The position numbers were made by a program, and so were the translations under genes. From Sulfobacillus benefaciens (GTDB taxonomy: Bacteria > Bacillota > Sulfobacillia > Sulfobacillales > Sulfobacillaceae), in assembly GCA_003023725.1 (NCBI GenBank), contig PXYT01000024.1:38833-85876 (forward strand): a stretch of 47,044 nt of DNA, in the 5' to 3' direction. The notes below the pieces were generated by a model that did not search any database, was not told the DNA's origin, and worked only from the letters and a program-made list of their open reading frames with translations. Below, one piece after another: positions 1-47,044 of the stretch; position 1 is the first letter of the stretch, and each line of letters begins with the position of its first letter.

Positions 1-454
1 CGCGGCTTCTCAACAGCTCTTTCATCTGAATTTCCACATCTGTGGTTTTACCCCCCAGATTGTTGATCCACGGCTCGTGAATCATAACCCGCGAATTCGG
101 CAAAGCAAACCGTTTGCCTTCCGCGCCGCCTGTGAGCAACAAGGCTCCCATGCTGGCCGCCATCCCTACACAAATGGTAGAGACATCAGGTTTAATATAT
201 TGCATCGTATCATAAATTCCCAATCCAGCACTAACGGACCCGCCAGGAGAATTAATGTATAGATGAATATCGCGATCAGGATCATCACTTTCTAAAAACA
301 GCAACTGCGCTACTACTAAATTCGCTACATCATCGTCAATCGCATTCCCAAGAAAAATTATCCGCTCCTTTAACAGCCGCGAATAGATGTCATAGGAACG
401 CTCGCCCCGGTTGGTTTGCTCAACGACCATAGGAACGAGATAACCAAAACTCAT
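1..454 (-). CDS. clpP: ATP-dependent Clp protease proteolytic subunit (5' part, runs off the window)
   Basis: ClpP is the serine peptidase that forms the barrel of the ClpXP/ClpCP machines and degrades unfolded, regulatory and ssrA-tagged proteins in the cytoplasm. The visible N-terminal 151 residues contain the family landmarks: YINSPGGS, the nucleophile serine in GMAASMGA, and the histidine in RVMIHEPW. The C-terminal part with the catalytic Asp lies outside the window. The ATG at 454 overlaps the trigger-factor stop as ATGA, so translation is probably coupled and the pair forms the usual tig-clpP operon; clpX is the expected next gene. It is the natural partner of the tmRNA/SmpB system found at 5.3-6.2 kb. 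Confidence 0.95.
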
Positions 455-1773
455 TCTCCACTCTCCCCTTCTCCGTCGAGTACGGTAGATGCCAGGTAGT
501 CCGTCGCCTTTGACAATAAAATGTTAGCCCTTAACGATTCAAACTCACCGGAATTCCTAAAATACCGAACGAGATCATTCAATGGTTGTCGGTAGGTATC
601 CGCCAAAGACTTCAGTGCCTGAACAATTTCTTCATCACTGACTTCTAATCCCTCTGCTTTGGCGACTGCTTCTAACAGCAACTCTTCCTTCACACGATTC
701 TCCGCGCCAGGGCGAAACTCCTCATGTAACGCTTCCGGGGTCATTTGCCGGCTCTCCAGATAATCTTGTGTGTTGGCCCCAATTCTGCCCAACGAATATT
801 CGAGTTCACTCAACTGGGTGTGAATAGCCTGGTCCACTAAAGTCGTCGGAATATCCACAGATACACGCTCCTTTAGTTTACCCAAGATAATCTGCAAGCG
901 ATCATTTTTGGCTTGCTCTTCCAGTCTGGTCTTTACACTATTCGTCACTTGTTCACGCAATTCCTGCAGCGATTCTAGGCCAACCGCCTTAGCCAACTCA
1001 TCGTTGACCTCAGGAATATCCGGACGCTTATTTTCCAGAACGGTGATTTCAAAACGAACAGGTTTCCCCGCCAAGTTCACATCCGGATGATTGTCCGGGT
1101 AAGTGAGTCTGATGCTCTGGGGTTCATTGACACGAAACCCGATCAACTGATCCTCAAGCCCTTCCACCGCTGTACCTGAACCGATTTCTAATACGTACGA
1201 ATCATCTTCGATAAATGGCTCCGCATCCGATGATTCTTCCTCGCTCTCCAGATAGCCCTTGAGATTGAGAACAACTCGGTTGCCCTTGGAAACCGGCTCA
1301 TCGTCAGCTGGAACCATTTGTGCCTGCTGCTTTGCTACCGCCGCCAATTCGGCCTCGATCTGCTCTTCAGTAGGTTCAGCAATTTCCAGCGGTTCCCGTA
1401 ACAAATCATGATACTCCGGCAACTCAATTTCTGGTTTGGACTCGACCTCGATATCGAATTGAAAAGGCTGCCCATCATCTAATTTTACAATATTTATCTT
1501 GGGTTCTGCCACCGGTTCAACGGATACTTCGCTTAGTGCCTGACGATACCGATTCTCAACCAATTGTTGGGCAGCTTCTTGAAGTATGACCTCACGTCCA
1601 ACGAATCGTTCAAATATAGGCCGGGGTACTTTACCGCGGCGAAACCCGGGAATATTATATTTACCTACGACACTCCGAAAGGCTTTATCCATCGCAGAAG
1701 AAAGATCGTTGGGATCAATGGTCACGGTAACCCTTGCGACTGAATTCGGCAACCGCGTGACGGCCACTTGCAT
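451..1773 (-). CDS. tig: trigger factor, ribosome-associated chaperone and prolyl isomerase
   Basis: Trigger factor binds the ribosome exit tunnel and shields nascent chains. The 440-residue product has the N-terminal ribosome-binding signature GFRRGKVPR (about residues 43-51), a central FKBP-type isomerase domain (about 155-245) and a helical C-terminal chaperone domain; the length is normal. I start at ATG 1773 (MQVAVTRL). An in-frame TTG seven codons upstream would place the AGGAGG ribosome-binding site inside the gene, so it is rejected. A sigma-A-type promoter with a palindromic spacer lies just upstream. The stop overlaps the clpP start by four bases. Confidence 0.95.
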
Positions 1774-1814
1774 TGTTGTGTAATTCCTCCTCAATACCCG
1801 TTACAAATAAAGCT

Positions 1815-1843
1815 ATTATACCACAGCTCCGAACTGTGGCCAA
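1815..1843 (-). promoter_or_regulatory. promoter of tig-clpP with a palindrome in the spacer
   Basis: On the minus strand a -35 box TTGGCC (1838-1843), a 17-nt spacer and a perfect -10 box TATAAT (1815-1820) precede the tig start by about 40 bases. The spacer is almost entirely a near-palindrome: CCACAG and CTGTGG arms at 1821-1826 and 1834-1839, separated by seven bases. An operator placed there would block RNA polymerase. The promoter call is strong; regulation is inferred from symmetry only. Confidence 0.75.
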
Positions 1844-1848
1844 GCACT

Positions 1849-1875
1849 AAAAAACCGAGGCGCACGCGGCCTCGG
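1849..1875 (-). terminator. intrinsic terminator of the tRNA operon
   Basis: On the minus strand a 7-bp stem CCGAGGC/GCCTCGG with a 7-nt loop is followed at once by TTTTTT. It sits right after tRNA-Gly and before the tig promoter, so it separates the tRNA operon from tig-clpP. Confidence 0.85.
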
Positions 1876-1879
1876 CGAA

Positions 1880-1954
1880 TGGAGCGGAAGACGGGACTTG
1901 AACCCGCGACCCTCGCCTTGGCAAGGCGATGCTCTACCACTGAGCTACTTCCGC
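1880..1954 (-). tRNA. tRNA-Gly (anticodon GCC)
   Basis: The minus strand folds as a cloverleaf. The acceptor arms are GCGGAAG/CTTCCGC, the anticodon loop in CGCCTTGCCAAGGCG shows GCC, and the T-loop is TTCAAGT. CCA is encoded and the discriminator is U73, usual for tRNA-Gly. It is the last gene of the tRNA operon. Confidence 0.95.
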
Positions 1955-1960
1955 ATGGAA

Positions 1961-2044
1961 TGGTGCGAGGGAAGGGACTTGAACCCTTACGCCTTGCGGC
2001 ACGAGATCCTAAATCTCGCATGTCTGCCATTCCATCACCCTCGC
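1961..2044 (-). tRNA. tRNA-Leu (anticodon TAG)
   Basis: The 84-nt cloverleaf has a long variable arm, typical of class II tRNAs. The acceptor is GCGAGGG/CCCTCGC, the anticodon loop TTTAGGA reads UAG (Leu, CUA codons), the discriminator is A73 and CCA is encoded. Confidence 0.95.
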
Positions 2045-2045
2045 A

Positions 2046-2121
2046 TGGTGCGCCCGGTAGGATTCGAACCTACGACCTGCGGATTCGAAGTCCGTCACTC
2101 TATCCCCTGAGCTACGGGCGC
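2046..2121 (-). tRNA. tRNA-Arg (anticodon TCG)
   Basis: The acceptor is GCGCCCG/CGGGCGC, the anticodon loop CTTCGAA reads UCG (CGA family), the T-loop is TTCGAAT and CCA is encoded. Only one base separates it from the neighbouring tRNA-Leu. Confidence 0.95.
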
Positions 2122-2157
2122 AAAAAATCCCGGAATACCGGGGAAAACAAAAATTTT

Positions 2158-2235
2158 TGGGGTGAATGAGGGGACTTGAACCCCCGACCCCCAGGGCCAC
2201 AACCTGGTGCTCTAACCAACTGAGCTACATCCACC
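2158..2235 (-). tRNA. tRNA-His (anticodon GTG)
   Basis: The acceptor is GTGGATG/CATTCAC, the anticodon loop TTGTGGC reads GUG, and the discriminator is C73 followed by encoded CCA. The G at 2235 supplies the extra 5' G(-1) characteristic of tRNA-His. Confidence 0.95.
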
Positions 2236-2249
2236 ATCTTGATAGTTCC

Positions 2250-2326
2250 TGGTGTCCCCGGCAGGACTTGAACCTGCGACGCCGGGATTAGAAGTCCCGC
2301 GCTCTATCCAACTGAGCTACGGGGAC
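2250..2326 (-). tRNA. tRNA-Arg (anticodon TCT)
   Basis: The acceptor is GTCCCCG/CGGGGAC, the anticodon loop CTTCTAA reads UCU (AGA codons), the T-loop is TTCAAGT, the discriminator is A73 and CCA is encoded. It is the second arginine tRNA of the operon. Confidence 0.95.
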
Positions 2327-2335
2327 GCCTTCGTC

Positions 2336-2412
2336 TGGTCGGGGCGACAGGATTTGAACCTGCGACCCCTTGCTCCCAAAGCAAGTGCGCTACCAAACTG
2401 CGCTACGCCCCG
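2336..2412 (-). tRNA. tRNA-Pro (anticodon TGG)
   Basis: The acceptor is CGGGGCG/CGCCCCG, the anticodon loop TTTGGGA reads UGG, the T-loop is TTCAAAT and CCA is encoded. It is the first gene of the operon, directly behind the promoter at 2429-2457. Confidence 0.95.
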
Positions 2413-2428
2413 AATCGAAGCATAAATT

Positions 2429-2457
2429 AATATATCATGCTTTTATCACGTCGTCAA
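2429..2457 (-). promoter_or_regulatory. promoter of the tRNA operon
   Basis: The minus strand carries TTGACG (2452-2457), a 17-nt spacer and TATATT (2429-2434). A TG one base before the -10 box makes it an extended -10. Transcription should start about ten bases before tRNA-Pro. Near-consensus strength suits a stable-RNA operon. Confidence 0.85.
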
Positions 2458-2516
2458 CGAAGAAGGGCATCGACGATCAACCTATATTCGACGCCATTTC
2501 CTCTCTTCCCGTGCCT

Positions 2517-2705
2517 TCACGCTCGCAGCACACTCAATACAATGGAGACGGATATGAGAATAAACAGAATCAGTCCGGCCGACCGAGACAATCCGATGTG
2601 TGATATCAAAAAGACGACCGCGAGCGCCAAGAGACTCAACGCCGCCAGCAACGAATCCTCCACAAAGAGGCCATACACTTTCTTCACCCATTTTTTGAAG
2701 GTCAC
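2517..2705 (-). CDS. small two-helix membrane protein coupled to the COG4280-like gene
   Basis: This is a 62-residue product with a short basic N-terminus (FKKWVKKVYG) and two hydrophobic stretches (about 19-36 and 43-60). I do not recognise a family. The GTG start at 2705 overlaps the stop of the upstream membrane-protein gene as GTGA, so it is probably translated by coupling. A longer reading from 2834 is rejected because its first 43 codons only shadow the upstream gene. Size, topology and coupling suggest an accessory subunit of the neighbouring permease-like protein; that is an inference. Confidence 0.6.
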   Translation of the reverse strand: MTFKKWVKKVYGLFVEDSLLAALSLLALAVVFLISHIGLSRSAGLILFILISVSIVLSVLRA

Positions 2706-3421
2706 GAAGCCCCGACACCGCCCTTTTTCAGTATTCGCACCGACATTGCGCTGACAATAATATATCCCGCAATCAGCAGCAGCAGTGTCGCATCCGATAA
2801 TGGCCATCGTATGCCCATGGATTGGCCGGCCCAATAAGTCCCAAAACTGGTCAGCATGACCCCCACCACAAATTTTAAGGTATTTTCGGGCACCCTGGCC
2901 AAAGGTGCCCGAAAGGCAACACCCAATGACAACACCACGATAAGCCCCACAGCTGCTCCGGCAATCGCACTGCCAAACGCGTGCGCCCCCGATCCTATAG
3001 TCAAAATGATGACCACCACTTCGAGTCCTTCCAGAAGGACTCCGTTATATGCCGTGGCTTGAGCCTCAAAGCTCCCTTTATTGCTGGATTTGAGACGGCT
3101 AATCTGTTTTTGATAAGCTTCGTCCTCATCGTGTAGCGATTTGAGCCCAGCATACCGGAGAATGGCCTTGCGAATCCATTTTAAACCAAAAAGCAACAGT
3201 AAAACGCCGACAATTCCTTGAAGGATGTGGAGAGGAACGATGCGTAAAATACCTTCCCCTAGGACAGCAACGAGCAATCCCAGTGTGATGACGGCATAAA
3301 TCGCCCCACGCAAGGCAAAGCGAAATCCATAGACCACGCCCGCGGCCAAAACAATAGACAATGCTTCAATGAATTCGACCGACGAAGCGAGAAAGGATGC
3401 GACGAGGACATACAGATTCAC
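2702..3421 (-). CDS. COG4280-like integral membrane protein with FTR1-like glutamate motifs
   Basis: The 239-residue protein is almost wholly hydrophobic, with about seven predicted membrane helices and one charged cytoplasmic-type loop (about residues 95-125). Two helices carry acidic motifs, EFIEALSI near the N-terminus and LLEGLEVVVI near residue 130. They resemble the E-x-x-E motifs of FTR1-type iron permeases and are typical of the uncharacterised COG4280 membrane proteins. Metal-cation transport is therefore possible but unproven. I start at GTG 3421 because GAGAAAGGAG lies seven bases upstream; the ATG eleven codons earlier has no such site. The downstream two-helix gene overlaps by four bases. 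Confidence 0.7.
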   Translation of the reverse strand: MNLYVLVASFLASSVEFIEALSIVLAAGVVYGFRFALRGAIYAVITLGLLVAVLGEGILRIVPLHILQGIVGVLLLLFGLKWIRKAILRYAGLKSLHDEDEAYQKQISRLKSSNKGSFEAQATAYNGVLLEGLEVVVIILTIGSGAHAFGSAIAGAAVGLIVVLSLGVAFRAPLARVPENTLKFVVGVMLTSFGTYWAGQSMGIRWPLSDATLLLLIAGYIIVSAMSVRILKKGGVGAS

Positions 3422-3933
3422 TGCCAGTCTCCTTTCTCCGTTGTGTTGTTTCATTAGTAATTTTAATTATTTTTTACGGTTCAGATCACGCCCCAGGGCA
3501 TGAAAATCAAGGGGATTTGCTTCAAGAAAATCTCGATGTCCTAGTGGAAATCACATTCCATTAAACCAGTACTAGGTTCATCATCCGCGGGGACGAAAAA
3601 CCGCTCCGGGATTCATCAATATGAACATGATGCCATTATTCGAGAACTGGTGACGATAGTGGCTGAGTCTAAAAACACGACACCGGGCGCAAGATATTCA
3701 GAAAATCGGGCCCGATGCGCCTCTGCCGCGAAAACCATTGATGAAAACGAATCACGGCGGATGGGTTATCCAGCATTCTCCTTTGATCGCCATAATAAGG
3801 CACTCCAAGGGTCTCGGCAACCCATTCACTGTCCCATTAAAGCCCTCCTCCCCCCGCCCTTTCGTCCACCCCGGACCCGTTTGCGCGATAACCGGGCACT
3901 ATGCCCATGACCGTCTCCCAAAACCACACCAAA
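3422..3933. other. 512-bp intergenic stretch, no supported gene
   Basis: Both flanking genes are on the minus strand. The reading frames across this stretch are short, low in typical coding bias and have no recognisable motif. It should hold the promoter of the COG4280-like gene: an AT-rich run lies at about 3435-3480, but I cannot assign clean -35/-10 boxes. I see no convincing terminator for rdgB. Confidence 0.5.
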
Positions 3934-4518
3934 TTACAATGCCATCACTTGTCGAATGATTGGAATAATACCCTGTACTGCCATTCCGCGGTGTGATACA
4001 CGGTCCTTGAGTTCCTGACTCCACTCGGCAAACGATGTTTCCCCATCGATGCTGAAGATGGGATCAACGCCGAATCCAGCCTGCCCCCTGGGCCAAGTCA
4101 GTATGTGCCCCTCAACCACTCCTTCGGAGAAAAACACCAAACCCCGAGGAGAGGCAAGACACAGGACAGCCCGCATGGATGCTGTCCTTTTGACCCACGG
4201 GGTCTCTAGGAGCCGCAACAAGATTTCCCGGCTGTTTTCCCAGCTATCATCACTGACAAAGCGTGCCGAATGCACCCCCGGCAGTCCTCCAAGTGCATCC
4301 ACTTCTACCCCAGAATCATCAGCCAACGCCCAGTGCCCCGTTCTTCTCGCAACCTCCCGTGCTTTCAGTTCGGCATTCTCCCGGTAAGTAGTCCCCGTTT
4401 CCTCAATAATTTCTCTCCCCGAAAAATCATCAAGTTCGAGACGAACATCCGTGGAAGCAAATAACCGGCCAAACTCCTCCAATTTACCGGGGTTATGCGA
4501 TGCTAAAATTATGGGCAA
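3934..4518 (-). CDS. rdgB: XTP/dITP pyrophosphatase (RdgB/HAM1 family)
   Basis: This enzyme hydrolyses non-canonical purine triphosphates (XTP, dITP, ITP) to monophosphates, keeping deaminated purines out of nucleic acids. The 194-residue product has the family landmarks: SHNPGK at the N-terminus for the triphosphate, ALADDSGVEVDAL for metal binding and catalysis, GFGVDPIF, and SHRG near the end. I choose TTG 4518 (MPIILASHNPGK), which fits the usual family N-terminus and lies nine bases after GGAG; a TTG five codons earlier is possible. It starts one base after the rph stop, the common rph-rdgB pairing in Firmicutes. Confidence 0.92.
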   Translation of the reverse strand: MPIILASHNPGKLEEFGRLFASTDVRLELDDFSGREIIEETGTTYRENAELKAREVARRTGHWALADDSGVEVDALGGLPGVHSARFVSDDSWENSREILLRLLETPWVKRTASMRAVLCLASPRGLVFFSEGVVEGHILTWPRGQAGFGVDPIFSIDGETSFAEWSQELKDRVSHRGMAVQGIIPIIRQVMAL

Positions 4519-4519
4519 A

Positions 4520-5266
4520 CTAACTTTCTCCAATCAACAGCGCTCCTTCGGGCAACATCGTCTTTTCCAACGCTATCAGACCGTCTATCGCCGGCTCGAC
4601 AAAATCCAGCAGCAAATCGAGCTGAGGACGCGTAAACAAACCGTGTTCAGCCGTTCCCTGAAGTTCAATTAATTGATGTTGACTCGTCATAACCACATTC
4701 ATGTCGACACCGATTTGTGAATCTTCGTGATAGTTAAGGTCCAGATACACTTCATCGTCGTGAAGCCCCACACTGATCGCCGCCATCCAATCTTTCAGGG
4801 GCTTGGTAGCAAAAGGTGAAGTTTTGTTAATCTTCGTCAAGGCCTGGATCAAGGCCATGAAACCAGCGGTGATGGCGGCTGTTCGGGTGCCCCCGTCTGC
4901 CTGAATGACGTCGCAGTCGAGCAGAATGCTTTTCTCGCCAATCACTTTAAGATTGAGAATGGCTCGTAAAGAACGGCCGATGAGCCGTTGAATTTCAACG
5001 GTCCTTCCCTGCTGCCGGCCTCTCGATGCTTCCCGGAGAGTTCTTTCGTGAGTGGCCCGGGGCAACATCCCGTATTCGGCTGATACCCATCCTTGACCGG
5101 ACCCTCGAACAAATGGCGGAACTTTATCTTCAACCGTCGCCGTCACTAAAACCCGGGTATTGCCCACCGAAATTAAACACGATCCCTCAGCCCAGGCGTT
5201 GAATCCCAATTGAAAGTCTACAGGCCGAATGGCATCATTGCTTCGCCCGTCTTGCCGCCGAATCAT
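4520..5266 (-). CDS. rph: ribonuclease PH
   Basis: RNase PH is a phosphorolytic 3'-5' exoribonuclease that trims tRNA precursors using inorganic phosphate. The 248-residue product starts RRQDGRSNDAIRPV and contains the RLIGRSLRA segment and the signature QADGGTRTAAITAG. ATG 5266 is chosen because AGAGGAG lies seven bases upstream and the length is then standard. The open frame extends 60 codons further, but that part lies inside the tmRNA gene and its terminator and is not coding. It is followed by rdgB. Confidence 0.95.
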   Translation of the reverse strand: MIRRQDGRSNDAIRPVDFQLGFNAWAEGSCLISVGNTRVLVTATVEDKVPPFVRGSGQGWVSAEYGMLPRATHERTLREASRGRQQGRTVEIQRLIGRSLRAILNLKVIGEKSILLDCDVIQADGGTRTAAITAGFMALIQALTKINKTSPFATKPLKDWMAAISVGLHDDEVYLDLNYHEDSQIGVDMNVVMTSQHQLIELQGTAEHGLFTRPQLDLLLDFVEPAIDGLIALEKTMLPEGALLIGES

Positions 5267-5294
5267 GAGATAACTCCTCTCGTCAAAACAGTCT

Positions 5295-5322
5295 AAAAAA
5301 AACTCCCACCCACTGGCGGGAG
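5295..5322 (-). terminator. intrinsic terminator of smpB-ssrA
   Basis: On the minus strand an 8-bp stem (CTCCCGCC/GGTGGGAG, one G-U pair) with loop AGTG is followed by eight T residues. It begins seven bases after the tmRNA CCA end and precedes the rph ribosome-binding site. Confidence 0.9.
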
Positions 5323-5329
5323 AAAAACT

Positions 5330-5685
5330 TGGTGGAGGCGGGGACGTGCTGCCCGTCCCGTCCGAAGATACGTCGTGCCGGAACCCTACGAGCGTAGCCG
5401 TAAAATTCTTCTCACCGCACAGCGTCGTCAACGGCGCGGCATCCATGCGGCCAGTCCTTCATTTCCCTCGATATCCCGGACTTGATACCGAGGTATCCTA
5501 CATTTTTACGCCACGAATCCGAAGGTAGGAGCTTGGGATTCAGGCGTTAGCTGGGATTAAGCAGCTAAAGCGTAGTTTTCTTCAGTGTTGTTGGCACTTA
5601 TTGTTTTCCTGCTGTTTAGCGAGGAACAGGACCTCGGCTCGCGTTCCAACACCCCGTTCATCCCCGTCGAATCTAGTTCGCCCCC
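5330..5685 (-). ncRNA. ssrA: transfer-messenger RNA (tmRNA)
   Basis: tmRNA rescues stalled ribosomes: its alanyl-tRNA-like part enters the A site and its mRNA part adds a degradation tag. The 5' end GGGGGCGAAC pairs with the 3' acceptor strand CGCCTCC, followed by A and encoded CCA. The conserved ATTCGACGGGGAT lies in the 5' domain, and the tag reading frame at 5557-5595 encodes ANNTEENYALAA. The 356-nt length is normal. The odd feature is the T-arm (5341-5359): instead of a 5-bp stem and a UUCRA loop it reads as a 6-bp GGGACG/CGTCCC stem with loop GGCAGCA. smpB ends 23 bases upstream and a strong terminator follows, so both may share the smpB promoter. Confidence 0.95.
5557..5595 (-). other. 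tmRNA proteolysis-tag reading frame
   Basis: Twelve sense codons GCC AAC AAC ACT GAA GAA (then AAC TAC GCT TTA GCT GCT) and TAA encode ANNTEENYALAA. The LAA end is the recognition element for ClpXP-type proteases, whose ClpP subunit is encoded at the start of this window. The resume codon is the alanine GCC at 5595. Confidence 0.93.
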
Positions 5686-5708
5686 ATGCTATATCCCATC
5701 CACATTGC

Positions 5709-6170
5709 CTAGACCCGTTGCTTCAGTGCCCGCTCTATCCGCCGATTGGCATCACGTTGTGCCACCGTTTGCCGCTTGTCATAATGCTTTTTACCACGGG
5801 CCACACCCAATGCTAGTTTAGCACGCCCATGCTTGTCAAAATACAACCGCACCGGGATTAATGTCATCCCTTCTTGTTTCACGCGTGCCCCAAGTTCGCG
5901 CAGCTGTTTACGATGCACTAAAAGCTTGCGGCTCCGATAAGGATCATGGTTATAACGGTTACCATACTCGTAGGGCGCAATATGGCAATTAAAAAGATAT
6001 AACTCTCCTTTATCGAATCGGGCAAAACTATCACGCAGATTCACACGTCCCGCTCGCAATGACTTCACTTCCGTGCCGGTCAGCACCATGCCGACCTCGA
6101 TTACCTCATCAATAAAGTAATCGTGACGAGCCTTTCTGTTCTCGGCAATGGGTTTTTCATTTCTCGCCAT
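5709..6170 (-). CDS. smpB: SsrA-binding protein SmpB
   Basis: SmpB binds the tRNA-like domain of tmRNA and delivers it to stalled ribosomes, with its C-terminal tail acting in the decoding centre. The 153-residue product shows the family blocks ENRKARHDYFI, GTEVKSLRAGRVNLRDSF, ELYLFNCHI and KLALGVARGKKHYDKR, followed by the basic tail (RRIERALKQRV). GGGGG lies nine bases before the ATG. The gene is 23 bases upstream of ssrA in the same direction, so protein and RNA partners are adjacent. A near-consensus promoter lies about 30 bases upstream. Confidence 0.97.
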   Translation of the reverse strand: MARNEKPIAENRKARHDYFIDEVIEVGMVLTGTEVKSLRAGRVNLRDSFARFDKGELYLFNCHIAPYEYGNRYNHDPYRSRKLLVHRKQLRELGARVKQEGMTLIPVRLYFDKHGRAKLALGVARGKKHYDKRQTVAQRDANRRIERALKQRV

Positions 6171-6202
6171 AGAATCAAACCCCCGTCACGTAGTGCCTTA
6201 AA

Positions 6203-6231
6203 ATTATATAACCCCTCGCGGAAAATATCAA
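6203..6231 (-). promoter_or_regulatory. promoter of smpB-ssrA
   Basis: The minus strand has TTGATA (6226-6231), exactly 17 bases of spacer and TATAAT (6203-6208), close to the sigma-A consensus. The predicted start is about 25 bases before the smpB ATG. Confidence 0.85.
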
Positions 6232-6521
6232 TGAGATGTCTTCCCTTCTCCAGGACTTCGACATAGTCTTGCCAACCGGCATGGTTGAGTGAATCACGTC
6301 CGTCCTGAATACTTTCGTGGGTAGGAGTCGTGGGTGCAGGAAAACATTCTCCACGCTGGCGTCCTTTCCTCTTTCCGACGTCACGGTGATAGGGCCGTCA
6401 ATGACCAGACAACAAATAGATCTCTTGACTAAGACGCGCCATAAAGAAATATTATGAGTATCACTAAGTATTTTGTTTTTTGACCCATTACAAATTTTGA
6501 CTGGGAAAGGAAGACGTACGT
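6232..6521. other. 290-bp divergent intergenic region between smpB and the acyl-CoA ligase
   Basis: No gene is supported here. On the plus strand TTGACT (6425-6430) and TATTAT (6450-6455) could be the ligase promoter, but the 19-base spacer is long. The ligase ribosome-binding site GGAAAGGAAG lies at about 6503-6512. Confidence 0.45.
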
Positions 6522-8249
6522 ATGAGCGTACCAGCAGAAATACGCAGGCGTTATTTGATGAAACTCATTGAGGTCTGGCCACGAAGGACCACTTCCCAGC
6601 ACTTCCGAGTTTGGACAGAAAGATACCAAGACCGGCCCTTTATAATCATGCCTCATCGTCAAATGACTTATCGGCAAACTTGGGACAGAGCATGGCAACT
6701 CGCGAAATCCCTCTTAGCGTATGGCATCCGGAGGCGAGAGCATGTTGCTCTGCTCATGTCCAACGACCCGGATTTCGTCGCGTTATGGATTGCTCTTAGC
6801 CTGGTTGGTGCTGTCGCCGTTCCTCTAAATACTCAATTACTGGAAAGTGAATTGGCCTATATCCTGAAACAGTCGGACAGCAGAATTCTGATATTTCACG
6901 AAAGTGTTGGCCATATCAATCATGCTCGTACGATTGCCTCAATTTGGGATAAATGGGAACACACGTCACAACACAGTGCATTGGAGCAAGTCATTATCAT
7001 TCCAACGCAAGATGACTTCGCTGACATGGCTGTTCCTTTGACCACATGGGAAGCATTTGTTCAAAGCGGGAAAAACATCGGCGACCACATCGTTCAGGCT
7101 CGCTGGGATCAAAGTCACTATCCCGATGAAGTCGCTGCCATTATTTACACGTCAGGAACAACCGGAACGCCGAAAGGTGTCATGCTCACCCATGACAATT
7201 TTCTCAGATGTGCCTACAGCACGTGCCTGAGCCGTGCCTTTGAAGATGGCCGGCGTATCTTTACTCCTCTTCCTTTATATCATGTCTTCGCCTTGGAGGA
7301 AGGAGTGCTGGCGTTATCATTTGTCGGCGGCACACTCATTATGCAATCCCAGTTTCATCCGGCCCAGGCACTGGAACTCATGTCCCAATATCAGGTAAAT
7401 GACGCTTTGTTGGTACCGTCCATGCTAATCAGTTTGCTTAATCAAAAGGCCGTAGACCAATATGACTGGTCTCATCTTTATTCATTAATGTGTGCGGCAG
7501 CCCCTGCGCCTGTTCCCATCTGGCAAAAATCTGTCGACGTGTTTGGTCTGAGCGAACTGTGTACGGGATATGGCGGAACTGAAGTCACGGCTTCAACCAC
7601 TCACAGCGAAGTGACCGATTCGATTGAGCAAGTTGTCAGCACGGTGGGACGCATAAAACCCGGAGGAGTGTCTGGGCTTTGGGAGTATGGCGGCGCCAAT
7701 GTCGAATATAAAGTCATTAATCCCAAAACGGGTCAAGACCTACCTCCGGGCAGTACCGGTGAACTAACAGTTAGGGGCAACATTGTTAGTAGGGGGTATT
7801 ATCGGAAACCTGATGAAACGGCGCAGTCCTTTGACAAAGACGGATGGTTTCGCAGCGGGGACCTTGGACGCATTGACGAACACGGATATATTAAATTCTT
7901 GGGTAGAAGCAAAGATCTGTTTAAAGTTTCTGGAGAAAATGTTTCCCCCACAGAAGTGGAAGATGTCCTTACCCAACATCCAGCAGTCAAGCAAGCCTAT
8001 GTCGTTGGTGTTCCTGACCCAATAACCGGTGAAATTGGGGCTGCTTTTGTCGAGCTTAATTCAAATAGATCTGCCACCCGCAAGGAATTGCGGGATTGGT
8101 GCCAGAGTGAACTGGCCCGTTTCAAAATCCCGCGTTATATCTTTTTTGTTCAATCTAACGAATGGCCACTGACTGGATCGGGAAAAATTCAAAAGTTTCA
8201 GTTGCGCGAGAAAGCACGAAAACTGATCGAAGCCCGGATCCATGGATAA
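6522..8249 (+). CDS. long-chain-type acyl-CoA synthetase (AMP-forming)
   Basis: This ANL-superfamily ligase activates a carboxylic acid, probably a fatty acid, with ATP to an acyl-adenylate and then transfers it to CoA. The 575-residue product has the phosphate-binding loop IIYTSGTTGTPKGV (about residues 206-219), the YGGTE motif (about 350), the hinge block GWFRSGDLGRIDEHGYI followed by GRSKDLFKVSGENVSPTEVE (about 440-480), and the catalytic lysine in GSGKIQKFQLRE near the end. The substrate cannot be read from sequence. It appears monocistronic. A 25-bp hairpin lies 26 bases after the stop and may end or stabilise the transcript. Confidence 0.9.
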   Translation: MSVPAEIRRRYLMKLIEVWPRRTTSQHFRVWTERYQDRPFIIMPHRQMTYRQTWDRAWQLAKSLLAYGIRRREHVALLMSNDPDFVALWIALSLVGAVAVPLNTQLLESELAYILKQSDSRILIFHESVGHINHARTIASIWDKWEHTSQHSALEQVIIIPTQDDFADMAVPLTTWEAFVQSGKNIGDHIVQARWDQSHYPDEVAAIIYTSGTTGTPKGVMLTHDNFLRCAYSTCLSRAFEDGRRIFTPLPLYHVFALEEGVLALSFVGGTLIMQSQFHPAQALELMSQYQVNDALLVPSMLISLLNQKAVDQYDWSHLYSLMCAAAPAPVPIWQKSVDVFGLSELCTGYGGTEVTASTTHSEVTDSIEQVVSTVGRIKPGGVSGLWEYGGANVEYKVINPKTGQDLPPGSTGELTVRGNIVSRGYYRKPDETAQSFDKDGWFRSGDLGRIDEHGYIKFLGRSKDLFKVSGENVSPTEVEDVLTQHPAVKQAYVVGVPDPITGEIGAAFVELNSNRSATRKELRDWCQSELARFKIPRYIFFVQSNEWPLTGSGKIQKFQLREKARKLIEARIHG

Positions 8250-8275
8250 TCTTACCATAAAGTCATAGACCTCAC

Positions 8276-8328
8276 GGTCAAAGCCGAGAACTTGGGGAAA
8301 CCATTTCCCCGAGTTCTTGGTTTTGACC
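8276..8328 (+). repeat. 25-bp imperfect inverted repeat, plus-strand RNA hairpin after the ligase gene
   Basis: Arms 8276-8300 and 8304-8328 are separated by only CCA. Twenty-two of 25 positions are Watson-Crick pairs, and all three remaining positions are G-U pairs in the plus-strand RNA, whereas they would be A-C mismatches in the minus-strand RNA. This bias suggests the plus-strand RNA hairpin is what is kept. There is no U-tract, so it is not a textbook terminator; it could be a 3'-end stabiliser or a factor-dependent terminator. Confidence 0.8.
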
Positions 8329-9067
8329 CGAAAGTTTGCCCTCCGACAAGTGCTATGACCACGCCCAAGCCACCGGGAACTCTTGGGAATGGCTCCGTTC
8401 CTTTTGTGCAAACCAGTAAGATACTTCTCCAGTCTTATACAATCTGGTCCTCCGTTAAAAGCACACTAAGGATAGTGCAAGCGATGCAAAGGAACAACCC
8501 TACGCGCCGGAACATGGGCGAGGACAGATTTTCTGGGAAAGCCTCACGATCCCCATACACGCGGGGACGACTGCGGAGGAAGTCTTATGGTGTGTGTTTG
8601 AGATCGACAGCAAAACCCTTGAGGTCGTCTACCGAAAAGCGCTGCGATCAAGTGTTGGAGCGAGGCCGGGCGATCATCCACGCGACGTGTTCGTTCACGA
8701 TTTGCTGGCGGGATCGACTCGTGGTTAACTCATAGTTATCCTCTGGCAAACAAACTGGAGGCTGGGGCTGGATTCGACCCGAAGAGGTGAAAACCCAACG
8801 GTTGTAGGAAAAAGCGAATTGATGGCGCTTAGTGTCACGTTCTTATTCGTGGATCGTGGAACCAAGTCTTTCTCAGGTGTATGAATTGACATGAGTGCCT
8901 CAAGACTCTGGCCATAAAGAGCATTGTCACCGACGGCTTCCGGTTCCCTTTGACGCCGGCGAGAGGTCTTGGGTTTCACTTGCTCATGTTGAGTACATCA
9001 TCAGTTCAGCTCGAATCCTCGACTGGACTGTGTGGTTGTGCCTGATTGCCGCGTACACTGATGACAA
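8329..9067. other. about 740 bp with only degenerate reading frames
   Basis: I find no intact gene. The plus frame from 8459 to 8728 is open with ordinary codon use (it includes IFWESLTIPIHAGTTAEEV) but has no start codon. The minus frame at 8725-8979 contains a segment GDNALYGQSLEALMS. Both could be remains of mobile-element genes, but neither carries a decisive motif. The stretch lies between a plus-strand gene and a minus-strand gene. Confidence 0.4.
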
Positions 9068-9475
9068 TTAGCGAGCGATCCGTTGATGACGATCGGATTT
9101 GGGTTCCTGAAATTTCACCGTGCAGGGGCTGTCCAGCGGCAACAGTCCGATGCAGGATCCCCGCCCCGGAGGAAGAATACCTCTCCACTCACCTTGCGCA
9201 ACCACTAAAGACGGACGCGGGCCCTGACCGACAACGGCCACAGTACGTCCTTTCTGCCCGCACCACCAAATGCTGTCCGCAAATTGCAGGCGCTGCCACG
9301 AGGGGGACTCTTTCTTCCAAAAAATTCTACCTTCTGTCCATATGGGTGCCGAGCCGAATTCCGTCCAAAGAATACGGGTTCCGTCAAAACTTAACAGAAC
9401 ATGAGCCTTATAAGGCATCGTTGTCTTCTTGGGATTTCCGATATGCCACGCTTTCCATAATCTCATCCAACTCAC
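9068..9475 (-). CDS. hypothetical tryptophan-rich protein
   Basis: This is a possible 135-residue product that I do not recognise. It is rich in Trp and Gly, with short strand-like repeats (for example ILWTEFG, GRIFWKKE, SIWWCGQKG, TVAVVGQG). That pattern would suit a beta-propeller-like fragment, but I cannot assign a family. I prefer GTG 9475 because AGGA lies nine bases upstream; the open frame extends ten codons further to TTG 9505. No signal peptide is visible. It stands alone between two plus-strand genes and could be a decayed gene. Confidence 0.4.
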   Translation of the reverse strand: MSWMRLWKAWHIGNPKKTTMPYKAHVLLSFDGTRILWTEFGSAPIWTEGRIFWKKESPSWQRLQFADSIWWCGQKGRTVAVVGQGPRPSLVVAQGEWRGILPPGRGSCIGLLPLDSPCTVKFQEPKSDRHQRIAR

Positions 9476-9617
9476 CCCTATCATTCCTAACGACAGGGAC
9501 GGCAAAAAGGTTTCACCTTTATACGGTGTTGCGGGGCCTTCCCCAAAAATTCTTTCTTAAATGAGTCAACAAAGCCCGTTTTGACCATACTGTCGGATGA
9601 TGTGAAGGAGGAGCTCT

Positions 9618-10493
9618 ATGCTTACATTCATCATTCTATGGAATCCCCATACCGGGATCCCTATTGCGGGGATCATACTCACCGCGTTTTTGCTTGGCAT
9701 GGTTCACGGTGTCACACCCGACGAGCATACCTGGCCCATCACCTTTAGTTACGCCATCGGAGCCTATTCGACTCGCGGCGGACTTCTGGCTGGGTTGTCC
9801 TTTTCGTTTGCCTTTACCGTTCAGCGTGCCATTGCCTCCGAACTCGCTTACCTGGCTCTGGCAAAATGGATGGAAAATCCCCGAGTCGACGCAGTCGTGT
9901 ATGTTGTCGTCGGGTCGGCCATGTTTTTGGCGGGATGGTATATTCGGTCAACGGGACGGGTTTTCCATATTCACGGAATGGGCGCCCATCATCACGAGAC
10001 GTTTCAACCGATGCGGAACATTCCACCTTGGATGGCGATGGGACATGGTTTCCTCGCGGGATGGGGTTTTGGTGCGTTTGCCATCATCATTTACACCGTC
10101 CTCGCTCCGAGCATGAACAATGGTTGGTTAGGATGGGTTCCTGGCGCATTTTTCGGTCTCGGCACTATGGCTATTCAAGCGAGTGCTGGAGCCCTATTTG
10201 GGCGCTGGATGACCAGAACCCATATCCCGCCGGAATTGGCGAAAAGCGTGGCCAAGAGCACAGCTAGCGCCACATTGCTCTATGGCGGCGTCGCTTTCGC
10301 CATCGCCGGCATGTTGACTCTCGTGTTTCCGGGATTGGAGCATCTCGCTTGGGTCAGCCCCATTCATGTCCACAATCTGCACACAATCGGCATAGGATTT
10401 GTTTTGGTCGCATTTACGGTGTTAATGGTAGGGATAGGATCTCTAATCCGCTCTATGCGCAAGGCAAAACATCTTACGGCCAAAAACCGCTAG
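9618..10493 (+). CDS. NiCoT/UreH-like polytopic membrane protein with a His-rich loop
   Basis: The 291-residue protein has about seven hydrophobic segments. The first contains LLGMVHGVTPDEH, placed like the H-x4-D-H signature of nickel/cobalt permeases but not identical to it. A cytoplasmic-type loop around residues 115-133 is His-rich (HIHGMGAHHHE), a usual metal-binding feature of such carriers. Transport of nickel, cobalt or another divalent metal is plausible, not shown. AAGGAGG lies seven bases before the ATG. The gene is convergent with rnr, and the two stop codons share the tetranucleotide CTAG. Confidence 0.65.
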   Translation: MLTFIILWNPHTGIPIAGIILTAFLLGMVHGVTPDEHTWPITFSYAIGAYSTRGGLLAGLSFSFAFTVQRAIASELAYLALAKWMENPRVDAVVYVVVGSAMFLAGWYIRSTGRVFHIHGMGAHHHETFQPMRNIPPWMAMGHGFLAGWGFGAFAIIIYTVLAPSMNNGWLGWVPGAFFGLGTMAIQASAGALFGRWMTRTHIPPELAKSVAKSTASATLLYGGVAFAIAGMLTLVFPGLEHLAWVSPIHVHNLHTIGIGFVLVAFTVLMVGIGSLIRSMRKAKHLTAKNR

Positions 10494-12679
10494 ACTCGTT
10501 GCCTTTTCCGCGCTTGGACCCGGCTGGGATGCTCCTGGACCAGCCGAAAATCGATGCGCTTTAATGCCACATCAACCCGAATCACCTCAACTAAGACCGT
10601 GTGCCCCAATTGGTATTCGCGGCCGGTACGCTGACCCTTAAGTCGGTAATGCACCGGGTCAAAAACCCAGTAATCCGATGGCAGATCTTCTAATCGCACC
10701 AGTCCCTCTATTAAGTTAGGGAGTTCAACAAAAAGGCCAAAATTGGTGACACCCGAAATCACCGCTTCGTATTGCTCTCCTAGTTTGTCGGCCATAAATT
10801 GTGCCTCTTTTAGGGCAACCGAGTCCCGTTCAGCGTCCATGGCCTCCCGTTCTCTTTGCGATGCCACTTCCCCGATCATACCGACCTTCGACCGCCACCT
10901 GTTGATGGTCTCCTCGTCGGCCGTTCCCTGTAGATAGGACGTAAGCACTCGATGTACCCAGAGATCCGGATAGCGCCGGATCGGCGACGTAAAATGAGTG
11001 TATTCCTCAGCCGCCAAACCAAAATGGCCCGCATTTTCACTGTGATAGCGCGCCTGTTTCATGGCCCGTAAAAGTGCCGTGTTAACCACCCGTTCCTCCG
11101 GTTTTCCTCGAACACGGCTGATTAGATCCTGCAAGTGCTTAGGGCTTAAGGGATCGGGCAGCCGATAACCCAAAGCATTAATCATCTCTCGAAACTGTTC
11201 TAAGCGTTCACCAGGGGGTTCATGCACACGAAAAAGTCCAGGCAATTTTTTTTCAATCATTTCCCGGGCCACCACTTCATTAGCTAAAAGCATCAACTCT
11301 TCGATGATACTTTCCGCCAAACCCCGTTCTCGAAGCACCACATCCACAACAAAACCGTTGCTGTCAAGGATCACTTTGGACTCCGGAATATCAAAATCAA
11401 TGGCTCCCCTCGCCATTCTCTTAGCACGAAGGATGTTTCGAACAGCCAGTGCCGTTTCTAAAAAAGGCCCCAATTGATACTCGTCATCCTGCTCACCCCG
11501 CAAAACGGCATTCACCCCTTCGTAGGTCAGCCGGAATTTTGATCGAATGATCGAGCGATGAAACGCGACATGCTGGACCTGACCCCATTGATCCAGAGTC
11601 ATAATGGCCGACACTGCTAACCGAGAAACTCCCGGATTTAAGCTGGCAATTCCGTTGGAGAGCCGTTCGGGGAGCATCGGAATGACTCGGTCAACGAGAT
11701 AAACGCTGGTTCCTCGTTCCAAGGCTTCCAAATCCAAGGGCGAATTCTCTTCCACATAAAAACTCACGTCGGCAATATGCACACCGACCTCAAATCCCCC
11801 TGAATCCAAACGTTTGACCGAAATAGCATCATCCAGGTCTTTTGCATCCGCTCCGTCGATCGTCACAATCAGTTCTCGGGTTAGATCCAGCCGTCCCCTT
11901 TGGTCTTCTTCCCTCACCGATCGTGGGAGCCCTTCCGCGGCCCTTTTGACAGCGGGAGGAAATTCCAGAGGCAAGTGATGTTCCAACGCCACAACAGAAA
12001 CGTCCACACCGGGCACGAAAGCATTACCCAAATTTGTGGTTAACTCTCCGCGAACAGGGCGTTTAGGGTCCAAAGGCCATTCGGTAATGGTCGCTTGAAC
12101 CATATCGCCCGGACGAACTTTTTGGTTCTTAGGAACGGCCACTTCCACAGAAGGCTTCCGCGAATCATCTGGTATGACCCGCCACCCTGTCCTCCCTCGT
12201 TCAAGGCGTCCGGTTACCGAGATGGTTGCGCGTTGAATAACATCCATGACTCTGCCTTCCAGACCGTCAGGCGTTTCGCGATACCAAACCAAGACGTCGT
12301 CATCGTGCTGGGCTCCCTGGAACCACCTCGCCGGAACAAACACGTCGTTCTGAGGATAATCAGCATTTACGACAAAGCCATAACCACGGGGATTAATGCG
12401 CAAATGACCGGTGCGGACCCGGATACTGATGTGGCCCGTATCGGCGCGCACAAGCCATCCGTCCTTACGATATTGGGTATAAATCCTAAAGAGCCCCTTA
12501 TCTGCAGTCCGGCCCTTATTCAGTTTCTTGAATAACTGTTCTTCCAAAAGAGGTTGTCCACTAGACAAAATTGCAAATATCCGTTCGGGCAACCGCTTGG
12601 AGTCAGCACGGGACGGACGCACAGAACGAGGATGACCCCGCTGACCGGGGTGAGACGCCGGTCTCTTCTTCTTCGGCAT
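10490..12679 (-). CDS. rnr: ribonuclease R
   Basis: RNase R is a processive 3'-5' exoribonuclease that degrades structured RNA; with tmRNA/SmpB it clears non-stop mRNAs. The 729-residue product has a basic N-terminus (MPKKKRPAS), cold-shock-type OB domains (to about residue 220), the RNB catalytic domain with DGADAKDLDDAISV (about 268-281) holding the metal-binding aspartates, and a C-terminal S1 domain (about 630-710). ATG 12679 has AAGGAGGTG five bases upstream; the frame extends seven codons further but that part covers the ribosome-binding site. It is downstream of secG on the same strand, the usual secG-rnr(-smpB) order, although smpB is elsewhere here. Confidence 0.95.
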   Translation of the reverse strand: MPKKKRPASHPGQRGHPRSVRPSRADSKRLPERIFAILSSGQPLLEEQLFKKLNKGRTADKGLFRIYTQYRKDGWLVRADTGHISIRVRTGHLRINPRGYGFVVNADYPQNDVFVPARWFQGAQHDDDVLVWYRETPDGLEGRVMDVIQRATISVTGRLERGRTGWRVIPDDSRKPSVEVAVPKNQKVRPGDMVQATITEWPLDPKRPVRGELTTNLGNAFVPGVDVSVVALEHHLPLEFPPAVKRAAEGLPRSVREEDQRGRLDLTRELIVTIDGADAKDLDDAISVKRLDSGGFEVGVHIADVSFYVEENSPLDLEALERGTSVYLVDRVIPMLPERLSNGIASLNPGVSRLAVSAIMTLDQWGQVQHVAFHRSIIRSKFRLTYEGVNAVLRGEQDDEYQLGPFLETALAVRNILRAKRMARGAIDFDIPESKVILDSNGFVVDVVLRERGLAESIIEELMLLANEVVAREMIEKKLPGLFRVHEPPGERLEQFREMINALGYRLPDPLSPKHLQDLISRVRGKPEERVVNTALLRAMKQARYHSENAGHFGLAAEEYTHFTSPIRRYPDLWVHRVLTSYLQGTADEETINRWRSKVGMIGEVASQREREAMDAERDSVALKEAQFMADKLGEQYEAVISGVTNFGLFVELPNLIEGLVRLEDLPSDYWVFDPVHYRLKGQRTGREYQLGHTVLVEVIRVDVALKRIDFRLVQEHPSRVQARKRQRV

Positions 12680-12747
12680 ATTCCACCTCCTTAATGCCAA
12701 TACTCTGAAAGTCTATCCCGTCAGACCATCTTGAAAAACGAACACAG

Positions 12748-12782
12748 AAACCTCTGTCCGGTCAACGCCCTTCCAGAGGTTT
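12748..12782 (-). repeat. 9-bp inverted repeat between secG and rnr with an alternative hairpin
   Basis: AAACCTCTG (12748-12756) and CAGAGGTTT (12774-12782) can pair. The lower arm can instead fold with its other neighbour as ACAGA-AACC-TCTGT (12744-12757). Two exclusive structures in front of rnr resemble an attenuator, but no strong U-tract follows. Confidence 0.4.
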
Positions 12783-12815
12783 TAAGTTTGCTGCCCAGTA
12801 ATGGGTATTCACATG

Positions 12816-13049
12816 CTACCGCCAATAATGGACCATGAGCAAGGTGACGATAGCCAATGCAATAGACAGGTACAGTGAAGCCTTTTCCAGAAGTTGATCG
12901 ACTCCCTGTTTTTTACCCGTATAGCCAGACGTCCCACTGCCACCGCCGAAAGCCCCCGAAATACCGGCGCTGTATCCCGTCTGCAAAATAATGGATGCAA
13001 TCACCGCAGCCGATAATAAAACTTCCAAAATCGCCAATACCGTTATCAC
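12816..13049 (-). CDS. secG: preprotein translocase subunit SecG
   Basis: SecG is the small non-essential subunit of the SecYEG channel and assists SecA-driven export. The 77-residue product has the expected layout: a first membrane helix (ITVLAILEVLLSAAVIASIILQ), a Gly/Ser-rich connector (GISGAFGGGSGTSG) with the family's typical FGG, and a second helix (LYLSIALAIVTLLMVHYW). GTG 13049 is chosen because GAGGAAGGA lies seven bases upstream; the earlier ATG codons overlap that site. The promoter has an extended -10 box at 13103-13111. rnr lies 136 bases downstream. Confidence 0.92.
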   Translation of the reverse strand: MITVLAILEVLLSAAVIASIILQTGYSAGISGAFGGGSGTSGYTGKKQGVDQLLEKASLYLSIALAIVTLLMVHYWR

Positions 13050-13102
13050 TGGAACATCCTTCCTCATTATGCGCAAGCTAGGCCCGCTTTATAAGTCAGT
13101 AT

Positions 13103-13111
13103 ATTATATCA
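13103..13111 (-). promoter_or_regulatory. extended -10 promoter of secG
   Basis: The minus strand reads TGATATAAT, a TGn-extended perfect -10 box about 54 bases before the secG start. No good -35 hexamer is found at 16-18 bases, which is common for extended -10 promoters. Confidence 0.65.
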
Positions 13112-13396
13112 CATCACCCAAAGACAAAGGCTGTCACCACCCACCTAAGAAATAATCTGCCGTCCAATGCGCGTCAAATATCTCCTCATATGACAGTGTC
13201 TTCCGGATTGTCCGGTGTAGGGGATCAGGGCCCCACAAGCCGACTCCCAGAGTGCTCACAGCATCAAACTCTGTGCAACACCGATTATCCCCCGACTTCT
13301 CTAGCCTCCGGTTCCTTGACGCCTACCCATGTCACATACCTGCCCAAAGCAGCCAGAGTTGATATCCGCCTCGAGGCGGGAACCAGAGAAAATTAC
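13112..13396. other. 285-bp intergenic region upstream of secG and downstream of the MFS gene
   Basis: No intact gene is supported. Near the MFS end a perfect palindrome CCGCC-TCGA-GGCGG (13366-13379) could end the MFS transcript but has no U-tract. Confidence 0.4.
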
Positions 13397-14713
13397 TTAC
13401 TGATTCCCCCTGTGTGCGGTTTCAAGCGCCTTTCCCTTGGTTTCCCTGCCAAGAACAACCACAGCTATCGCGGAAATTAAGAGAGCTGCCGTAAAAACCC
13501 CAAAAATCTGAGGGAGTGCGAATTTCATCGTCAGCATCACACCGACTACGGCGGGACCGACAATTCCACCGATGCGACCAATCCCCATAGCCCATCCCGC
13601 ACCGGTTCCACGATTCACTGTGGGATACTGCTCGACCGTATACGCATAAGTCACGCCCCACGCACCTAAATTGAAGAACGAAAGCAAACACCCGTATAAC
13701 AAAATTTGTTCGACGCCGTAGGCATGCCCAAACAAATAGGCAAAGAGAGCGGACAGTATAACATAGCTCACAAGAACAGGTTTGCGGCCAACACGGTCAA
13801 CCAAAAGTCCGGCCGAAAAATACCCGGGCAATTGGACGGCTGTCACAATTAACGTATATTTCAACGAGTTGACCAAGGAATATCCATGCGTTACCAACAC
13901 GGACGGCAGCCATAAAAACATCCCGTAATAAGCAAAATTCATGCTGATCCATAGAATCCACAGCATGAGGGTTTTCCGGGTTTGCCCAGGGCGAAATAAG
14001 TCCCAGAACGATCCTTTTGCCGGCGACTGCGAAGAGAACTGGCTGAAGGCGGCCACGTCATGACCGGCAACCAAGGTCATGACCTTCCGTGCTTGGGCGA
14101 ACTGCCCCTTGCGTAAGAGAAACCGCGGAGATTCAGGAATGTGTCTTCGTAGATACAAAATGTATAGTGCCGGCAACATACCAAAGAGAAACCCGGCACG
14201 CCACCCCCAGCGAGGGATCACGAAATAAGAAACCAAAGCTGCAATCAGCCACCCCACCGCCCAAAAGCTTTCCAACAGCACGATACCTCTTCCGCGGTGT
14301 TTGCTGGGTAAGAATTCTGTCACCATGGCGCTGGTCACAGGCAACTCTCCGCCTAATCCAATACCCACAATGAATCGAAAAACCACTAACATCCACACGG
14401 CCAGAGCTGCCGCGGAAAGGCCGGTGGCAAGACTGTAAACAGCCAGCGTGAGAAGAAAAATTCGGCGGCGACCCACATGGTCGGATATGGTTCCCGCCAA
14501 CGCCGCTCCCACGGCCATACCTACCAGACTGATAGAGGCCACAACCCCCACCATAATGTTGTTCAGGTGCCACGCGGTGATTAATGCCGCCAATACGAAT
14601 GAAATAATCCCGACGTCCATCGAGTCGAATAAGGTTCCCAGACCGGCCACAGTAATTAAACGGTAGTGAAACCGGGTCAGGGGCAATGCGTCTAGGCCTT
14701 CTTCCCATTGCAT
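13397..14713 (-). CDS. major facilitator superfamily transporter (sugar/organic-acid type)
   Basis: The 438-residue protein has twelve hydrophobic segments, a normal MFS length. The loop between helices 2 and 3 carries GTISDHVGRRRIFL, the MFS signature, repeated in the second half as LVDRVGRKPVL. Helix 4 holds GGELPVTSAMVTEFLPSKHRGR, typical of the SV2/NaiP/aromatic-acid:H+ symporter branch, so the substrate is probably an organic acid, nicotinate-like compound or sugar taken up with protons. The ATG at 14713 follows GGGGGGAA. It is monocistronic, and no neighbour points to a substrate. Confidence 0.85.
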   Translation of the reverse strand: MQWEEGLDALPLTRFHYRLITVAGLGTLFDSMDVGIISFVLAALITAWHLNNIMVGVVASISLVGMAVGAALAGTISDHVGRRRIFLLTLAVYSLATGLSAAALAVWMLVVFRFIVGIGLGGELPVTSAMVTEFLPSKHRGRGIVLLESFWAVGWLIAALVSYFVIPRWGWRAGFLFGMLPALYILYLRRHIPESPRFLLRKGQFAQARKVMTLVAGHDVAAFSQFSSQSPAKGSFWDLFRPGQTRKTLMLWILWISMNFAYYGMFLWLPSVLVTHGYSLVNSLKYTLIVTAVQLPGYFSAGLLVDRVGRKPVLVSYVILSALFAYLFGHAYGVEQILLYGCLLSFFNLGAWGVTYAYTVEQYPTVNRGTGAGWAMGIGRIGGIVGPAVVGVMLTMKFALPQIFGVFTAALLISAIAVVVLGRETKGKALETAHRGNQ

Positions 14714-15037
14714 AATTTTCCCCCCTCGTGCGAGATACTGGCATAATACGAAGGAGCCTATGCAATGTTCCTGATTCCCCTAACCGGTAAAAACCTCCAG
14801 CGCTCAATGAGCCTAACGGCTTCTCTTCCTCGGTCGGGCCGGGGAAGCGGATATCCTGAAGGCATAGAATCCCAACACAGGCAATAGTGGTCCCCTGCCG
14901 TGTTCAGATACCTAACAAAAATAGGACACCAGCTGTGCCGGCAGTCCCTTTTTCTTCTTGTTCTTTTCTTCATTTACCGCGGTGCCGGATAAGACAGCGT
15001 CATGCCTCTGATCCAAAAACTCAGGAGAGTGACGCCG
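14714..15037. other. 324-bp intergenic region with a hairpin after the HAD gene
   Basis: No gene is supported. Directly after the HAD stop, GCGTCA and TGACGC (14997-15002 and 15030-15035) form a 6-bp outer stem with partial inner pairing, a weak terminator candidate for the glycolytic operon. A TATTAT on the minus strand near 14740 may be the MFS -10 box. Confidence 0.4.
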
Positions 15038-16048
15038 TTAGACCGTATATTGCCGACGCTGAGCGAGCCAATTCAGCAGCTCCCTCACACTTTGAGCCAT
15101 GAAATCCACTCCGCGGTCCAAAAACAAAGAATATGCCAGAGGTCCGGGGGAGCCTCCTAAGATCCCGCAAAACAAACAGGGCGGGTTATCCAAAGACCGT
15201 TCCGCTTCATAGCGCGTGGAGGCTTGCCAGTCATCCAGGTTGTCACCCGCATAAATCATGAGCCGGGGCGCCAACGTCTTCGCAATCGCCACAAGACCCG
15301 CAGGGTCGGGTTTGTGAATTCCACTGTCTGATGTGATCATGGCCTCGTCATCCCATAAACCGTCAAGCCCCGCACTATGCATAGCCGCCTGAGTTTCTCC
15401 GAGATTACGCCCAGTGTACAAGCCGTACCGAAACGGCGTTTTCAACAAGTCCTCACGCAATACCAAAGAACGTTCTCGGCGCATGAGTCCCGGTCCCCTA
15501 ATGGTCTCATTGCGGATCCCGAAAACTTGTGGGCATTCGTCTCCGGCGTAATATTCCATAGCCAGTCGCGTAATGCGATCGGGATCCCATGTCCGTTCAA
15601 TTGCTTGAAAATCACTTTCATCAACGAGCCCTTGCAGAACACGGCGCAACCCCCCCAACCCGCCGCCCTGCTGGAGAACGGCCCGCGACAAAGTGAGAAC
15701 ATCAGGCGACACCTGCTGCAATAGGAAATAGTCCCGGTTTCCGGCCATCACCGCCTTCACAAGAAATACCAAAGCTGCCCCCTGGGCGAGAGCCCAGTCA
15801 TTGTTGAACCCTCCCGCAGCCTTGAAATAAGTGGTTTCCTCCGGCATGATCGCCAAACCTTCGCCATGAAATCCCAGTTCCTTAAGATAATGAGTAACCG
15901 CCTGGCAAATGACCACAGGATACGAGTCGTGAACATCGATCAAAACACCGTCCATGTCGAAAACAATGACATCAGTCACTTCGGCCTGCATTACCGCTCG
16001 GTTAGTGGCAAAAATGCCTTCCCCCACCTGTCGCAATTCCAAATTCAC
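15038..16048 (-). CDS. HAD-superfamily phosphatase
   Basis: The 336-residue product has all four HAD motifs: FDMDGVL with the nucleophile Asp (about residue 31), the Thr of LYTGRN (motif II), the Lys of IHKPDP (motif III) and YAGDNLDD (motif IV). A large cap domain lies between motifs I and II. It probably removes phosphate from a small metabolite, and its position after enolase suggests a housekeeping or damage-repair role in glycolysis; the substrate is unknown. I start at GTG 16048, which overlaps the eno stop as GTGA with GGGAGG ten bases upstream. An ATG 23 codons later lacks a ribosome-binding site. Confidence 0.8.
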
Positions 16049-17319
16049 CGGTGAAAGGCCTCCCATCCGGCATATTCCAATGAAGGGTCGGTCTGCTCTA
16101 TCATCAGCAACCGGTTATATTTGGCAATCCGTTCTCCTCGGGCTGGCGCCCCGGTTTTAATTTGCCCGCCGTTGACGGCGACAGCCAAATCGGCAATCGT
16201 AGTGTCCTCTGTTTCTCCCGAACGGTGTGAGACAATCGCGTTCCATCCGGCCTGCTGTGTTAGCCGGATAGCTTGCAAGGTTTCGCTCACGGTTCCAATT
16301 TGATTCAATTTAATTAATACCGCGTTAGAACAGACCTCCTCGATGCCTTTTTGAATCCGAACGGTGTTGGTCACAAAAATATCGTCACCCACCAGCTGGA
16401 TTTGATCACCTAGCCGTTCCGTCAGTAACTGCCAATTTTCCCAGTCGTCTTCAGCCAATCCATCCTCAATCGAAATAATGGGATAGTCGCGAATAAGCCG
16501 ATGATAAAAATCGATTAGCTCGGGACCGGTCTTCACGGCCCCTTCAAAAATGTAACCCGCATCGCGCTTGATTTCCGTTGCAGCGACATCCAGTGCCACC
16601 ATCATATCCTGCCCCGGTTTATGTCCACTTCGCTCCATAGCCTCAATCAACAAATCCAAAGCCGCTCGGTTAGACTGTAGATCGGGCGCAAACCCGCCTT
16701 CATCACCCACGGCAGTCCGCAATTTTTTTTCCTGCAGAATCTTTTTGAGCGCCTGATAACTTTCCTGTGCCATACGCAACGCTTCCCGAAAGGTTGCGGC
16801 GCCCACCGGAACCAGCATAAACTCCTGGATATCGACATTATTGTCCGCATGGGCTCCCCCATTGAGGACATTCAACAAAGGAACTGGCAAGAGCGATGCA
16901 TTCACCCCGCCGATATAACGGTACAGCGACTGGCCATGCACCCGAGCGGCAGCCCGAAGCACAGCTTGCGACACAGCCAAAACGGCGTTGGCGCCGAGCC
17001 GGGCTTTGCGAGGGTCTCCATCCAACTCCAGAAGGCGTCGATCCATGGCCACCTGATCGGCAACAGGTTGACCCGTCAAAACCGGGGCAATCACTTCGTT
17101 TATGTTGTTGACAGCTCGCAACACTCCTTTGCCTCCGAAACGATCCGAATCGTTATCCCGCAACTCCACCGCTTCATGGGCTCCCGTCGAAGCTCCGGAT
17201 GGAACCCGGGAGATCACTTGGGTCCCGTCCTCCAGTTCCAGACAAACAGCCACCGTCGGGTTCCCTCGGGAATCTAAAATTTCCATGGCTTGCAACGTCT
17301 TGATGCGGTCTTTTGTCAT
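16045..17319 (-). CDS. eno: enolase
   Basis: Enolase interconverts 2-phosphoglycerate and phosphoenolpyruvate. The 424-residue product opens with [14 protein letters not shown], the family start, and contains the substrate loop [15 protein letters not shown], the metal ligands in VALDVAATE and [24 protein letters not shown] with the catalytic lysine, and [17 protein letters not shown]. The ATG overlaps the gpmI stop as ATGA, with AAGGGGG nine bases upstream. It is the fifth gene of the gap-pgk-tpiA-gpmI-eno operon, the standard order for lower glycolysis in Firmicutes. Confidence 0.97.
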
Positions 17320-18866
17320 GCGCCTGTGCCCCCTTTAATCAGCAAGGACTCTCCGGTCATCTCATCCGGCTTGGACACATTCATGGCATCCAGCAGGGTG
17401 GGGGCGACGTCCTGTAATCCTCCTCCAGCACGCAGCCTCCAGTGGTCTAAAACCGATTCAGGTCCCACCAACACAAACGGCACCGGATTCGTGGTATGTT
17501 GCGTATGCGGTTCTCCGTGAGGCCCCGTCATCACTTCGGCATTGCCGTGATCGGCCACAATCGCCAATAATCCACCCTGTTCCAGAACCTTGTCCGCAAT
17601 CCGGCCAATTTGGATGTCAGCCACCCGAACGGCTTCAGCAGCCGCCAGAAGATTCCCGGTATGCCCGACCATATCACTGTTGGCAAAATTCAACAAGATA
17701 AAATCGTTGTGGTCGTTGTCGAGCTGCTGAATCACCGTATCGGCAATGGCGACGGCACTCATCTCGGGCTGGAGATCATAGGTGGCCACCTTGGGCGACG
17801 GGATGAGAATGCGAGACTCCCCGTCATACACTCGTTCCACGCCACCATTGAAAAAAAACGTCACATGCGCATATTTTTCGGTTTCCGCCACGTGCAGTTG
17901 CCGCAAGCCCTGACGGCTCAACCACTCGGCCAGGTTATTCGTCACGGTCATCGGGGCAAACACATGCGGTAAAACAAAGTCCTCATCATATTGGGTCATT
18001 CCCGCCAAATAGTGCACCCGGCTCATGGGCCTGGCAAAGGCTCGAAAGTCGGGGTCTGCCAAAGCCCGGGTAATCTGCCGAACTCTGTCCGCACGAAAAT
18101 TAAAGACCAGAACCACATCATCCTCACTGATTGTGGCCACAGGATGAGCGAGGGAATCCACCAGCACGGTGGGTGGCACAAACTCGTCCCCTACTCCGTC
18201 CTCATAGGCTCTTAAGACTGCTTCCACGGCGTTTGAGGCCACGTTGCCCTGGCCCTCTACCATGGCCCGGTAGGCCTTCTCCGTCCGGTCCCAGCGTTGA
18301 TCCCGATCCATGGCATAGTAACGCCCGCAAATGCTGGCAATCCGGCCAATCCCCAAATCATTCAAAACCCCCGCCAAAAAGGCCAGGGACGACGGCGCAC
18401 TATGCGGATCGACGTCCCGTCCGTCAAGCCAGAGATGCAAATAGACTCGCTGAAGGCCCGCCTCGGCCAATACCTCCAACAACGCTTTTAAATGATCCTG
18501 ATGACTATGGACCCCGCCCCCCGACAGAAGCCCCATCACATGGAGGACACGTGTCCGTCCATGTCGGACGATGTCCTGGACTACAGGGTTTTTCGCCAAT
18601 TCCCCCGACTCGATGGCATCGAAAATTCTGACCAGATTCTGCGGAACAATTCTTCCGGCGCCCAAAGTCAAGTGACCAACATTGGAGTCGCCCATTTGCC
18701 CGTCCATGAGCCCCACAGCACGCCCGTGGGCTTGGAGGGCAGTAAATAAATATTGCTGCTGCAATGTCTGCATATGAGAATCTGGTGCTTTACTCACGGC
18801 ATTGGAGGGGGATGGAGGAGCAATCCCCCATCCATCCAATACCATCAGCACCGTCGGACGCACCAC
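17316..18866 (-). CDS. gpmI: 2,3-bisphosphoglycerate-independent phosphoglycerate mutase
   Basis: This manganese-dependent enzyme converts 3- to 2-phosphoglycerate through a phosphoserine intermediate. The 516-residue product has VLMVLDGWG at the N-terminus (metal Asp), the nucleophile Ser in [15 protein letters not shown] (about residue 60), [12 protein letters not shown], and the C-terminal metal sites in [11 protein letters not shown] and VADHGNAE. I start at GTG 18866 because AAGGAAGGGG lies nine bases upstream and the family starts just before RPTVLM; an ATG fifteen codons earlier adds only basic residues. It overlaps eno by four bases. Confidence 0.95.
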
Positions 18867-18917
18867 GCTGGTTGTCCCCTTCCTTCTGCTATGGCTCCGG
18901 CTTGGTATCATCGCCGT

Positions 18918-19658
18918 TTAGGAGCCAATATCTGCCATTTTGAGAAATTCCTCTACCTGCAATGATGCCCCGCCCACCAAAGCTCCGTCAATATGGGGTT
19001 GGCGCAAAAATTGCTGGATATTTTTGGATGAAACGCTCCCGCCATACAAAACCGGAATATTCGGGGCATCGTCGGGAATCTTTTGGGCCAGCATCTGCCG
19101 AATCAGAGCGGCCAGGTCATTGGCCTGAACAGGATCCGGCACGGCGCCGCTGCCAATGGCCCACACCGGTTCGTAAGCCACAATCAGGGTTCGCAAGGCC
19201 TCGGGGGAAGCCTCCGCCAGCAGGGCCTCAATCTGCCGCGTAATCACTGAAATCGTCCGGCCTTCCCGGTAGTCGTCCCTTGACTCCCCGACACACGCAA
19301 TGGGGCGCAAATGCGACTCCCATGCTTGCGCCACTTTTTGTCCCACAAGGGCATCGCTGTCTCCAAAGAACTGCCGGCGCTCGGAATGACCTACAATCAC
19401 CCACCGAGCCCCCGCTTCGTGGAGCAAGTAGCCCGAAATCGCCCCCGTCAGAGCCCCTTCCCGGCCCAAATCCAGATTTTGGGCGCCCAACATCACCGAG
19501 GATCCTATCAGTTCTTGTCCGACAGCCCACAAACTAATGGCTGTCGGACAGATAATCAACTGATGGGGAAGGGTGGCTTGGCCCAGTCGGCGGACGATCT
19601 CGCGAGCAAACGCCCGGCTTTCATCCACCGTCTTATGCATCTTCCAATTGGCAATCAA
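18918..19658 (-). CDS. tpiA: triosephosphate isomerase (start codon uncertain)
   Basis: TpiA interconverts dihydroxyacetone phosphate and glyceraldehyde 3-phosphate. The catalytic residues are present: Lys in NWKMHK, His in VGHSERR and Glu in AYEPVWAIGSG, plus the phosphate-binding LYGGSVSS and GALVGGASL. The frame is open to the pgk stop but contains no ATG or GTG before the conserved NWK. The given TTG 19658 (MIANWKM) trims the usual first strand and lies 14 bases from any Shine-Dalgarno. An ACG at 19673 would give MRAQFLIANWKM, matching the family, with AGGAGG eight bases upstream. The start is therefore either TTG or a rare ACG. Confidence 0.93.
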   Translation of the reverse strand: MIANWKMHKTVDESRAFAREIVRRLGQATLPHQLIICPTAISLWAVGQELIGSSVMLGAQNLDLGREGALTGAISGYLLHEAGARWVIVGHSERRQFFGDSDALVGQKVAQAWESHLRPIACVGESRDDYREGRTISVITRQIEALLAEASPEALRTLIVAYEPVWAIGSGAVPDPVQANDLAALIRQMLAQKIPDDAPNIPVLYGGSVSSKNIQQFLRQPHIDGALVGGASLQVEEFLKMADIGS

Positions 19659-19688
19659 AAACTGCGCGCGCGTCCTTCCCGCCTCCTC

Positions 19689-20894
19689 CTATTTTCTCAC
19701 CGCGTGTTTCAACGCCCGGATTCCGGGCAAGTCTTCCCCTTCCAGATATCGTAAGGTCGCGCCTCCACCCGTCGAGATATGGGTGAGCCGGTCTTTGACG
19801 CCAGCTTTATTAACGGCGGCCACTGAGTCTCCGCCGCCGACGACTACGGCCGCTTCCAGCGTCGCCAGATCCCGGGCCACCGCTAAGGTTCCCTGGGCAA
19901 AGGCGTCAAATTCAAAGACTCCCATAGGACCATTCCATAGAACGGTGTGCGCCGGGGAGAGGGCCGTGACAATCGTCTGGATAGTCGCGGGACCAATGTC
20001 GAGGGCCATATCCTCGGGACCGAGATCTTGCAACGCTACCCGATGTCCGGGAGCATCGGCCGCAAATTTCCGGGCTGCGATGACATCGGTGGGCAAAATC
20101 ACGGGAATCCCCTGGGATCGGGCAGCAGCCAACAAATCTTTCGCCGTACCGATCGCATCGGCCTCGACCAGAGATCGTCCCATCTCATACCCTTGAGCCG
20201 CCAAAAACGTGTTTGCCATGCCGCCGCCGATAACCAGTCCATCCACCAAATCTAGCAAACGGGCCAGCAGTTTCACTTTGTCGCTGACCTTCGCCCCCCC
20301 GATAATCGCCCAATAAGGGCGCCGCGGATGGGTCAGAATCTGATTCAAGGCATCCAGTTCCTGGGCCATTAACAGCCCCGCATAGGCTGGCAGCCATTCC
20401 GGGACACCGACAATAGACGCATCTTCCCGATGCGCCGTGCCAAACGCGTCATTGACATATATGTCGCCCAGGCTGGCCAAAAATTGGGCAAATTCCCGGG
20501 AATTGGCCTTTTCACCAGGGTGAAACCGCAGATTTTCCAGAACCAGCAATTCTCCCGGTTTCAAATCCTGGCTGGCTTGGACAACGGCTGGCTCAGACTG
20601 AATGTCCGGGGCAAAGTGAACCGGACACGTCAGATGATTCCGAAGATAATCCACGACCGGCTGCAAGGAGTCCTGGGGATTCGGTTTTTGGGGCCGTCCC
20701 CGGTGGCTCATGGCAATAACGCGGCCCCCTTGTTCCAGGAGGCGGCCGAGGGTTGGCAAGGAGCCCTGAATGCGGCTGTCATCCGTAATCTGGCCGGTGG
20801 CGGGATCAAGCGGGACGTTGAAATCAACGCGCACGAGAATCCGTTTTCCACGCACGTCCCCCATTTCTTCCATGCGGTGAAATGCGTCAGCCAT
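19689..20894 (-). CDS. pgk: phosphoglycerate kinase
   Basis: Pgk transfers phosphate from 1,3-bisphosphoglycerate to ADP. The 401-residue product has the signature RILVRVDFNVPL, the substrate residues in SHRGRP and LENLRFHPGE, the hinge NDAFGTAHRE, and the nucleotide-binding WNGPMGVFE and VVGGGDSVAAV. ATG 20894 is used. A GTG two codons earlier overlaps the gap stop as GTGA and is equally possible, so coupling to gap is likely either way. tpiA follows 30 bases after the stop. Confidence 0.96.
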   Translation of the reverse strand: MADAFHRMEEMGDVRGKRILVRVDFNVPLDPATGQITDDSRIQGSLPTLGRLLEQGGRVIAMSHRGRPQKPNPQDSLQPVVDYLRNHLTCPVHFAPDIQSEPAVVQASQDLKPGELLVLENLRFHPGEKANSREFAQFLASLGDIYVNDAFGTAHREDASIVGVPEWLPAYAGLLMAQELDALNQILTHPRRPYWAIIGGAKVSDKVKLLARLLDLVDGLVIGGGMANTFLAAQGYEMGRSLVEADAIGTAKDLLAAARSQGIPVILPTDVIAARKFAADAPGHRVALQDLGPEDMALDIGPATIQTIVTALSPAHTVLWNGPMGVFEFDAFAQGTLAVARDLATLEAAVVVGGGDSVAAVNKAGVKDRLTHISTGGGATLRYLEGEDLPGIRALKHAVRK

Positions 20895-20896
20895 CC

Positions 20897-21925
<1,029 letters not shown>

Positions 21926-21926
21926 T

Positions 21927-22004
21927 CAGAATGAATTGACGCTCGTGAATATTGTAACGAAAAGATGGTTATTCTGCATCTATTTCTCCACAGAATGAAT
22001 GGAC
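21927..22004 (-). promoter_or_regulatory. gap operon control region: direct repeats around a candidate -10 box
   Basis: Two direct copies, CAGAATGAATTGAC (21927-21940) and CAGAATGAATGGAC (21991-22004) on the plus strand, are 64 bases apart, close to six helical turns. Between them the minus strand has TACAAT (21951-21956) as a possible -10 box. The layout would suit a regulator binding both copies, but the -35 is weak and the regulator is unknown. Confidence 0.45.
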
Positions 22005-22038
22005 TTTTGGCAATTTTACATCGCATCAGTGGTCAATT

Positions 22039-22698
22039 TCAGTGATTCAACTCTTGGCGCCGTCCGCTTACCATATAAATCACCCATTCTCCGAGATTGG
22101 TCGCGTGATCGGCAACCCGTTCAATGTAGTTCGCAACAAACAGAAGGTATGTGCCCTGAGCGACCGTTTCGGGCTGAGTGCGCATAATATCCAGCAGTTC
22201 CCGAAAGACTCGGGCATATAAATGGTCCACATCGTCGTCCAACCGGATCATCGTCAGGGCTTCATCTATGCTTCGGTGAATATAGGCATTCAGGGCTAAT
22301 CTCACCATCGAACTCGTTATTCTGGCCATTTCCGGGATATCAACCAGCGGTTTGATTAAGGGTTCGTGGTTAAGGCGAACCGTCACTTTCGCGATATCGG
22401 AAGCATGATCGGCCATACGCTCCAAATCGGTAATGATCTTGAGTACCGTCGACACTACCCTTAGATCGGTGGCTAGAGGCTGCTGCAACGCAAGAAGCGT
22501 GAGACAGCGCCTTTCGATATCCATTTCCATGGCATCGACTCGGTCATCATCCACAATGACCTGGTGCGCCAGAACCACATCCTGTTCCGTCAATGAACGG
22601 ACAGCCCGACGCAACTGATCCTCCACCAGAGCGCCCATGCGAATGAGTTCCTGTTCCAAATCGGTTAGTTCATGATGAAAAGTCTGACGAACCATCAT
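22039..22698 (-). CDS. phoU: phosphate signalling protein PhoU
   Basis: PhoU links the Pst transporter to the PhoR kinase and damps phosphate signalling when phosphate is plentiful. The 219-residue product is all-helical with two repeated PhoU domains, including the acidic patch YDDRVDAME-like IVDDDRVDAMEMDIE and DLERMADHASDIA in the first half and VANYIERVADHATNLGEWV in the second. ATG 22698 is chosen (ATG 22695 is equally possible) since GGGGGGA precedes it. It is the last gene of the pho/pst chain, 34 bases after pstB. Confidence 0.94.
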   Translation of the reverse strand: MMVRQTFHHELTDLEQELIRMGALVEDQLRRAVRSLTEQDVVLAHQVIVDDDRVDAMEMDIERRCLTLLALQQPLATDLRVVSTVLKIITDLERMADHASDIAKVTVRLNHEPLIKPLVDIPEMARITSSMVRLALNAYIHRSIDEALTMIRLDDDVDHLYARVFRELLDIMRTQPETVAQGTYLLFVANYIERVADHATNLGEWVIYMVSGRRQELNH

Positions 22699-22732
22699 CG
22701 GTCCCCCCAATCCTGATCTCGGACGAAAATCC

Positions 22733-23563
22733 CTAATCAAACCGCCCCGTGAGAAATTCTTCCGTCCTCTTTTCTCGGGGCGCCGTAAACATCTCTTGGG
22801 TATTTCCCATTTCGATTAAACGGCCTTGCTCAAAAAACGCAACCAAGTCCGAGACCCGGGCAGCCTGCTGTAAATTGTGGGTCACAATCACCATCGTGTA
22901 TTGAGACTTCAATTGGACTATTAATTCCTCAATTTTTGCCGCAGAGACAGGGTCGAGAGAAGCCGTGGGCTCGTCCAGCAACAGCACACGGGGATTGACA
23001 GCCAATGCCCTGGCAATGCACAGCCGCTGCTGTTGCCCGCCCGACAGTGTCCCAGCCCCTCTGCGCAATTTGCCCCGGACCTCGTCCCACAACGCGGCCT
23101 GTTTGAGACTATCCTCCACCGTCTTCCGTAGTTGCGTAGAGGATCTCATTCCAAAAATGCGGGGACCATAAGCCACGTTGTCAAATATTGTCATGGGAAA
23201 AGGGTTCGGATGCTGAAAGACCATACCCACGGCACGCCGCAGTTGTGTCACGTCCACATGGTCGTCCAACACATTAAAAGAGCCGACGCGAACCGTTCCC
23301 TCTACTCTGACATCGGAAAAGCGCTCGATCATTCGGTTTAGGACTCGAAGAAATGTGGATTTGCCGCATCCCGACGGCCCGATGATAGCCAGAATCTGCC
23401 CGGCCGATATGTTGAGATTAACGTTCCTCAAGGCAGGAGTTTGGCCGTACCATACGGACAACTGATGCACTTCAATGTCCGGTGTGGTTTCATCACTCGT
23501 TCGCGTCAATGACTTCCCCTTCTTCCCGATTGAATGTTCCGCCGAATTCTCAGAGATTGGCAT
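22733..23563 (-). CDS. pstB: phosphate ABC transporter ATP-binding protein PstB
   Basis: PstB is the ATPase that drives high-affinity phosphate import through PstA/PstC. The 276-residue product has Walker A IGPSGCGKST, the Q-loop in VGMVFQHPNPFPM (the Pst-type PNPFP), the signature LSGGQQQR, Walker B VLLLDEPTASLDP and the switch histidine in VTHNLQQA. The first 25 residues are an unusual polar extension. The ATG at 23563 lies 14 bases inside pstA, so translation is coupled. Confidence 0.96.
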   Translation of the reverse strand: MPISENSAEHSIGKKGKSLTRTSDETTPDIEVHQLSVWYGQTPALRNVNLNISAGQILAIIGPSGCGKSTFLRVLNRMIERFSDVRVEGTVRVGSFNVLDDHVDVTQLRRAVGMVFQHPNPFPMTIFDNVAYGPRIFGMRSSTQLRKTVEDSLKQAALWDEVRGKLRRGAGTLSGGQQQRLCIARALAVNPRVLLLDEPTASLDPVSAAKIEELIVQLKSQYTMVIVTHNLQQAARVSDLVAFFEQGRLIEMGNTQEMFTAPREKRTEEFLTGRFD

Positions 23564-24416
23564 TTTTCACCCATTCGGCAAATTTCTGGCTCACCCACAG
23601 GACTGCGATAACCAGCAATAACAAAACCAGACCAGTAGCTGCAGCTACCTGATCCGCGTCCGGCATCAGTCCTTCGGTCCTTATATACCACAAATGCACC
23701 GCGACGGTTTCACCGGGCGCGGAGAAGGCAAACCGACTCGTCACATTCAGGCCGGCTGTATAAATCAATGCGGCCGTTTCCCCCATCAACCGGGCCACTG
23801 TGAGACCCGTCAATTCGATAATATCGGCCCAGGCCACGGGTAAAATCAAGCGGGTGATGGTTTGCCAGCGAGAAGCTCCAAGGGCGCGGGACGCTTCTCG
23901 CCATTCATCGGGAATACGCTGGAGAACCTGAACTGTGAGAAACACCGCAAACGGCCAGTTGATAAGAGAAAGAACCAGTATCCCGCTCTCCACGGATATC
24001 GGCCAATGCCACCTTACAATGGCGACATCCACAACAATCAGCCCAATGACCATAGTCGGCAAACTCAGCACAATTTGCAACCCTTGATCGAACCAGCGGG
24101 CGAGATGACGGATGTGGTCGTATTCAACACGGTATATGGCAATGATAATAGCCAACGGCAGAGAAATACACTGACTCAATCCGACCATGATAAGGGTATT
24201 GAGGATTTCCGGCCCTATTCCGCCCCCGCCCAGCTCCCGCGGCGGTTTGAACAAAAAGTCCATGTTCAAGCGTGGCAGTCCCTGGACTGCAAGTGGCAGC
24301 ACAACGGACAGCAGCGCCAACATCGCCGCCACACCTATTCCAGCCATCACATAGTGAGCCGAACGGCCTTGAGCAATAGGTTTTAAGGTTTTGGGAGAAA
24401 GATCGCTCTTACTCAT
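23550..24416 (-). CDS. pstA: phosphate ABC transporter permease PstA
   Basis: PstA is one of the two membrane subunits of the phosphate importer. The 288-residue product has six hydrophobic segments and the permease EAA loop as EWREASRALGASRWQTITRLILP (written here as its ends, about residues 175-197), which contacts PstB. The periplasmic block GGGGIGPEILNTL is typical of PstA. The first start overlaps pstC by eight bases and pstB starts within its last codons. Confidence 0.94.
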   Translation of the reverse strand: MSKSDLSPKTLKPIAQGRSAHYVMAGIGVAAMLALLSVVLPLAVQGLPRLNMDFLFKPPRELGGGGIGPEILNTLIMVGLSQCISLPLAIIIAIYRVEYDHIRHLARWFDQGLQIVLSLPTMVIGLIVVDVAIVRWHWPISVESGILVLSLINWPFAVFLTVQVLQRIPDEWREASRALGASRWQTITRLILPVAWADIIELTGLTVARLMGETAALIYTAGLNVTSRFAFSAPGETVAVHLWYIRTEGLMPDADQVAAATGLVLLLLVIAVLWVSQKFAEWVKNANL

Positions 24417-25257
24417 AACGCCAACTCCCGATTCTCATTTGCAGCCAGACAATGATTGTCATCAGCACCATCAGATCGAAAGCCATAAAATCCAACACAT
24501 CATGCCCCGGTACCCCGGGCGGTAAAAACGGAAGATCTGTTAACAGCTGGGTCGTGAGTGTCGCTGCCGGATGAAGAAGCCCCGGCCCTCCAATTTGTCC
24601 GCCAATCACCATTTGCACCGCAATAGTTTCTCCCAATCCACGGGCGACGGCGATTAATGCCGCCTGAACCAGGCGAGGACGGGCCGCGGGTAAAATGATG
24701 CGCCACAAAGTCTGGTCTTCGGTAGCTCCCAGTCCCACCGAGCCTTCCACATAGGATTCGGGGACTTGTCTTATGGCTTCAAGAGACAGAATGCTGAAAG
24801 TCGGTAAAATCATGAGTCCTAAAACCACGCTGGCCGAAAGCATCCCATACCCGGAGGTGCCACTAAGGCGGCGGACCCATGGCACAATCACTATCAATCC
24901 CCACCATCCGTAGAGAACGGAAGGCACCGACACAAAAACCATCAAAAGTCTCACAAAATATCTTCGCCAAATTCCTTGCAGGATCCGAGAACCCAAAACC
25001 GACAAAGCCAAACTGCCGGGAAAAGCAATAACCACAGCCAGCACAGTGACCGTAAGACTGCCGAGAATAAACGGCCATAACCCAAATTGTCCAGCCAGGG
25101 GGTTCCACCGCGATGAAAGAATCGGAGATAAAAATCCGTAGTGACTGATAAAACGCCAGGTTCCCCAGACAATAATGCCCGCAACCGACAACCACACCAC
25201 CAAAAACAAAGCAAATACCGTATGGGTCACACGGTCCATGACCTTGTCAATTTTCAT
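24409..25257 (-). CDS. pstC: phosphate ABC transporter permease PstC
   Basis: PstC pairs with PstA to form the phosphate channel. The 282-residue product has six hydrophobic segments, the PstC-typical SVPSVLYGWWGL block and the EAA loop VEGSVGLGATEDQTLWRII. The ATG overlaps the pstS stop as ATGA. Directly upstream is a purine-rich run with four GAAGGA-like units that provides several overlapping Shine-Dalgarno positions. Confidence 0.93.
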   Translation of the reverse strand: MKIDKVMDRVTHTVFALFLVVWLSVAGIIVWGTWRFISHYGFLSPILSSRWNPLAGQFGLWPFILGSLTVTVLAVVIAFPGSLALSVLGSRILQGIWRRYFVRLLMVFVSVPSVLYGWWGLIVIVPWVRRLSGTSGYGMLSASVVLGLMILPTFSILSLEAIRQVPESYVEGSVGLGATEDQTLWRIILPAARPRLVQAALIAVARGLGETIAVQMVIGGQIGGPGLLHPAATLTTQLLTDLPFLPPGVPGHDVLDFMAFDLMVLMTIIVWLQMRIGSWRYE

Positions 25258-26099
25258 CCTCGCCTCCCTCCTTCTCCTTCTCCTTCTCGCGCCACGGAAT
25301 AGATGCCAAAACGGAACCGTTCAGATCCACGGGCCAGATATTCCGCCAAATTGGGTGCCAGGGGTTCCGCATCCCGTCGCACGTAAATACTTGGTTCGGC
25401 ATACAAGGGCCAAGAGACGGGATTTGCAGGGTGATAATGATGCGCGCCCAAATCCACCACGAGAACCCCGGAGAGTGGCATAACCGCCTCTACGTAGCCC
25501 ACGGCTCCCGGGGTTTCCCGGACTGTTTTAGCGACAGCCCCGTTGGACAACTGGATAATTGCATGGGAGGATAGTTCAGCTCTCTTCAACAAGCCATCTT
25601 GGATAACCTGCCTGGCTCCGGAACTCAGGGAACGGGAAACGACCACAACCGGAAGCTCTTTGCCGCCAACGTCCCGCCAGTTCGTTATGGTTCCTTCAAA
25701 CAATGCCCGGACCTGATGCCACGACAGGCTTTTCACACCGGCTTCACAATTCACGATGATCAGAATGGCGATTCGTCCCAAGGGGAATCTGTGAACGGGG
25801 ACCACGACAAAACCCGGCGGAGGATCAATATCGGACAGAGCCAGGTCAACCTGTCCGGTGGAAAGCCCTTTTAAGCCGGCATACGACCCGCCCGGGCTCA
25901 CTGCAACCCGCACCCCGGCATGTTGTTGTTCCCATCCTGGCAGAGCGGCTTTAACGTACCCCATTAAAGATGTCGCCCCCATCACACTCAGGCGACGGCG
26001 AGTTCGGCCTTTACGGGAGGGTGCCGTGTCTAATAATGCGATCCACCAGAATAGAGGTGCTGTCATCAGTCCGATGACAAATTGACGGCGTGAAATCAT
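25254..26099 (-). CDS. pstS: phosphate-binding protein PstS-like, possible Tat substrate
   Basis: PstS captures phosphate outside the membrane and hands it to PstCA. The 281-residue product has a PBP-like domain with GATSLMGYVKAALPGWEQQH, the anion-site segment SPGGSYAGLKGL and VVSRSLSSGARQVI. The N-terminus MISRRQFVIGLMTAPLFW looks like a twin-arginine (Tat) signal (S-R-R-x-F), and no lipobox cysteine is present, unlike most Firmicute PstS lipoproteins. Its last codons (EGEGEGG) are encoded by a GAAGGA repeat that doubles as the pstC ribosome-binding site. It overlaps phoR and pstC by four bases each. Confidence 0.85.
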   Translation of the reverse strand: MISRRQFVIGLMTAPLFWWIALLDTAPSRKGRTRRRLSVMGATSLMGYVKAALPGWEQQHAGVRVAVSPGGSYAGLKGLSTGQVDLALSDIDPPPGFVVVPVHRFPLGRIAILIIVNCEAGVKSLSWHQVRALFEGTITNWRDVGGKELPVVVVSRSLSSGARQVIQDGLLKRAELSSHAIIQLSNGAVAKTVRETPGAVGYVEAVMPLSGVLVVDLGAHHYHPANPVSWPLYAEPSIYVRRDAEPLAPNLAEYLARGSERFRFGIYSVAREGEGEGGRRG

Positions 26100-27481
26100 T
26101 CATCATCCAGCTCACTCTCGAATTCGGGCAGCCAAAGCAGGAATTCCGTGCCCTGTCCTACTGTACTGTTTACTTCTATGCGCCCCTGGTGGAGTTCCAT
26201 GATATGTTTGACAATAGCAAGTCCCAGCCCTGTTCCTCCGGAAGCACGGGAACGAGCCCGATCAACGCGGTAGAACCGCTCAAATATGCGCGGAACATCC
26301 TGGGCCGGAATTCCAATTCCGGTGTCCTTGACTGATATCCCCACCATGTGATTGGACACATCCAAAGCCATGGCTAGTGTAATAGTCCCCCCTTGCGGTG
26401 TATATTGCACAGCATTGGAAACTAAATTCATAAAAACCTCCGCCATTAAATCGGGGTCCCCCGCCACGAGTGGCATGTGAGACGGAATGCGATTCTCCAG
26501 GTGCAAGTGAGCACTTTCAATGCGCGGCCCAAGTTTCACAACCACGGAATCAATCAACACCGGAACGTCCACCCCTTCCCGTGTCATGGGCATGGAATGG
26601 TGCTCCATGCGGGACAATGTCAACAAATCATCGACAAGTCGGCTCATGCGGTTGGCTTCCTCGTGGATCAGCTCCAAAAACCGCTGCCGAGAGGGATCAT
26701 CGGGATTGTCCAGAAGAGTCTCGGTAAAGCCACGAATGACTGTCAAGGGTGTCTGCAGTTCGTGGCTGACATTAGCCACGAAATCCTGGCGCATACGCTC
26801 CACCTGTCTTTGGACCGAGACATTGCGGGCAACCAACACGGCTCCCAGGCCGCCAATCGGCTGGTTCAATGCGCCAACTGTGACTTCCACCACCATGTTC
26901 TCGTTATCCGGTGGGATCCAGAGCACGGTGTCAGATCCTCCTTCTCGAGTCACTTTCGTCACCGCGTCATCGAGCGCGACATCGCGAATTACTTCCAGAA
27001 GGTGTTTACCAACCACAGGCTCTTTTCCCAACCCGAATAATTCGGCAGCCGCATCGTTAATCAAGGTGATGGTCAATCCATGTCCCAAAATGATAATGCC
27101 GTTGGCCATGCTGCTAAGAATCGCTTCCAGCCGCTCTTTGTCTTGTTGCAGATCACGGGTCCTTTCGGCCAATACTTCGGCTACCCGGTTCATACCGTGA
27201 GCAAGAGAATCCAGCGGATCGGCCTGGTCCAGATAAACTCGGGCATGCAGATCCCCTGAAGCCCAGCGGTCCACCGTTTCCGTCAGCTGCACAACCGTCT
27301 CATCCAGAAGCCGGTCCCGTTGCCGCAGCCAGTTAGAAAAATGAATACCCCAAATCCATGCGACAACAAAGAGAATCACCGCCTCCACTGGACCGTGAGA
27401 ACCACGAATGAGCAGAGCGCCTACGGTCGCCACCAGCAAGAACATTAAAGGCACCAAAAAACACCGGTTACATTTTCTCAT
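26096..27481 (-). CDS. phoR: PhoR-type sensor histidine kinase without an extracytoplasmic domain
   Basis: This kinase should phosphorylate PhoP when phosphate is low. The 461-residue product has two closely spaced membrane helices (about 8-26 and 31-48) joined by only a few residues, a HAMP-like linker, a PAS domain (about 105-215), the HisKA box FVANVSHELQTPLTVIRGF with the phospho-accepting His, and the HATPase boxes NLVSNAVQYTP, DTGIGI and GGTGLGLAIV. Signal input probably comes through PhoU/Pst or PAS rather than from outside. The ATG overlaps the phoP stop by four bases, and the pstS start overlaps its stop. Confidence 0.92.
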   Translation of the reverse strand: MRKCNRCFLVPLMFLLVATVGALLIRGSHGPVEAVILFVVAWIWGIHFSNWLRQRDRLLDETVVQLTETVDRWASGDLHARVYLDQADPLDSLAHGMNRVAEVLAERTRDLQQDKERLEAILSSMANGIIILGHGLTITLINDAAAELFGLGKEPVVGKHLLEVIRDVALDDAVTKVTREGGSDTVLWIPPDNENMVVEVTVGALNQPIGGLGAVLVARNVSVQRQVERMRQDFVANVSHELQTPLTVIRGFTETLLDNPDDPSRQRFLELIHEEANRMSRLVDDLLTLSRMEHHSMPMTREGVDVPVLIDSVVVKLGPRIESAHLHLENRIPSHMPLVAGDPDLMAEVFMNLVSNAVQYTPQGGTITLAMALDVSNHMVGISVKDTGIGIPAQDVPRIFERFYRVDRARSRASGGTGLGLAIVKHIMELHQGRIEVNSTVGQGTEFLLWLPEFESELDDE

Positions 27482-28176
27482 AGTTCCTTAAACCGGTATC
27501 CCACTCCGCGGACCGTTTCAATGAACCGCGGGGACTGCGGATCTTCCCGAAGTTTTTCCCGCAAATGCCGAATATGCACATCCACCGTGCGGGCATCGCC
27601 AAAAAAATCCTGGCCCCACACTTTTACCAGTAAGTCGTCACGGGTAAAAGCCCGGCCAGGATTTCGCGCCAAAATCGCCAACAACTCGAATTCCGTAAAT
27701 GTCAGTTGCAATGGAGAATCGTCAAGCACCACTTCCCGTTTATCGAACGCAATTTTGAGTCCGTGATGCTCCACTACGGCTTCGGTTTCGGTGGTGTCTT
27801 TATCGGCAGGACGCTTAGTCCGCCGCAAAATCGCTTTGACCCGAGCCACCAGTTCGCGTGGAGAAAACGGTTTGGTCACATAATCATCCGCCCCCAACTC
27901 CAGTCCTAGAATGCGGTCTAACTCATCTTTACGGGCCGTCAGCATTATCACCGGAATATCACTCTCATGTCGAATGGACCGGCAAACATCAAGACCGGAC
28001 AAACCCGGCAGCATGACATCGAGCACCACTAGGTCCGGTTTGTCGGCCAGAGCCCTTTTTAGTCCCTGCTGCCCGTCATTTTCGGTCATGACTTCAAACC
28101 CTTCGCGTCTTAGATTGTATGCGACCAATTCGACAATACTGGTTTCATCATCCACGACCAAAACGCGCTGCGGCAT
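27478..28176 (-). CDS. phoP: PhoP-type response regulator
   Basis: PhoP is an OmpR-family transcription factor that activates phosphate-starvation genes. The 232-residue product has the acidic pair VVDDE, the phospho-accepting Asp53 in VVLDVMLPG, the Lys in YVTKPFSPREL and a winged-helix DNA-binding domain ending RHLREKLREDP...GVGYRF. I choose ATG 28176 (MPQRVLVVDD) because GGAGGAGGAGGG lies just upstream; eleven earlier codons only cover that site. The start lies 29 bases inside the upstream P-loop/Asp23 gene, so the two are coupled. Confidence 0.94.
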   Translation of the reverse strand: MPQRVLVVDDETSIVELVAYNLRREGFEVMTENDGQQGLKRALADKPDLVVLDVMLPGLSGLDVCRSIRHESDIPVIMLTARKDELDRILGLELGADDYVTKPFSPRELVARVKAILRRTKRPADKDTTETEAVVEHHGLKIAFDKREVVLDDSPLQLTFTEFELLAILARNPGRAFTRDDLLVKVWGQDFFGDARTVDVHIRHLREKLREDPQSPRFIETVRGVGYRFKEL

Positions 28177-29074
28177 ATTGCCCTCCTCCTCCATTTTCAG
28201 AAGACACATCGCAAGATTCCCGAATGGTCCTCTCCTGGCTCAACCGGTCCTGGATCTTTGACGGGGTGAGCGTGAAATGCCGAGCTTCAATGTCCAATAC
28301 TAAAACGTTTAGTGCTGTCATGTCTTCTATAGCCCGGCGAATGTGATTTTGCACGTCCTCCAGCATTGAAAACAGTCGTATTCGTGATATGGCACCAATT
28401 TCCAGAGAGATGCCGAGGCCGCCGGGTGCACTATGAATGGCAACACGATAAACAGAAGACACGCAGGGGTGCCGGCGTGCCGCATGAACCACAATGGCGC
28501 TTATCACCGTATCGGCAATATAGAACCGTCCTAATCCGGAATACGTGGGCCGCACAATCGATTTTTCCACGAAAACCGAACGGCCCTTGCGATGGAACAT
28601 AAAACGGAGCGGGTCAATGAGATAACCGGAAAAACTCTTGCGCACCTCCATAGTCGGCGCCGGAATGACATGCTTTCCCTGTTCCCGGCGAATTTTTTGC
28701 GCCAAATCTCTTTCTTGCTCAGAGGAAACGGTTTCGATGGAGATCCACGTGATGGCATTGAAGTCCAAATGCAGGGCGTTCGCAATCCGGTGGACCATAT
28801 TCATCGAAGTACCCAAAATCAGCACAGAATCCGGCTTCAGGTTATCCATGGCCTCCCTCACTGCAAATGCATGCCCGGGATCTAGAAAAACCGCCCGCTT
28901 TACGGCAGCCACCCGTGTCGACTCTCTTTTGGCGGAATATCCTGCCACAATACGTCCGTCGATAATCAACAGACCGTCGTCTATGATGGCTTCCACGTTC
29001 TTTTCCATAGCCACCATCGAGGCACGGTGACTCTTACCCGTGCCGCTAGGTCCAATTAATGCGTAAATCCTCAT
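28148..29074 (-). CDS. P-loop ATPase/Asp23 (Gls24) fusion protein
   Basis: The 308-residue product starts with a nucleotide-binding motif IGPSGTGKSHRA (about residues 5-17), followed by an about 180-residue P-loop domain that includes DDGLLIIDGRIVAG. Then comes a region resembling the Asp23/Gls24 (DUF322) envelope-stress fold (about 185-275), with AIVVHAARRHPCVSSVYRVAI and DVQNHIRRAIEDMT. Asp23 proteins in Firmicutes tie to cell-envelope or alkaline stress. I do not know a named function for this fusion. ATG 29074 is preferred, twelve bases after GAGG. It overlaps the M20 gene and phoP by 29 bases each, which points to co-production with the phosphate sensor. Confidence 0.7.
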   Translation of the reverse strand: MRIYALIGPSGTGKSHRASMVAMEKNVEAIIDDGLLIIDGRIVAGYSAKRESTRVAAVKRAVFLDPGHAFAVREAMDNLKPDSVLILGTSMNMVHRIANALHLDFNAITWISIETVSSEQERDLAQKIRREQGKHVIPAPTMEVRKSFSGYLIDPLRFMFHRKGRSVFVEKSIVRPTYSGLGRFYIADTVISAIVVHAARRHPCVSSVYRVAIHSAPGGLGISLEIGAISRIRLFSMLEDVQNHIRRAIEDMTALNVLVLDIEARHFTLTPSKIQDRLSQERTIRESCDVSSENGGGGQYAAARFGRG

Positions 29075-30179
29075 CTTTTTCATCTTCCTCAGCTTGTTCC
29101 ATTAGTTCCTTTACGAGAGCATAGCGCCACTTCATAAAATCCCACACCACATGCTCGTGCCGAGCATGTGCTCCTTGCCCCACCGCACCGAGACCATCAA
29201 GCGTCGGTGACAATTTGGCCGTAAAATTTCCGTCGCTTGCTCCGCCGACATTAATTCCGGACAGAGCCAATCCGCTGATCCGCTCCCAAATTTCTGCCGC
29301 AAGACGGAACCAAACCTGGGCCCGGCTGTCGTGATCCATTGGGGGCCGGGAAAAGGAACCATGATATTCGGTTCTGACACGACTATCAAATTGCGGGGGC
29401 GCGCTTAGCAGCTGCTCAATACGATCCCGCTCTTTTTGGGTCCGCACCCGAATGTCGATAAGAGCCTGGGCGGAGCCCGCGACAACATTGGGGCGGATGC
29501 CGCCTTCCACCACCCCGACATTGATGGTAGTGCCGAGAACTCGATTTTCTAAACTGTGAAGCCACAAAATTTGCTGTGCCAGCTCCCTGATCGCACTGGC
29601 CCCTTGCTCAGGCTCCAATCCCGCGTGGCTCTCCCGTCCCAGAATCGCCATACGGTAAGCCCCCACACCGGATCGTCCGATTTTCAAAGAACCGTCCCCG
29701 CCTCCCGGCTCAAACACGAATGTGGCTGACGCTTGGCGTGCCCGCTTTTGAATAATGCGGCGGCTGGCCTCGCTGCCGGTTTCTTCATCCGGGGTTATAA
29801 GCCAACAAAATGGCGTTGTCGCAGTCAGATCTTGCACCGCAGCCGTTCCAACGACCAAACCTGCTTTCATATCCAACACGCCGGGACCATACAGGCGGTT
29901 TCCCTCTTCGCGAAAAGGCATCTGATCCAGTGTTCCCAAAGGCCATACGGTATCGGCATGCCCCAGCAAGAGTGCTCCTTTTTTCCCTTCGACTTCCCGG
30001 AAAATCTCCAGAATTGGTCCGTTTTCGGTTCGGTGAAAACGATGTTGCAGATCCAAACCGGACAACTCATTCACAATACGCTCTTGGACCTGCTCAATAC
30101 CTTCTGAAAATCCTGAAGGAGATTCCATCTGAACCAGCTCACCCACGAGCCCTTTCCATTTTTCATCGTCCCAAATCAA
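29046..30179 (-). CDS. M20 peptidase (CPG2-like), probable N-acyl-L-amino-acid desuccinylase
   Basis: M20 zinc peptidases remove an acyl group or C-terminal residue from small substrates. The 377-residue product has the metal-binding motifs LLGHADTVWPLGT, GVLDMKAGL, the catalytic Glu in TPDEETGSEAS, FEPG and the late His in GAHARHEHV. The family is close to glutamate carboxypeptidase. Its position right after the racemase-like gene suggests removal of succinyl groups from N-succinyl-L-amino acids. I start at TTG 30179 because AAAGGAGG lies ten bases upstream and the earlier ATG covers it. It overlaps the racemase gene by 17 bases. Confidence 0.85.
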   Translation of the reverse strand: MIWDDEKWKGLVGELVQMESPSGFSEGIEQVQERIVNELSGLDLQHRFHRTENGPILEIFREVEGKKGALLLGHADTVWPLGTLDQMPFREEGNRLYGPGVLDMKAGLVVGTAAVQDLTATTPFCWLITPDEETGSEASRRIIQKRARQASATFVFEPGGGDGSLKIGRSGVGAYRMAILGRESHAGLEPEQGASAIRELAQQILWLHSLENRVLGTTINVGVVEGGIRPNVVAGSAQALIDIRVRTQKERDRIEQLLSAPPQFDSRVRTEYHGSFSRPPMDHDSRAQVWFRLAAEIWERISGLALSGINVGGASDGNFTAKLSPTLDGLGAVGQGAHARHEHVVWDFMKWRYALVKELMEQAEEDEKDEDLRINWT

Positions 30180-31338
30180 TATCTGGAAACCTCCTTTCAT
30201 GTTGTGCAGCCGTCAAGGGTTGTGCAGGAATGGGAAGAACCTCCTGGTAAACCAAAATGTCCCGAATTCGCCTCAGGTCTGGAGACACGCCAATGCCGGG
30301 TCCTTCCGGAACGTTCAAGGTCCCATCCGAGTTCAACACGAAAGGCTCGGTGATTATATCGCGATCAAAATAACGGTCACTGGCCGACGTATCGCCCGGG
30401 AGAGTGAAACCTGGCAACGTTGTCAGGTGCACGTTGTGTGCCCGTCCTATACCGGTCTCAAGCATACCTCCGCACCAGAGGGGAATCTGATGGCTTCTGG
30501 CGAATTCTTCAATGGCCAGAGACGCAGTATATCCACCCACGCGGCCAATCTTTAGATTGACGATGCCCAAAGCTCCAATTTCCCAGGCTTTCGCCACGTC
30601 GTCCGCAGTATGAATCGATTCGTCCAGACAAATTGGCGTCGTAATCCTTTGAGCCAGTTTTCCGTGATCGATGATATCATCGTACGCCAAAGGCTGCTCA
30701 ATCATCATCAGTTGGAGCGAATCCAACTGCTGGAGGTGCTCGGCCCAAGCGAGGGTGTACGCCGAATTGGCATCCGCCATTATCGGCACCCCGGGACCCA
30801 GGTGCCGCCGCACCCGCGTCAGGGGTTCAATATCCCAGTCAGGACGGATTTTGATCTTCAGCCTCATATACCCCTTTTGCCAATAGCCTTCCGCCACTTG
30901 GCACAACTGCCTCACATCCGCTTGAATGCCAATTGACACACCGACGGGGATACGCCCCACATCCTGACCTCCTAATATTTGGTACAGAGGACGTGACAGA
31001 CACTTGGCGTACCAGTCCCATATTGCGGTTTCGATTGCCGCCTTTGCCATCCGGTTTCCCCGCAGGCTCTCTAGCCGGTTGAAAATTTCCCTCGGGTGGC
31101 CAATGTCTCCGGCTAAGCGGGGGATGATATGATCACGCAGAGCATAATACGCCGAAGCATGTGTCTCCTCACTGTATAAGGGCTGGTCCGAGGCCACACA
31201 TTCCCCATATCCTTCTATCCCTTCGCCCCGCACGGTTACCAACCAGGCGCGTTTGGTATTTTCCTGGCCAAAAGACGTCTCAAAAGGAGTCTTTAAAGGG
31301 AGCGATATGAATTGCAACACAATCTGTTCAAGACGCAT
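30163..31338 (-). CDS. menC: N-succinylamino-acid racemase / o-succinylbenzoate synthase-type enolase-superfamily enzyme
   Basis: Members of this family racemise N-succinyl amino acids, make o-succinylbenzoate for menaquinone, or do both. The 391-residue product has the catalytic K-x-K in RLKIKIRPD, the metal ligands in MADANSAY, MIEQPL and CLDES, and the second catalytic lysine in VNLKIGRVGG. No other menaquinone genes are in the window, while a GNAT acyltransferase lies directly upstream and an M20 deacylase directly downstream. That is the composition known from the Geobacillus kaustophilus D-to-L amino-acid pathway, so the racemase role is favoured. AAGGGG lies seven bases or so before the ATG. 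Confidence 0.87.
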   Translation of the reverse strand: MRLEQIVLQFISLPLKTPFETSFGQENTKRAWLVTVRGEGIEGYGECVASDQPLYSEETHASAYYALRDHIIPRLAGDIGHPREIFNRLESLRGNRMAKAAIETAIWDWYAKCLSRPLYQILGGQDVGRIPVGVSIGIQADVRQLCQVAEGYWQKGYMRLKIKIRPDWDIEPLTRVRRHLGPGVPIMADANSAYTLAWAEHLQQLDSLQLMMIEQPLAYDDIIDHGKLAQRITTPICLDESIHTADDVAKAWEIGALGIVNLKIGRVGGYTASLAIEEFARSHQIPLWCGGMLETGIGRAHNVHLTTLPGFTLPGDTSASDRYFDRDIITEPFVLNSDGTLNVPEGPGIGVSPDLRRIRDILVYQEVLPIPAQPLTAAQHERRFPDIDLGR

Positions 31339-31353
31339 AAGCCCGCCCCTTTG

Positions 31354-32073
31354 TCACCGATTTGAATACCCTTGCTGCCAATTCACGTCTCGTTGTCCTA
31401 AAATGTATGAGAGCCGTCTCTTGGGTGAGAAGGCTAGCCCTAGAACAGCCCAATTTGCTGCGGAAAACCTGATGGCATAGTAGCGAGACCACCTTTCAGC
31501 CCGGACAGGGTCTTTTTGGCGCAAATAGGAAATATCTTCGGGCAGAGGCACCAGTGTTCTGGTACACGACATTTGGCAGGATGGCCATTGGGGATTCACC
31601 CCCACAAAAAACCGGTGAGTGGGTCCAGAACCGTTGATACGATCATCGAGCGAACCGTAATAATTGGGGAGGAATGCTAGAACCCGGGCCTTCAACACGG
31701 TCAAATTGAAGTAAGCATTAGCCTTCTGCAAAGGATCGAAGGTCCATCCCACGAACTCGTATCCGTTTCGGAGAGCCCATTCAACCTGATATTGTTTCAG
31801 TTGTCTGCCAATACCCCTTTGCTGGTATGCCGGCAACACAGCGGTCATGTGCGAGTGCAAATACCATAGCCCCTGATACCGGGCTGCGAGGGCCACCGCC
31901 ATGGCAACCATTCGGCCATTTCCCTCATAGGCTCCAAGAATCAACCCTCCGTGATCGACGAAAACCTTTAGCAAACTGGTTGGCACCGTCTGCCCTTGCC
32001 ACACGGCCTGTTCCAAATCATGTACTTCTTGCAGTTCTTGATGGGTGTGCACTGGTCGAATCATTGTCTTCAT
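31354..32073 (-). CDS. GNAT-family acyltransferase (COG3375-like), probable D-amino-acid N-succinyltransferase
   Basis: GNAT enzymes transfer an acyl group from CoA to an amine. The 239-residue product has the CoA-binding segment VLPAYQQRGIGRQLKQYQ (about residues 85-102) preceded by the strand HSHMTAV, and FDPLQKANAYFNL, which is characteristic of the COG3375 branch. In Geobacillus a member of this branch succinylates D-amino acids before racemisation; the downstream racemase and M20 genes support the same job. ATG 32073 has CAGGGG nine bases upstream. The racemase starts 15 bases after the stop. Confidence 0.82.
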   Translation of the reverse strand: MKTMIRPVHTHQELQEVHDLEQAVWQGQTVPTSLLKVFVDHGGLILGAYEGNGRMVAMAVALAARYQGLWYLHSHMTAVLPAYQQRGIGRQLKQYQVEWALRNGYEFVGWTFDPLQKANAYFNLTVLKARVLAFLPNYYGSLDDRINGSGPTHRFFVGVNPQWPSCQMSCTRTLVPLPEDISYLRQKDPVRAERWSRYYAIRFSAANWAVLGLAFSPKRRLSYILGQRDVNWQQGYSNR

Positions 32074-32100
32074 GGTTAACAACCCCTGAGCCCCATATTC

Positions 32101-32580
32101 TCACATACCCGGTCGAAGCTGACCAATAATACGGGCGCTGGCTCCCCAAATGGTGCCAAACTCCGTCGGATACATGATCCCCAATGGCCCCGTCCGGCTC
32201 ACCGTCCACAATTCCTCCAAACGTATCCACCGGGCCTCCGCAACTTCCCCGGAATTGAGATCGGGTTCCGTCCTGGCGGAAAGACCGACCAGCCACGGCC
32301 ATATCCAATAACCCGTAACGGGAATAACAACGGGCTCGAGACACCCCAGGCATTGCGAAACCTTAAGGGATATTCCCACTTCTTCCGCCGTTTCCCGCTG
32401 CGCCGTCTCCCATAAAGTTTTGTCGGCGGGCTCCCTTTTTCCACCGGGAAATCCGAATTGCGCCGGATGTTCGCGCATCCATGACGGGCGCCGGATAATC
32501 AAGGTCCACCATTGCCACTGATCGCGGACAATCAACACGGCAACCGACGCTGCTTTCAGTCCCTCGGGCTTGACCCACAC
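32101..32580 (-). CDS. Nudix hydrolase (CoA-pyrophosphatase/NudL-like)
   Basis: Nudix enzymes cleave X-linked nucleoside diphosphates. The 159-residue product contains the block GFPGGKREPADKTLWETAQ followed by RETAEEVGI. The one-residue-longer spacing after GG, with D in place of the first E, is as in the NudL/CoA-pyrophosphatase subgroup. I start at GTG 32580 (MWVKPEGLKAAS) because GGAGGGGG lies seven bases upstream and an extended -10 promoter lies just before that. An open frame 78 codons longer reaches ATG 32814 but its extra part is basic, unlike the family, and contains the promoter. It heads the twelve-gene chain, 27 bases ahead of the GNAT gene. Confidence 0.8.
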   Translation of the reverse strand: MWVKPEGLKAASVAVLIVRDQWQWWTLIIRRPSWMREHPAQFGFPGGKREPADKTLWETAQRETAEEVGISLKVSQCLGCLEPVVIPVTGYWIWPWLVGLSARTEPDLNSGEVAEARWIRLEELWTVSRTGPLGIMYPTEFGTIWGASARIIGQLRPGM

Positions 32581-32614
32581 CCTGTCTCCCCCTCCCGAAT
32601 CCCTTGCCTTCTCT

Positions 32615-32623
32615 ATTGTAGCA
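32615..32623 (-). promoter_or_regulatory. extended -10 promoter ahead of the Nudix-to-phoU operon
   Basis: The minus strand reads TGCTACAAT, a TGn-extended -10 box about 35 bases before the Nudix GTG and followed by its ribosome-binding site. This is the only clear promoter I find upstream of the twelve-gene chain. A weaker internal promoter before phoP cannot be excluded. Confidence 0.55.
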
Positions 32624-32798
32624 AAGCTTTCGGTCCGCGTATAAGAAAATGCACGGAGACCGGATACAGGCTGGGATATTCGCCGCTTAGAGCATTTTAT
32701 GCGCCTCTTCCGACGCCTACCCATATAAAGCTTGAGGTGTGGGAAACCGCGTAGATGGGACAGCACATCTTTTCTTGCGGTCGTGTGAGGCTCTCGCG

Positions 32799-32807
32799 TG
32801 GTATAGT
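32799..32807 (+). promoter_or_regulatory. possible extended -10 promoter of the S9 peptidase gene
   Basis: The plus strand reads TGGTATAGT about 97 bases before the S9 start codon. No good -35 box is present at the usual distance. Confidence 0.4.
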
Positions 32808-32903
32808 CAGACATAAGGGGGGCAAAAAGCCCATAGACCCTGCAGGTTCACACTCGACATCTCTACGTAACTATTTCGCTTATGCGGGAGGCATTATCAT
32901 CAA

Positions 32904-34925
32904 ATGAAAACCATAACGACTGAGGATCTCTTCCGTTTCAAACTGGGGGGAGACATCCAAATTTGTCCAGGCAAAGATTTGGCGGTTTACGTGGAAAACC
33001 AGGCTGATCGTAAAACCAACGGCTACCAAACCCGCATTATGAAAATCTGGAAAGATCAAACCCCGGAAATCTTTACCCAGGGGCCCGACGACCACTTTCC
33101 CCGGTTCTCCCCGGACGGCCAGTGGTTGGCCTTCATCTCCAAACGCAGTGGTCAAAATCAGATTTGGACGATGGCGACCGACGGAGGAGAGGCCCGGCAA
33201 CTCTCGTTCATCGACGGTGGCCTCGAATCCTTTGTCTGGGCTCCTGACTCGCTAACCCTATATGCCACGGCTCTGCTCACCGAAGACGGCATTCGGCAGG
33301 AAACGGATAAGGAAAACCCCGACGAGTACCTGAAGTTTAATCAAGATGTCAAAGTCATCACCGAGCTGTCCCACAAAATGGATGGAGTAGGTTTTTATGG
33401 GAAACGCAGGCCTCATATCGTCAAGTTGATCCGGGATAAGAGCCGTGAACCGGAACAACTGACTTATGGCCCCTACCGTCACAGTCAGCTAGCGGTTTCC
33501 CCAGACGGCAACCAGCTTTTCTTCTGTTCCCGCTATGAAGAAGATTACGATCGGGAGCCTTTCGAGCAACACATTTACCGCTTAGACCTCCGAGAAGTCG
33601 CAACAAAAACCCGGAACGCTCCTCCACAAAGGCTGTCCCCAATCGGTATTGGGGCCTACTCTCCTTTTGTGCATCCCGATGGTTCACATCTCTTCTTTAT
33701 TGGTTCCCGCACCGAAGATCTGGGCTATGACAATCCCTCTTTGTTTGTCGTCCCCCTCGGCCAGCCTGAAAACTGCCGAAAAATCGCTCCCAATTGGGAT
33801 CGTCCTTTCGCTGATGAGTCCTTGTCCGATATGCTGGGGCCGGCTGGCAATCCCTTACGTTTCGATGAGGATGGATCCCACATTTTCTCCCTGACGAGTG
33901 ACACGGGCTCTGTGCAACTGGCCCGCATAGACTGGCAGCGGGATGAGGTGGAACTGTTGACCGCGGGTTCTCATGTCGTCTACAGTTACGATCTTGACCC
34001 CCGCAGGTCCTATGCCATATTGGCCGTCAACACCCCGGCCAACCCCACGCAAATTGAATGGCTGGACTGTTCCTCCTCGTCGGCCGAGCCTATTGTCCTG
34101 ACAAATCCGAACCTGGAGTTTTTGCGCTCGGTTCAGTTGTCGAGCCCTGAACGCTTTCGTTACCACACCCCACAAGGACCCGAAATTGACGGATGGGTCC
34201 TTCCTCCCGTCAATCGGGAAAAGGGACGAAAGTACCCGGCAGTCCTCGCCATTCATGGCGGACCCATGATGATGTACGCCGACAGTTTCTTTTTGGAATT
34301 TCAGTGGCTGGCAGCTCACGGGTATGCCGTCATCTACACGAACCCCCGTGGTTCTCAAGGATATGGCCGTGACTTTTGTCTGGCCATCCAGAAAGAATGG
34401 GGTCACCTCGACTACGAAGACATTATGACCGGTCTTGACACTGCACTAAAGAATCACCCATGGATTGACGGCGAACGATTGGCCGTAGCCGGCGGGTCTT
34501 ATGGCGGGTTTATGACCAACTGGATTGTGGGTCACACACACCGTTTCAAAGCGGCTATCACCATGCGCTCGGTGGTAGACTGGAAAGCCATGGTAGGGAC
34601 TGGAGACGCGGGCTGGCACTGGATGAGACTCGCCGGCGGCGTGGCTCCCTGGCACCCTGATGACGGCTGGTACCGGCGTCAAAGCCCGATAACTTATGTG
34701 GAGAATATCACTACCCCCTTGCTGATCGAACATCAGGAAGGAGATTTGCGCTGTCCGATTGAACAGGGGGAAATCCTTTTTACAGCCGTGAAATACCTAA
34801 ACAAGGCGCCTGTAAAATTTATCCGCTATCCCGACGAGTTCCACGGGATGAGTCGCAATGGTAAGCCCTGGCATAGAATTTTTCGCCTCAACAGTTTTAT
34901 CGAATGGCTCGAAGACTATTTATAA
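32904..34925 (+). CDS. S9-family prolyl-oligopeptidase-like peptidase (acylaminoacyl-peptidase/DPP type)
   Basis: These serine peptidases cut short peptides, often releasing dipeptides or acylated residues. The 673-residue product has an N-terminal beta-propeller with repeated SPDG-type blades (FSPDGQWLAFIS, VSPDGNQLFF) and a C-terminal alpha/beta-hydrolase domain. The catalytic Ser is in AVAGGSYGGFMTNW, the Asp in HQEGDLRCPIEQGE and the His in DEFHGMSRNG. No signal peptide is visible, so it acts inside the cell, probably on peptides taken up or produced by tricorn-type proteolysis. GGGAGG lies 12 bases before the ATG. A 12-bp direct repeat (34920-34931 and 34934-34945) covers the stop. Confidence 0.92.
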   Translation: MKTITTEDLFRFKLGGDIQICPGKDLAVYVENQADRKTNGYQTRIMKIWKDQTPEIFTQGPDDHFPRFSPDGQWLAFISKRSGQNQIWTMATDGGEARQLSFIDGGLESFVWAPDSLTLYATALLTEDGIRQETDKENPDEYLKFNQDVKVITELSHKMDGVGFYGKRRPHIVKLIRDKSREPEQLTYGPYRHSQLAVSPDGNQLFFCSRYEEDYDREPFEQHIYRLDLREVATKTRNAPPQRLSPIGIGAYSPFVHPDGSHLFFIGSRTEDLGYDNPSLFVVPLGQPENCRKIAPNWDRPFADESLSDMLGPAGNPLRFDEDGSHIFSLTSDTGSVQLARIDWQRDEVELLTAGSHVVYSYDLDPRRSYAILAVNTPANPTQIEWLDCSSSSAEPIVLTNPNLEFLRSVQLSSPERFRYHTPQGPEIDGWVLPPVNREKGRKYPAVLAIHGGPMMMYADSFFLEFQWLAAHGYAVIYTNPRGSQGYGRDFCLAIQKEWGHLDYEDIMTGLDTALKNHPWIDGERLAVAGGSYGGFMTNWIVGHTHRFKAAITMRSVVDWKAMVGTGDAGWHWMRLAGGVAPWHPDDGWYRRQSPITYVENITTPLLIEHQEGDLRCPIEQGEILFTAVKYLNKAPVKFIRYPDEFHGMSRNGKPWHRIFRLNSFIEWLEDYL

Positions 34926-35991
34926 AGATTCGGTTATAAAGATTCACACACCTTGGCATTGGTGCCTCATCACTCGCGTAACGGCACTTTGAGAGATTTT
35001 CCGTCAAAGATCAACCTGAGGATTTGGTTCATTGTCCTCCACAACCTGTCTACATCCGCAGGGAGCACCACTCTTGCCGAGAATTTGATGCCGGTCTTTA
35101 TGAAAGCCGTGCGCACAAAACCACAAACCAGGCGGAGTCTTGTACGTCTGGATACGCAAGGGTGAAGAAAACGTGAAACGAAGCCGATTCGTCAACGCCC
35201 CCGGCCTAAAGGCCGGAGCGGGCGACAGCCAATGCCATCGACTTGACGCCTCTCACCGACATCGCTCTCGGGAAGATGTTTCGTTATCGGCACCGGGAGG
35301 CATCACCGACCATGCCGATGAACCCGGGCGGTGACTAGTTGCCCGGGTTCATCGAAGAAACGTTCCATCCCTTGCGGGGCAAAAGGGACTCGTCCGCGAC
35401 CTGCGAGCGCAGAGAGGAAGAACCGCTCCGGCGTCGGACAGCATAGGACTCTCACCGTCACACCGTCACGGTAGGAGCCTTCGCATAAACCTCTGAGATT
35501 CACTAAACATAGCCTCTCGCAGCATTAGTCCATGCAATCGCGGAAGGAGATTTCTCGCGTATCGCGGCTCCTTGCCGGCCTGAATGCCGAGGAGGAGCCG
35601 TGCCATATCTTGATGCTTGTCTTGCGTCAGCGCGTGTTTCCCCGGTCCCTAAGAGGCACCTTGCATAAGGTCACGGCGAGAACCAAGCGCCGCGAGAAAA
35701 CCGTATGTTCCGGCGCAATGCCAAGAACATTCCGCAAATGGACGAATCCTTGGGGAATGATACGGTCCGCGTGTATTTGGTCACGTCGAATTATTACAGA
35801 AGTCACGGGTTCCCTCGCCGATACCAACATTCATGGCGAGCACATTAAGATGCCTGACAAAGCGTAAAGAGCCGTGGGACCTTCAGGAATTGCTCTATGG
35901 CACCACAACAACGGGTAAGTTCTCCCCGTTCTTGTTCGCGAAGGTTAACATTTCCTCATAATTATTAAAAGATTAGGAGGCACCGCATCCG
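34926..35991. other. about 1.07 kb with no convincing gene
   Basis: Several short overlapping frames exist on both strands, none with a recognisable domain or a good ribosome-binding site. The stretch contains two GC-rich hairpins: CCGGCC-TAAA-GGCCGG near 35198-35213, reminiscent of IS200/IS605-type element ends, and the perfect 14-bp repeat at 35316-35354. It also has an 8-bp tandem CACCGTCA near 35455. It is probably decayed mobile or accessory DNA; no transposase can be named. Confidence 0.45.
35316..35354. repeat. perfect 14-bp inverted repeat
   Basis: Arms CGATGAACCCGGGC (35316-35329) and GCCCGGGTTCATCG (35341-35354) flank an 11-nt spacer. It is a strong hairpin on either strand with no U-tract, inside the gene-poor stretch. 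Confidence 0.8.
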
Positions 35992-36192
35992 ATGTCTGAT
36001 GAGAATGTGCGAGCGATACAGCGTTTCGTGCATTGGCAGCACGCTTTGACACAACTGCAGGTGAGTAAAACCGCCATTGCCGCAACCACTCCTCGCCCGT
36101 GGCAAAGGGGCAGAGAGTTCGAGCCTTATGAGCCCATTTTGTTGGCCGTTAACACGCCGAGTGTTATAAACGCGCCAATTTCTGTTCTATGA
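35992..36192 (+). CDS. small hypothetical ORF
   Basis: A 66-residue reading frame has AGGAGG eleven bases before its ATG, the best ribosome-binding site in this stretch. The product begins MSDENVRAIQRFVHWQHALTQ, which could form a helix; no family is recognised. Its last codons overlap the 3' end of the convergent hydrolase gene by 29 bases, so the C-terminus may result from a truncation. Confidence 0.35.
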   Translation: MSDENVRAIQRFVHWQHALTQLQVSKTAIAATTPRPWQRGREFEPYEPILLAVNTPSVINAPISVL

Positions 36193-37006
36193 TGCGCTCC
36201 GCTTGCTGCAGCAGATCGGTGAACGCTTCCAGATTATAATCATAGGGCAAATGACCGGCGCCGGGCAGAATCAGTACCGGAAAAGAAGAATCGACAGCCT
36301 TTAACACCGCCGGCAACGGAAAAAGGATGTCATGATCTCCGTGAATCGCTACTGTGGGTACCCCGCTGCGAGTAATTCCGCTCACAAATTGCGGCACATC
36401 ATAAAACTGGCGCATCCGTGCCATTTCTCTCGCCCTTCGCCACCCCCAGCGCATTCGTCGGCGTGTGGCCGGCGGAATACTGTTTGGATCGAGCCCCAAG
36501 GCTTTCAAGGTTCTGTTCCCGTAAAAATCCGCACTAGTCACCCAGATACCTATCCGGTTCAACCACGTCCAGGCCGATGTTTTCATCGCATTTAGAGGAG
36601 AAAAGTATCCTGCACTGGATACTAGAACTAATCCCCCCACGTCCCGGGGATAAACACGTGCCAGATCCCCCGCCACCATACCGCCAAAAGAATGACCTAC
36701 TAATACAGGCGTTTCCAAGTGTAGATGAGTCATGAGCGCGTGGAGCGCTTCCCGAAAATCCTCGATTCGCTGAACAAAGCGGGGCAACTGGGAATCGCCA
36801 AATCCCGGCAAATCGACAGCAACATACTGTCCGGATACAGGATTTCTTTCAAGAAGGTCGGCAAAGGCCCATCGGGAAGATCCCATTCCGTGAATAAAGA
36901 CCCATGTTTTCTCTCGTCCGGTTCCGGGCCAGAAAGACCATGCAAGACGCAGGCGCTGACCTCGCAATGTGATGATTGTGGTCCGTCTTCGGAGATCGGC
37001 ATGCAT
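36164..37006 (-). CDS. alpha/beta-hydrolase
   Basis: The 280-residue product is a typical single-domain hydrolase with the oxyanion segment FIHGMGSS, the nucleophile elbow VGHSFGGMVA (Ser about residue 107), the Asp in IHGDHDILFP and the His in GAGHLPYDY; a cap region lies between about 140 and 205. The substrate is unknown; it could be an esterase or C-C hydrolase. The ATG has AAGGA nine bases upstream. It starts 21 bases after the CAP-domain gene and completes the CsoR-like operon. Confidence 0.88.
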   Translation of the reverse strand: MHADLRRRTTIITLRGQRLRLAWSFWPGTGREKTWVFIHGMGSSRWAFADLLERNPVSGQYVAVDLPGFGDSQLPRFVQRIEDFREALHALMTHLHLETPVLVGHSFGGMVAGDLARVYPRDVGGLVLVSSAGYFSPLNAMKTSAWTWLNRIGIWVTSADFYGNRTLKALGLDPNSIPPATRRRMRWGWRRAREMARMRQFYDVPQFVSGITRSGVPTVAIHGDHDILFPLPAVLKAVDSSFPVLILPGAGHLPYDYNLEAFTDLLQQAERIIEQKLARL

Positions 37007-37027
37007 TCTTAAGCATCCTTCTTTCGT

Positions 37028-38587
37028 TTACCACCAAAATTGCGTGCTGTTGCCGCTGCCCGTCACAGCTTCCACAATCTCGCCGGAGGAAGGCCGGGGA
37101 AGATGGCAGGTCATCAATCCCGCCGAGTTGGTCACACCGAGGGCAAGAGCAACCGGCATTGTCTTGGGGGAATCGGCAAAGATTTGCACAGCCTCGTTTT
37201 GGACCGGTGCCCCATTCCCGGCTTTGACCACAGACACCGTCAACTCGTTGTGCCCTGTAACATCTACCGCCACGGACTGATCACTGCCGCCAGTCGTGAA
37301 ATGCCACCGCAAATGGACCATGCCTTCTTTTTGATTGTTGAACCGGGCTCTAGCCTGTACAGACACATCATACCGCGTATCAGGTCTAAGGATGTGGGAC
37401 GGCACTATGCCCAATTGATTCCAGGCCATGCCGTGAACCCCCGGAGCATCTATAACCGCGGAAACAGGGGAATTTCCCGTAATCAAGAGTGCGTGCACAT
37501 CGCTCAGGCGCGCCACCGTGGGGAAATCTACGGTAATGGGATATCCAAATTGATGAGAAAATCCTCCCGCCACCGGATCTGGATTTTCAATATCTATCCA
37601 TCCGGTTGACACGCCCGATTGCCCCGGCGCAGGATAAGCCACAGCCAGGGGCAGGGTAGGGCGGTATCCGAACCCCAAATCCATTACCACAGCTCCTTTA
37701 GGGCCTGCGGCTTGCCCTGCCCCCGCAGCCACAACGTTCGGAGAAAGAATGGACAGTCGGTGGAATACGGTATCGGTTAAATTTTGAATCACCGTCACAG
37801 GTGCCGCTGACTGTGTCCACTCTATTCCCACCTCGCCGTCCAGAGGGCTTTGCCATCCAAAAGCCATATCCCGATCCCAGGGGCTGAATCCGCTAAAGGC
37901 CGGTTTCGAGGGATCTTCCACATGAAAAGATGGCGATTGATAGCCGTTTTTGTGTACATAACGGGCGTGAGCCGCAGCTGCCAGCGCCAGGGACCGGCTC
38001 CATATCACGGCCGGTTCACCAAGACGGGATCGCAAAATATTCAATGCATTTAAATAAGACGTTTGCCCTATCGTGGCCTCATAGGGACGCAACTTTTCCC
38101 ACTCGGATGCAGACCATGGGGTCACTCGGATTGTCCAGACGGACACCGGAGTTTGAAACCCCGGTGCGGTAAAACGGACCGTATAAGGTCCCGGCGGCAA
38201 CGCTTTCACAAGACGCACACCCACAAAGCCGTCCGACATGTACCGCAAAGACCCGGTCGTCACAGCTCCCCAACGTCCCGACACTTTGAGACGCAGATGA
38301 TCGGTCGCCAGACTCTGGGTGTTGTCCCCAACAAACTGAACGCCAATAAACCGAGGAGAGACAATAGCGTCATAGGAATGGGGAATAATGGGGCTGATCA
38401 CGTTCCGGGATTCATAGCCCTGATTGGCCAGCGTGGAATAAGGGCCAAAGGAGCCTCGGATTATGAATTTCCCCGGAGAAACCCCGGGCACCATCCCATA
38501 GTCTACCGGACCAGAATCGAGGAGGACACAGCTCCAAGTCACCAGCAACACGATCCCAATTCTGCCAAGCCAGCCAATTCCCGTCAC
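37028..38587 (-). CDS. secreted CAP (SCP-like) domain protein
   Basis: The 519-residue product has an N-terminal signal or anchor helix (IGWLGRIGIVLLVTWSCVLL), a beta-rich region, and a CAP domain (about residues 175-310). The CAP call rests on YLNALNILRSRLGEPAVIWS, ALAAAAHARYVHKNG and SFHVEDPSKPAFSG, where the helix and two His residues match the bacterial SCP-like fold. The C-terminal 200 residues look like Ig-type beta domains. It should act outside the cell; the function of bacterial CAP proteins is mostly unknown. I choose GTG 38587, with AGGAGG five bases upstream, over an ATG twelve codons earlier that directly abuts AGAGGA. It lies 45 bases after the CsoR-like gene. Confidence 0.75.
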   Translation of the reverse strand: MTGIGWLGRIGIVLLVTWSCVLLDSGPVDYGMVPGVSPGKFIIRGSFGPYSTLANQGYESRNVISPIIPHSYDAIVSPRFIGVQFVGDNTQSLATDHLRLKVSGRWGAVTTGSLRYMSDGFVGVRLVKALPPGPYTVRFTAPGFQTPVSVWTIRVTPWSASEWEKLRPYEATIGQTSYLNALNILRSRLGEPAVIWSRSLALAAAAHARYVHKNGYQSPSFHVEDPSKPAFSGFSPWDRDMAFGWQSPLDGEVGIEWTQSAAPVTVIQNLTDTVFHRLSILSPNVVAAGAGQAAGPKGAVVMDLGFGYRPTLPLAVAYPAPGQSGVSTGWIDIENPDPVAGGFSHQFGYPITVDFPTVARLSDVHALLITGNSPVSAVIDAPGVHGMAWNQLGIVPSHILRPDTRYDVSVQARARFNNQKEGMVHLRWHFTTGGSDQSVAVDVTGHNELTVSVVKAGNGAPVQNEAVQIFADSPKTMPVALALGVTNSAGLMTCHLPRPSSGEIVEAVTGSGNSTQFWW

Positions 38588-38632
38588 CCAATCCTCCTGC
38601 AATAGGTTTCTCGAGCGGTTCATTCCTCTGTT

Positions 38633-38926
38633 CTATAAGCGGCCCTTGGCATTGAGTTCGGCCAAAATAGCCCGAACTTGATCCGGATCCAAAGGTCCCG
38701 CCGCCTGCTCTATGCCGTCTACCACACCGCATGCGCTCACGACGCGAGCCACCTGCCCTAAAGCCCCCGAAATTGCGGCCAGTTGAGTGAGTATGGCCTT
38801 ACAATCCTCATCGCGCTCCAGCATTGCCTGAACTCCGCGCGCTTGGCCTTCGATCCGGCGCATTCGGCGTATTAAGTCATCACGATCCCAATATTTCGCA
38901 ATTACTGGGCGTTTTTCTGTGTCCAT
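38633..38926 (-). CDS. CsoR/RcnR-family repressor with non-canonical cysteines
   Basis: The 97-residue product has the all-helical DUF156 fold: RRMRRIEGQARGVQAMLERDE, then Cys42 in DEDCKAILTQLAAISGAL, and a C-terminal helix. CsoR copper sensors use Cys, His (25 residues later) and Cys (29 later). Here both later positions are Gly, and the only other cysteine is Cys66, 24 residues after Cys42. A standard copper or CstR-type persulfide site is therefore absent, and the inducer is unknown. An operator-like palindrome ATACCC-N4-AGGTAT-type site overlaps its promoter. It heads an operon with a CAP protein and a hydrolase. Confidence 0.85.
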   Translation of the reverse strand: MDTEKRPVIAKYWDRDDLIRRMRRIEGQARGVQAMLERDEDCKAILTQLAAISGALGQVARVVSACGVVDGIEQAAGPLDPDQVRAILAELNAKGRL

Positions 38927-39001
38927 GGATTAACAGTTCACCGCCCTTTGCGTCAGTAGGATATCCGGCTCGTGGTAAAAAGATGCCGTGTCGTCCTTTC
39001 T

Positions 39002-39022
39002 ATTATATACCCTGCCAGGTAT
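39002..39022 (-). promoter_or_regulatory. promoter and CsoR-type operator of the repressor operon
   Basis: The minus strand has TATAAT at 39002-39007. Immediately upstream lies the imperfect palindrome ATACCCTGCCAGGTAT (39007-39022 on the plus strand), 12 of 16 symmetric. CsoR operators characteristically have TACCC...GGGTA arms, so autoregulation of the operon is likely. No good -35 box is seen, which would fit a promoter that binds its repressor there. Confidence 0.6.
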
Positions 39023-39247
39023 GAAGGGGAGAATACAAACGCAATTGTCCCGTTCAGCATATCTTTCGGAATTTGAAACATATTGGAAACAAGTTATGTG
39101 TTTAATTACAGTAAAGAAAAACTTTTAAGTTAAGTTCCCGAGTTCAAGAAGGCAACCGATGAAATGTCTCAGACTGAGGCATTACCAATTGGCGAACGAT
39201 TTCACTGGAAATTTGGGATTTGGGTATCAAAGGAGGTCTGTGTACCG

Positions 39248-39445
39248 ATGTTAACAATTATGATTTGTCCCAAATGCCGACGTTATCCGTTACGCACTGT
39301 AACCAATCACGCTTCTGGTGATATCTACAAGATTTGCGACAACTATCCCATCTGCTCCTATGTCGAGGACTTGGAGCCGTGGATTCCGGTTGACCTTATT
39401 CAAGCGGACCATAACGCTTTTCCCGCTAGACGCCACACGGCCTGA
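39248..39445 (+). CDS. small topoisomerase-type zinc-ribbon protein
   Basis: The 65-residue product has one C4 zinc ribbon: CPKC near the N-terminus and CDNYPIC about 20 residues later, within YKICDNYPICSYV. This closely resembles the zinc-finger repeats at the C-terminus of bacterial topoisomerase I (CPKC...GCSNYPECRY). A free-standing single ribbon may bind single-stranded nucleic acid or a partner protein. I start at ATG 39248 because AAAGGAGG lies eleven bases upstream; an ATG 28 codons earlier lacks one. The first 320 bases upstream of it hold only the divergent repressor promoter. Confidence 0.7.
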   Translation: MLTIMICPKCRRYPLRTVTNHASGDIYKICDNYPICSYVEDLEPWIPVDLIQADHNAFPARRHTA

Positions 39446-39510
39446 GTTGCCGTCCGCCTCCAACTTCCATATACTAGAAAAGGGCTTTAGTCGATGACAT
39501 GTCACGTTAC

Positions 39511-39554
39511 TCAATGTACGGCAAGGTACCTCAACTTACCCTGCCGTACATTGA
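39511..39554. repeat. 13+4-bp inverted repeat between the zinc-ribbon gene and pcp
   Basis: Arms TCAATGTACGGCA (39511-39523) and TGCCGTACATTGA (39542-39554) pair perfectly. After one A/C mismatch, GGTA and TACC extend the stem around an 8-nt loop. There is no U-tract. It could end the zinc-ribbon transcript or control pcp, which starts 50 bases later. Confidence 0.8.
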
Positions 39555-39603
39555 CTGCATTGAAGGGCTGTTTTCGACACTTTAACGGAAGGCGGAATGT
39601 TCC

Positions 39604-40206
39604 GTGATTCTTGTGACCTATTTCGACCCTTTTGGCGGTCATATTGCCAATGTATCCCAAGAAGTTGCCACTCGTCTTCCCCGGTGTGATGACGTGGCAA
39701 TCAGGGAACTTCGTACGGCGAGACGCGACGTGGAAAAACAACTTCCCCAGTGGATTGCCGAAATAGAACCCAACGCGATTCTGGGTCTCGGTCAGGCCCA
39801 GGGACGATCTGTACCCACATTGGAACGAATCGGCATCAATCTGATCGATTCCCAAACTCCAGACAACCGGCAGGAAATTCACCGGGACGATCCCATCGTG
39901 TTCGGCGGCCCGAGTGCCTACTTCAGCACCCTTCCTCTCCGCCGAATTCTCGACGCGGTTCGCCATCAAGGATTGCCCATCGACCTGTCGCTATCGGCCG
40001 GAAGTTTTATGTGCAACCAAGCCCTATATTTGATGCGCCATAGTGCCCCGGATATTCCGGCGGGCTTCTTGCACTTGCCCCTCCTGCCCGCTCAGGCAGC
40101 GCAGACGTCTCACACGCCCAGCATGGCGCTAAACGATCAACTGACCGTCGTTCGTATTACACTGGATACGATTACGACGTGGTTACGCACACGCCAACAC
40201 GTTTAA
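39604..40206 (+). CDS. pcp: pyroglutamyl-peptidase I (family C15)
   Basis: Pcp removes N-terminal pyroglutamate from peptides. The 200-residue product shows the C15 landmarks: FDPFGG at the N-terminus, Glu in LERIGINLIDSQTPDN, the nucleophile Cys in SAGSFMCNQALY and the His in GFLHLPLLP. The GTG start has GGAAGGCGGA seven bases upstream. It sits 155 bases ahead of the tricorn gene and probably works in the same intracellular peptide breakdown. Confidence 0.93.
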   Translation: MILVTYFDPFGGHIANVSQEVATRLPRCDDVAIRELRTARRDVEKQLPQWIAEIEPNAILGLGQAQGRSVPTLERIGINLIDSQTPDNRQEIHRDDPIVFGGPSAYFSTLPLRRILDAVRHQGLPIDLSLSAGSFMCNQALYLMRHSAPDIPAGFLHLPLLPAQAAQTSHTPSMALNDQLTVVRITLDTITTWLRTRQHV

Positions 40207-40361
40207 CTGCAATCATTGCGTTACCAAGTCGTATGAACATGCCAGGTCATGAAAGCGGAGCATTTCTTTCATACTAGAGACACGAATGACAACCGTACAA
40301 CCCCAGGGTTGCCCAGATCCAAGCGGGAAAGGGGACCGGATTAATTTTAAGGAGGTTTTAT

Positions 40362-43300
40362 ATGTCTATTTCCGGCTACTACCGGTATCCAGCCATTGCT
40401 CAGCATCGCATTGTCTTTGTTAGCGAGGACGACCTCTGGTGTGTAGATCAGGAAGGAGGGCTTGCCCGGCGCTTGACTGCCGGATGGGGTTCCGCTCTGC
40501 GGCCCATTCTTTCGCCAGATGGCCGCTGGATCTGCTTCGTGGGGCGTGAGGAAGGAGATAGTGAAGTTTATCTGATGCCGCAGGAAGGAGGGGAAGTTAC
40601 CCGGCTGACATACTGGGGTGCGACGACCCAACCCGTGGCTTTTCATCCCGACGGATCTCTCATTATCTCATCCAACGCGGCTCAACCCTTCCGGTCGCTT
40701 TTTATGCTCTACAAGCTCTCATTAAACGGGGGCGAACCAAGCGCCATGAATCTGGGCCCGGCTAATAATATCGCTTTTGGTCCTAGGGGCCAGATAGTAT
40801 TGGGACGCAACACGGCCGATCCGGCCCGTTGGAAAAGATACCGGGGAGGGACTCGCGGTCAGTTGTGGATCGATGCGGAAGGACACGGTCAATTTCGCCG
40901 TTATGAAGGGGTTAACGGAAATTTTGCATCTCCCATGTGGGTGGGCAACCGGATCTATTTCATTTCCGACCATGAAGGTTATGGCAATATCTATTCGATC
41001 GACCCGGACGGCAGTCACTTGGATCGGCACACGGACCACGAGACCTATTATGTGCGCAATGCCGCCAGTGACGGACAACATATCGTCTACCACGCCGGAG
41101 GGGACCTGTATGTGCTGGACCCCGCTACCGGAGCGAATTCGCGGCTTGAGGTCGAATACCACAGTCAACGGGCTCACATTGAGCCTTACTATGCCAAGGC
41201 CCGTGACTTCTGGACAGACTACACCCTCAATCCCGACGGGTCCCGCATACTCCTTACCACGCGTGGCAAACTTTACCACATGGGAAACTGGGAAGGCCCG
41301 GTCGATCCCTTAGGAGCCCTTGACGGTGTCCGTTATCGTCTGAGTCAGTGGATTCCAGGAGACTCCCGGATCCTTACGATTTCGGACGACGGCGGAGAAG
41401 AAGGAGTCGAACTGCTCGACACAAAGATGCACACCCGGACGCGATTACCGGGACAAATCGGCCAAGCCGAACAACTGAAAGTCTCACCCGACGGGCAGTT
41501 TGCCGTCATCGCTAATCACCGTCATGAACTATGGCTAGCGGACTTAAAAGCGTTTACGCTCACCCTTTTCGACTCCTCCTCATATGGCCCGATTCGGGGG
41601 CTGGATTTTTCTTCCGACAGCCGTTGGGTGGCTTATGCCATCCACCAGTCTGCCAAAACCTGCGGCATCAAAGTTTATCACCTTGTTAATCATGAATCCG
41701 AGTGGATTACCCGTCCGGTTTTGATCGATTCGGATCCCGTGTTTGATCCGTCCGGCCGCTTCCTGTATTTCTTATCTTACCGAGTGTTCGACCCCGTCTA
41801 CGACAATTTGCGTTTTGATCTGGGCTTTCCCAATGGAATGCATCCCTACGTTGTTCCCTTGGGCCGAAACCAACGGTCTCCTTTTCTTCCCGAACCGCGT
41901 CCCCTGAGCGACCCGGCAGACAAACAGGAAGGCTCGGAGAGCGAAACCAATGCGGCCGTCACGATTGACTTTGAGGGAATACTGGACAGAGCCATCCCCT
42001 TTCCGGTTCCCGAAGGCATCTATCGACAACTGGAAGCCGGAGTTGACAAAGTGTACTGGACGACCGTCGAACCCCAGGGCAGTTTGCGGCGTTCGTTCTT
42101 AGATGCCCACATACCCCAGGACGCTACCTTGCACATGTATTCGCTCAAAGACCTGAAAGATGAAGTTCTGGCAACCCGCATCACCAATTTTTCACTCAAC
42201 GCCAAACGCGACACCCTGGCCATTCGCTCAGGAAAGACACTACACATTGGAAAGGCAGGGGACAAACCGGATGATAAAAACTCCGCCAAACCGGGTCGCG
42301 AATCCGGATGGGTTGATTTTCAGCGCATTGCCTTGTCCGTCAACAGGAGGGCAGAATGGGAACAAATGCTGCGCGAGGCATGGCGGCTGATGCGCGACAA
42401 CTTCTGGTCAGACACCATGTCCGGAATTGACTGGGAGCAAATCTTTCATCGATATCAGGTTTTACTGCCTCGCATCGCCACTCGCTCTGAATTTTCCGAT
42501 TTAGTTTGGGAGATGCAAGGAGAACTGGGGACTTCGCATGCTTACGAGTTGGGCGGGGACTACCGTCCCGAACCGAATAATCGCATCGGTTTGTTAGCAG
42601 CCCAATTTCGGTGGAATCCCGAATTTAACGGATATGAGATTACGCATATTGCTCGGGGGGACAATGCGTATGAAGACGAGAATTCCCCGCTTTTGGCACC
42701 AGGTCTTGATATTAGGGAAGGCGACGTCGTGACGATGGTGGATGAGAAACCGCTTGATCCCCGAGTCCCTCCGGAAGCCCAATTAATCAACAAAGCCAGC
42801 CGGGAAGTCCGATTGACGCTCATCCGACCACAAGATCGCTCTTCGCGCGCACAAGTCGTCGTCCCACTGGCCCAGGACATGCCTGTCTATTACCGGGAAT
42901 GGGTGAATTTGAACCGTGAAAAGATCCATGCCTTGTCCCAGGGACGAGTGGGTTATGTTCATATCCCGGATATGGGTCCGCGCGGTTTTTCCGAATTTTA
43001 CCGTTCCTATCTCCGCGAGTGCGAGTACGAAGGGCTCATTGTCGACGTTCGGTTCAATGGCGGGGGCCATGTCTCGCAGCTGATTCTGGAAAACCTGCAA
43101 CGCCAGCGCCTGGGATACGACGTTCCCAGACACGGACAGCCAGAGCCCTATCCTCAGGACAGCATGTTGGGCCCCATTGTGGCCATAACCAATGAATACG
43201 CCGGGTCTGACGGGGACATCTTTTCCCATTCATTCAAATTAATGAGGCTCGGATCCTTAGTCGGGCAGAGAACGTGGGGTGGTGTGATTGGGATATGGGT

Positions 43301-43580
43301 GCGTCACCGGCTCGTCGACGGAAGCATCACCACACAACCCGAATTTTCGTTTTGGTTTAAAGACGTCGGCTGGGGAGTGGAAAACTATGGGACCGACCCG
43401 ACCATTCCCGCTGAAAACAGCCCGGAAGATTACCATAACCATAAAGACAACCAATTAGACTGCGCCATCGAGGAAGCTCTCCGCCAACTGCAATCCAGGC
43501 CCCTGGGGATGCCGGATTTCACCGAAAAACCCAATCTATCGCCAGGCCCCTTGCCGCCACGGCCAGGAAACGGGGCTTAA
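40362..43580 (+). CDS. tricorn protease homologue (family S41)
   Basis: Tricorn is a giant hexameric protease that cuts peptides into di- to tetrapeptides for further aminopeptidases. The 1072-residue product matches the full Thermoplasma-type architecture: a six- then seven-bladed propeller (about residues 1-640, with repeated SPDG/PDGS blades), the C1 helical domain, a PDZ domain (about 745-830) and the C2 catalytic domain. The His in ELGTSHAYELGG and the nucleophile Ser in NEYAGSDGDIFSHS match the catalytic residues, and SPED-containing PAENSPEDY closes the site. AAGGAGG lies seven bases before the ATG. The last codons form the left arm of a perfect hairpin. Confidence 0.93.
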   Translation: MSISGYYRYPAIAQHRIVFVSEDDLWCVDQEGGLARRLTAGWGSALRPILSPDGRWICFVGREEGDSEVYLMPQEGGEVTRLTYWGATTQPVAFHPDGSLIISSNAAQPFRSLFMLYKLSLNGGEPSAMNLGPANNIAFGPRGQIVLGRNTADPARWKRYRGGTRGQLWIDAEGHGQFRRYEGVNGNFASPMWVGNRIYFISDHEGYGNIYSIDPDGSHLDRHTDHETYYVRNAASDGQHIVYHAGGDLYVLDPATGANSRLEVEYHSQRAHIEPYYAKARDFWTDYTLNPDGSRILLTTRGKLYHMGNWEGPVDPLGALDGVRYRLSQWIPGDSRILTISDDGGEEGVELLDTKMHTRTRLPGQIGQAEQLKVSPDGQFAVIANHRHELWLADLKAFTLTLFDSSSYGPIRGLDFSSDSRWVAYAIHQSAKTCGIKVYHLVNHESEWITRPVLIDSDPVFDPSGRFLYFLSYRVFDPVYDNLRFDLGFPNGMHPYVVPLGRNQRSPFLPEPRPLSDPADKQEGSESETNAAVTIDFEGILDRAIPFPVPEGIYRQLEAGVDKVYWTTVEPQGSLRRSFLDAHIPQDATLHMYSLKDLKDEVLATRITNFSLNAKRDTLAIRSGKTLHIGKAGDKPDDKNSAKPGRESGWVDFQRIALSVNRRAEWEQMLREAWRLMRDNFWSDTMSGIDWEQIFHRYQVLLPRIATRSEFSDLVWEMQGELGTSHAYELGGDYRPEPNNRIGLLAAQFRWNPEFNGYEITHIARGDNAYEDENSPLLAPGLDIREGDVVTMVDEKPLDPRVPPEAQLINKASREVRLTLIRPQDRSSRAQVVVPLAQDMPVYYREWVNLNREKIHALSQGRVGYVHIPDMGPRGFSEFYRSYLRECEYEGLIVDVRFNGGGHVSQLILENLQRQRLGYDVPRHGQPEPYPQDSMLGPIVAITNEYAGSDGDIFSHSFKLMRLGSLVGQRTWGGVIGIWVRHRLVDGSITTQPEFSFWFKDVGWGVENYGTDPTIPAENSPEDYHNHKDNQLDCAIEEALRQLQSRPLGMPDFTEKPNLSPGPLPPRPGNGA

Positions 43581-43596
43581 GTCCCGTTTCCTGGCC
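43561..43596 (+). repeat. perfect 14-bp hairpin spanning the tricorn stop codon
   Basis: Arms GGCCAGGAAACGGG (43561-43574) and CCCGTTTCCTGGCC (43583-43596) flank an 8-nt loop that contains the TAA stop. No U-tract follows. It may be a terminator or a 3'-end stabiliser; ribosomes reaching the stop would melt the left arm, so it may couple termination of translation and transcription. Confidence 0.8.
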
Positions 43597-43805
43597 CATC
43601 TCGCACGTCTTTGCCATTTTGGGGGAACGTGAATCACCCGGTGACTTCTCCCCCTCGCCGGCCCCCTTTCGGTACCAATATTCGTGCACCAATATTCGTT
43701 AAGATGGATTTCTCTTGTCCAGTCATCTAGAGCGGTAGTCTAGCCGTCGTGTTAAGGCATACACTATGGTAGGCTGGGAAAGGACGGCATTCTAAGGAGA
43801 ATACT

Positions 43806-44864
43806 ATGTCAGAAAAATTATTGGACTTCGTACGCCCTTGGCAGTGGGGAAAAGAATATTTTCGCGTAGTTCGTCCCCGCGTGATTCACCTCATCACCCA
43901 ATTACATCAACAGGCACAAAATATCCCTGATCCGGATTTGCGTGAGCAGGCTCTCAGCTCTCTTCAGACCAAACAGTTTCACTGCGAAGGAGGCGGAGTG
44001 TTTGGCGGTCCTTCCCGCGATCCTCATGGCTACCTGCTGGAATTTTTGGTGCCCTATCAAAGTTTGTGCGACTATCTGGACACGGTCACGGACCGCGGAC
44101 CCTCACAAGACCCTGATAATTTGCGCTGGCTTCACCAGGCCTTAATCGACGCCACCACACCGTTTGCCCCCGTCCGCGACTATTATCGCGACCACCCCAG
44201 TGACGACGACGGTGGTTATATGGCCTCTTTGGTTGTGCGCTCGCAAAGTGCTTTGGCCCGTTTTCCGGGCTATTCCCTGGTCCAGGACAAGATCGTGCGT
44301 TTAGTTCGTCTTTATGTAGACCTGCAGGTGTACAAACACGGCCCGGTCCCCACCCGTCTGGAAAACTTAACCGCCTGGTTTCATCACGAATCTGATCCCC
44401 AAGACGGCTTGTTCTGGTGGGAATTTGCAGCGGCGTCGGGAAGCACGCTGGGCATTTTTGCACTGCTCACCATGGCTCTCGACCCCCATCCCGAGGTCCA
44501 GAAAATTGAGTCGTTATTCCGTTTGTATTTCCCCTGGGTTGGCGCCTTGCACATCTTACTGGATTATTTGATTGACCAGCAAGAAGATTTGGAAGGCGGC
44601 GATTTGAACTTTATCACCTATTACCGAAGCCGAGCGCAAGCAACACACCGCCTGCAATGGATCTATCGCCGTATTGTGCGCGAGGCGAATTCTTTTGAGG
44701 ATGCCGCCTTCCATCGCTACGTGGCACGGGGACTTTTGGGTTTCTATCTTTCGGACCGTAAAGTCCGGCATGATTTGAACCGTCCCGCATGCCAACTACT
44801 GGCCACCGGAGGAAGTGTGAGCATCGGAGTCTGGCTGGCGGCCCATGTGGGACGTGCTCCATGA
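43806..44864 (+). CDS. DUF2600/YtpB-like tetraprenyl-beta-curcumene (class IB) terpene synthase
   Basis: In Bacillus, YtpB cyclises a C35 prenyl diphosphate to tetraprenyl-beta-curcumene, a precursor of C35 terpenoids. The 352-residue helical product has the family's metal-binding type motifs: FHCEGGGVFGG, LCDYLDTVTDR (about residue 86-96) and LLDYLIDQQEDLEGGDLNF (about 254-272). No prenyl-diphosphate synthase is next to it. AAGGAG lies six bases before the ATG. The last 69 bases overlap recQ on the opposite strand. Confidence 0.88.
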   Translation: MSEKLLDFVRPWQWGKEYFRVVRPRVIHLITQLHQQAQNIPDPDLREQALSSLQTKQFHCEGGGVFGGPSRDPHGYLLEFLVPYQSLCDYLDTVTDRGPSQDPDNLRWLHQALIDATTPFAPVRDYYRDHPSDDDGGYMASLVVRSQSALARFPGYSLVQDKIVRLVRLYVDLQVYKHGPVPTRLENLTAWFHHESDPQDGLFWWEFAAASGSTLGIFALLTMALDPHPEVQKIESLFRLYFPWVGALHILLDYLIDQQEDLEGGDLNFITYYRSRAQATHRLQWIYRRIVREANSFEDAAFHRYVARGLLGFYLSDRKVRHDLNRPACQLLATGGSVSIGVWLAAHVGRAP

Positions 44865-46934
44865 CTTTTTGACCATGGCACGGGCAATGCGCAACCCGTC
44901 ATAGGATAACTGACCGTTTAAAGCGGCGAACAGACCCTTCAGGGTCATCTCCGGATTTTGACTCAATACACCGGCTACCTGATCCGTCACCTGGGGATGA
45001 ACCATGCTGTCCCCATACCACCTCCATGCCTGTGTCGTGTCGCATGCTATCCATTCTTCCAAATATCCAATAACGGTTGAAGGTTTCCGGTTGACGCGTG
45101 ACGCAACCTGAGCCACAGGCACTCCCTCGGCGAACAAATCCCAGGATTGCTCCTTGGCCGTTTTCATGCGCTGGGGTATAGGCGGGATTTCGTCCTCTTT
45201 TAGCAATTTCAAAAGCATCTCCCCATAACGCAAGAACTTAGTGGGACCAATACCCGGACATTGACGCAACTGATCAGGCGTTTCGGGAAATTGTGCCGCT
45301 AACAGGCGAAGAACGTGGTCGCTGAAAATGATATAAGGACTCACGTTTTCCCGTTTCGCCTGGTCTTGCCTCCATGTTCGCAATCGCTGCCATCTCAGGG
45401 ACAGAACGTCCTGCCCCCCTCGAAAACCCGGCTTTACACCCCCGGCGCAGAGATCGCAGCACGTGTCCCCGTCGGCGCGAGAAGAAGAGACTTGGCCGAA
45501 GTAAACCAAAATGACATCGCGCCGGCAAGTTTCGACCGTAATATATGCCCTCATGTGTTCGTACTGATCCAGACGATGGCGATAGCGTCGATTGAGGCGA
45601 TCCTTCAGTGCGCGAATCATCCACGACTCAACGGGTTTTTTCACCATGATCAGCGTTTGGTGACCCGTTTTCGCCAGCACCTCCACCGCCTGCATTTCCT
45701 CCAGTGAGATCAACACCGCTTCCCAAAGGGCTTCTCGATCCGCAAGACCGTCTTCTCCCTCGGCACGACTGAAATCCCACCACAGAGATTCGTTCAAAGG
45801 GCGGCTGTCCAGGGCCGTCATGATATCTTGCACAGCCTGGACATCCGGAGCCTCTCTCACGATCATCCGGTGGCGCTGGGCCATATCACCCGGAGTAACA
45901 ACGAGACGGGCCCAAGCTCTTTCGCCATCACGCCCCGCACGTCCCCACTGTTGTGCATAGGCATCCAGGGAAGGCGGCATGCCCAGATTCAACACGCCCC
46001 GAACATCACTACGGTCGATACCCATACCGAATGCGGTTGTTGCCACCACCAGACGCAGTGCACCGGCTGAAAAATCCTGGTGAACCCGTATTCGCTGTTC
46101 CTGACTCAAGCCCGCGTGATAGATGCCCACAGGTTCCGCCAACGACCGGTTTATCCACTGTCCCCAATATTCCGCTTGCCTTCGGGTAGCAGCATAGACA
46201 ATCACCGCGCCCGGCTCCTTGTGAATGGATTGATAGACCGCCAGATGTTGTTCATGACGATTCTGGGCGACCTGCACTTCCAAAAAAATGTTCGGACGAT
46301 CCATCGATTGACGCGTAACCAAACAATTCTCGGCATCGAGCCCCAGTTGATGCAAAATGTCCTGTTCCACTACGGGTGTCGCCGTCGCCGTCAGCGCTAA
46401 AATCGGTGGGCTTCCTACTTCCCGGCGAAACTGACCGATGCGGCGGTAGTCCGGACGAAAATCATGCCCCCATTCGGAAATCGAATGGGCTTCGTCAACA
46501 ACCAGTAAACTGCACGGCAGCGACCCGATTCGCCGAAGCAACTCCGGATGCCTGAGCCTTTCCGGAGCCAGAAATACGACCTGCAATTTTCCCAAGCGCC
46601 AGTCTTCCAGCACTGCCGCCCGTTGTTTGGGGTGGTCCCAGTGGCTCCATGTCACCGCGTTCAGTCCCAATGTTCTCAAACGCTGGGCCTGCTCCTGCAT
46701 TAAACTGAGGAGGGGAGAAATCACTACCGTCGGCGAAGGCAGAAGTGCGCTGGGTAACTGATAGCAGAGGGATTTTCCGGCTCCCGTCGGCAAGATGGCC
46801 AATTGCGACTGATCCATGAAAATCCGGGTGATTATTTCCCGTTGCAACGGACGAAATTCCGACAAGTGAAAAACACGGTGAAGCGTGGATTCAATAGCTT
46901 TATGCAGTGACTGAGAAATGCCGATTCTATCCAT
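44796..46934 (-). CDS. recQ: ATP-dependent DNA helicase RecQ
   Basis: RecQ unwinds DNA 3'-5' in recombination and repair. The 712-residue product has motif 0/I (FRPLQREII, LPTGAGKSLCYQLP), DEAH in VVDEAHSISEWGHDFR, TATATP, QWGRAGRDG and the zinc region ETCRRDVILVYFGQ...CCDLC. It continues with a winged helix, an HRDC-like domain (about 515-590) and a C-terminal HTH of the HTH_40 type (about 615-655). The zinc cysteines are shifted: one is adjacent to the next (CC) instead of two residues away. I start at ATG 46934; a TTG 14 codons upstream lies next to the terminator. It overlaps the terpene synthase gene tail-to-tail. Confidence 0.93.
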   Translation of the reverse strand: MDRIGISQSLHKAIESTLHRVFHLSEFRPLQREIITRIFMDQSQLAILPTGAGKSLCYQLPSALLPSPTVVISPLLSLMQEQAQRLRTLGLNAVTWSHWDHPKQRAAVLEDWRLGKLQVVFLAPERLRHPELLRRIGSLPCSLLVVDEAHSISEWGHDFRPDYRRIGQFRREVGSPPILALTATATPVVEQDILHQLGLDAENCLVTRQSMDRPNIFLEVQVAQNRHEQHLAVYQSIHKEPGAVIVYAATRRQAEYWGQWINRSLAEPVGIYHAGLSQEQRIRVHQDFSAGALRLVVATTAFGMGIDRSDVRGVLNLGMPPSLDAYAQQWGRAGRDGERAWARLVVTPGDMAQRHRMIVREAPDVQAVQDIMTALDSRPLNESLWWDFSRAEGEDGLADREALWEAVLISLEEMQAVEVLAKTGHQTLIMVKKPVESWMIRALKDRLNRRYRHRLDQYEHMRAYITVETCRRDVILVYFGQVSSSRADGDTCCDLCAGGVKPGFRGGQDVLSLRWQRLRTWRQDQAKRENVSPYIIFSDHVLRLLAAQFPETPDQLRQCPGIGPTKFLRYGEMLLKLLKEDEIPPIPQRMKTAKEQSWDLFAEGVPVAQVASRVNRKPSTVIGYLEEWIACDTTQAWRWYGDSMVHPQVTDQVAGVLSQNPEMTLKGLFAALNGQLSYDGLRIARAMVKKSWSTSHMGRQPDSDAHTSSGGQ

Positions 46935-46977
46935 AATTTTTAATTCGCCATCACGCGCCGAATTTCCTGTTTCCAAT

Positions 46978-47005
46978 AAAAAAACAAAAAGAAGTGCCCC
47001 ACTTC
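46978..47005 (-). terminator. intrinsic terminator or attenuator upstream of recQ
   Basis: On the minus strand GAAGTG-GGG-CACTTC is followed by TTTTTGTTTTTTT. It lies 43 bases before the recQ start, so it either ends the transcript of a gene beyond the window or regulates recQ from its leader. Confidence 0.8.
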
Positions 47006-47044
47006 GCTCTGTAGATGACGCACGGCGGTATTCTACCGGACATC

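Follow-up and report, generated by a model that had tools for sequence, protein, structure and literature searches.

Paired D-loop and T-loop changes at the elbow of tmRNA in Sulfobacillus and across several bacterial phyla

The tmRNA gene (ssrA) of Sulfobacillus benefaciens raises the question of how a tRNA-like elbow can be held when the loop residues that normally hold it are replaced. The canonical elbow joins the D-loop residues G18 and G19 to Psi55 and C56 in the T-loop, whose turn is closed by a U54-A58 pair. Few tertiary contacts in tRNA are as conserved as G18-Psi55, on which rapid ribosomal translocation reportedly depends (Pan et al. 2006). In tRNA, the ribosome and further partners use the flat face that G19-C56 presents, and the contact between G18 and Psi55 is part of a stack in which loop bases interleave (PMC4810234). 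Both tmRNA function and SmpB binding require the interaction of the D- and T-loops, as reviewed (PMC3968760). A reading of the Sulfobacillus sequence alone, referred to here as the original prediction, had noted an atypical T-arm, GGGACG-GGCAGCA-CGTCCC, and had offered a lineage-specific elbow, compensation in SmpB or an assembly error as its explanation.

The gene lies in a stretch of 47,044 nucleotides, which we call the window (Table 1). It matches the tmRNA model RF00023 over its full length (cmscan, model positions 1-374) with 162 bits and an E-value of 3.4e-64, the gathering score of the model being 47 bits, and it is single-copy: no other tmRNA match in the 4.56-Mb assembly exceeds the cut-off. 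Its acceptor stem of 7 bp includes a G3-U pair, the identity element for alanine, the CCA end is encoded, and the tag frame is intact and closes with a stop codon. The original prediction was right to call these parts intact, but it extended the same description to the 5' domain, which is nonstandard: its D-loop carries AG where canonical tmRNA has GG. The terminator-like hairpin that follows the gene has a folding energy of -15.9 kcal/mol (z -2.3). Downstream of ssrA are two genes that we take, by sequence recognition, to be rph and rdgB. The rph reading frame as listed (4520-5446, minus strand) extends back into the tmRNA gene, and the true start of rph is probably near 5267 (MIRRQDGRSNDAIRP).

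Table 1. Features of the ssrA locus, in window coordinates.
Feature	Position	Strand	Basis
ssrA (tmRNA), 356 nt, complete	5330..5685	minus	cmscan RF00023; ARAGORN misses the gene
Acceptor stem, 5' strand, GGGGGCG	5679..5685	minus	pairs with 5334-5340
D-loop dinucleotide AG (tRNA positions 18-19; tmRNA residues 12-13)	5673..5674	minus	cmscan alignment; covaries with T-loop position 55
Tag reading frame ANNTEENYALAA*, resume codon GCC	5557..5595	minus	translation
T-stem, 5' strand, GGGACG, 6 bp	5354..5359	minus	sequence; helix covariation
T-loop GGCAGCA, 7 nt: G54 (5353), G55 (5352), C56 (5351), A57 (5350), G58 (5349)	5347..5353	minus	order-wide conservation
T-stem, 3' strand, CGTCCC	5341..5346	minus	sequence reading
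Acceptor stem, 3' strand, CGCCTCC (5340-5334), and ACCA (5333-5330)	5330..5340	minus	sequence reading
Intrinsic-terminator-like hairpin and T run, directly 3' of the CCA end	5294..5329	minus	sequence CTCCCGCCAGTGGGTGGGAGTTTTTTTT
smpB, 153 aa, ends 23 nt upstream of ssrA	5709..6170	minus	ORF list; aligned with other SmpBs

The atypical T-arm is real and exactly as originally read; it lies within the full-length RF00023 match, it recurs throughout the order, and covariance alignment with cmscan placed no normal T-arm elsewhere. Where the canonical elbow has a UUCRA T-loop with U54-A58, and G18 G19 in the D-loop, the window tmRNA has GGCAG and AG, respectively. A G19-C56 pair is possible (G13 with C335), and this combination is kept with both loop types. 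Among 13 distinct T-arms with the GGCAG loop the helix is 100% paired, with double changes at 4 of the 6 pairs; the sixth, loop-closing pair is invariably G-C in these 13 arms, without covariation support of its own. The 6-bp stem, which the original prediction had listed, is not in itself the oddity, as 15 of 30 Chloroflexota tmRNAs combine a T-stem of this length with an ordinary TTCRA loop. The window also encodes a cluster of six tRNAs (1880-2412, minus strand; Pro, Arg, His, Arg, Leu and Gly), the T-loops of which are all ordinary TTC loops.

The 35 native tmRNAs examined in the order come from three families, some of them from assemblies with no more than 1 to 3 contigs, and all carry the T-arm GGGACG-GGCAG[CT][AG]-CGTCCC together with the D-loop AG, and thus none has a normal TTCRA loop. 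Since the same arm, bar one or two loop letters, is present in dozens of independent assemblies, the base-call or assembly error entertained in the original prediction is excluded. With its matching D-loop change, the arm appears to be a natural alternative way of holding the elbow. One genome of the order (G036), in which the main tmRNA carries GGCAG, contains a second tmRNA (70.7 bits; L141 / L305) at approximately 1018-1408 of a 13-kb contig (C113); its elbow is canonical throughout (GG, TTCGA) and its acceptor is GGGCCCG. This may be contamination, a transfer or a mobile copy.

A survey of 154 genomes of the class recovered tmRNA in 134, and inspection of the individual sequences distinguishes two forms of the altered T-loop. 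Form A has a TGCRA loop, with G at position 55 only. In form B the loop is GGCAG, which places G at positions 54, 55 and 58, and the stem is almost always of 6 bp; two families, f14 and f42, have an 8-nt loop with G-A or A-G at the sixth stem pair. The D-loop is AG in all complete tmRNAs of the class, with the exception of one family (that of G042), which has TTCGA and GG, i.e. U55 and G18, within a class that is otherwise G55/A18. The gene order around this tmRNA, rnr-smpB-ssrA-rph-rdgB, is syntenic with that of the class, and the tmRNA is therefore considered native. Substitutions are also seen at the conserved G-A/G-A tandem beside the elbow: in family f7 (L056, L083, L093, L103, L114, L116) and in L271, L272 and L285, UCGCUC or UCGAUC replaces UCGACG after the D-loop, and GAUAC or GGACAC replaces GGAC before the T-stem.

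The suggestion of a lineage-specific elbow is right, although its basis, G55 together with A18, is shared by many phyla. Genome contigs were scanned with a pattern for the TGCRA T-arm of which the D-loop was not a part. Among the matches listed, TGCRA T-arms occur in the permuted tmRNAs of Caulobacteraceae, in Elusimicrobia, in Saccharibacteria and other Patescibacteria, and in Acidobacteria, Melainabacteria, Nitrospirales and several Bacillota. These listed matches comprise 115 TGCRA loci with a paired T-stem, and the 5' domain could be located for 104 of them, every one with the D-loop AG (100 by script and 4 by inspection). Thirty tmRNAs from Pseudomonadota and 30 from Chloroflexota all have GG with TTC. 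When 398 genomes spread over the phylum of the window were searched with a form-B pattern, the sole paired T-arm of this kind outside the class was in a single Bacillota family (f79; G184, G225), with the T-arm GCGGGG-GGCAGTT-CCCCGC and the D-loop AG. This family's GGCAG loop seems to have arisen independently; where the family falls on the tmRNA tree is not firm.

The association between the two loops is without exception in 255 standard-form tmRNAs from several phyla: 177 have A18 with G55, 78 have G18 with U55 and none has a mixed combination, in a sample that is not random, as 47 rows from the contig scan had been picked for G55, though not for A18. The same 255 sequences divide at positions 54 and 58 into 199 with U/A and 56 with G/G, again with no mixed cases. 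Apparent exceptions to the 18-55 rule (L278, L211, L213, L226 and L237) proved on inspection of the printed sequences to be artefacts of the regular expression or of spacing. At L270, L277, L279, L281, L283, L284 and L286, the matches stop inside a TTCGA T-loop, as would be expected of group I introns, and the sequences have GG and U55.

Shared descent was taken into account with a tree of tmRNA cores from which the loops had been removed, using pairs that differ at position 18 and are joined by non-overlapping paths. Of the well-supported independent pairs, 7 of 7 show position 55 changing along with position 18 and in the same sense (p 0.016 by a two-sided sign test). The best tree yields 21 independent pairs, all 21 of which change at both positions; parts of the core tree are poorly resolved and some of its branches are long, making the number of events approximate. 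For 54 and 58, all 3 well-supported independent pairs change together, and the best tree allows 14. The absence of mixed combinations at 18/55 and 54/58 does not depend on the quality of the tree. Covariation of this kind shows that the sites are coupled, rather than with what geometry.

What was observed is the sequences and how far they are conserved, the paired changes, and an SmpB in which no change tracks the loop. Very probably these reflect a functional tmRNA that keeps its tRNA-like elbow together through other tertiary contacts than the usual ones. In such an elbow, A18-G55 would replace G18-Psi55 and G54-G58 would replace U54-A58, with G19-C56 retained and the T-stem one pair longer. 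It is because the partners change together, and because G19 and C56 are always kept, that A18-G55 and G54-G58 are proposed to have taken over these structural roles. The changes in the D- and T-loops would compensate one another inside the RNA, and the L-shaped elbow would still present its G19-C56 face to SmpB, EF-Tu and the ribosome. That these bases pair at 18-55 and 54-58, with what geometry, and that the molecule functions normally, we infer from the sequence comparisons. The literature searched contained neither a structure nor an assay for a tmRNA with a GGCAG loop.

One rival to such a rewired set of contacts, raised by the original prediction, is that the SmpB (or EF-Tu) of the lineage has changed to recognise the altered T-arm, so that protein-RNA coevolution carries the elbow. 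The SmpB encoded beside the window ssrA has conserved contact residues, and the order does have private residues in this protein, e.g. V29, Y85, E99 and A/S/L126 (E. coli numbering, consistent with the residues named in PMC8363625). However, the other GGCAG lineages mostly lack them: E126 is kept in 22 of 25, and T29 and R99 are the commonest residues at their positions. An initial set of 72 SmpBs was enlarged to 110 (45 from form B, 43 from form A and 22 canonical), and in the alignment of these 110 no column tracks the loop type beyond the order of the window. The apparent link of positions 29, 85, 99 and 126 to the loop thus vanished once other GGCAG lineages were added. In the set of 72, the tmRNA-contact residues L90, L91, R86, R88, K124 and K133 are invariant or nearly so whatever the loop type, their neighbours also vary little, and the contact residues L90-L92 (named in PMC8363625) are unchanged or conservatively replaced (L92 by V or M). 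The D-loop change is enough to account for the coupling by itself. Coevolution with SmpB is therefore largely refuted and we regard it as very improbable; the lack of a loop-tracking change in SmpB and the paired change in the D-loop together argue that the compensation lies in the RNA. Position 126 is A, S or L in 20 of 20 SmpBs of the order, glutamate being common elsewhere.

Relaxed constraint, with a dispensable elbow and drifting loops, would fit the departure of the loop letters from the textbook consensus, but the GGCAG and TGCRA cores hardly vary over dozens of families, the D- and T-loop changes are always paired, and the tag frame and acceptor stem of the window tmRNA are intact, so that decay is the least credible of the biological alternatives. 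An escape from mobile DNA is less remote, but still unlikely. Loops without U54 and U55 would resist the group I introns of tmRNA, which usually need a U before their T-loop site; according to the 2025 tmRNA database paper, 883 intron-form tmRNAs are known, and in every one the intron lies in the T-loop (PMC11915505). The tmRNAs in our sample that look interrupted by introns have U55 and GG, and none of those of the class looks interrupted. However, the set of interrupted-looking tmRNAs is small and its members were chosen for their low scores, and TGCRA loops retain U54 and often U60. Escape from introns would moreover explain what drove the change and not how the elbow works, and is compatible with rewired contacts. 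Loss of TruB was also considered as a driver and rejected, as TruB is encoded; the retained enzyme presumably serves tRNAs.

The T-loop of E. coli tmRNA carries m5U and pseudouridine. As the window T-loop has no uridine at 54 or 55, neither modification can form there, which suggests that tmRNA can do without modified T-loop uridines. A more general reading, for and against which we see about equal weight, is that the 18-55 pair, considered near-universal among tRNA-like RNAs, has in A18-G55 an interchangeable second form that has repeatedly switched with G18-Psi55 in bacterial tmRNA, and that the G54-G58 form, needing no U54 or U55, has released tmRNA from modification of its T-loop and perhaps from invading introns. 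An RNA that in nature goes through the ribosome with another 18-55 pair, and whose lineage has made the switch more than once, would be a ready-made experiment on what the elbow needs.

The window tmRNA shares with canonical tmRNA (E. coli type, RF00023) its architecture, the G-U alanine pair, the tag frame, GGAC before the T-stem, C56 and the neighbouring smpB, and differs from it in the AG D-loop, the GGCAG T-loop, the 6-bp T-stem and the lack of uridine at 54 and 55. Parts of this combination have been known since 2005 as single-species G55 or GG variants and a sixth T-stem pair, in the portion of PMC1168896 that deals with them. There, U342 of Caulobacter crescentus tmRNA is replaced by G, and the passage on Caulobacter does not mention a matching D-loop change (PMC1168896); we find A18 in Caulobacteraceae, whose member C. 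crescentus resembles the window tmRNA in having G at T-loop position 55 but keeps U54-A58, a 5-bp stem and a two-piece permuted gene. The mitochondrial tmRNA of Reclinomonas americana is described in the same portion as having GG at two T-loop U positions, i.e. G54 G55 as in the window, and Dehalococcoides tmRNA as having a possible sixth T-stem pair (PMC1168896). The Chloroflexota tmRNAs that share the 6-bp stem differ in their TTCRA loop and GG D-loop. A natural purine-purine replacement at 54-58 that accompanies a second tertiary change is also found in eukaryotic tRNA-Ala, where A54-A58 occurs together with a change at R15/A48, a type not seen in bacterial or archaeal tRNAs (PMC7566577); the window has G-G rather than A-A, in a tmRNA, and the coupled site is 18-55 and not 15-48. 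The excerpt of the 2025 database paper describes T-loop introns and does not describe elbow rewiring (PMC11915505). Our literature search, which stopped short of Barends et al. 2002, the likeliest source, turned up neither the changed D-loop partner nor an account of how widely it occurs, and no description of the GGCAG form in Sulfobacillus and its relatives.

The altered arm has a practical consequence for annotation. ARAGORN made false permuted calls when excised tmRNAs were treated as circles, and linear flanked DNA was used instead; on this, ARAGORN detected 0 of 72 form-B and 43 of 59 form-A tmRNAs. Annotation that relies on ARAGORN only will thus report tmRNA as missing in Sulfobacillus and relatives. 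In silico, changing the D-loop alone, or introducing a TGC loop, left the window gene undetected, and placing an ordinary 5-bp TTC arm in the window sequence allowed ARAGORN to find it, and hence it is the T-arm that causes the gene to be missed.
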